DNA of 36,626 nt from Myxacorys californica WJT36-NPBG1. GTDB lineage: Bacteria; Cyanobacteriota; Cyanobacteriia; Leptolyngbyales; Leptolyngbyaceae. A program made the position numbers and the translations under genes. This document shows positions 1 through 36,626 of the stretch, in pieces; position 1 is the first letter of the stretch, and each line of letters opens with the position of its first letter. Location of the stretch: positions 1-36,626 of the forward strand of contig JAHHHO010000052.1 of the NCBI GenBank assembly GCA_019359315.1, written 5' to 3'. The notes beneath the pieces were generated by a model. It had not been told where the DNA came from. It searched no databases and was given only the letters and a program-made list of their open reading frames with translations.

Positions 1-141
1 CGTGTGAATGCGCCCATTCTTGACACTTCGAGCAGACGTACAATTGGGACAACTTGGCATGAGAGAGGACTGAACGAGATGAACTGTTCCTACTCTAGCA
101 GTTATCATTACTTCCGGGGCACTACCAGAAATTGCACCTTG

Positions 142-1950
142 TTAAGTCCCAAAATAAACAACTTCTGCCTCTGCCTTTTGAAGATCCAAGAACTTCTGTA
201 CGAAAAGCTCGAAATAGTTTTGTATTGACGTTCCAGAAGACTCAGCACGTCCAGGGAGTGGTCGAGCGAACTGATAGCCGATTCCTCCTTCAAACGCTAA
301 CCAGGCTAAGGTTTCTTGAATGCTTAAATCCTCAACAATCCGGCAAGTATCTCCTCCAGCAAACGCTAACCCATAAAGATTTGTGTCTGGAAAATGAGGA
401 ATCATCTTCAGGTCATAGGAACGTCCAGGCTTAGTCCCTCCCGTTTCAGATGTTGTGCCTGACGGCCCGATATCATGGCTAGAGCTTTGTTCAAAACTCT
501 GTTGAGTAGTGGTACTACCCGGCCAGGGTTCTTGCTCCGTCCATTCCTTCTGACGGTCTTTCTTTCCTCCAAACAGCTTCTTCAGTGCCCATGCCAACAA
601 ATAAACGAGAAGCCCGACCCCAGCTCCAATTAGTGCTCCCCACGGGCCACCTATCGCGAATCCTGCACCCGCTCCAAGCCCGACTGCTGCACCAAGTCCC
701 AGCCACCATTGCAACTCATCTGGATTGTAATCAAGAGCATCTTTAGCCGTTTCTTTCAGTGGGTCTTTGTCAATTTCTCCCTGGTATCCGTAACCCTGTG
801 TACTCAATGTATTGGCAAAGATAACAGGATGTGTTCCTTCAGAATTTTCTGCTCCTGAATCGTCAAGAAATCTCAGCAACGGATGGTTGATAGGAATTGC
901 TTTCGCCTCTGTCGGACTAGAACTGACAAATAAAAGTCCTCGACGCTGAGAAAGCAACGCTTCTTCTTGTCGATCAAGTCCTGCTAATAAAAGTCCAACT
1001 GCAAGATGATGAAACTCACGGTTCGTACCTGTACCGTCATTTTTGCGTCGCGCACCGTCATCGGCTGGGTAGAAGCTTTGAAACATCAGCATGATAGGCT
1101 CTGCAATGCGTGCAACCCTTGCAGTCACACTGTTGCCATCATTGCCCCCAATATCAGCAAGTTGTTGCAAAATGGGGTCTGCGTGAACTCGATTGTGTTG
1201 TAATGCACTGAATCGTCCACCGCCCAAAGCTGTCTTTGCATAATGGCGATTGGTTCGGATTGCTGCTCCTAGTGATTTAATTTCAGCAAAAATAGTGGGT
1301 TGCAATCGTCCGGGGATCAATCTTGCATCGGCAGCAGTCAAGTTCAAATACCCTGCTGTGAGCGGTGAAGTTGGAAATGGTGAGATACTTCCGTCAATAC
1401 CGATCGTGGCTGCAAAAGGGATATGCGTCTCGAATGGTTTCCTAGGTAGATTTGGGGCTGTCCAGACAGCTGCGTTTTCAAACATCACTGAGAATAAATT
1501 GCCGGACAAAGGGTTTTCACCTGTTTGATCGTAGTAGCGCGATCGCAACGTTCCATCATCGAAATTGAGATAACGCCCAACATCTACAGGCCAGTAAGTT
1601 TGTTGGTCAGGGTGTCTAATGACGGGCGCAAGGCGTCTTGCCCACTGTATTCCCGTCTCCCTGTCAATAGCGGCAAGTGAACCAAACATTTGTTTCAGAG
1701 TTCTTGCCAAAATACGCCCAAAGCTCTCAAGACTATTCTTCTGCTCCGGAGATGCTGCCTCGATTCGTTTTCGTAGTCCTTCAAGCGTTGGCACACGAAC
1801 AAAGCCAGAATGATTAGCTGGTACATTGAATGCCCCACTTGCATCGAATAATTCGGCAGGCTCAGTTAGACCTGAAAATTCTGGATCACTGGTCAGAAGC
1901 GTGAAGAATCGTTCAATAAAATAGGCTCGAATTGTTTCTAGCCGGTTCAT
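142..1950 (-). CDS. Large protein of unknown function with a glycine-zipper membrane segment
   Basis: This 602-residue protein matches no family I recognise. The long N-terminal part (about 1-400) looks soluble and mixed in composition. At about residues 415-448 there is a Gly/Ala-rich hydrophobic stretch with GAGAGFAIGG and GALIGAGVG, a glycine-zipper pattern that would fit a membrane hairpin, followed by the basic cluster KKLFGGKK. A Ser/Thr/Gly-rich linker and a C-terminal globular part of about 100 residues follow. The start ATG overlaps the stop of the upstream gene by one base (TAATG), and a strong GGGAGGT ribosome site lies in the end of that gene, so the two are translationally coupled. 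It may be the second gene of a large cassette C16 or lie just beyond the end of the array. Confidence 0.8.
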   Translation of the reverse strand: MNRLETIRAYFIERFFTLLTSDPEFSGLTEPAELFDASGAFNVPANHSGFVRVPTLEGLRKRIEAASPEQKNSLESFGRILARTLKQMFGSLAAIDRETGIQWARRLAPVIRHPDQQTYWPVDVGRYLNFDDGTLRSRYYDQTGENPLSGNLFSVMFENAAVWTAPNLPRKPFETHIPFAATIGIDGSISPFPTSPLTAGYLNLTAADARLIPGRLQPTIFAEIKSLGAAIRTNRHYAKTALGGGRFSALQHNRVHADPILQQLADIGGNDGNSVTARVARIAEPIMLMFQSFYPADDGARRKNDGTGTNREFHHLAVGLLLAGLDRQEEALLSQRRGLLFVSSSPTEAKAIPINHPLLRFLDDSGAENSEGTHPVIFANTLSTQGYGYQGEIDKDPLKETAKDALDYNPDELQWWLGLGAAVGLGAGAGFAIGGPWGALIGAGVGLLVYLLAWALKKLFGGKKDRQKEWTEQEPWPGSTTTQQSFEQSSSHDIGPSGTTSETGGTKPGRSYDLKMIPHFPDTNLYGLAFAGGDTCRIVEDLSIQETLAWLAFEGGIGYQFARPLPGRAESSGTSIQNYFELFVQKFLDLQKAEAEVVYFGT

Positions 1951-3230
1951 TACTTACCTCCCTCGTTGTTGCAACAGTGAATGTGAACATGAACATCACA
2001 GCCGCTGCCGTGAACAGTTGAATTGTTATCAGGCTTATCAGTGGTTGGTGGGCGATCGCCTTCATTCCCTTTGCCATGTTTTTGTTTGCACAATCGATTA
2101 ATTAGATCGTCTATCCAAGAGGAATCGCTGCCCACAGGATTGTTCGGATCTGATAAGTCAATTGGCCTAATTCCTGTAGTGCATAGCTCTGGGTGTTGAT
2201 TTGCAATCTCTTTCCAGCGCGTTGCTGAAAGAGGCATAGTGGTCAGTAATTTCAGAGCTTCCAGAACAAACACGTTTGGTGCTGCCGGATTATTGTGACA
2301 AGCAACTGTGTAAAGCTTTTGCAGCAGTGCATTCAAGGTTGGATCTAACAGAAGATTTGTGCCTGCTGCTTCATGAGATGCGGCAAGTTGTCCTAAATCG
2401 TCTGCAAGTGCTGTCATTTCGTCGAGTGTGGTGACTGGACTACTCGCTTGCCCAATCACTACGCTTAAAAGCTGCTTCAATGAATCATTAAGAGTTGCAC
2501 CAAACGCTTTTACTGATGCCTTCTCACTGGAAGATAACTCTTTTTCAAGAATCGCTTGCCACGATTCAAGACGACTTGTTCCATCCGATCCGTTGCAGAG
2601 TAACTTATTGATAATGCCAACGGTTGGCTCTCGTTCATCAAGAGTATCAATCCAAACTGGCCCCATCAAGCCTTTGAAAGTGTAACGAGCATCTCCACCG
2701 GGCCAGTAACCCACACGAATGCCAGCCGTTGCCACAGGACGGACTGGTAACCCTGCTGTTATGCGAATACCAAGCAGTTGCCCATCCAAACTTAGCGCAA
2801 GTAATTTTCCTGCATCATACAATAACTCCGCAAAATACCAACGCCCTGGCTTTATTCGTCCAGGCTGGCTGGAAACTCCCCACCATTCCGAAGAACCATC
2901 ATTGATGGTGCCACGAAGAACACCATCTGGCTCAACAAATAAAGCAAATGATGCGTCGCCCTCAACAAGATTAAGCCGCCCTGGAACGTCATCAATACTA
3001 AAGTAAACACGAACCCGAAAACCACGCCAACCACTAAATTGTGGACGAGTTGCAACGACAATTTTTGACTCTGGATGGTCAAAGCGTATAGCTGTCGAGA
3101 TCCCGTCTACTGGTACATCACTCCAACGATCAGCGGTTGGAAGTTCAACTCGACCATTAAAACCGTTTCCTGTCTCATCAAGCGCAGCATGATTTTCATA
3201 GCTGAAATGAAGTAGGGGCTTCCAAGACAT
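1950..3230 (-). CDS. LamG-like beta-sandwich protein with His/Cys-rich tail
   Basis: This 426-residue protein of unknown role has an N-terminal part (about 1-205) that reads like a LamG/concanavalin-type jelly roll. It has alternating strands, the W-Y-F-A-E type motif after GRIKPG, and a final GPVWID-like strand, as in laminin-G proteins that open with 'hlsFdg...l.D.sGnG'. The middle (210-380) is mostly helical. The tail holds GCDVHVHIHCC, which could bind a metal. No signal peptide is visible. AAGGAAGT precedes the ATG at good spacing. It is coupled to the following 602-residue gene by a one-base overlap, so the two products probably act together. The domain call is from pattern only. Confidence 0.78.
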   Translation of the reverse strand: MSWKPLLHFSYENHAALDETGNGFNGRVELPTADRWSDVPVDGISTAIRFDHPESKIVVATRPQFSGWRGFRVRVYFSIDDVPGRLNLVEGDASFALFVEPDGVLRGTINDGSSEWWGVSSQPGRIKPGRWYFAELLYDAGKLLALSLDGQLLGIRITAGLPVRPVATAGIRVGYWPGGDARYTFKGLMGPVWIDTLDEREPTVGIINKLLCNGSDGTSRLESWQAILEKELSSSEKASVKAFGATLNDSLKQLLSVVIGQASSPVTTLDEMTALADDLGQLAASHEAAGTNLLLDPTLNALLQKLYTVACHNNPAAPNVFVLEALKLLTTMPLSATRWKEIANQHPELCTTGIRPIDLSDPNNPVGSDSSWIDDLINRLCKQKHGKGNEGDRPPTTDKPDNNSTVHGSGCDVHVHIHCCNNEGGK

Positions 3231-3408
3231 TTGGTTACTTCCTTATGAATAGAAAGGCTTGCGAATTGTCAACTTGTGAAGTGTAGAGTCCTTATTCAAA
3301 GTAGATAATGCAAGTTGGAGTTGACAGTACCCGTAAGGGTACTTCAATAGCTCATATCTTCCTGGTTGCAAATAAATGTCAACTGCATCACCACCAACAG
3401 ACTAAGCG
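3231..3408 (-). promoter_or_regulatory. Leader of the two-gene unit, with a palindrome and possible -35 box
   Basis: This non-coding stretch lies between attC15 and the LamG-like gene. It holds a perfect 7-bp inverted repeat, AGTACCC-GTAA-GGGTACT (3326-3343), which could be an operator or a small hairpin. On the - strand there is TTGACA (complement of 3268-3273) about 17 bases upstream of the AT-rich TTCATA. That is a plausible but weak sigma-70-type promoter just ahead of the AAGGAAGT ribosome site. The first bases of this stretch (3408 downward) look like the start of a cassette, because they share GCTYAGTCTGTTGRTG with the start of cassette C15. Confidence 0.4.
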
Positions 3409-3495
3409 GTCTAACGGTTCCAATCACCGGACACACGAACTTTTTGCAACTCATCGATCGCTTGACATTGTTCCGGTGCATTGGGGGTGTTATGC
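3409..3495 (-). other. attC15 recombination site
   Basis: The site is 87 bp. R' on the - strand is GTTAGAC (3415-3409) and R'' is GCATAAC (3495-3489), the exact complement of the GTTATGC that opens cassette C15. The arms on the + strand, AACGGTTCCAATCACCGGA and TCCGGTGCATTGGGGGTGTT, fold into the usual imperfect attC hairpin. The methyltransferase stop lies 5 bases before R''. Confidence 0.93.
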
Positions 3496-3500
3496 GGCGA

Positions 3501-4361
3501 TCAACGACTACTTCTATTTCCAGCTTTACGACTCAATATATACAAAGTAGTAAGATCATCCCAGATTCCCTCCTCAGTTTGGAGAGCTTCTAGTTCTGCG
3601 TCAAATTCCACTTTGGCTTGCGCCAACTGTGCTGATGAAAGTTGGGATAACCCATTGCCTAATACCTTGAGAGAGGTAGATGAAGGACGCACAACAACCC
3701 CCTCCCACGTTGCTTTTGCATTCTCTAGGTTCGTGTAGCTGCCGTGCTGCTCTGTTTTGATTTCAACTGCCTCAAAGCCAGCCTTGATAAATAAATCTTG
3801 GCACTGCTCAACGGAACCGATTCGATTGCTAGCTTCTAGTGAAACGCCATATTTTGCAAACACTTTTCGTAAGACAACGGCCCCAACATACGCTGTATCA
3901 GCAGGAGTATGAACACCGATTCGACCACCAGGCTTGAGAAATCGCTGCCACAGCCGTAAGGTCGCTTCTTTATCTTCCATCCAGGGAAATGTGTTTGCAC
4001 ACAAAATATGGTCGAAGTGATTGACTGGATAATCGAGAGCTTCAGCATTTGCAAGTTGGAGCTCCACGTTACTGAGCCCCATTGCGTTAACTTTGCTCTG
4101 TGCTTGCTCTAGCATTCTGGCAGAAATATCGATTCCAATCACCTGCCCCTGATCACCGACGATTTGAGCCGCCGCGATCGCAAGATGACCTGTTCCTGTT
4201 CCAATATCTAAAACTGTTTGTCCAGCACTAACCTGCGAATATTCAAGCAGACGACGACAAATTTGAACGTGCCAGTCGCTATTGTCATAGGTTTGACTTC
4301 TGCGATCGTAAGAATCCGCAACCCCTTGCTTGTAATCGTTTAATTCAAGTTGTTTCACCAT
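3501..4361 (-). CDS. Class I SAM-dependent methyltransferase (cassette C15)
   Basis: This 286-residue protein has the Rossmann-type methyltransferase fold. Motif I, VLDIGTGTG, is at residues 50-58, followed by the acidic end of strand 2 in VIGIDIS. The motif IV region is DHILCANTFPWM, and LKPGGRIGV marks the strand after helix E. This resembles the UbiE/Methyltransf_25 class, which methylates small molecules; the substrate cannot be read from the sequence. The N-terminal YDRRSQTYDN helix is typical of small-molecule methyltransferases. The gene fills cassette C15 and ends 5 bases before attC15. It is clearly similar along its whole length to the next cassette gene (4540-5373), including the C-terminal 130 residues outside the core fold, so the two are paralogues. 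Confidence 0.9.
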   Translation of the reverse strand: MVKQLELNDYKQGVADSYDRRSQTYDNSDWHVQICRRLLEYSQVSAGQTVLDIGTGTGHLAIAAAQIVGDQGQVIGIDISARMLEQAQSKVNAMGLSNVELQLANAEALDYPVNHFDHILCANTFPWMEDKEATLRLWQRFLKPGGRIGVHTPADTAYVGAVVLRKVFAKYGVSLEASNRIGSVEQCQDLFIKAGFEAVEIKTEQHGSYTNLENAKATWEGVVVRPSSTSLKVLGNGLSQLSSAQLAQAKVEFDAELEALQTEEGIWDDLTTLYILSRKAGNRSSR

Positions 4362-4459
4362 CAGAGATTTGCTGCAACGACGACTGAGCCTAACGCCAAT
4401 TTAACTCTAGTTGCCCCACCGAGGACTTGCAACTACCGCCTTCATCAACAGACTGAGCC

Positions 4460-4545
4460 GCATAACGGTTCGCTTGAGCGATGACAGATACAACGGAAAC
4501 ATAGCGGAAAGCCTCTACACATCCGCTCCAAGCGAGTTGTTATGC
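4460..4545 (-). other. attC14 recombination site
   Basis: The site is 86 bp. R' is GTTATGC (4466-4460). R'' is GCATAAC (4545-4539) and matches the GTTATGC that opens cassette C14. The + strand arms AACGGTTCGCTTGAGCG and CCGCTCCAAGCGAGTTGTT are strongly complementary. The stop codon of the upstream methyltransferase (TAA, 4542-4540) is the TAA inside R'' itself. Confidence 0.93.
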
Positions 4546-5373
4546 GACTGTTGCCAAGAACCGTTCTTTGCGACCTACGGCAAAAAAAGTCATGTTCTCA
4601 TACCAAACACCTCGCTCAGTTGCTTTTGCCTCAATATCCTCAACATAACTTGCTATCAGGGTATTCAACTGCTCAGAGGTCAAGTTCAAGAGTGGATTTT
4701 CAGTCGGATGAAACCATCCTCCATTCCACTGTCTAGCTTGCTCAACAGATTTATAAAACCCCATCTGCTCAGCTTTAACTTCGATATCTTCAAATCCAAC
4801 GTCTTCTAATAACTGTCGGCATCGTTCAGGGGTTCCGGTTGGCTCGTTGATATTTGGTACTGTAACTCCATGCTTGGCAGCAACTTCGATAATACGTGGT
4901 GCTTCACACGACTGATTCGAGGAAGATGAAAATCCAACAATGCCGCCATTCTTGAGCCAATGATACCAGTTCTGTAGCGTCGCCTGAATGTCCTTGAAGT
5001 AGACAATAGCAGATGAGCAAAGAATGACATCAAAGCTCTTATGCTCAAAATTGATAGTCTCGATATCTGCCTCAACTAGCTCTACGTTTTGCAAGCCTAA
5101 CTCTTGAATTTTTCGCTGTGCTTGAGCGAGCATTCCGCTAGAGAAATCGACTCCAATAACTTGACCTTCCCTGCCAACTGCCTGTGCTGCTGCGATCGCG
5201 ATGATTCCTGTACCTGTCGCAACATCTAGCACTCTTTGTCCAGGTTGAAATGGAATCAAATCAAGAATTGGAAGGGAACGGCGAATCGTGTAGTCATTGT
5301 CATAGCTCGTTCTGCTGTTAAAGAAATCAATCACATTTTGTTTGTATTGTGTTTCGTACTCAGAACTTTGCAT
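4540..5373 (-). CDS. Class I SAM-dependent methyltransferase (cassette C14)
   Basis: From the ATG at 5373 the product is 277 residues. An upstream GTG at 5403 would add 10 residues, but I prefer the ATG because AGGGA lies about 9 bases before it and the protein then aligns with its neighbour's start. Motif I, VLDVATGTG, is at residues 48-56, followed by VIGVDFS and the DVILCSSAI motif IV region. The neighbouring C15 methyltransferase is a paralogue over the full length, and both share a C-terminal module with A-x-W/Q-W-N-G type motifs. The substrate is unknown. The last codons and the TAA stop are supplied by attC14, so insertion of the cassette elsewhere would keep the reading frame intact. 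Confidence 0.88.
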   Translation of the reverse strand: MQSSEYETQYKQNVIDFFNSRTSYDNDYTIRRSLPILDLIPFQPGQRVLDVATGTGIIAIAAAQAVGREGQVIGVDFSSGMLAQAQRKIQELGLQNVELVEADIETINFEHKSFDVILCSSAIVYFKDIQATLQNWYHWLKNGGIVGFSSSSNQSCEAPRIIEVAAKHGVTVPNINEPTGTPERCRQLLEDVGFEDIEVKAEQMGFYKSVEQARQWNGGWFHPTENPLLNLTSEQLNTLIASYVEDIEAKATERGVWYENMTFFAVGRKERFLATVA

Positions 5374-5439
5374 GATTACAATCCCTATTGCTCTAACCTC
5401 CACCTCTCAATATACTGCCGCAACCAATAGCTGAAAGCC

Positions 5440-5525
5440 GCATAACGACCATGTTCAGCGGACACGCATAACCTCTCGAACTCAACGAAGAAGGTTGATG
5501 TTCCGCTGCAACACGATTGTTATCT
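5440..5525 (-). other. attC13 recombination site
   Basis: The site is 86 bp. R' is GTTATGC (5446-5440). R'' is AGATAAC (5525-5519), the exact complement of the unusual GTTATCT that opens cassette C13. The arms AACGACCATGTTCAGCGGA and TCCGCTGCAACACGATTGTT pair with the extra bases typical of attC. Confidence 0.93.
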
Positions 5526-5563
5526 CGCTGGCCTCTTAACATTGGATGTGAATGATTGATGAT

Positions 5564-5977
5564 TCATTGTTTCATCAATTCGCGTAAATCAACAACCCCT
5601 GCATATTGAGGTAAGTCATCCATAATCTCAAACCACGGTACTCTCGATTTCACATACAAGTGAGCAGCAGGTTTGATTTCAGGATCATCATCGAGCGTTC
5701 CTAGCGGAATCCGAACATAGTTCATTTGAAGAAACACGCTCGGCATATTCGAGCCACAAATGCAACAAAAATTACGCACGTTTCCTTCAGACGATCCATA
5801 TCCTATGAGTAACTCTTCTCCTTGTAGCCAGCGAAATGCTTTTGCTTGGGCATGACCAAATGTTCCAAAGGCAGCACCATGAACTTTTCGACAAGTAGAA
5901 CAGTGACAATTGTTTGCAATGAAAATTTTGTCCGAGAGTTCGTATTGAATGCCACCACACGCACAACTTCCTCTCAT
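5564..5977 (-). CDS. GFA / CENP-V family zinc-binding protein (cassette C13)
   Basis: This 137-residue protein matches the GFA (glutathione-dependent formaldehyde-activating enzyme-like, DUF636) fold. The zinc-ligand pattern is complete: C5-x-C7 in SCACGG, C24-x-C26-x2-C29 in CHCSTCRK, and CCICGS at 71-76. The family's typical length is 120-150 residues. The name comes from one member. Most homologues have no proven reaction, so a role in formaldehyde handling should not be assumed. A near-perfect GAGGAGGTAAG ribosome site precedes the ATG. The gene is the only one in cassette C13. Confidence 0.9.
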   Translation of the reverse strand: MRGSCACGGIQYELSDKIFIANNCHCSTCRKVHGAAFGTFGHAQAKAFRWLQGEELLIGYGSSEGNVRNFCCICGSNMPSVFLQMNYVRIPLGTLDDDPEIKPAAHLYVKSRVPWFEIMDDLPQYAGVVDLRELMKQ

Positions 5978-6180
5978 ATACTTACCTCCTCGTCATAAGT
6001 CACAATTGAGTGAACCCTGAATCTACAGTCTACTCCTTGCGCTGAGTCATAACGACAAGCTTCAAACTACCACCCCAGCAATTACCGCTCAATTATGGCT
6101 TTACCAACAATCTCAATCTGCTTAATTTTGAACTCTGACAGATAACTTTCAAACTCCTATCACAACGCGAGATTTAAGCG

Positions 6181-6265
6181 AGATAACGACCACGTTCAGC
6201 GGATGCAAGTAACGTTGAATGTTAACACTAGAGACCTTCATTCCGCTGCAACGTGCTTGTTATAT
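6181..6265 (-). other. attC12 recombination site
   Basis: The site is 85 bp. R' is GTTATCT (6187-6181). R'' is ATATAAC (6265-6259) and matches the GTTATAT opening cassette C12. The arms AACGACCACGTTCAGCGGA and TCCGCTGCAACGTGCTTGTT are close relatives of those of attC13. The C12 gene reads through R'' and stops at 6228 inside the variable loop. Confidence 0.93.
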
Positions 6266-6806
6266 GGCTGGCGCAACAACCACCCATAACAATGTGAAAA
6301 TCAAACTGAAAATGAATCAACTGCTTGTAATCGCTGGCAGTGGCAAGAAGTTCGTCATAATCTCGCTCAATTATTGACCAATCACCATAACCTTGCTCCA
6401 CGTAATCAAGATCACAATCAATTTGATATATACTGCCTCTTATATCATCGGGAAGGCAGTCATCTCCTGTAATTAGAGAATACAAACGACTCAATAATCG
6501 ACTATGCTCTGGTTTCGCAAATCGATTATTCTCGGCTAACAGGCGTGGATGAACTATGCCTAACTTGGCGATCAAAAGTCTCATAGAAATCTCTACATTC
6601 CTTTCCCCTGGAACTGAGTCCAATAAATGCATGACATCTAGAGGATGTTTGCTCGCACTTGTCGAAAGTTCAATCATCCAGTCCTCAAGTTGATCTTCAT
6701 GTTCAATAAGTTGATCCACCCAAGCAATAATTTCAGCATGTGAACATAAACCGAGTGCAAGACTCATTGAAAAATAGTCAGCGTAGTGTTTAAGGTTGAG
6801 CTGCAT
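6228..6806 (-). CDS. Protein of unknown function (cassette C12)
   Basis: This 192-residue protein is in no family I recognise. It looks soluble, mostly helical and acidic, with a central ENNRFAKPEHSRLLSRLYSL helix and a C-terminal DFHIVMGGCC stretch. No signal peptide or membrane segment is seen. The TAG stop at 6228 lies inside attC12, so about 12 C-terminal residues (from near SHITSTL) are encoded by the recombination site. No good Shine-Dalgarno sequence is seen before the ATG. The gene's extent is supported by its fit between the cassette boundaries. Confidence 0.72.
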   Translation of the reverse strand: MQLNLKHYADYFSMSLALGLCSHAEIIAWVDQLIEHEDQLEDWMIELSTSASKHPLDVMHLLDSVPGERNVEISMRLLIAKLGIVHPRLLAENNRFAKPEHSRLLSRLYSLITGDDCLPDDIRGSIYQIDCDLDYVEQGYGDWSIIERDYDELLATASDYKQLIHFQFDFHIVMGGCCASHITSTLQRNEGL

Positions 6807-6891
6807 CTTGCAGGTAGTAAGGAGATCTCATCTGATTTTGGAGGCTAAACTGGTAGCTTGGCAACACCGTCAGAACCGATACCTCAAAGCC

Positions 6892-6977
6892 ATATAACGT
6901 TTCTGGTCAGCGGTTGCCAAAGACTTTTCAACACCACAATCGGCTCTAGGCAATCCGATGCACTAAGGTTGTTAGAC
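6892..6977 (-). other. attC11 recombination site
   Basis: The site is 86 bp. R' is GTTATAT (6898-6892). R'' is GTCTAAC (6977-6971), the exact complement of the GTTAGAC opening cassette C11. The arms AACGTTTCTGGTCAGCGG and CCGATGCACTAAGGTTGTT pair less well than in the other sites, so folding may be weaker. Confidence 0.87.
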
Positions 6978-7017
6978 TGTACGATCGCTGCGACATACCG
7001 ATCTCTATCATCAATAA

Positions 7018-7395
7018 TCAGGGTTGCAGAATTGGTGTCACTTGCCCTGTAATCATTTGCCATACCCCGTCCCGTTTGATGTAAACGTGCAAGTCCCTAA
7101 CCTGTTTCTGTCCTCGCTCCTTCATATTTAACACCATACGGAAATTGACTACTGCTACTGTGTCGGAATACCAATGCACCTGAACTTCATCTGTTGTGTA
7201 CGACTCAACCGCAGCGTGCCTGACATTTTCCAGTTCCATCTGCTTATTTGCAACTCGACCATCTGGAAAGACAGCTAAGAAGTCATCTGGTAGAGCGCGA
7301 TCGACCACTGCTACATCACGCTGTAGAAAAGCGTCAAGAAAGGCGGTATCTAATTCAAGAATAATGCGCTCCTCGGCTACTCTGTCAGGTGTCAT
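7018..7395 (-). CDS. SnoaL-like / DUF4440 protein (cassette C11)
   Basis: This 125-residue protein has the NTF2-like cone fold pattern: an N-terminal helix (ILELDTAFLDAFLQRDVA), then LPDDFLAVFPDGRV, the strand pair VQVHWYSDTVAVVNFR, and a final VYIKRDGVWQMITGQVTPI. That order is typical of DUF4440/SnoaL_3 proteins, which range from ketosteroid isomerase-like enzymes to small-molecule binding proteins. The substrate is unknown. AAAGGAG lies 7 bases before the ATG. It is the only gene of cassette C11, which also has about 200 bases of non-coding leader (7396-7609). Confidence 0.87.
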   Translation of the reverse strand: MTPDRVAEERIILELDTAFLDAFLQRDVAVVDRALPDDFLAVFPDGRVANKQMELENVRHAAVESYTTDEVQVHWYSDTVAVVNFRMVLNMKERGQKQVRDLHVYIKRDGVWQMITGQVTPILQP

Positions 7396-7609
7396 TTGTT
7401 TGCTCCTTTTTAGGGGTTACTTCATGATCATGCTCTAATTGGCTCTACCGCTGTCATCAAAAAAGATTCTGTGGTTGAGACGAACGAAATAATCTAACCG
7501 TGAATCTTTCGCAACACTTAAACTCATCGTTTCATTAAAAATCTCATCAATACTCAATGCTGAATACTAACAGATAATTTTGAAGTGCTGCCCTACCAAT
7601 TGCTGAGCA

Positions 7610-7694
7610 GTCTAACGGTTCGCTTGAGCGGTTGCAGATGACCCTGAACTAAGCACCAGGATCTTCGGCAATCCGCTCCAAGCGAGTGTTCGAC
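7610..7694 (-). other. attC10 recombination site
   Basis: The site is 85 bp. R' is GTTAGAC (7616-7610). R'' is GTCGAAC (7694-7688), one mismatch from complementing the GTTCGGC that opens cassette C10. The arms AACGGTTCGCTTGAGCGG and CCGCTCCAAGCGAGTGTT are nearly perfect complements and closely resemble attC14. Confidence 0.92.
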
Positions 7695-7700
7695 TGCAAT

Positions 7701-8453
7701 CTACTGCACTGTGTAACCGCCATCAATCACTAAATTATGTCCAGTAATGTAAGAAGCATCATCAGAACATAACCAAACGACTGCTTTAGCAACCTCCTCC
7801 GGTTTTCCACCCCGTTTAAGCGGTACATTCGCCTCCATTTGCTGCAATGTGTCTTGAGGAACCTCCGCCAGTAAGTCGGTCAAAATTAAACCTGGACTAA
7901 CGCAATTGATCCGAATCCCTTGCCCTCCATATTCCATTGCTGCTGTTCGGGTTAGAGCGACTACACCGCCTTTAGCTGCGGTGTAGCTAGCAAAATTAGG
8001 TACACCGATTACTCCACCGCCTTGAGATGCCATATTGACGATCGCCCCACCTCCACTTTTGAGCATCGCCAGAATCTCGTATTTCATCGATAGCCACACT
8101 GCCTTCAGGTTGACGTTCAATTCTAAGTCCCATCCCGTCTCCGACAGTTCAACAAGAGGAGCTGCTTTGCCAGCCCCAGCATTGTTGAACACACAATCGA
8201 GGCGACTGTAAGCTTGCAAGGTTTGATTGATGAGTGCCTCAATATCTGCTGCCTGTGTAACATCAGTCTTGATGAAAAATCCATCACTGCCAGCTGCCTT
8301 GACCTGCTGAACTGTTTCCTCGCCTTCGGACTCTCTGCGAGCCGCAACAACGACCTTCGCTCCTTGTCTAGCCAACTCAATTGCAGCCGCTCGACCGATT
8401 CCAGAGCTTCCACCTGTGACGATCGCAACCTTTCCATTCAGTCCAAGACCCAT
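7701..8453 (-). CDS. SDR-family oxidoreductase (cassette C10)
   Basis: This 250-residue classical short-chain dehydrogenase/reductase has the cofactor motif TGGSSGIG (13-20), NNAG (90-93) and the catalytic set Ser143, Tyr157 and Lys161 (YTAAK). It also has the PG motif in CVSPGLILTD and the GHNLVIDGGYTVQ end typical of the glucose-1-dehydrogenase/FabG-like group. R38-R39 after strand 2 (AARRESEG) suggests NADP(H). The substrate is unknown. A CGGAG ribosome site precedes the ATG. The gene ends 6 bases from attC10, and the adjacent cassette C9 carries a second, different SDR. Confidence 0.93.
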   Translation of the reverse strand: MGLGLNGKVAIVTGGSSGIGRAAAIELARQGAKVVVAARRESEGEETVQQVKAAGSDGFFIKTDVTQAADIEALINQTLQAYSRLDCVFNNAGAGKAAPLVELSETGWDLELNVNLKAVWLSMKYEILAMLKSGGGAIVNMASQGGGVIGVPNFASYTAAKGGVVALTRTAAMEYGGQGIRINCVSPGLILTDLLAEVPQDTLQQMEANVPLKRGGKPEEVAKAVVWLCSDDASYITGHNLVIDGGYTVQ

Positions 8454-8591
8454 ATTACTAGCTCCGGTTTACAACTGCCTTTAAACAATCTAGGAAGAAG
8501 GTTCACGATTGTCTATCAAGTTCTTGCAACCGCATTCTTAAAAGAGCTTCCTAAAATAGCTTCTTAAGGGCACATCCCTAATGATTTAGCT

Positions 8592-8678
8592 GCCGAACGT
8601 TGCCCATCACCCGGCGCAGATAACCTCTGCAATAACAGATCAACTCTCGACGGTCGGTGTGTATGGGCGTTGTTATGC
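8592..8678 (-). other. attC9 recombination site
   Basis: The site is 87 bp. R' is GTTCGGC (8598-8592). R'' is GCATAAC (8678-8672), one mismatch from complementing the GTTACGC opening cassette C9. The arms are AACGTTGCCCATCACCCG and CGGTGTGTATGGGCGTTGTT. Its internal GCGCAGATAACCT is shared with attC2. Confidence 0.9.
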
Positions 8679-8738
8679 GGCGGCAACACAAATTGCTCTT
8701 CCAGTAACCTTTGTTTATCTTAATTACCAACCTTGTAA

Positions 8739-9488
8739 CTACAGAGTGCTCATGCCACCATCAATGATCATCTCGCTACCCAGCATGAAGGATGATTCAT
8801 CTGAGGCAAGGAACACTGCTGCTTTGGCTATTTCAATCGGCTCACCAAATCGTTTTAACGGAATCTGATTGCGGATTGCCTCTGCCATCTGCTGGACATT
8901 CTCGGCTGGAACACCCATTTTCCCATATATTGGGGTGGATACAGGACCTGGGCTAATGGCGTTGACCCGAATACCTCGCTCAACCAGTTCACCTGACAGA
9001 GTTTTTGCTATTGAGATCATCGCAGCCTTACTTGCACCATAGACGCTAGAGTTTGGCATCCCGATATGAGCATTAATTGAAGTATTCAGGATGACCGAAG
9101 CGGGATTCGCCAAAATTGGCAACAGGGCCTGGATGAGAAAATAGGGTCCTTTGAGATTGACTGCAATTTGATGATCGAACGATGCTTCATCCCAAGCGTC
9201 AAGCGGTTGAAAAGTACCGATTCCAGCGTTAAGAAATACGGCATCAACCTGGTCAAAAACTTCAGCGATTTGCTCCGCTAAGCGCTTTTGCTCGCTGACT
9301 TGACCCGCCTCGCTCTGGATGACGATTACCTCTTTGCCCAGTTCTTGCTGTGCCTGAGCTAATGTATCTGGGCTACGTCCAGTGACTACTACACGCGCAC
9401 CCTCTGCCAGAAATTGCTTGGCTGTCTCAAGTCCTATACCCGTTGTGCCACCCGTGATGAGGGTCCGTTTTCCTTGCAAACGATTCAT
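8739..9488 (-). CDS. SDR-family oxidoreductase (cassette C9)
   Basis: This 249-residue classical SDR has TGGTTGIG (12-19), NAG (87-89), and catalytic Ser137, Tyr150 and Lys154 (YGASK). It also has NAISPGPVSTPIYGK and the terminal GSEMIIDGGMSTL. TGRSP after strand 2 fits NADP(H) use. The pattern is that of broad-specificity reductases such as those acting on small aldehydes and ketones; the substrate is unknown. AGGAG lies 8 bases before the ATG. It is related to, but clearly distinct from, the SDR in C10, so the two arrived as separate cassettes rather than by recent duplication. Confidence 0.93.
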   Translation of the reverse strand: MNRLQGKRTLITGGTTGIGLETAKQFLAEGARVVVTGRSPDTLAQAQQELGKEVIVIQSEAGQVSEQKRLAEQIAEVFDQVDAVFLNAGIGTFQPLDAWDEASFDHQIAVNLKGPYFLIQALLPILANPASVILNTSINAHIGMPNSSVYGASKAAMISIAKTLSGELVERGIRVNAISPGPVSTPIYGKMGVPAENVQQMAEAIRNQIPLKRFGEPIEIAKAAVFLASDESSFMLGSEMIIDGGMSTL

Positions 9489-9952
9489 GAAAACTCTCCT
9501 AATCTAAGGCTTTAAAGGCTCTCGCTCACGATAGCACAAGGCTTTTGGGTTCAATAGTCGCCCACCACACATTAACAAGATTGGCGATCGCTCTCACTAA
9601 CAACAACATGAGGCGCGTAACGTTCCGGTTGAGCGGTTGCAAATAAGCTTTGCAACGACACTGAGACTCTCGTTAGTTCGCTCCAACCGAATTATGTCGC
9701 GATCGCGATCGCTTCCTTAGATAGCCTTCGTTTTGAACGGGGTCAGAATGCATGGTCTTTAACATCCGCTTCACTCGCCGCAGATAACCTTAAACGCTCT
9801 ACAGTACCTACAGCATTACGATCGCAGCCCAACCGCGAAAGTTAGTGTCAGCAGAAGACTGGAAACAAAGCAGAGAGATTGTTGGGCTGTTCGCTATATT
9901 GCAATGTATCCATTGCATAATCACAATCTTCAAGTGTTCAGAATTAATAAAC
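9489..9952. other. Non-coding stretch with attC8 and a probable attC remnant
   Basis: No gene is seen. 9615-9697 is attC8. At 9769-9815 the sequence resembles the interior of attC2 and attC9 (CGCAGATAACCTT) but has no intact core sites. Near 9899-9925 there is GCAATGTATCCATTGCATAA, similar to GCAGTGTATCCATAGTGTAA at 10851-10870 on the other side of the cupin gene. This points to worn-down cassette ends. Confidence 0.4.
9615..9697 (-). other. attC8 recombination site (degenerate R'')
   Basis: The site is 83 bp, the shortest here. R' is GTTACGC (9621-9615). The R'' position reads ACATAAT (9697-9691) and has lost the final conserved C. It has two mismatches to the GTTATGC opening C8. The arms AACGTTCCGGTTGAGCGG and TCGCTCCAACCGAATTAT still pair well. 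It may be impaired. Confidence 0.8.
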
Positions 9953-10435
9953 TTATGCTTCAGGCGGTAAGATTGTGAGCCCATACTTTGGCGCAGCCGC
10001 TAGCAGCTTATCGATCGCAGCTTGATCAGGTACAGGTGGATTGAGTGGATCAGCGACAGGGCTTCCAACTTCAGCAAAGAACATTTCCAGACCCGCAGGG
10101 GTTACCCAACACAACATCCGCGCCCGCGTCGTTCCAGTATTTTTGAAGCTGTGTTTTTGCCCCTTGGGAGAATGTAAGAACGTACCGGATGTTGCCAAAA
10201 TAGTTTCGTCATCTAAGTAAAACTCGACTTCACCCTCAAGAATGTAAAACGCTTCATCTTCACGACTATGAATATGGGGGGGCGGACCAACCTCAGGATT
10301 ACAGGCAATCTCAACCAACGCATATTGCCCCCCAGTGTTCTGCCCTAATGCCTTGAACGTGACAACGTCACCGGCAACTGACAAAACATCGCCTTCCTGA
10401 GGCATCCTGACGATTCCTTGCTGGTTTAGAGTCAT
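9953..10435 (-). CDS. Cupin-domain protein (cassette C8)
   Basis: This 160-residue single-cupin protein has motif 1 with the metal-ligand set His54, His56 and Glu61 (PPHIHSREDEAF, then LEGEVEFYLDD) and motif 2 with His95 (SPKGQKHSFKN). That makes it a probable metal-binding cupin_2 protein. Such proteins include small dioxygenases, isomerases and sugar-binding proteins, and no reaction can be assigned. The C-terminal 45 residues (VADPLNPPVPDQAA...) form an extra helix. CGGAG precedes the ATG. The gene sits in an unusually long cassette with about 330 bases of non-coding DNA on its 3' side and about 550 bases on its 5' side. Confidence 0.9.
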   Translation of the reverse strand: MTLNQQGIVRMPQEGDVLSVAGDVVTFKALGQNTGGQYALVEIACNPEVGPPPHIHSREDEAFYILEGEVEFYLDDETILATSGTFLHSPKGQKHSFKNTGTTRARMLCWVTPAGLEMFFAEVGSPVADPLNPPVPDQAAIDKLLAAAPKYGLTILPPEA

Positions 10436-10684
10436 CTCAAATCTCCGTTTCTGCTAGGTGATCGGGGTACAACTAGATTCGATTTGAATTTAGGGGAATT
10501 ACTGCCTAGCTTTGGGGCTATATGCTAAGCAGCGTAGTCCTGAGTTCTCACCAATTGTAGTCTGATATCCAGTAACGCTAAATGCTCATACTAAGAACTT
10601 ACGCAAAATCTAGAGTCGAAAAAACTTTCAGGTATATGCAAGATAGATTTTAGCGTGGTCGCTTGTCCTCACTCGATATGATGC

Positions 10685-10747
10685 TGCGATCGCTTGTTGT
10701 TGTCCTGCGATCGCTTGTTGTTGTCCTGCGATCGCTTGTTGTTATCT
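10685..10747. repeat. 21-bp tandem repeat carrying HIP1
   Basis: There are three head-to-tail units of 21 bp built on TGCGATCGCTTGTTGTTGTC. The first two are identical and the third ends GTTATCT. Each contains the core GCGATCGC of the cyanobacterial HIP1 palindrome. The period equals that of the much longer HIP1 repeat at 19412-19642. Confidence 0.9.
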
Positions 10748-10985
10748 CAGTTCAATTAACGGTGCATCAGGATCTGGTCATAATGCGATCGCTCACTTAA
10801 CCTTGAACACCCGCCGACAACCTCTATCGACTGCCACAACACAGCATTGCAGTGTATCCATAGTGTAACAGCCCTCTGTTGGGCAACTTTGCAAGGAATC
10901 GACACGTTACGATGTGATCGAAGGTGTGAGCGGCAGGAGTTTTGATTAAGAAGCTTCGCTCGGGTTTCTGAAATTTAATTGCAAA

Positions 10986-11070
10986 GCATAACGGCTAAAG
11001 TGAGCGGCGGCGAGAGGGCTAGAACGAAGCGCGAAGACTTTGTACTGTCCGCTCCACTGTGTTGTTAGAC
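10986..11070 (-). other. attC7 recombination site
   Basis: The site is 85 bp. R' is GTTATGC (10992-10986). R'' is GTCTAAC (11070-11064), the exact complement of the GTTAGAC opening cassette C7. The arms AACGGCTAAAGTGAGCGG and CCGCTCCACTGTGTTGTT pair around a loop rich in GCG and GAAG. Confidence 0.92.
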
Positions 11071-11099
11071 CGTGCCTCACCAACTACTTCTCAATGGGA

Positions 11100-11468
11100 T
11101 CACAATGCTTCGATCTTAACTTTACCACCTTCAATGTTATCAATCTGTAATCGATATTTGTAGAGCAACGCCATGCCTAGCAGAGGTTCTGTCTCTGATT
11201 CTGCAACATCAATCTCTTGGTACTGTCCATCCCAGATCACAGTTGCAGTGTACAAATCAAAGTAAGTTGCGCTGCCATCACCAAGAGTAACAAAATCAGA
11301 ACCACTCCAAGGTAAATTCAATGTAGTGATGATTGTGGAGGGCAAGGATAAAAATCCATTGAACCCTGTATCAATCACTGTATCGATCGCTTGCAGTTGC
11401 CGATTTGAGTTGCTGACGACAACCATTAGCGTGGCTTCACGCCGTAAATTTACAACTCCTTCCATCAT
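11100..11468 (-). CDS. Clan AA (retropepsin-like) aspartic protease (cassette C7)
   Basis: This 122-residue protein has the single-domain retropepsin-like signature. The catalytic D33-T34-G35 sits in IDTVIDTGFNGFLSLP, and the hydrophobic-hydrophobic-Gly element near the end is EPLLGMALLYKYRLQID. Such proteins act as homodimers. This small cyanobacterial type fits the AF_0612-like clan AA group. The natural substrate is unknown. The start ATG overlaps the stop of the upstream 91-residue gene by four bases (ATGA), so the two are translationally coupled and probably form a functional pair. A toxin-antitoxin-like role is possible but unproven. Confidence 0.85.
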   Translation of the reverse strand: MMEGVVNLRREATLMVVVSNSNRQLQAIDTVIDTGFNGFLSLPSTIITTLNLPWSGSDFVTLGDGSATYFDLYTATVIWDGQYQEIDVAESETEPLLGMALLYKYRLQIDNIEGGKVKIEAL

Positions 11469-11740
11469 GAATTTTTCTTCAGACTCCGCGCTCCAAAATG
11501 ATAAACGGCGCGATGTCCGATGCGAATAATCCAGGGTTGAGCGTCGGGAAGGCGTTCAAAGAGTCGATTAGTTGCAGGGACGACAGTTTCATCGACTTCA
11601 AACTCTCCAGTTTCAATGTCGATCGCGACAATCTTGCCCTCGTTTCCGGCTTCGACCTGCTGCCGAATGCCAGCTTCATAGAGTTCTTGCCCTCGTCGAG
11701 CGATCTCTTCTTTGCTGTAACGTCGTTGACGAACTGTCAT
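11465..11740 (-). CDS. Small protein paired with the aspartic protease (cassette C7)
   Basis: This 91-residue protein is of unknown function. The N-terminus is basic and helical (RQRRYSKEEIARRGQELYE), followed by a strand-rich part with GKIVAIDIETGEFEVDE and PDAQPWIIRIGHRAVYHFG. This look is common in small cyanobacterial proteins encoded just before clan AA aspartic proteases. GAGGG lies before the ATG. The stop overlaps the protease start by ATGA. Its role may be to bind, regulate or be cut by the protease, but that is only inferred from coupling. Confidence 0.8.
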   Translation of the reverse strand: MTVRQRRYSKEEIARRGQELYEAGIRQQVEAGNEGKIVAIDIETGEFEVDETVVPATNRLFERLPDAQPWIIRIGHRAVYHFGARSLKKNS

Positions 11741-11867
11741 AGGGTTGCCCTCGGTTTCAACATTATTCTTCTATTTTACTCTGGATAGTAGAAGTGGCGA
11801 TTGCCTGAAGCGAACAGAGCAAAAAAGAAGGGTTGCTTCCGTTGACTGGATCTACGACTACAGCTTA

Positions 11868-12182
11868 CTAGAGATCACTCTCAAAAATGAACTGCTCTTG
11901 ATTTGGGCTTATGAGAATGCAATCTCGAATCGCCTCAATCATGGCAATAAACCATTTATCTTCATCAGTCGTTTTAGTTTCTTTGAGCATCTGCACTTGC
12001 ATTTCTAGGTTTTTTAAGTCACTCCTAGCAAGGATAAGCCTATCTTCAAGTCCGCCTACTTGCTGATACTCTCCGATACCTAACTCAGTGCTGATTCTGT
12101 GCATTTCTGAGGGCTGACCAAGCCTATACTTCCAAACTATTTGGCAACCACTATTAACTTCACACCCAATAAGTCTACTCAT
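11868..12182 (-). CDS. Small protein of unknown function (first gene of cassette C7)
   Basis: This 104-residue protein shows a strand-rich N-terminus (GCQIVWKYRLGQPSEMHRI), a middle helix likely to form a coiled coil (EDRLILARSDLKNLEMQVQ), and a C-terminus rich in Ile and Phe. No family is recognised. It is the first of three same-strand genes in cassette C7, about 130 bases ahead of the 91-residue gene. It begins within 75 bases of the cassette start. Its existence rests on position, strand and length. Confidence 0.6.
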   Translation of the reverse strand: MSRLIGCEVNSGCQIVWKYRLGQPSEMHRISTELGIGEYQQVGGLEDRLILARSDLKNLEMQVQMLKETKTTDEDKWFIAMIEAIRDCILISPNQEQFIFESDL

Positions 12183-12249
12183 GAGATTTCTGTAGCAATT
12201 TCACCATAGATACACAGATACACAAGTTTTGAATAAAGCAAACAGCGCG

Positions 12250-12337
12250 GTCTAACGTTCGCGCTCACCGGACGCAGACAGCTTTTGCGACTCAACCAAC
12301 CATCTTGCAACGTTCTGGTGCAGTGCGATTGTTATGT
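12250..12337 (-). other. attC6 recombination site
   Basis: The site is 88 bp, the longest here. R' is GTTAGAC (12256-12250). R'' is ACATAAC (12337-12331), one mismatch from complementing the GTTATGC that opens C6. The arms AACGTTCGCGCTCACCGGA and TCTGGTGCAGTGCGATTGTT resemble those of attC2. Confidence 0.92.
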
Positions 12338-12404
12338 GGTGCGTTGATGATTGACTTTCCCCACACCGATCAGATATGGCTTTGTCCAGACTTATTCATC
12401 AACC

Positions 12405-13088
12405 TTAATTTACGGTAAGTAGTAGGGCATCTCCTTCTTCTACCGCATCTTTGAGATATTTCCTGAGATCTCGGAGAAACTCAACAAAATCCGTAACATC
12501 CTCGTCTGTCATCACTGTAGTGGAAAATCCATTCATATCGGATATAAACTGCCATCGTCTTTGAAAATTATCCTTATCAATCTCCTTCAAAGCCTTGCTT
12601 ATCTCTTTTACTGCTTCAGCCTCAAAAAATCTTGGCTTACCGTAACCAAGATCATTACCTATTTCTTGACCTCCCCCTACAAGATTCACGAATAAATAAC
12701 TGCTAATGCTTTTATCCTGATTCACTAAAAATGAAGGGTTTGGCTCACGAGTGCCAGCTAAAAATATATGTAAAGAGTCCCATCCACCACCAACAGCGCT
12801 ACGAGTTCCCAAATTAAATGTTGGAAATCTGGACTCAGCCAAGATTAAGGGAATATCTGCTTTGATATGTTCAAAGTCAGTAGGTTGCAATTGAAATTCA
12901 TAGTATCCTTGCATCAGATCTGCATATTCATCCTGCATTTCCTGAATTGCCACCCACGGTTCAATACCTGAATTTATCTGCTCCTTGAGTTTCCAAGCAT
13001 TACAGAACAGATCTACAAGAGCAGGATATTTTTTGAAACGATCAAGCAGATAAGGTGAGACTTGATTTAGGTAGGCATCAGAGGACAT
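12405..13088 (-). CDS. DUF1877-like protein (cassette C6)
   Basis: From the ATG at 13088 the product is 227 residues. A TTG two codons upstream is less likely. The middle GGWDSLHIFLAG, the YGKPRFFEAEAVKEISKAL helix and the end FLRDLRKYLKDAVEEGDALL follow the order seen in DUF1877 (YfbM-type) proteins, whose molecular role is unknown. The N-terminal 75 residues (YLLDRFKKYPALVDLF...) precede that domain and are helical. The protein looks cytosolic and acidic. It is the only gene of cassette C6. The family call comes from the motif order, so I give moderate confidence. Confidence 0.78.
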   Translation of the reverse strand: MSSDAYLNQVSPYLLDRFKKYPALVDLFCNAWKLKEQINSGIEPWVAIQEMQDEYADLMQGYYEFQLQPTDFEHIKADIPLILAESRFPTFNLGTRSAVGGGWDSLHIFLAGTREPNPSFLVNQDKSISSYLFVNLVGGGQEIGNDLGYGKPRFFEAEAVKEISKALKEIDKDNFQRRWQFISDMNGFSTTVMTDEDVTDFVEFLRDLRKYLKDAVEEGDALLLTVN

Positions 13089-13183
13089 AAGCAATACTGA
13101 GTACTCAATTAACCCTTGGCTTTTGAATGATTGTTTTTGATTCTACAAGTAGCTCCACTCTAAAGCAGATTAGTTTGTTCGTG

Positions 13184-13270
13184 GCATAACGTTCCGGTTG
13201 AGCGGCAACTAACAACTTTTGCAGCACAACCAGGATCTTTCAAAAGTCCGCTCCGACCGGGTTGTTATGC
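13184..13270 (-). other. attC5 recombination site (same as attC1)
   Basis: The site is 87 bp. R' is GTTATGC (13190-13184). R'' is GCATAAC (13270-13264), the exact complement of the GTTATGC opening C5. From the crossover point inward it is identical to attC1. Only the R' bases beyond the crossover differ (GTTATGC here, GTTAGGC there), as expected because those belong to the neighbouring cassette. Confidence 0.94.
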
Positions 13271-13285
13271 TGCGTTTCATACTGC

Positions 13286-13819
13286 TCATACCTCGATAGT
13301 TCCTGGCTTACGCGAACTGTCTGGATTGTGACTCCAGGAATTAGGGGATAGCCATTTGAAATACTCCAACCCAATTAGATGAGCAAAGCGATAAGCTCTG
13401 TCCTCACCGTCAGTTATGAGACACTCTCGCAGAGCTTCAACATTTTCAGGAGATTGCGGAATCCATTGAGTCAACAGATTGAGATCTGGATTATTAGGTG
13501 GTCGAGATGCGCTCAGATCATCAAATTCCTCGTCTAAGGAATCATCCCACCAGTGTTGAAACACCATTTGACGCTCTGCACCCTCGTAAACTTCGATAAC
13601 CCAACCGTGATCCTCACCATAGGAGTAATGCAGCAACAGGCCAAGATTTGCTTGAATGATCGCTGGCAGACCTTCCCAATCTTGCCCTGTTGGGACAAAA
13701 CTTGTCCACTGGTTATTTGAAGGAAAAACAATCCCATTCAATCCTGCCCTTTGCAGCAACTGAACAGCATCTTCTTGAGAGGCTTCACGTAGATGATATG
13801 ACTCACTAAACTCACTCAT
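13286..13819 (-). CDS. Protein of unknown function, second copy (cassette C5)
   Basis: This 177-residue acidic protein has no family I recognise. A mixed alpha/beta start (EDAVQLLQRAGLNGIVFP) leads into NQWTSFVPTG, then LLLHYSYGEDHGWVIEVYEG, an acidic Asp/Glu stretch and a helical end. That layout recalls small immunity or SMI1-like proteins, but this is only an impression. GGAGGTG precedes the ATG at good spacing. The gene and its whole 699-bp cassette are identical to cassette C1 (13190-13888 equals 16141-16839). Confidence 0.82.
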   Translation of the reverse strand: MSEFSESYHLREASQEDAVQLLQRAGLNGIVFPSNNQWTSFVPTGQDWEGLPAIIQANLGLLLHYSYGEDHGWVIEVYEGAERQMVFQHWWDDSLDEEFDDLSASRPPNNPDLNLLTQWIPQSPENVEALRECLITDGEDRAYRFAHLIGLEYFKWLSPNSWSHNPDSSRKPGTIEV

Positions 13820-13882
13820 GCTAGCTTCACCTCCAATACAAACAGATGAGATTCAGACTGCCCCTCTACCGGAGACTAAGCG

Positions 13883-13969
13883 GCATAACGATTGCGTTCA
13901 GCGGATGCAAATAACATCGAACTCAGCACCAAAAGCTGTACTCATTCCGTTGCAACGCACTTGTTATAC
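13883..13969 (-). other. attC4 recombination site
   Basis: The site is 87 bp. R' is GTTATGC (13889-13883). R'' is GTATAAC (13969-13963), the exact complement of the GTTATAC opening C4. The arms AACGATTGCGTTCAGCGGA and TCCGTTGCAACGCACTTGTT pair well. Confidence 0.93.
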
Positions 13970-13982
13970 GGCGATCGCTGAT

Positions 13983-14561
13983 TCAGTGAAGCCAGAAAAT
14001 GATTCTTACTTCTTCTGGATTGCCCAACTTTAGTAACTCTTCAACAAACCAGTCCACACACCCTACAAACTCACGATAGCTTTCTACCCATGCAACCTCG
14101 GTTGTCCCTTCCCTTTTCGTCATGTAAACAGGTTCATCGTCTGGAAGACTATCCGGGAAAGAAGCTGAACTACAAAATAAATGAGCATACTGACTTTTCA
14201 CATACCCAGTACAGGGCGGGAATTTCCTGTCCCAATCATAATCAATGACCTCTTGAACCATGAACCAAGTGAGATAACGATTTAGGCTAGACCAATTATT
14301 TTCAAGATACTCCTTGTAAACAGCATTCATATCCTCTGGAAAACCGCGTGGTTTGGAAAGAGGAACTATTTCTTCTGTGTGCCCAAGATGATAGAGTTCG
14401 CGGCGATGGAAGCCGACCAAAGCGGCGTATAACTCGTATGGTGTACCAGGACGCATATAGCAAACAGGAACCTGCTTACCTTTTGACCATCTTGGCGCTG
14501 GAGTTGGTTCCCATTGATTATTTCTCCAAACCTCTGCGTAGAGGCTACTCGTCGTACTCAT
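13983..14561 (-). CDS. Protein of unknown function (cassette C4)
   Basis: This 192-residue protein is soluble and aromatic-rich. It opens SLYAEVWRNNQWEPTPAP, has a helical middle (MNAVYKEYLENNWSSLNRYL) and ends VDWFVEELLKLGNPEEVRII. No family is recognised. The start is the first ATG in frame, without a strong ribosome site. The stop is 13 bases before attC4. The conserved-looking Trp and Tyr content and the tight fit between cassette ends support a real gene. Confidence 0.72.
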   Translation of the reverse strand: MSTTSSLYAEVWRNNQWEPTPAPRWSKGKQVPVCYMRPGTPYELYAALVGFHRRELYHLGHTEEIVPLSKPRGFPEDMNAVYKEYLENNWSSLNRYLTWFMVQEVIDYDWDRKFPPCTGYVKSQYAHLFCSSASFPDSLPDDEPVYMTKREGTTEVAWVESYREFVGCVDWFVEELLKLGNPEEVRIIFWLH

Positions 14562-14680
14562 ACGTCCCAGCTAGTATCTGAATCTGCTCAGTTTCATCAT
14601 CTTGAACAATATGATGCCAATTTAACTTCACAATCTCGCCAGTTATTCTCTCAAGGACACTCTCACCCAGGATTCAAGCC

Positions 14681-14766
14681 GTATAACGATCGCCATCAGC
14701 GGCAACCTACAGCTTTGCTTCCACACCAGCAATCATTGCTTGTCCGTTGCATGGCGCTTGTTCTAC
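14681..14766 (-). other. attC3 recombination site
   Basis: The site is 86 bp. R' is GTTATAC (14687-14681). R'' is GTAGAAC (14766-14760), the exact complement of the unusual GTTCTAC opening C3. Such a shared deviation from consensus is strong evidence that both ends belong to one cassette. The arms are AACGATCGCCATCAGCGG and CCGTTGCATGGCGCTTGTT. Confidence 0.93.
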
Positions 14767-14794
14767 TGTCATACTGCGGCTTCTCAGTTCTCTA

Positions 14795-15160
14795 CTAATC
14801 CAACATTACAAAAACGTACTTTTGCCCAATATCCAGCTCTTGCTCATATCCTTGTTCGCGTGCAATTTCCCCTGTCCAATTCAGCACGCTCTGGCGCAGA
14901 TCAGGATCATCAGGTAACTCAATGCACAACTTGCCAGTATTCTCAAAATCTCCTTCATCATCAATCTCTACAGCAAAAACTTGAACTGCGCCTGCATCAA
15001 ATACTTCTTGAACGAATTCGATAGATTCTTCTGTACCTCTCAAAACACCTAAGCTTCTCGGCTTACTGTCATCTTGCAGCCAAGGTAAGACCTCAGCAGA
15101 TTCGGTATTCTCAATAAGATCTAGGCAAAATGTATCGTTCTGTTCTTTTGTACCGCTCAT
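14795..15160 (-). CDS. Small acidic protein of unknown function (cassette C3)
   Basis: From the ATG at 15160 the product is 121 residues. A TTG at 15184 would add eight. The protein is acidic, with a strand-helix layout: LGVLRGTEESIEFVQEVFDAG, then VQVFAVEIDDEG, GKLCIELPDDPDLRQSVL and the end IGQKYVFVMLD. The pattern is that of a small alpha/beta protein, and no family is recognised. It ends 28 bases before attC3. The start choice is uncertain because neither codon has a strong ribosome site. Confidence 0.7.
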   Translation of the reverse strand: MSGTKEQNDTFCLDLIENTESAEVLPWLQDDSKPRSLGVLRGTEESIEFVQEVFDAGAVQVFAVEIDDEGDFENTGKLCIELPDDPDLRQSVLNWTGEIAREQGYEQELDIGQKYVFVMLD

Positions 15161-15296
15161 TGTCGGGTTTTCCCAAATCGTCAATAGAATGCTCTGACTT
15201 GTATAGTTCCCAATCTAATTCAGTAGCAACTCATGGAGCCAGGCATTGCGTAGAAGCAATTGCGTATAAGCTGTCCTAACCCTTACGATTTCAGCA

Positions 15297-15383
15297 GTAG
15301 AACGATCGCGCTCACCGGACGCAGATAACCTTTGCAATTAACTGACGATATCATAACGTTCCGGTGCAGCGCGATTGTTAGGC
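15297..15383 (-). other. attC2 recombination site
   Basis: The site is 87 bp. R' is GTTCTAC (15303-15297). R'' is GCCTAAC (15383-15377), the exact complement of the GTTAGGC opening C2. The arms AACGATCGCGCTCACCGGAC and TCCGGTGCAGCGCGATTGTT pair almost fully, with extra bases on one side. Confidence 0.94.
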
Positions 15384-15413
15384 TTTTGTACATGACCGAT
15401 GCAATGAACCTTG

Positions 15414-16064
15414 TCATTCGTCATAACAAAATCTTGTATAAGTTCTTCTGGATCTACACGCACTGCATAATCTAATTGCCAAGCCTATAATCTTTTCTAG
15501 TTTTAGGTTATTGGCATAACGCATTGAACCACAAGGGAGTGGGTCGTAGCCATGCTTCTTATCAAAATCTGTTGGAATCCAAATATCCTGAGATTCATAC
15601 ATATCAGCATATCTCTGGGAAGCAACTGCTACTGTTGCCTCTTCAACATCATTAGTAATATTTGCAATGAGCGCTTCTGTATTACGCTCCCAAACGGCTC
15701 CCCATAAACCATCATTGCAATCAGCGTCTCCTTCATTGAAAACCAACCTTGCCTCCACAACCGCTCCGTCTAAACCTACAATATCGAAGTCAAACCAGTG
15801 ATATTTTCCGATATCGTAGTTTGCTGGGTCATCATCGCCACCACAATCATGAAAAAGATCTATGTGTTCTTCAGGAATATTGGGGCAATCAAGGTATAGT
15901 CCTGTGCTGCAACTTCCCAAAAATCTAATTGGACGGACAGGATAAACCATTGCAGACTGCTCGGAGATACCTGCCGCGTTGAAAGCTTTCACCAGGAATT
16001 TTGGTACTTCCTCCTTCAATTGGCATTCAGCAGGAGCTAATTCGTTAATACAAGTTGCCCACAT
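15414..16064 (-). CDS. Protein of unknown function (cassette C2)
   Basis: This 216-residue protein is acidic, with FLGSCSTGLYLDCPNIPEEH, a WFDFDIVGLDG strand and GLWGAVWERNTEALIAN. The last 15 residues (CSACRSRRTYTRFCYDE) are basic and Cys-rich, unlike the rest. They may reflect a late frameshift or simply run-out before attC2. No family is recognised. A weak AGAAG precedes the ATG. It is the second cassette from attI, so it is likely among the more recently acquired. Confidence 0.72.
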   Translation of the reverse strand: MWATCINELAPAECQLKEEVPKFLVKAFNAAGISEQSAMVYPVRPIRFLGSCSTGLYLDCPNIPEEHIDLFHDCGGDDDPANYDIGKYHWFDFDIVGLDGAVVEARLVFNEGDADCNDGLWGAVWERNTEALIANITNDVEEATVAVASQRYADMYESQDIWIPTDFDKKHGYDPLPCGSMRYANNLKLEKIIGLAIRLCSACRSRRTYTRFCYDE

Positions 16065-16134
16065 AATATTAATCTTCTTTGAAAGGTTCAGCCTCCAGGA
16101 TTCCCTAAAAGCATATTCTTCGCGACGATTTGAA

Positions 16135-16221
16135 GCCTAACGTTCCGGTTGAGCGGCAACTAACAACTTTTGCAGCACAACCAGGATCTTTCAAAAGTCC
16201 GCTCCGACCGGGTTGTTATGC
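16135..16221 (-). other. attC1 recombination site
   Basis: The site is 87 bp. R' is GTTAGGC (16141-16135). R'' is GCATAAC (16221-16215), the exact complement of the GTTATGC opening C1. The arms AACGTTCCGGTTGAGCGG and CCGCTCCGACCGGGTTGTT are identical to attC5. Confidence 0.94.
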
Positions 16222-16236
16222 TGCGTTTCATACTGC

Positions 16237-16770
16237 TCATACCTCGATAGTTCCTGGCTTACGCGAACTGTCTGGATTGTGACTCCAGGAATTAGGGGAT
16301 AGCCATTTGAAATACTCCAACCCAATTAGATGAGCAAAGCGATAAGCTCTGTCCTCACCGTCAGTTATGAGACACTCTCGCAGAGCTTCAACATTTTCAG
16401 GAGATTGCGGAATCCATTGAGTCAACAGATTGAGATCTGGATTATTAGGTGGTCGAGATGCGCTCAGATCATCAAATTCCTCGTCTAAGGAATCATCCCA
16501 CCAGTGTTGAAACACCATTTGACGCTCTGCACCCTCGTAAACTTCGATAACCCAACCGTGATCCTCACCATAGGAGTAATGCAGCAACAGGCCAAGATTT
16601 GCTTGAATGATCGCTGGCAGACCTTCCCAATCTTGCCCTGTTGGGACAAAACTTGTCCACTGGTTATTTGAAGGAAAAACAATCCCATTCAATCCTGCCC
16701 TTTGCAGCAACTGAACAGCATCTTCTTGAGAGGCTTCACGTAGATGATATGACTCACTAAACTCACTCAT
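16237..16770 (-). CDS. Protein of unknown function, attI-proximal copy (cassette C1)
   Basis: The 177-residue product is identical to the C5 product, and the nucleotide sequence appears identical across the whole 699-bp cassette. The protein is acidic, with WVIEVYEGAERQMVFQHWWDD at its centre and no recognised family. GGAGGTG lies ahead of the ATG. As the cassette next to attI it is the likely newest insertion and the one best placed for expression from an integron promoter. An exact duplicate means either recent copying of C5 into attI or a second capture of the same circle. Confidence 0.82.
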   Translation of the reverse strand: MSEFSESYHLREASQEDAVQLLQRAGLNGIVFPSNNQWTSFVPTGQDWEGLPAIIQANLGLLLHYSYGEDHGWVIEVYEGAERQMVFQHWWDDSLDEEFDDLSASRPPNNPDLNLLTQWIPQSPENVEALRECLITDGEDRAYRFAHLIGLEYFKWLSPNSWSHNPDSSRKPGTIEV

Positions 16771-16833
16771 GCTAGCTTCACCTCCAATACAAACAGATGA
16801 GATTCAGACTGCCCCTCTACCGGAGACTAAGCG

Positions 16834-16840
16834 GCATAAC
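16834..16840 (-). other. attI core site with crossover point
   Basis: The heptamer is GTTATGC on the - strand (16840-16834), with crossover between G16840 and T16839. The boundary is fixed by comparing C1 and C5. Sequence is identical up to CGGCATAAC on the + strand, then C5 continues into attC4 while C1 continues into TCTTTTTTAG, which is the fixed attI side. Confidence 0.88.
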
Positions 16841-16870
16841 TCTTTTTTAGATAGATCTAGCCCTTCCTAT

Positions 16871-17090
16871 TCTGTCTATCTCGCCCGAATTGGGATCTTA
16901 GACAGATCTTCATCTGGATAACGCCTCACATCAGAACGTTATCCAGATGGAGATCTGTATATCTGCCCAAACTGGGTGATTAGACAGACGACAATCTGCA
17001 TAACACTCCGAATCGGAACGATAGGCAGACAGAGATCTGTATAACACCCCAAAATGGGTGATTAGACAGACGAAGATCCGGCTAAGATCT
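16871..17090. repeat. About 41-bp degenerate tandem repeats in the attI region
   Basis: Five clear units begin near 16883, 16923, 16965, 17006 and 17047, with a partial unit before and after. Shared elements on the + strand are an AATTGGG-type block, TTAGACAGAC-type block, AGATCTG and ATAAC. Read on the - strand, the ATAAC ends give GTTATCC (16922), GATATAC (16963), GTTATGC (17004) and GTTATAC (17045). These heptamers resemble integron core sites and are spaced 41, 41 and 41 bases apart. Confidence 0.85.
16902..16958. repeat. Large inverted repeat inside the attI ladder
   Basis: The 21-base arms 16902-16922 and 16938-16958 are complementary at 20 positions, with the one exception a T-G pair. 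A 15-base spacer separates them. The arms carry GGATAAC and GTTATCC, inverted core-like heptamers, next to the loop. Single-stranded DNA here could fold like a short attC. Confidence 0.8.
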
Positions 17091-17239
17091 CTGTGCAGCA
17101 GGTTATATAGATTGATTGTTGGGATAATAGCTCCATTTATGAAGCGCATTGCTATTCCTTCAGCAAATCTTTACCACCCCTTACTGAGCATGACCCTATG
17201 ATTAGTTCATTAGTACTCAGATGTTGACTTCCCTAATCT
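17091..17239 (+). promoter_or_regulatory. Upstream region of intI
   Basis: This stretch of 149 bases lies between the repeat ladder and intI. TATGAT at 17197-17202 could be a -10 box for intI, but no -35 box sits at normal spacing. On the - strand, TATTAT and TATATA near 17106-17127 could serve an integron promoter toward the cassettes, also without a clear -35. No Shine-Dalgarno sequence precedes intI. Confidence 0.3.
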
Positions 17240-18202
17240 ATGGAAACCCGTCCCAGAAAGCTTCTAGATCAAGTTCGTGATGTCATTCGCCTCAAGCATT
17301 ACTCCTACCGCACAGAACAGAGCTACGTAAATTGGATTCGCCGTTATATCCTGTTTCACAACAAGCAGCATCCTAAAGATATGGGAGTTCCAGAAATCGA
17401 AGCCTTTCTCACTCATCTTGCAGTTACTAAAAAGGTCGCAGCTTCAACTCAAAATCAGGCGCTGAGTGCGTTGCTGTTTCTCTATCAATCAGTACTCAAG
17501 CTACCACTCGATGATTCGATTAATGCGATGCGGGCGAAGCGTTCAAAATATCTGCCCACCGTCTTGAGTAAAACTGAAGTGCGGGCAGTCTTGCAAGAGA
17601 CTTCTGGGGTGTTTCAACTCTTGCTCAAACTACTCTATGGCAGTGGAGTACGGCTAACCGAAGGATTGCGGTTGCGGGTGAAAGATCTAGATTTTGCTCA
17701 TCGTCAAATTGTGGTGCGCGATGTCAAGGGGAATGAAAGCCGCGTGACAATGTTGCCAGAAAGCTTGATCGAACCCCTTCAGCAGCATTTAAGAAAGGTC
17801 AAGCAACTGCATCAGCAAGATTTGGATCAGGGGTATGGCTCCGTTTTCTTGCCGTTTGCTTTAGAGCGTAAATATCCTAGTGCAGACCGTGCTTGGATTT
17901 GGCAATTTGTTTTTCCTGCGTTTAGTCGATCGCGTGATCCTCGCAGTGGAATGGTGCGTCGTCATCATCTACATGAAACTGGGGTGCAAAGATCCCTCAA
18001 ACAAGCGGTTGTTGCTGCACGCATTGAGAAACGGGTAAGCGTTCATACCCTGCGCCACAGCTTTGCAACTCACTTGTTAGAAGATGGCTACGATATTCGG
18101 ACGGTGCAAGAATTGCTAGGACATAAAGATGTAAAAACTACCATGATCTATACTCATGTCCTTAACCGAGGTGGAAAAGGTGTTCGCAGTCCACTCGATT
18201 AA
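17240..18202 (+). CDS. intI: Integron integrase (tyrosine recombinase)
   Basis: This 320-residue protein is full length for IntI. The N-terminal SAM-like DNA-binding domain spans about 1-95 ([20 protein letters not shown] type, here [16 protein letters not shown]), and the catalytic domain follows. Active-site residues are all present: Arg138 (GSGVRLTE), His269 and Arg272 (VHTLRHSF), His295 ([10 protein letters not shown]) and Tyr304 (IYTHV). Each sits 8 residues before its counterpart in IntI1. The IntI-specific patch that contacts the extrahelical bases of folded attC is present at about 211-227 ([17 protein letters not shown]). It catalyses attC x attI insertion and attC x attC excision of cassettes. 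It is divergent from the cassette array. The frame is unbroken, so it looks active. Confidence 0.96.
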
Positions 18203-18235
18203 GAGATGAGCCTCTGCGACACCTTCTCCAGATGC

Positions 18236-18484
18236 TTATCTTGATTCCCTTGGAGTTGCGCTCTGCGCTAATCGTTGCCTCGTCAAAATACTCATCACCT
18301 CAGTCGAGTTGGGTACAGGTAACACTGGACTCCACGCCCCAGCTTCTGCATAGCCCAACACATGCAACGTGTGTATCGTTTCAATGACACCTTCCCGTGA
18401 GCCGATCGCTAATAAGCGTAATCGATCGCTATTGCTAGACTCGTTCTCCAACCGTGATACAAGACCTTGCACACTGTAATTCAT
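18236..18484 (-). CDS. Small protein of unknown function
   Basis: This 82-residue protein is convergent with intI. It shows a helix with DRLRLLAIGSREGVIETIHT, then LHVLGYAEAGAWSPVLPVPN and a final EVMSILTRQRLAQ. This pattern suggests a small helical cytosolic protein; I do not recognise the family. AGGAG lies 8 bases before the ATG. That ribosome site and the start codon border one arm of a 10-bp inverted repeat, so translation could be controlled by folding of the leader. Confidence 0.72.
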   Translation of the reverse strand: MNYSVQGLVSRLENESSNSDRLRLLAIGSREGVIETIHTLHVLGYAEAGAWSPVLPVPNSTEVMSILTRQRLAQSATPRESR

Positions 18485-18680
18485 TTTGGGCTTCTCCTAA
18501 TGGTGTATGGGAAGAAAGCCCAAAAATCTAGCCACCCCCGAAACGCAGCGAAAAGCAGGGGTGGCTAGTGAGATGCTATGATCCCTCGTTAGCCCCCGCG
18601 CTGGCTAGAACAGCGTTGGGCGGTTAGTCGTTCAAAGCTGTGACCAGCAACTTTGGACGACGCTAGATTTTTGGACAACC
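18485..18680 (-). promoter_or_regulatory. Leader with competing hairpins over the ribosome site
   Basis: On the - strand, TTTTGGGCTT (complement of 18516-18525) can pair perfectly with AAGCCCAAAA (complement of 18484-18493), which follows AGGAG and includes the A of the start codon. The first half of the same segment can instead pair with CCAAAAATCTAGC (complement of 18662-18674), which matches GCTAGATTTTTGG (complement of 18520-18532) over 13 bases. A third hairpin, TAGCCACCCC/GGGGTGGCTA (18529-18567), overlaps both. Mutually exclusive pairing upstream of a start codon is the layout of a riboswitch or attenuator. No known class is recognised. Confidence 0.5.
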
Positions 18681-18714
18681 GTTGTCTCCGCTTCACAGAA
18701 ATGGATGAGACAAC
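18681..18714. terminator. Hairpin, possible terminator
   Basis: The perfect 8-bp arms GTTGTCTC (18681-18688) and GAGACAAC (18707-18714) are followed on the + strand by TTAATTT. It may terminate + strand transcription leaving intI, but it lacks a strong T run. The rest of 18715-18829 holds only a small GTGGGT/ACCCAC hairpin and no gene. Confidence 0.35.
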
Positions 18715-18829
18715 TTAATTTGTGAGCGTAGAGGATTTACTCAGTCGTCGTCAAGTCGATTACGATCAATTTTTGTGAGTGGGTGACAGAAACCTACCAA
18801 CCCACCCTTAAGCAAAACCAGCCTAGACA

Positions 18830-19246
18830 TTAGTTCAGAGTTTTACTCGTCGCCTTGCCATTCGTTTCCGCCTTTGCCAAACTAGGCGCAGTCTCATCAG
18901 GAGTCGTCTTACCTTCCGCCTTACGGCGCTGTGAATTATTAGACCCCCCTGCTTCGCCATACTCCCAACTGGTCTTGCCATAGCGAGCGGCAACACACAT
19001 CAACATCTTGCCAGAATAGGTCTTCAACTCCTGCTCTGCCAACGTAATTTCACCCGTTAGCTTATCCAAAGCACCGAGTAGGTTATTGTAAGCAGACACT
19101 TGAGAATCTAGTGAAGCAATCTTTGCATCATAGACCCTTAAATTCAGCCCATCTCCAAAATCAAGCGTTTCACTAATGGCGTGCATTCCAGCCGCACGTT
19201 TTTGCGCTTCGCTCACCACTGCAGAGCCACGTTTAGGACGCGTCAT
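18830..19246 (-). CDS. Conserved-type small protein with C-terminal YGK-x3-EY motif
   Basis: This 138-residue protein starts with a basic segment (MTRPKRG). A long helical middle (IASLDSQVSAYNNLLGALDKL) may form a coiled coil, followed by AARYGKTSWEYGEAGGSNNSQRRK. The YGK-x3-EY-x2-AGG-x-basic motif recurs in small proteins of many filamentous cyanobacteria, though their function is unknown. The tail is Ala/Lys/Thr-rich and probably disordered. There is no clear ribosome site. The family memory is unverified. Confidence 0.72.
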   Translation of the reverse strand: MTRPKRGSAVVSEAQKRAAGMHAISETLDFGDGLNLRVYDAKIASLDSQVSAYNNLLGALDKLTGEITLAEQELKTYSGKMLMCVAARYGKTSWEYGEAGGSNNSQRRKAEGKTTPDETAPSLAKAETNGKATSKTLN

Positions 19247-19411
19247 TGTTTTATTTTTCTAAAGTTTTCTACCGCAATCTAACGAGTCCAAGCAGAGATT
19301 TCCTTGAGAACAAATAAGTAAACTTTGAGCAATCTAATAAAGCCGTCAAAATTCTCTAGTATTTCTACTCAAGGCATTTGACTGAACTATTTATCTTTCA
19401 GGTTGCGATCG
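19247..19411. other. AT-rich stretch without features
   Basis: This stretch contains only the upstream region of the 138-residue gene and the entry into the HIP1 repeat. I see no promoter strong enough to call. Confidence 0.5.
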
Positions 19412-19642
19412 CGTTCACTCATCAAGTTGCCGCGATCGCTCCACGAGTTGACGCGATTAATCGACGAATTGGAGCGATCGCTCCACAAGTTGACGCGATT
19501 AATCGACGAATTGGAGCGATCGCTCATGCAGTTAACGCGATCGCTCGTGCAGTTAACGCGTTCAATCGACGAGTTGACGCAATCAATCGACAAGTTGCCG
19601 CGATCAATCGGCGAGTTGAGGCGATCGCTCCATGAGTTGGCG
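19412..19642. repeat. 21-bp HIP1-based tandem repeat, 11 units
   Basis: Eleven imperfect 21-bp units are built from GCGATCGC or CGATTAATCG followed by -GAGTTG-. A 42-bp block at 19433-19474 is nearly repeated at 19475-19516. Because 21 is a multiple of three, three frames stay open, two on + and one on -. The frame opening with a TTG at 19403 would encode perfect heptads such as RSLHELT and RLIDELE, like a coiled coil. No ATG or strong ribosome site begins any frame, so I annotate repeat DNA rather than a gene. Confidence 0.88.
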
Positions 19643-19798
19643 CGGTTTCAACCTAATCTGCCAAAGATAATTTTTTTTGCTCTATGTCGAATTCCCAAAT
19701 TCTTGTAACAGAATCTAAGATCGTACTATTCTCAAATCAAACTAAATTAAGGCTGCTGTTATACAGTTGATCAATAGAAACTAAAAAATCAAAACAGG

Positions 19799-20164
19799 AT
19801 GGAAGCCATTATGAACACACAAGAAACGGCACAAGCTACAACAGAATTACATCCGCAAATTAAAATGGTTTTGGATGAATTGGGTACTGGAGATAGCAAT
19901 ATCGAGAAAACCTGTCATGCATCTTTTTTACAGGGTGAATATGACAGGGTTAAAGCGTTCAGACTTATTTCTCTGAGCGATTCCTACTATCGGTGTCTGA
20001 GCTACCTCGCGAGTGCGGTTATAGTCAGTCAATCAGATAATCAAAGTAATTTTCCTACAATTATTAGTGAGGCAGCTACAGCCTGCGCTGATTACAAAAG
20101 AGAAGATTGTCTGCGGCGCTTGTCTGCGGTTTTACATCCTCCGTTTAACTACTCGGAAAATTAA
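19799..20164 (+). CDS. Small protein of unknown function
   Basis: This 121-residue protein has two possible ATG starts, 19799 and 19811. The second has GGAAG at better spacing and would give 117 residues. The protein is helical and acidic with four Cys (KTCHAS, YRCLSY, TACADYK, DCLRRL), which could be redox-active or bind metal. No family is recognised. It is isolated between the HIP1 repeat and a short tandem repeat that starts right after its stop codon. Confidence 0.65.
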   Translation: MEAIMNTQETAQATTELHPQIKMVLDELGTGDSNIEKTCHASFLQGEYDRVKAFRLISLSDSYYRCLSYLASAVIVSQSDNQSNFPTIISEAATACADYKREDCLRRLSAVLHPPFNYSEN

Positions 20165-20165
20165 T

Positions 20166-20221
20166 ATTGGTCTAATAACATTGGTCTAATAACATTGGTC
20201 TAATAACATTGGTCTAAGTTC
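20166..20221. repeat. 14-bp tandem repeat, four units
   Basis: ATTGGTCTAATAAC is repeated head to tail from 20166, with units at 20166, 20180, 20194 and 20208. The first three are nearly exact and the last ends AAGTTC. Such short tandem repeats in multiples of seven are common in cyanobacterial intergenic DNA. The remaining bases to 20477 show no feature. Confidence 0.92.
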
Positions 20222-20477
20222 GACTTGATCCATTTGAGATTAGGCGAATTTTTGTTGCTGTTTAAAGATCGCTCAAACTCTCGACCTTTCTCCAAGCTCT
20301 GGCGAGAAACAAACATTCAAAAAGCCGAGGAAATGTGAGGTGCGAAAATCAACGAGCTTCAATGTGGTGAAGGTAACCCCAAAGGGTTACATACAACTCC
20401 GTCCGCTAGCAGACAGACTACCGCCATTCCTAAATTAGGATCTTACGTAATAGAAGTTTTTGCTGGTTAGAAGTAGT

Positions 20478-20858
20478 ATGCCTATTGTTTCACAGCAATC
20501 TTTTCAGCGAGCGCTTCAACATGCGCAAACCGTTGGCAATCACGGTAAAACATTTGAGAGGATAGCAAGGTCTCTAGAGGGACGAGTGCTAACCAGAGCA
20601 CAGGCAGAGATCATCGAAGATGCAGGGCAACAAATTCAACAACATAGTCAAAAAATGGCAGCCCTGATAGAGCGATCGCTCCAAGAAATAGAGGAAGCAC
20701 CCCAAGAAGATGAACCAAATTTACTAGAACAATATGCCTTAATACACCAGCAACAATGCGAAGCATTGTTGCTGTACTCTGCAGCTATTAAAGTGCTTGT
20801 ACAGGCAAACAAGTCCGCGCTACGGTTGGTCGCATCGCTGCGATGCGACCAACCGTAG
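20478..20858 (+). CDS. Small helical protein of unknown function
   Basis: This 126-residue protein starts at the ATG 20478; a TTG at 20460 would add six residues. It is almost entirely helical, with FERIARSLEGRVLTRAQAEI, then QQIQQHSQKMAALIERSLQE, an acidic linker (EEAPQEDEPN) and a third helix with LLYSAAIKVLVQA. No family is recognised. The final codons and the stop lie inside a perfect palindrome (20816-20862), so the last 14 or so residues (SALRLVASLRCDQP) come from the palindromic element. Confidence 0.68.
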   Translation: MPIVSQQSFQRALQHAQTVGNHGKTFERIARSLEGRVLTRAQAEIIEDAGQQIQQHSQKMAALIERSLQEIEEAPQEDEPNLLEQYALIHQQQCEALLLYSAAIKVLVQANKSALRLVASLRCDQP

Positions 20859-20862
20859 CGCG
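20816..20862. terminator. 47-bp near-perfect palindrome
   Basis: The 23-base arms (20816-20838 and 20840-20862) are exact inverted copies around one T at 20839. The arms read outward from GCGATGCGACCAACCGTAGC. It overlaps the end of the 126-residue gene. It could act as a hairpin terminator, although no T run follows, or be an extragenic palindrome inserted into the gene end. Confidence 0.55.
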
Positions 20863-20979
20863 ACGTTCCCAGAGGATCTTTGCAAAGTGTTGGAAGTCTC
20901 TCCGCTGCATTGCTGCCCGGTCATCACCGGCAGCCTCTCAAACATCCTCTAGAGGATGAAAGACAAAGCCTCGCTCCAT

Positions 20980-21792
20980 CTAATTAATGCTTGTATCTCC
21001 CAAACCATTCTGTGACCCATCCGGAGGGGAATCCTGGTGTAGCAGATCCGTGAGTGCCTCGTTGATCGCACCCGGATTCATAAACAAAATCTTAGAATTA
21101 TCGCTCTTTCCAAGCTCCAGATTAGCGCTGACAAAATCTCTAGCAATCAGATAGCGCAACACTTCCTCAGAATTCGCTTGCCCTTGTAACGCCCTTGCAA
21201 GTTGTTGAATTGACTCCACCGTTGCCGAGGTTCTTGCCAGTGTCGCTTTTCGTTCGCTCTCGGCGGCCTGCTGTCTCTCTAGCGAATCCCGAATCGTATC
21301 GGACAGAATAATATCTTGCACCTCGACCCGAATTACCTTCACGCCCCAGTTTTTGGTTGCCTTATCTAATTCTTCTGAGAGCGCCTGATTAATGACGTTG
21401 CGTTTTGAAACAACATCCTCTAGGGTAAGCTGACCAATCTCATTCCGAAGACTGGTAAACACCAACTGCCTCAGCGATTCTTCTAAATCTTCAACAGCGT
21501 AATAGGCCAGTTGAATGTCTCGAATCTGCCAAAACACCACCGTATCGACTCTGATCGGCACACTATCGCTCGTAATCGCGTTCTGTGGATCAATTTCTAA
21601 AAGCTGTTCTCGCAGCGTTTCAACTAGAACAGTATCCAGAAACGGAATGACAATGTTCAGTCCAGGTTCTAGCACGCGCTTTGCCCTTCCTAGCCGCTGC
21701 ACGATCGCGGTATCTCCTTGCTCGATGACCTTGACCGCGCCCAGCAGATAGCCAACGACAATTAAGATGAATGCACCAGCTAGTTCCAGCAT
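20980..21792 (-). CDS. Slipin / stomatin-like SPFH (band 7) protein
   Basis: This 270-residue membrane protein has an N-terminal hydrophobic anchor at residues 4-22 (LAGAFILIVVGYLLGAV), then the SPFH domain: GDTAIVQRLGRAKRVLEPGL, then PVRVDTVVFWQI-like sequence and NEIGQLTLEDVVSKRNVIN. A helical stretch with Q-rich, Ala-rich repeats (QQAAESERKATLARTSATVE) follows. SPFH proteins form oligomers on the membrane and organise lipid domains or control proteases. Slipins often pair with an NfeD protein, but none is seen here. AGGAG precedes the ATG. The last 20 residues are probably disordered. Confidence 0.93.
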   Translation of the reverse strand: MLELAGAFILIVVGYLLGAVKVIEQGDTAIVQRLGRAKRVLEPGLNIVIPFLDTVLVETLREQLLEIDPQNAITSDSVPIRVDTVVFWQIRDIQLAYYAVEDLEESLRQLVFTSLRNEIGQLTLEDVVSKRNVINQALSEELDKATKNWGVKVIRVEVQDIILSDTIRDSLERQQAAESERKATLARTSATVESIQQLARALQGQANSEEVLRYLIARDFVSANLELGKSDNSKILFMNPGAINEALTDLLHQDSPPDGSQNGLGDTSIN

Positions 21793-22031
21793 ATCAATGC
21801 TCCTATTCGACCCGCATTAACGTAATGAACTTAAAATAGATGTTGAATGAGTCTAATCGCTGCGGTTAAACTCTAGACTTACTCATAGACGAAAGGCAAG
21901 AAACGTTAAACTTTGAATCATCTTTAGACCCGTTAAATCAGGCATCAAGACGTTTTCGTAGCCTAGTTTTCAAGTAGCTCTATTATGACTGCTTCTTTGC
22001 CAATCAGAACTCTGACCTTGCATTTTTTCGC
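21793..22031. other. Gap without a gene
   Basis: This stretch of 239 bases lies between the slipin gene and the end of the DUF3685 gene. I see AT-rich sequence and no strong hairpin, so slipin may have its own promoter here. Confidence 0.4.
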
Positions 22032-23846
22032 TTATCCTCGGACTGATTTTCCAATTCCTTTGAGAATTCCGCGTCCCACTAAGCCGATTCCCCGACCAAT
22101 TACCTCAGTTAAGACATAGACAATTCCACTTCCAAGAAACGCGATCGCGGCTCTCACTCTAGGCGCGATCGCGTCTCGGGTTTCTAGTGCCAACGTAACG
22201 GCGAGTTGCACTCCAGACAGTGTTTCTAACTCATCATTACGAGGAGAATAAATCACGAGCCGCTCGATTCCGTAGTCAGAAAAGATCCAAAGTCGATACC
22301 GACTTTCAAAAATTGCTTTCGGCTCAGCGACATAGCGCTCGACGCGATATCGCCACGATAAGTCATTCCGAAATCGCTCAATGTCGCGCGTCGAAAGCAA
22401 GCGGCGATCGTAGAATCCTCGCTTAATTGCCTCTAGGTTAGAAAATCGATTTAACAACGGTTGAATCACCGCGTTAGCAACTTGAATAATCAGGTTTTCT
22501 AGAATGTCAATCGTTCGATTGATGGCTTCAGGAGTTTCCGGTTGATAGGCGGTCTGCTCAATCATCAATGGCGTTTGGAACAAGAGATGGCTGAAGACCT
22601 CCTGAACCAACGGAATCTGATCTAAAATTTCAGTCCGCACCGTTTCGGCCTCTTGAAGAATCGCAGGAACAACTTCAACATCGCGATTCTTTAGCGTCAA
22701 GGTATAGTAACGACCAAAAAAATTCATCACCACCGCTTGCCATAAATCTTGTAATACAGCAGAGCGCTTCTCCTCCAATTGAGTGATTTGAACTTGAGAA
22801 AATCGGAGTTCATCCAGTACGGCTTCTAACTGACGCAGAATAATAAAAAATAACTCCCGTTTTTTTTCCTGCTTCAGAATGTCAATTTCTAAAGGAAGAT
22901 CGGTCAAGTTTTCTAGACTAGATTGCAGTTGAGTCGCAATCCGATCGAACGCGACCCCAAAGGAATTGCGCGAAGCGCTAAAAGCCGCTACCGATGGAGA
23001 CGGTTCTACGACTTCCACCGAGCTTATGTCTCTATTTGTGTCTCTACTGATGTCCCTCGGAGGAATAGACAGGGATGGAATGGACGCCGGGAGTTGATCC
23101 ATCGGAAGCGGCATTCCTGAGGACGGCACGGGTCGAGCCGTCGCAAATAACCGTTCTGCAAGCCATCGCGCCGCTCTTAGCTCCCGGCGGCGTCCCGCTA
23201 GAAAGACCTGATCTAACGCCGATAGCCGAGGATTTTGCAGTTGAGCGTTGATTTGGCTCAAGGCAGCATCAATCTGCCTCAGACTCGACGCTCGCCAATG
23301 CTGGCGAATCACTGCCAACAGTCCAGGCTGTTCGATTTGCGCCGCCGCGATCGCCAACTGCTCTAACCGCTCTGGACGCCAATAGCGCTGACCCGTCGCC
23401 ACATCCCGAATGGCAATTTCAAACTCCGCGATCGCGCTTCCCTTAGGGCAGTAGCCTTCGATCCCCATCTGAAACGCGATCAACACTTCCGCATCGGACA
23501 ATGGCTCGATCAGGAGCAGCGGCACTTGGGGATACCGAGTCTTGAGAGATTGACACGTTTCTAAACTGGCTCCCACCACAATCAGGTCGATCGGGTCGCG
23601 ATTAGCTCCGCCAAGCTCCGAAGGATTGGCTCGGCTAACCTCCGACGAGGTACGCAGCACGAACGAAGACTCGTTAGGCCCCCGCCATTCGAGCCGCTGA
23701 AGATTCGCAAGAGCGATCGCAGAATTTGCCGCCTCAACCACGACCTGTATGTCTGTAAATCGACTCAAGCCGTTGATCAGCCCTGCCCGAAACACCGGAT
23801 CGGGGTCAATCACCATCACTCGAATTGTTACGGGTACAGTGCTCAT
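22032..23846 (-). CDS. DUF3685 (Ycf55-like) protein with receiver-like N-terminus
   Basis: This 604-residue protein begins with a response-regulator-like domain. VMVIDPDPVFRAGLINGL mirrors the D-D start of REC domains, and LIVVGASLETC and PLLLIEPLSDAEVL follow in order. The usual phospho-acceptor Asp is not obvious at strand 3, so it may be a pseudo-receiver. The large C-terminal part (about 280-604) matches DUF3685, known in cyanobacteria and as Ycf55 in red-algal plastids, with FFGRYYTLTLKNRDVEVVP and ERYVAEPKAIFESRYRLWIF. The function is unknown. The final hydrophobic part (GIGLVGRGILKGIGKSVRG) may sit at the membrane. The gene follows the 685-residue gene by 73 bases in the same direction. 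Confidence 0.86.
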   Translation of the reverse strand: MSTVPVTIRVMVIDPDPVFRAGLINGLSRFTDIQVVVEAANSAIALANLQRLEWRGPNESSFVLRTSSEVSRANPSELGGANRDPIDLIVVGASLETCQSLKTRYPQVPLLLIEPLSDAEVLIAFQMGIEGYCPKGSAIAEFEIAIRDVATGQRYWRPERLEQLAIAAAQIEQPGLLAVIRQHWRASSLRQIDAALSQINAQLQNPRLSALDQVFLAGRRRELRAARWLAERLFATARPVPSSGMPLPMDQLPASIPSLSIPPRDISRDTNRDISSVEVVEPSPSVAAFSASRNSFGVAFDRIATQLQSSLENLTDLPLEIDILKQEKKRELFFIILRQLEAVLDELRFSQVQITQLEEKRSAVLQDLWQAVVMNFFGRYYTLTLKNRDVEVVPAILQEAETVRTEILDQIPLVQEVFSHLLFQTPLMIEQTAYQPETPEAINRTIDILENLIIQVANAVIQPLLNRFSNLEAIKRGFYDRRLLSTRDIERFRNDLSWRYRVERYVAEPKAIFESRYRLWIFSDYGIERLVIYSPRNDELETLSGVQLAVTLALETRDAIAPRVRAAIAFLGSGIVYVLTEVIGRGIGLVGRGILKGIGKSVRG

Positions 23847-23919
23847 GAAGAAACGGTGCTCAGGAATGATAAGCCAATGATAATCTTCTCATTCCTTCAG
23901 TGAATTAACCTTCAGTGAA

Positions 23920-25977
23920 CTAAGGCGGCGGCGGTGCATCATCGTTAGAAGACGGCGTGGGATCATCAGACTGCTGAGACGGCTCGGGATCTGAATCTCT
24001 CGAATCATCTCTTGAATCATCTCTCTGATAGTCTTGCGATGACTCCGACGAATCGTAAGAATCCGAGGCAGAATCTGAAACTGGAGGCGTGTAGTCCCGC
24101 TCACGCTGCCGCCAGATTTCGGCGCGTTGGGCTGCCCACTGCGAGATCAAACCTCGTGCCTCGCCATAGAGCGGTCTTCCGGCATAAATCGTCGAGGCAA
24201 CATCGATCGCGCGCGTCAGCGAGCCGATATTCGCCAGTCGAGTCGCTTGAGCGATCGTCGAACGGTCTTCTGCCAGTTGAATCTCGTACACCCAGCCCGA
24301 AATCAGAGTTTGAGCCTCTCCATACAAAGCTCGACCCGGACGAATTTGCGACGCTACATCGATCGCTTCTCCCAATCTGCCTGCTCCCGCACTTGCTTTG
24401 GCATTCGTAATAATTGGCGTATCTTCAATCACCTGAATCTGATACGTCCACTGGGCAATATCGGTCTGAGCTTCCTGACGCAAAGCGCGTTTTGGCTTGA
24501 TCACGCTCGCCAGTGCGATTGCCGATCGCAACGGCTCTACCTTGCCCGATTTTGCTATTTGTCGCGCTTGCTTCAGCACCGGACGGTCTTCCATCCACTG
24601 CAATTCTTTTTGCCATTGAGCCAGCAGCGTTTGAGCATAGATCCGGCCCGGACGGTTGGGTTTAATCGACTTTGCCTGATCGACAGCCATTTTTAGCGTG
24701 GGCACTTGCTGAAGGTTGGCCAACACACTCGACCAGTTCAGAGACAGGGTATCTTGAAGCTGGGCTTCTAGACGTGGCAGCAAGGTTTTAGCGCGACTGT
24801 AGAACGGACTCTTACTGTCGATCTGTCGAACGAGTTGAATAGCCAGCAGCACGGGCGCAGCTTTGTCCAACGAAGGGGAAGAGAAGTCTTTGTTGCTATC
24901 TACTTCTTTTCCGCGAACGAGCCGCACGAAGTCTACGTTTGCCGAGGTTAACTGGACGCTCTTTGGAATCGAGTTGATCAAGGTAGTCGCGCTTGAAATA
25001 TTCGATTTGTCTAGCTCAGCTAGTGCCAGAGAGAAAATGGTATTTCGCCATTTCACCACTTCAGCTTTAGCTCTGCCCCACACAAACGTCTTGCGATCGA
25101 TGGGATCAGTCAACGCGATCGCTTGTCCTAGCAGCCCTGGCGGATTGGCTGCTGCAAACACCTGAGCGTCCTTAAACAGTTTTGCGGCTAGCTTTTCAGT
25201 GTTAATTTGCTGTCGGATCTCGGTGATGCGATCTTGCCAGCCGGGATCAGTATTTAAGCTCAGTTGGGCTAAATGTTGTGAAGCCTGATTCCAATCTTGT
25301 TTCTTAAGGTCGGCCTGGATTTTAGTAAATAGAACTTGTCCTTTGTTAAATTCTTCTTGCCACCGCACGATCGAGGCTTGAGCATCTTTGTAGCTCAGGC
25401 TAGTCGATGGAATTTGCTTCGCGAGGGCGATACCGCCTTTCACATCCCGCTGAGCAACGCGATCGCGAGCCACAATCAACAGCGCGTTCGACCAATCTTG
25501 CAGCAAGAGTTGCGCCTGACCATAGAGCGGATTCTCAGTTGTCCAGCCTTTGACCAGCGCGATCGCGCTAATCAGATCTTCTGGCTTACCGCTTGCTGCC
25601 GACTCTTGGGCACAAAACAGCCGCTCCGAATCGACTGACCAAGCAGAAATCTTCTTGCAGTCCACCGCAGGGGGCGCTTTCGAGAGCCAGATAAAGGCAC
25701 CGACCCCGGTTACACCCATGGTCGTCAAGATCGCAAGACAGATCAGTGGCCACTTCCACTCTGCTGCCCATGGACGAAGCCGCGTCAGCACTTTTCTAGA
25801 GCGCGCAGACACAGCCCGACCCACAATAGCTGTGCGGTTCTGAGGCGGCGCGGGTGGTGTTTCCGAATCATCATCTGTGAGAACTGAACTAGGGGCAGAA
25901 CGATCAGGATGATGCTCCTTTCTGTCATGAGGCTTCTGAAAAGGAAGCCAAGGGCGGGGAGGGGTTTTTCTAGCCAT
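23920..25977 (-). CDS. Membrane-anchored helical-repeat protein
   Basis: This 685-residue protein has a disordered, Pro- and charge-rich N-terminus (1-70), one membrane segment at 76-98 (WPLICLAILTTMGVTGVGAFIW), then about 500 residues of repeated helical modules. The clearest repeats at the end share ALYGEAQTLISGW and PLYGEARGLISQW with AIDVAS spacers, about 55 residues apart, much like TPR or other alpha-solenoid arrays. The C-terminal 60 residues are rich in Asp, Ser and Pro and are surely disordered. This type is known in cyanobacteria, often named only as conserved. It likely serves as a scaffold outside or inside the membrane; the topology is not determined. It lies directly upstream of the DUF3685 gene, a probable operon. 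Confidence 0.85.
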   Translation of the reverse strand: MARKTPPRPWLPFQKPHDRKEHHPDRSAPSSVLTDDDSETPPAPPQNRTAIVGRAVSARSRKVLTRLRPWAAEWKWPLICLAILTTMGVTGVGAFIWLSKAPPAVDCKKISAWSVDSERLFCAQESAASGKPEDLISAIALVKGWTTENPLYGQAQLLLQDWSNALLIVARDRVAQRDVKGGIALAKQIPSTSLSYKDAQASIVRWQEEFNKGQVLFTKIQADLKKQDWNQASQHLAQLSLNTDPGWQDRITEIRQQINTEKLAAKLFKDAQVFAAANPPGLLGQAIALTDPIDRKTFVWGRAKAEVVKWRNTIFSLALAELDKSNISSATTLINSIPKSVQLTSANVDFVRLVRGKEVDSNKDFSSPSLDKAAPVLLAIQLVRQIDSKSPFYSRAKTLLPRLEAQLQDTLSLNWSSVLANLQQVPTLKMAVDQAKSIKPNRPGRIYAQTLLAQWQKELQWMEDRPVLKQARQIAKSGKVEPLRSAIALASVIKPKRALRQEAQTDIAQWTYQIQVIEDTPIITNAKASAGAGRLGEAIDVASQIRPGRALYGEAQTLISGWVYEIQLAEDRSTIAQATRLANIGSLTRAIDVASTIYAGRPLYGEARGLISQWAAQRAEIWRQRERDYTPPVSDSASDSYDSSESSQDYQRDDSRDDSRDSDPEPSQQSDDPTPSSNDDAPPPP

Positions 25978-26284
25978 GAATCGCGGAAAACATTACGAAG
26001 CGAAATAGCCGCACAGATGCAAAACACGTCCAACTTTCAGCTTACGGTGCGGTCAATTTTGCCGCCGCTGCCAAGCTCGGTCTGCGTTGATTACTCATTA
26101 TCCTCAATTAGAACCAGGCATTCCGGGAGATATTAACGGTGAGCGATCGTAGAATAAATCGCTAAGACAAGCAAGCAAATAACGTCTAACACTTTGAAGG
26201 ACTGAGGGCTTGACGCTATTGAACCACGAATTTCAAAAACTGGGGCAGCGATCGCGAAAAAAGTCACTGGTCGCTCAATTACAC
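25978..26284. other. Gap without a gene
   Basis: About 300 bases between the 685-residue gene and the fur terminator hold no credible gene. GCGATCGC appears once (26250-26257). The gene ahead must be transcribed from a promoter in this stretch, but I cannot pick one. Confidence 0.4.
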
Positions 26285-26320
26285 CAAAAAACGACCCTTT
26301 CCCGAAGCGAAAGAGTCGCA
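26285..26320 (-). terminator. Intrinsic terminator after furC
   Basis: On the - strand the stem CGACTCTTTC / GAAAGGGTCG with loop GCTTCG is followed by six T (complement of 26286-26291). It lies 37 bases past the furC stop. It is a textbook Rho-independent terminator. Confidence 0.85.
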
Positions 26321-26356
26321 TAACGTAATGATGCTTCACCCCGTCAAAAGAGCGAA

Positions 26357-26794
26357 CTAGGTGTTGCGGTAACCAAAGAAATCGATGTGATACTCAGTAA
26401 TTCGCACCCCTGTTTGAGCTTCCACCTGCCGGAGTAACTCTTCGGGTAACTCGATGTGAATATCTAAAATCTGCTGAGTATCCATGCAGTTGACGTGGCT
26501 ATGCGCGTCGCTGACATTGCCATACAGCCGACCGTCCGATCGCTCGATGCACTCAATGATCCCCTGCTCTGAAAGCGCTTCCAAGTTCTGATAAACCGAG
26601 GTGTGCCCAATTTCTTTCCCTTGCCGATTTAAGCGATCGTAGATTTCTCGGGCCGAAAGATGCTCTTGATCTTGCCACAGCAGTTCGAGAATAAATTTCC
26701 GTTGGCGGCTCAGGCGCATTCCCAAGTTCTGACACCGCTCTAGGGCATCTTCTAGGGAACGAATAGGTTTGGAGTCAGGAGTCTGAGTATTCAT
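26357..26794 (-). CDS. furC: Fur-family regulator, FurC/PerR type
   Basis: This 145-residue regulator has the Fur winged-helix fold. Helices with RLSRQRKFILELLWQ and LSAREIYDRLNRQGKEIGHT lead to the recognition helix TSVYQNLEALSEQGII. The dimerisation domain carries the metal-binding HSHVNC stretch (98-103) and ends HIDFFGYRNT. Unlike FurA and Zur it has only one Cys beside the His pair and no CxxC pairs, which fits the cyanobacterial FurC (PerR-like) branch. That branch senses peroxide in Anabaena. It binds DNA as a dimer and represses oxidative-stress genes. The sub-family is inferred from the missing cysteines and sequence style. Confidence 0.88.
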   Translation of the reverse strand: MNTQTPDSKPIRSLEDALERCQNLGMRLSRQRKFILELLWQDQEHLSAREIYDRLNRQGKEIGHTSVYQNLEALSEQGIIECIERSDGRLYGNVSDAHSHVNCMDTQQILDIHIELPEELLRQVEAQTGVRITEYHIDFFGYRNT

Positions 26795-27118
26795 CAGGTG
26801 ACAGCAATGCTCACGGGTTTAACAGCAACAAGCGATCCTTCAAGCATGATGTTAGAGCTTAACCATTTTTTGTGATGAAAGAATCCACAATTTAAGTCCA
26901 AACATTTCCAAGTTCAAACATTATTTATTAATGTGATCTTTAGAAGGATGTAGCTCATCTGCTTTAGTTCTAACACATGCTAAAGCAAACTCGCTACAAG
27001 TTTGTTTTAGACTTAAATATTTATAAGATTGGAATATTTACAAGATTGGAAATGTCGGCCGATTCTCGCGACTCTGATTCTCGTACTCTAAAGATTAGGC
27101 GTGGATATGTGATGAAGC
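26795..27118. promoter_or_regulatory. Divergent upstream region of furC and the ferredoxin
   Basis: Both genes read outward from this 324-base AT-rich gap, so it must hold both promoters. 27017-27033 and 27034-27050 are adjacent near-exact copies of ATATTTAYAAGATTGGA, a direct repeat that could bind a regulator. No classic Fur box is certain. No strong Shine-Dalgarno sequence precedes the ferredoxin start. Confidence 0.45.
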
Positions 27119-27460
27119 ATGGCAGTATATCAGGTTCGGTTAATCAACCCTGACATCAATTTAGATCAAACGATCTCAGTTCCAGAAGATGAATATATTC
27201 TCGATTTGGCAGATGCAATGGGTATTCGTCTGCCGTCGGGATGTCAGCAGGGAGACTGTTCGGTGTGTGTGGCAAAACTGGTTGAGGGAGAAGTTGACCA
27301 GTCTGAGCAGTCGTTTTTGCGCCCTCAAGAACTAGAAGCGGGATATGTGCTTCCGTGCATTGCTTATCCACGCGCTGACTGCACCCTGTTGACTCATCAA
27401 GAGCAAGTACTTTATCACTCGTCGTTGTATTACAAAAACGCTGAGGAGCAGGCGTCTTGA
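27119..27460 (+). CDS. Plant-type [2Fe-2S] ferredoxin
   Basis: This 113-residue protein carries the cluster ligands Cys42, Cys47, Cys50 (CQQGDCSVC) and Cys80 (LPCIAYPRADC), the spacing of plant-type ferredoxins. The fold (MAVYQVRLINPDINLDQTIS, then EYILDLADAMGIRLPSG) matches PetF-like proteins, with an acidic surface and a C-terminal extension of about 15 residues. It carries electrons at low potential in the cytosol. The Q-Q-G-D before the second Cys, instead of the usual R-A-G-A, marks it as a minor ferredoxin rather than the main photosynthetic one. It is convergent with gltD, but which enzymes it feeds is not shown. Confidence 0.92.
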   Translation: MAVYQVRLINPDINLDQTISVPEDEYILDLADAMGIRLPSGCQQGDCSVCVAKLVEGEVDQSEQSFLRPQELEAGYVLPCIAYPRADCTLLTHQEQVLYHSSLYYKNAEEQAS

Positions 27461-27522
27461 GTTTGGTCTGCCCATTCGCAAGTTGAAGGAATATTTCAGC
27501 CCGTGAACCCAAAAGCGTATCC

Positions 27523-27555
27523 AGATCTCCAATTTTTTGAAGAAATCGGAGATCT
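27523..27555. terminator. Bidirectional hairpin between ferredoxin and gltD
   Basis: The arms AGATCTCC (27523-27530) and GGAGATCT (27548-27555) extend inward over further, partly mismatched bases to a stem of about 14-16 pairs. It lies 62 bases past the ferredoxin stop and 18 bases past the gltD stop, so it probably ends transcription on both strands. Confidence 0.7.
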
Positions 27556-27573
27556 TTGCACTTTTACGTTGGA

Positions 27574-29058
27574 TTAGGGTAAATCGGTGCTGCCCATGAG
27601 GTAGCGATCGCACTCCCGCGCCACGCCGCGCCCTTCATTGATTGCCCATACAACTAAGCTCTGACCGCGACGACAATCTCCTGCCGCAAACACACCCGGA
27701 ATGCTGGTTATGTATTGCTCATGTTCCGCTTTGATGTTGCTGCGGGCATCGCGATCGAGTCCCATTGTCTCGACCAAAGGTTGCTCTGGCCCTAAAAACC
27801 CCATTGCCAGCAGCACGAGTTGGGCAGGCAACACCTGTTCGGTTCCCGGAATCGGCTGGGGAATAAACTGCCCTTTGTCGTTTTTCTCCCAGTTCACCTG
27901 CACCGTATGCACGGCTTTCACGTGACCGTGTTCATCGCCTTCAAAGTGAGTTGCCGTGGTGAGATATCCACGCGGATCATCCCCAAACGTGGCAGCCGCT
28001 TCTTCTTGTCCGTAATCGAGGCGGTAAACTTTGGGCCATTCGGGCCAAGGATTATCGGGCGATCGCTCGGACGGTGGTTTCGGCAAAATTTCGAGCTGAA
28101 CTAAGCTTTTACAGCCGTGACGAATCGATGTGCCGACGCAGTCCGTTCCCGTATCACCACCGCCAATGATCACAACATCTTTACCCTCAGCAGAGATGAA
28201 ATTTTTGTGTGGGCTTTTGTCCAATACTGATTGTGTATTCGCGGTTAGAAAATCCATGGCGAAGTGAATTCCCGTTAAATGTCGCCCTTCGATGGGCAAA
28301 TCACGGGGTTTCGTTGCTCCGATCGCGAGTACGACAGAATCGAAATCGCTCAGCAGTTTCTCGGTTGGTAAATCTTTGCCAACTTCGGTGTTGCAGACAA
28401 AGGTGATGCCTTCGTCTTCGAGGAGTTTGATGCGGCGCAGAACCGCGTCTTCCTTATCTAGCTTCATGTTAGGAATGCCATACATCAGCAGTCCCCCCGG
28501 ACGATCGGCGCGTTCGTAAACCGTGACCCAATGCCCTGCTTTGTTCAGTTGAGCCGCCGCCGCAAGACCCGCCGGACCCGACCCAATCACCGCCACCTTT
28601 TTTCCGGTGCGCTTGCTTGGTGGCTCAGCAACGATCCAGCCTTCCTCCCAACCTCGATCGACGATCGCATGTTCAATATTCTTAATCGTCACAGGCGGAT
28701 TGTTGATCCCCAATACACATGATCCCTCACACGGTGCCGGACAAACGCGACCCGTAAATTCTGGGAAATTGTTTGTTTTGTGCAAGCGATCGAGGGCTTC
28801 GCGCCAGAGTCCGCGATAGACCAGATCATTCCATTCCGGGATCAGATTGTTGATCGGACAGCCGCTTGCCATGCCGCTAATTAAGCTTCCCGTGTGACAA
28901 AACGGTGTGCCACAGTCCATGCAACGCGCGCCCTGATTGCGGAGTTTCTCCTCTGGCATTGGCAGATGAAACTCGTCCCAATTGTGAATGCGATCGCGAG
29001 GAGGCAATTCTGAGGGCAACTCGCGCAGGTATTCGATAAAGCCAGTTGGTTTTCCCAT
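27574..29058 (-). CDS. gltD: Glutamate synthase small subunit
   Basis: The product is 494 residues from the ATG at 29058. A start 25 codons upstream (29133) would add a stretch foreign to the family, so it is rejected. The N-terminal domain has the iron-sulfur cysteines Cys46, Cys49, Cys54, Cys67, Cys106, Cys110 and Cys114 ([29 protein letters not shown]). FAD binds at GSGPAG (159-164), and a second Rossmann motif, GGGDTGTDC, binds NAD(P)H. It passes electrons from NAD(P)H to the large subunit for conversion of glutamine and 2-oxoglutarate to two glutamates. The length matches the family. It lies downstream of gltB, with a terminator in the 145-base gap. Confidence 0.97.
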
Positions 29059-29147
29059 GGTTGATTTAAGTTTTGAAAAAGTAGAACGGGTCTGTTGAGT
29101 GTAGGGACAAGGGATAAGAAATGAAAAAGACAAGAAATTAGGAGAGA

Positions 29148-29189
29148 AAAGGCCCTAATGAACACACTAGAGATTTCATTAGAGCCTTT
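29148..29189 (-). terminator. Terminator between gltB and gltD
   Basis: On the - strand, AAAGGCTCTAATGAA pairs with TTCATTAGGGCCTTT and is followed by TTTTC. It lies just past the gltB stop, so gltD is probably made by partial read-through or from its own promoter in 29059-29147. Confidence 0.75.
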
Positions 29190-29203
29190 ATCCTCTCTTC
29201 TTT

Positions 29204-32200
29204 CTAGCTGCCCCCAATTCGGGCGACGTCGCGAACATTCGCTTCAAACGCAGCACTCAGAGCTTCATCACCACTCAGACCGTCTGCCAGGGCTTTTTGC
29301 AAGGCTTCTAGCACGCGCTTGTAGTCTCTGGGCATCACCTTGACAAACTTCGGTAGCAGCGCATCCCAGTTAGCAAGAACATCTTTTGCCTTTTGGCTTC
29401 CCGTGTACTTGGCGTGATTTTGAATCAATTGCCGGAGGGTGTCGATATCCTCCGCGTCCTCCAGGGGTTCGAGTCCAACCATTTGGGTATTGCATCGCGT
29501 TGCAAAGTCACCCTTCTCATCGAGAATGTAGGCGCATCCACCGCTCATTCCGGCAGCAAAATTGCGTCCGGTTTCGCCCAATACAACAACCTTGCCTCCG
29601 GTCATGTATTCGCATCCATGATCGCCAACCGCTTCGACAACCGTATTGACACCAGAGTTCCGAACGCAGAATCGCTCTCCTGCAATGCCGGAAATATAAA
29701 CTTCACCAGATGTTGCACCGTAAAGCGCAACATTACCGACAATGATGTTTTCGGAGGCAACAAAGGTTGAATTTTTAGGCGGATAGAGGATGATTTTGCC
29801 GCCGCTTAACCCTTTACCAAAATAGTCATTGGCATCGCCCTCTAATTCAAGCGTGACTCCGCTGGGCACAAATGCACCAAAGCTTTGACCTGCGCTCCCT
29901 TGGAAATGAAGCTGCACGGTATCTTCGGGCAGTCCCTCCCAGTGACGTTTTGTGATTTCGTTACCGAGGATTGTTCCGACCGCGCGATTGACGTTTCTGA
30001 TCGGTAGGGTGGCTTTTACAGCATTGCCATTCTCGATCGCAGGTTTGCACAGATCGAGTAACACGGTCATGTCAAGCGATTTTTCTAGCCCATGATCTTG
30101 AGCGATCTGACAATAGCGACCTACCTCTGCCCCGGCTTCGGGCTGGTAGAGAATGTTGGACAGATCAAGACCTTTCGCTTTCCAATGCGCGATCGCAGCT
30201 TTTGCCTCCAGCACATCGGTGCGCCCAACCATTTCATCAAGGGTTCGGAATCCAAGTTCTGCCATCAGTTCACGAACTTCTTGAGCAATAAATCTCATGA
30301 AGTTCGCCGTGTGTTCTGGATCGCCTGTAAAACTCTTTCGCAGTTGGGGATCTTGAGTCGCAACACCGGCAGGACAGGTGTTGAGATGACACACGCGCAT
30401 CATAATGCAGCCGAGGGTTACCAGCGGTGCAGTGGCAAATCCGAACTCTTCAGCGCCAAGTAAGGCGGCGATCACCACGTCACGCGCGGTTTTCATCTGC
30501 CCGTCGGTTTCGACGACAATCCGCGATCGCAAGTTATTTAACACTAAGGTCTGATGAGTTTCAGCCAGTCCCAATTCCCACGGTAAACCCGCGTGCTTGA
30601 TCGAGGTTTGGGGCGATGCGCCTGTGCCGCCATCAAACCCCGAAATTAACACCACATCAGCATGAGCTTTAGAAACACCTGCCGCGATCGTTCCGACGCC
30701 CACTTCCGACACGAGTTTGACGCTAATGCGTGCGTCTCGATTCGCGTTTTTCAAGTCGTGAATCAATTCCGCCAGATCTTCGATCGAGTAGATATCGTGG
30801 TGCGGCGGCGGCGAAATCAGCCCGACACCAGGGGTTGAGTGACGAACTTTAGCAATCCACGGATAAACCTTTTTACCAGGAAGCTGTCCGCCTTCTCCAG
30901 GCTTTGCGCCTTGCGCCATTTTGATCTGAATTTCTCGCGCTTGCGACAAATACAAACTCGTGACGCCAAACCGACCAGAGGCGACTTGTTTGATGGCGCT
31001 ATTTTTCGAGTCGCCGCGATCGTTCGTCCAGGTGTAGCGGTCGGGATCTTCGCCGCCTTCGCCCGTGTTCGATTTGCCGCCGACCCGATTCATCGCGATC
31101 GCCAGCGCTTCGTGAGCTTCTTGCGAAATCGAACCATAGCTCATTGCACCCGTTTTGAAGCGTTTCATAATCGCTTCAATCGGTTCGACTTCCTCAATCG
31201 GAATCGATCGGGACGGCTTGAATTCCAGCAAGCCCCGCAGCGTAAAATGCTTTTGGTTTTGTTCGTTAACGAGCGCTGCGTATTTCTTATACAAGTCGTA
31301 GCTGCCCGAACGGACGGCTTTTTGCAGCGTATGGATGGTTTCTGGACTAAAGAGATGGGCTTCCCCGTCTTTGCGCCATTGATACTCGCCGCCGACATCT
31401 AACGTGTGCCCGTTAACTTCGCGATCGGGGAACGCATGACGATGACGCAGAATCACTTCTTCAGCAATCACACTCAGATCAACACCTTCAATTCGAGAGG
31501 CAGTTCGACTGAAGTACTGATCGACTACAGAGCGATTTAACCCAATGGCTTCAAAGATTTGTGCACCACGATAACTTTGAAGTGTCGAAATGCCGATCTT
31601 TGATGCAACTTTAATCACTCCTTTTGTGGCGGCTTTCACGTAATTTTTGCACGCTGTTTCGTAATCCAGATTGACGACCAAGCGTTGACGAATCATATCG
31701 TCGATCGTTTCAAAGGCAAGGTAAGGATTGATTGCGCCGCAGCCGTAGCCGATTAGCGTCGCAAAGTGATGGACTTCGCGGGGTTCACCCGATTCGAGGA
31801 CTAGTCCAACGCGCGTCCGTGTGCCCGCCCGGATCAGGTGATGATGCAAGCTAGAAACGGCGAGGAGAGCAGGAATCGGTGCACGATCGCGGCTAATCTC
31901 CCGATCGCTCAGCACAATGATGTTCTTTCCGCTCGCGATCGCGTGATCGGCTTGAGCGCAAAGCGATGCGATCGCGGCTTCTAGCCCCGTCACTCCGTCG
32001 CTTGGATTAAACACAATCGGCATGGTAATCGACTCAAACCCGTTCTCCGAAAGATGCTTGAGTTTCGCCAATTCCTTGTTGCTCAGAATGGGCGTTTTCA
32101 ACTCGATTAAGTGGCAGCTTTCGGGTTCCGGCTTCAACAAGTTGCGCTCAGATCCGATCGTGGTTTCGGCTGAAGTAATAATCTCTTCTCGAATCGAATC

Positions 32201-33799
32201 GATCGGCGGATTGGTGACCTGAGCAAACAACTGCTGGAAGTAGTCGTACAGCAGTTTCGGACGATCGGAAAGAACAGCGAGTGGTGTATCTGCGCCCATC
32301 GAACCCACGGCTTCAACGCCGTCTCGCGCCATGGGGGCCAGCAGAATTCGCAAATCCTCAAAGGTATAGCCAAACGCAGTTTGACGCTGAATCACAGGCG
32401 CAGGATCGGGCGCGGATAGATCGTTGGGGGGCGCATCCTTTAGTTGAGCGAGTTCAACCATGTGCTGGTTAATCCACTCGCGATAAGGCTGCTCAGTGGC
32501 AATCCGCGTTTTGATCTCGTCGTCGGTGATGATGCGACCTTCTGCCGTATCGACGAGAAAAATTCGTCCTGGCTGCAAGCGACCCTTCGATTCGACCCGT
32601 TCTGGTTCAATCGGTAGCACGCCCGCTTCCGATGCCATGATCACGAGATCATCTTTAGTCACGTAATAGCGTGACGGACGCAATCCATTGCGATCGAGAA
32701 TGGCTCCGATCTGGGTTCCATCGGTGAACGCGATCGAGGCGGGCCCATCCCACGGCTCCATGAGACACGAGTGATATTCGTAAAATGCCTTCTTCTCGTC
32801 GCTCATCGACTCGTGCGCTGTCCACGGCTCTGGAACCATCATCATCATGGCGTGAGGCAGCGATCGCCCTGCCAAAACCAATAGCTCAAGCGCGTTATCG
32901 AAAATTGTCGAATCGCTGCCGTCAATGTTGATGACGGGCTGAATTTTCGCGATGTCATCGCCGAACAACTCAGATTGAAACAGCGATTGCCGGGCGTGCA
33001 TCCAGTTGATATTGCCCCGCATCGTATTAATTTCGCCGTTGTGGGCAATGTATCGATAGGGATGTGATCGCTCCCAACTGGGAAACGTGTTGGTACTAAA
33101 CCGCGAATGCACGAGTGCCAACGCACTCTCCATGTCGGGATCGCACAAATCAGGATAGTACTGCCCCACCTGCACGGGCATCAGCATTCCTTTGTAAACA
33201 ATCGTGCGGCACGACAGACTCGACGGATACCAGTAAGGATCGATTTGCGGCTCCCGAATCGCTCGGTGCGATTGCTTCCGGATCACATAGAGTTTGCGCT
33301 CAAACGCCAAATCATCCGTCAACTCCGGCGATCGCGCAATGAACACTTGCTGCATAAACGGTTCACTCGACTTTGCCGTGTCGCCCAGCATCGAGTGATG
33401 TGTCGGAACATCTCGCCAGCCAAGAACTTGCTGTCCTTCTTCAGCTACGATCGCTTCAAACACGCGTCGGCTCTCCTGACGCTGAGCCGGATCAGGAGAC
33501 GCATAAATCATGCCGACTCCGTACTGCCCGATCTCTGGCAACGCAATGTTTTCAGCCGCCGCGACCTTCTTGAGAAAGGTGTGGGGCACTTGCAGCAAAA
33601 TGCCTGCTCCATCGCCAGTATTCGTTTCAGCCCCGCACGCGCCTCGGTGATCGATGTTGAGGAGAATCGTCAGCGCCTGCTCTACAATCGAGTGCGACTT
33701 CTTCCCCGATCGATGCACGATGAATCCAACACCGCACGCGTCATGCTCAAACTGTGGATCGTATAGCCCCTGTTTCGGCGGTAATCCGTTTCTATTCAT
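29204..33799 (-). CDS. gltB: Glutamate synthase large subunit
   Basis: This 1531-residue protein has the full GOGAT architecture. The N-terminal glutamine amidotransferase domain is of Ntn type, with the catalytic Cys22 exposed by loss of a short propeptide (HDACGVGF). A central domain follows, then the FMN-binding glutamate synthase barrel, then the C-terminal GXGXG domain (from about 1250). The [3Fe-4S] ligands lie in [17 protein letters not shown] near residue 1130, with Cys spacing 6 and 5. It hydrolyses glutamine and channels ammonia to 2-oxoglutarate. Pairing with gltD supports the NAD(P)H-dependent type. It is a central enzyme of nitrogen assimilation. Length is normal and the frame is complete. 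Confidence 0.97.
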
Positions 33800-34193
33800 T
33801 GTGTGTTGATGGAAAAAAGGTGGTCTGAACGTTGCAGAGAAGAGATTGCTTAGATTGGGATGCTGGCATTTCGGTCAGTCAAGCCATTCTCTAACGAGAA
33901 CGGCTCCCATGTCCATGTCTTAAGGAAATTGTCATATCTCAACTGCAATGTTTTATTTTTTCCTTTAGAGCTTAAGAGACGGAGGCATGGTAAACCCACA
34001 CGGCATCGCTTCACGAACTGAATTTGTGATGCAAGAGTAGATGATTCAAGAATAGATATAGACGAAAAAATAATGCTTTTCCTAACATTAAGATCAAAGC
34101 ATTTTACGACTGCAATGTAAGTAGCGCTGATGCAATTGTCAGTTGCTACTCAGCGCCTTGAATTACTATTTATAAACTGTTGTTCACCGTTTT
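33800..34193. promoter_or_regulatory. Upstream region of gltB
   Basis: This 394-base gap holds the gltB promoter. I looked for an NtcA site (GTA-N8-TAC) and found no intact copy. A weak hairpin (AATGCTTT/AAAGCATT, 34072-34103) lies in the middle. On the + strand, GGAGG precedes an ATG at 33987 that opens a 17-codon frame ending at 34040; it is too short to call. Confidence 0.4.
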
Positions 34194-34421
34194 TCAGTAA
34201 CTGTCATTACTATTAACTGTTCGCGTCGCTAACCGATGATTTGCCTGATTCAGCCGTTCTGCGATCGCTTCTCGCCAAGACAAGCTAATCTCTGAACTCG
34301 CTAACACCGCTTGAGCCAGTTCCCGATAAAAAGCACTCCGGGTCACATCGACTTGCTCTAAACTCTCAAGCTCTAAACTCTCAAGATTGTCATAGACCGT
34401 TTGAGGAGAAACGTTCATCAT
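34194..34421 (-). CDS. Small protein of unknown function
   Basis: This 75-residue acidic, helical protein opens with SPQTVYDNLESLELESLEQV, where ESLELESLEQ is a short internal repeat. RSAFYRELAQAVLASSEISL and WREAIAERLNQANHRL follow, a likely two-helix pair. No family is recognised. AGAGAGA lies before the double ATG. It shares the strand of gltB but sits about 400 bases upstream, so it is likely its own unit. Confidence 0.6.
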   Translation of the reverse strand: MMNVSPQTVYDNLESLELESLEQVDVTRSAFYRELAQAVLASSEISLSWREAIAERLNQANHRLATRTVNSNDSY

Positions 34422-34641
34422 ATTTTCTCTCTGTAAAGCTCTAAAGCGATAGATGAAGGGACTATTTCACTCCCCTAATCATCTCCAGAATTAAAGTGGT
34501 CGATCTAGTAAGTTTACAGATTGTGTAGGTTCTTTACAGTAGTTAAGAATCGGCCAGAATGGGTCACAATTAAGCAGAAATTAGCGCCATGCAAAGCAGA
34601 ACGAAAGCAGAACGATAGTCGCCTCACTTGAGTTGAAACCA

Positions 34642-36258
34642 TTACAACACCATTTCTTGGCTCGCAATTTCTGGCATCTTGACGGAGCTAATCGCCAGCT
34701 TTCCTTCTATCACGAGTTCTTCCAGCACTAACGGTTGCTCGTCTAACTTAGCTCCGATCTGGAGGGGAGCTTCTGCGGGTGCAGGTAAACCATCAGGAGG
34801 CGTAATGATCACTGCTTTCGCAGGGAGTGGAGTCGGTCTCAGCTTATCTAGTGCCTGCTTCACAAACATCTGCATAAACGGCAATCGTCGGTTTTGCTCA
34901 AAAACGGTCTGCAAGATTTGCTGGAGTCGATCCCGCTTGATTTCGCTGGACGCTTCACCCTCAAAGTACTCGATTAAGGTTAAGCCTGCTAATCGGGTTA
35001 AGTAAGCCCCACTGACTCCTTGAATTAAGCCACCCGCAATAAACGTAACCGCATTGGTTTTAAGAATCCCTGCGATCGCTTGCGTCGAAACTTCCACCAA
35101 TCCTAGTTTCAGCATCAACCCTGCGATCGTCGCTGCAATCGTCTTAGCTTGATCGAGAGAAAACTTACGCTGATACAACTTGCTCAAATCCATTACCATC
35201 TGCGCGTTAATCGCTGCCGTTGCCAATAGATCTAGCGCTGGAAATGGATTTGCAAACGCCGTTCCCGCCACAATCCACTGGGCTTGCTCGACGATCGGCA
35301 TTGCGCGATCTCGCCACACTTGGTTGAGCGCCGTCTTCGCCTCAGACTTAACTTCTTTCAAATTACTGAGTGAACTGGTAAGAATAAGCTGCTGCCCTTC
35401 CTGCATCAAGATCTGATTCAGTCGCTCAATTAAAGGTGAAATCTGCGGATTTGGTTTTTCCAGCCATTCTCTCGTCATCCCATCTGCGAGCAATTGGCGG
35501 ACTTTCACCTGGGTTGGGTTGGTGGCGATCGCAATGACATCTTGTGGGGGGAGCAACTTTTGCACCCGTTGCCGAAGCTGCGTCAAAATCGCTTGCTGAT
35601 CTTCAGGGCGGTACTGATCTTGTTTGTTGAATAGAAGAATCAGCCGCTTTTGAGCCGTTGTAATCCGCTCAATGGCTTGAAATTCGGTTGCAGTCAGGTC
35701 TCCATTGGTGACAAACAGCACGAGATCTGATGATCTCGTTAACTGCCACGCATCGCGCTCTGCAATGATGCCGCCTTCCGTCGCTGCAAATAATTCGGGT
35801 GTGTCGTTCACCGTCAGCTTGTGCGAAACCTGCGATGCCCAATTTCTTTCTAGCAGCCCAGTTAATGTTGTTTTACCAACAGATTTTCCACCGATCGCAA
35901 CGAGGCGAATGTCGTCACGCTGAAGTTCTTTTGTGACTTGATTGATTTGCGATCGCAAGTCCGATAGCTGCTGAGCACTACCATCACTGCTCAGATCCGT
36001 AACTTCAAATGCTAATTGATTGATCACGCTCTCTGCTTCGGTAAGCGCCGTCTTGACCGTAGTTAAAGTAACAGGAGCCGCTTTAGGCTGAAGCGGTTCG
36101 ATTTTTTGGAACTTCATCACCGCCCAAGCGATGCCACTGCCCAGTACGATCGCAGGCAGCCAGTCTCCCAACAGTTGATTTAACCCATCAAATCCTAGAG
36201 CAAGCAGTGTTACCCCTACACCGCCATAAATAAGCGGACGACGCCACTGAACAGTCAT
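34642..36258 (-). CDS. Membrane GTPase with DUF697 C-terminus
   Basis: The product is 538 residues from the ATG at 36258; a TTG two codons upstream is less likely. Two hydrophobic segments at about 10-46 (YGGVGVTLLALGF and WLPAIVLGSGIAWAV) anchor it in the membrane. The G domain follows: Walker A GGKSVGKT (123-130), a DTPE-type G3 element, and NKQD (211-214) for guanine recognition. The C-terminal half resembles DUF697 (YcjF-like), with the membrane-prone ANPFPALDLLATAAINAQMV and IAATIAGLMLKLGLVEV. Proteins of this kind occur in nearly all cyanobacteria and bind GTP, but their process is not known. The last 60 residues are Pro- and acid-rich. Confidence 0.9.
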   Translation of the reverse strand: MTVQWRRPLIYGGVGVTLLALGFDGLNQLLGDWLPAIVLGSGIAWAVMKFQKIEPLQPKAAPVTLTTVKTALTEAESVINQLAFEVTDLSSDGSAQQLSDLRSQINQVTKELQRDDIRLVAIGGKSVGKTTLTGLLERNWASQVSHKLTVNDTPELFAATEGGIIAERDAWQLTRSSDLVLFVTNGDLTATEFQAIERITTAQKRLILLFNKQDQYRPEDQQAILTQLRQRVQKLLPPQDVIAIATNPTQVKVRQLLADGMTREWLEKPNPQISPLIERLNQILMQEGQQLILTSSLSNLKEVKSEAKTALNQVWRDRAMPIVEQAQWIVAGTAFANPFPALDLLATAAINAQMVMDLSKLYQRKFSLDQAKTIAATIAGLMLKLGLVEVSTQAIAGILKTNAVTFIAGGLIQGVSGAYLTRLAGLTLIEYFEGEASSEIKRDRLQQILQTVFEQNRRLPFMQMFVKQALDKLRPTPLPAKAVIITPPDGLPAPAEAPLQIGAKLDEQPLVLEELVIEGKLAISSVKMPEIASQEMVL

Positions 36259-36264
36259 TTGCAA

Positions 36265-36474
36265 TACACTTCGCTGACTACTGACTCCCAGGATAAATCA
36301 AACTCTCACGATTCGTGCAGACTAAGTTCTGTATGTGAGAAATCGTTTATTTGCTCTCTATAAGAATTGTCTCAGCGCCGCATCTCTGAGTGTTTATGAG
36401 TAAAAGTGTCTATGAGTAGAGCCTATAAGTGTGAGTAGAGTCTATGAGTGAAGTGAGTGAAGTTGTAAGTGAAT
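36265..36474. repeat. GAGT-rich low-complexity stretch
   Basis: Near 36388-36475, short units based on TATGAGT and GTGAGT repeat irregularly. GTCTATGAG occurs at 36408 and 36440. No gene is present. The stretch lies between the tRNA terminator and the GTPase gene, whose promoter must be in the left part. Confidence 0.5.
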
Positions 36475-36514
36475 AAAAAAGTGCTCTGGAACATCTAGAA
36501 CCAGAGCGCTTTTC
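36475..36514 (-). terminator. Terminator after tRNA-fMet
   Basis: On the - strand, the stem AAAAGCGCTCTGG / CCAGAGCACTTTT with an 11-base loop is followed by TTTTTT. It starts 12 bases past the tRNA 3' end. A strong intrinsic terminator. Confidence 0.9.
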
Positions 36515-36526
36515 TAACTTATTTGA

Positions 36527-36600
<74 letters not shown>

Positions 36601-36626
36601 TCGCCTCATCTAGTATAACCACAAAG

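Follow-up and report, generated by a model that had tools for sequence, protein, structure and literature searches.

What is the RNA that precedes a gene for an 82-residue protein, and can it switch the expression of that gene? A first-pass annotation of the window, by which the whole 36,626-nucleotide stretch of DNA analysed here is meant, had described a leader in which one segment pairs either over the ribosome site and start codon or with a distant upstream stretch. In this study, the region was found to be, with good probability, the 5' leader of a one-gene transcript and to act in cis as an RNA switch for the small protein's translation. The gene lies at 18236..18484 on the minus strand, with the A of its ATG at 18484, and belongs to an uncharacterised small-protein family. 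All three pairing elements named in the annotation are present on the minus strand as follows: helix S, in which an anti-SD segment at 18525-18510 pairs with the SD region at 18497-18484; a long-range helix, P1; and a G+C-rich hairpin of 10 bp, P5. In helix S, the GGAG is paired and the first base of the ATG is reached, and the core of the helix, UUUUGGGCUUU/GAAGCCCAAAA, includes the A at 18484. P1 joins CCAAAAAUCUAGC at 18674-18662 to 18532-18520, and its inner end shares the 3' arm of its competitor P5 (18567-18558/18538-18529). The third hairpin had been said to overlap both other pairings; P5 does overlap P1, at 18529-18532, but it has no overlap with S itself.

The core helices P1 to P5 span 18675-18510 on the minus strand and are flanked by a 5' hairpin, P0, and by the 3' helix S. 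P2 (18627..18661) and P3 (18593..18623) are minus-strand hairpins with hypervariable apical loops, that of P2 lying at 18647-18641, and P4 (18570..18587, same strand) is a short hairpin with an A/U-rich loop. P0 joins GUUGUCUC at 18714-18707 to GAGACAAC at 18688-18681 on the minus strand in the computed fold, and in relatives different letters that also pair were read by eye at this position. The support for P0 is weaker than that for the core helices; the fold z-score of its region averaged -1.02 and was below -1 in 31 of 75 leaders. The leader strand as a whole folds at -81.6 kcal/mol against -64.4 (s.d. 4.65) for shuffled sequences (z -3.7, with none of 200 shuffles as good). The opposite strand also folds with a z-score of -3.97, and fold energy alone therefore cannot fix the strand. 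The strand is fixed by the covariance-model scores, which place the RNA on the strand of the gene: 29 full-length matches there scored 87.8-162.6 bits, and the best reverse-strand match scored 30.3.

Comparison of homologous leaders showed conserved pairing of the predicted helices P1, P2, P3, P5 and S. Over 29 leaders, 88.0% of the cells held standard pairs, double changes occurred at 26 of the 43 pairs and the covariation score was 0.363 against 0.190 for shuffled alignments; over 76 leaders (alignment A11), standard pairs filled 90.4% of the cells, double changes were seen at 30 of 43 pairs and the score was 0.382 against 0.179, counts that lean on the fit to the model, since alignments A6, A10 and A11 were made with covariance models and thus favour the model structure. 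For the 76 leaders, the best slid register reached 0.099, and any of the five measures was matched in 0 of 500 shuffles. A6 was built without the partial locus L003 and without L010, L038 and L039, and reverse-strand matches were removed by threshold. In the plain MAFFT alignment A1, double changes in P2 were already visible, with P3 and parts of P5 misaligned. Among the single helices, P2 had double changes at 12 of 12 pairs in A11; P5 was paired in 96.7% of cells with double changes at 4 of 10 pairs; and P4, paired in 64.5% of cells, was the weakest. P3 was also covered by the A11 covariation analysis, in which the window row is out of register at the inner P3 pairs; the pairing of CGCUG (18615-18611) with CAGCG (18603-18599) was read by eye. 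The annotation had named a lack of covarying changes in homologues as the observation that would speak against its proposal, and strong covariation was obtained over both the 29 and the 76 leaders.

The mutually exclusive pairing is conserved as well. An extended P1 scored at least 9 in 72 of the 76 leaders, and P1 and P5 share a 3' strand that is complementary to both. At column 298, the shared base is paired with both of its partners in 73 of 76 leaders, with A-U-A in 61 and G-C-G in 9. These G-C-G changes may be one or a few events, because all nine rows belong to genome family f13. Within this arrangement, the inner end of P1 is contested by P5 and its outer end by S. The locus combines two marks of a cis-regulatory switch leader, namely a 5' leader with covariation-backed secondary structure and two mutually exclusive helices that are both conserved. 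The riboswitch- or attenuator-like design is supported, as a predicted layout, by the conserved pairing and by the P1/P5 overlap.

A predicted sigma-70-type promoter precedes the core on the minus strand, with TTGACG at 18754-18749, an 18-base spacer and TACGCT at 18730-18725, and the pattern is conserved upstream of the core in relatives. Of 75 leaders (one of the 76 was left out of this count), 60 have TTGANN-N16-19-TANNNT at a distance of 20-75 nt 5' of the core, against a mean of 1.2 and a maximum of 5 in shuffled sequences, and the spacer was always 17 or 18. Among the paralogues of G023, the genome with the most copies, the pattern occurred in 32 of 40 (shuffled 1.5, maximum 5). A generic promoter scan of the window made no call here, and the -10 element is a weak match. 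A transcript starting downstream of the upstream arm would also have counted against the proposed leader; by sequence, the predicted promoter lies upstream of the whole core. The leader, put at about 195 bases in the first pass, is probably longer, at about 234 nt with the extra 5' hairpin and a start near 18718 suggested by the promoter-like pattern.

The extent of the repeated unit bears on a further explanation, in which the region is a mobile element or part of the adjoining integron and the RNA serves recombination and not expression. The copies are dispersed with unrelated flanks, and just 33 bases separate the small gene from the end of an integron integrase gene, a tail-to-tail pair that recurs in G023 (L148). 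However, in 13 FACHB-471 copies, homology starts around the promoter and stops shortly 3' of the gene, and only one integrase was noticed among the neighbouring ORFs shown for 20 of 40 G023 copies. Moreover, none of the attC-like repeats of family D3 (12247-16173) falls at the leader within the region 12000-19700, and the window leader had no blastn match in plasmid and phage records; one scan of viral contigs likewise returned no relative. This explanation is very improbable. The recurrence of promoter, leader and gene as one unit in many copies also speaks against the remnant of a mobile-element RNA that had been considered in the first pass.

The neighbourhood itself contains a cyanobacterial integron at 12247-18202, with an integrase at 17240-18202 (TIGR02249, 473 bits) and six attC-like repeats by look. 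The genes between the repeats are on the minus strand, and one gene of 177 residues occurs in two copies that encode the same protein (13286-13819 and 16237-16770). In L148 (G023, contig C24), the integrase that stands tail-to-tail with the leader-plus-small-gene unit matched TIGR02249 at 453.7 bits. On the other side, the unit is adjoined by a gene for a 138-residue protein (18830-19246), which had no Pfam, PHROGs or NCBIfam match. Its homologue at L002 1707-2120 (36% identity over 128 columns) adjoins another copy of the unit from the same genome, C101, and is divergently oriented there. A repeat array with 21-base spacing, rich in GCGATCGC, follows at 19369-19662.

SD pairing by the leader appears from the compared loci to be widespread but not uniform. 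The S partners were found in very different letters in other loci, such as UGGGAUUUCCU/AGGAGAUCCCA (L018), GUUCUGUCUUC/GGAGACAGAAC (L137) and UGGGUUUUCC/GGAAAACCCA (L024). When partners were permuted among 74 of the 76 A11 rows, own partners scored 16.61 against 14.32 (s.d. 0.30), and 0 of 300 permutations were as high; an earlier form of this test had dropped two of the 76 and added 11 loci picked by hand from a set of 20, and the figure given here is from the run without those 11. In the G103 copies, the anti-SD segment folds on itself into a GGUUUUU/AAAAACC hairpin that does not involve the SD, although a weak 4-bp GAGU/ACUC hairpin is possible. The switch logic in G103 may therefore differ from the S-based scheme.

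The two folds are nearly balanced in predicted energy. Over 70 leaders (six of the 76 were left out), forcing P1 or blocking its 5' strand gave a mean energy difference of 0.1 kcal/mol (s.d. 3.7), with 59 leaders within 5. With P1 formed, the predicted SD was more open in 30 leaders, less open in 4, and in the other 36 the change did not exceed 0.1. In the window itself, the energies were -87.6 with P1, -89.6 with P1 blocked and -90.4 unconstrained. The predicted SD exposure was nearly flat there (0.39 with P1 and 0.34 without), and the direction in which P1 would be the ON state is accordingly taken from the relatives.

A mechanism of the following kind is suggested. Transcription is predicted to start near 18718, and P0, P2, P3 and P4 would fold as a core. 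In one state, P5 would form locally and the stretch 3' of P5 would pair with the SD and start codon as S, which would keep translation low. In the other state, the 5' strand CCAAAAAUCUAGC would form P1 with the base of the P5 3' arm and the following UUUUUGG, so that S would be weakened and the SD exposed. The two folds presumably interconvert in the cell with P1 as the ON state, and a cellular signal would decide between them, candidates for which are a small molecule, an RNA and the gene's own protein product. Translational riboswitches have a similar layout, in which a conserved multi-helix core just upstream of a gene is closed by a long-range P1, and this helix is in competition with a fold that sequesters the SD. 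In contrast to these, the present RNA precedes one uncharacterised gene family and occurs in up to 76 copies per genome.

The same P1/P5 competition could also be read at the level of transcription, with P5 and the UUUUU as an intrinsic terminator and P1 as the antiterminator. In this explanation, the G+C-rich P5 would be expected to precede a U run, and UUUUU does follow within 2-4 bases in 26 of 29 leaders, with UUUU in L037 and UUU in L015 and L023. Of five P1 pairs examined, three keep U on the U side in 75 or 76 of the 76 leaders while the A side varies to G, and L015 and L023, which lack P1, are also those in which the run is shortened. However, the terminator score d was negative in 29 of 29 leaders, by a formula derived for E. 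coli and no proof for cyanobacteria, and a terminator scan of the window region found none. On these two results, an intrinsic terminator was rejected as the main reading, and transcription attenuation is unlikely compared with the translational switch.

Other known leader types fitted poorly. T-box leaders also have long structured leaders with competing helices, and the window has a GGGUGGN-like string; however, this string lies in a paired arm that covaries, and there is no Rfam match. The U of the UGGN, which should be invariant in a T-box, is a paired P5 base that covaries as A-U in 47 and G-C in 26 of 76 leaders, and a T-box was rejected. A leader-peptide attenuator was likewise rejected, as no conserved short ORF with an SD was seen inside the leader; an ATG ORF of at least six codons occurs in 65 of 76 leaders, with an SD-like motif before it in 15, counts that have no chance control.

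On the evidence of gene order, the leader appears strongly linked to one family of small proteins. In 28 newly fetched loci, the family protein was found on the RNA strand in 27, being the next ORF shown for 20; the one locus without it, L062, is a second fetch of L015. In G023, the gene was present at 39 of 40 fetched copies, which were drawn from the higher-scoring of its 76, and the 40th lies at a contig end. Seven genomes had 73 listed RNA places; a listed family protein was nearby at 50, and 20 of the other 23 were fetched, all 20 giving a family match, at a distance of 54 to 256 nt in 19. At L182, the family gene is about 1.58 kb away behind a putative transposase-like ORF of 449 residues, and at L195 it appears broken. 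Starting from the gene side, 39 loci comprised 33 with a strong leader, one with a weak leader, three with none (L092, L099 and L100) and two with too little upstream DNA, and the leader was absent in 4 of 4 plasmid gene loci read. Two f13 genomes have 41 genes to 24 leaders and 26 genes to 9 leaders, so leaderless or strongly diverged cases exist. Of the three RNA places left over from the 73, two were read: by eye, L037 precedes a divergent family protein and L008 a methyltransferase-like ORF. The leader cores of L015 and L023 (both in G060) are without P1, have only UUU where UUUUU or UUUU stands elsewhere and precede an unrelated ORF of 113-115 residues; together with L008, these are the three leader loci before another ORF.

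This linkage is what would be expected under autogenous control, in which the small protein binds its own leader, shifts the P1/P5 balance and holds the copies in one feedback loop. Apart from these three loci, the directly downstream genes that were read are all of this one family, and the C-terminus of the protein is often basic by eye. Against this, some family members have no leader, and profile, Foldseek and VIA-align searches placed the protein in no RNA-binding family or fold. At the limits applied, it matched nothing in Pfam, PHROGs or NCBIfam, and its best PDB sequence match had an E-value of 0.069. The AlphaFold2 model (pLDDT 77.7, pTM 0.57) gave nothing at E <= 0.001 in Foldseek (best 0.079), and rows for ferredoxin-like, ACT-like and PII-like folds appeared that were too weak for use (best VIA-align Z 4.3). 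Autogenous leaders of ribosomal-protein operons are likewise structured and tied to one protein family; in the present case, however, the units are dispersed paralogues and not one operon, and the binding of leader by protein is putative. Taken on its own, autogenous control is a possible though not a probable explanation. As the deciding signal of the switch, the protein acting back on its own leader is about as good a fit as a riboswitch, a label that requires a ligand.

The RNA is repeated within genomes and patchy among them. In its own genome, a DNA search added C101, a second copy at 77%, and C92, a partial match of 50 bases, and the covariance model found six places, which were strong at C119, C20, C101 and C12 and weak at C90 (42.9 bits) and C24 (39.9 bits), the last two with no family gene present. 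At C92 (L003 1501-1550, G000), the S segment alone is left and the start codon runs to a stop after three codons; this copy is apparently a remnant of the RNA-plus-gene unit. It lies shortly 3' of a putative uroporphyrinogen-methyltransferase-like gene. With the own genome included each time, matches were obtained in 12 of 144 neighbourhood genomes by DNA search, in 97 of 388 genomes of the class by model R2 with at most seven candidates scored per genome (71 of 334 in the good-quality subset), and in 11 of 386 genomes of a phylum-wide draw, all 11 being listed as own, same family or same class. All named relatives are cyanobacteria, and the spread across this phylum is patchy. In eight chosen positive genomes with 150 candidates scored, 76 (G023), 24, 22, 11, 9, 7, 6 and 4 copies were counted. 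Copy numbers of 22, 24 and 76 far exceed those known for riboswitch classes. With Rfam 15 (4227 families) at gathering score, only tRNAs reached threshold in the window and 20 related loci, and a permissive search gave one row at E 8.3. A likeness to symR opposite the leader of L065 (1569-1640, plus strand) reached 33.9 of the 61 bits required (E 0.0033 and 8.3e-5) and was taken as chance, although unexplained, and a likeness to R1162 in L065 was also below threshold. No description of this RNA was found in the literature covered, which took in few subscription journals, so that an account in print may exist.

The apical loops of P2 and P3 vary to an unusual extent on this scaffold. In 40 G023 copies (L138-L177), the two loops gave 40 different combinations. 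The share of differing loop positions is 54-64% in each of the four gene-divergence classes, including those with a difference of 13% (7 pairs) or 26% (95 pairs) at fourfold sites, and in the same low-divergence classes the stems differ by 4-6% and the P5 loop by 0%. Loop change faster than neutral, and with it selection, is not proven by these figures, because copies that exchange gene sequence would slow the gene-based clock. Among 75 distinct P2 loops from G023 and A11, seven exact reverse-complement pairs were found, a number reached in 0 of 1000 draws of a column-preserving null (mean 1.82, maximum 6); a null of letters shuffled within loops (mean 0.17) was too easy for this comparison. 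P3 gave 0 such pairs among 97 loops, and no exact P2 pair was found within G023 alone. Near pairs in G023, at an edit distance of up to 2, made up 11.9% for P2 and 1.9% for P3, against 3.1% in within-loop shuffles for each. Loop inversion by template switching has been described for rRNA hairpins (PMC8794818), and the P2 loops resemble it in that exact reverse complements are found on retained stems. Full loop inversions are called very rare in rRNA there, unlike the seven pairs among 75 loops here. By this analogy, template switching could be a cause of P2 variability. Kissing of the P2 and P3 loops was not supported, as permutations matched the observed score in 289, 266 and 165 of 300. An RNA-protein module, in which a leader with two variable loops on a fixed scaffold would act with the small protein, the loops would give each copy its identity and P1/P5 would divide the transcript between messenger and functional RNA, is a speculative reading with a small chance of being right. 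An additional role as an independent RNA is conceivable.

In conclusion, the leader is, by comparative prediction, a two-state cis-acting RNA that goes with a single small-protein family. With it, an RNA family backed by covariation and unmatched in Rfam 15 is added, sited before one uncharacterised protein family of cyanobacteria. Natural variants of the system are present in the form of leaderless paralogues, two modes of SD handling, dozens of different loops and two P1-less loci in which the U run is shortened. The high copy number would mean either that dozens of paralogues stand under one signal or that the RNA has a role beyond control.
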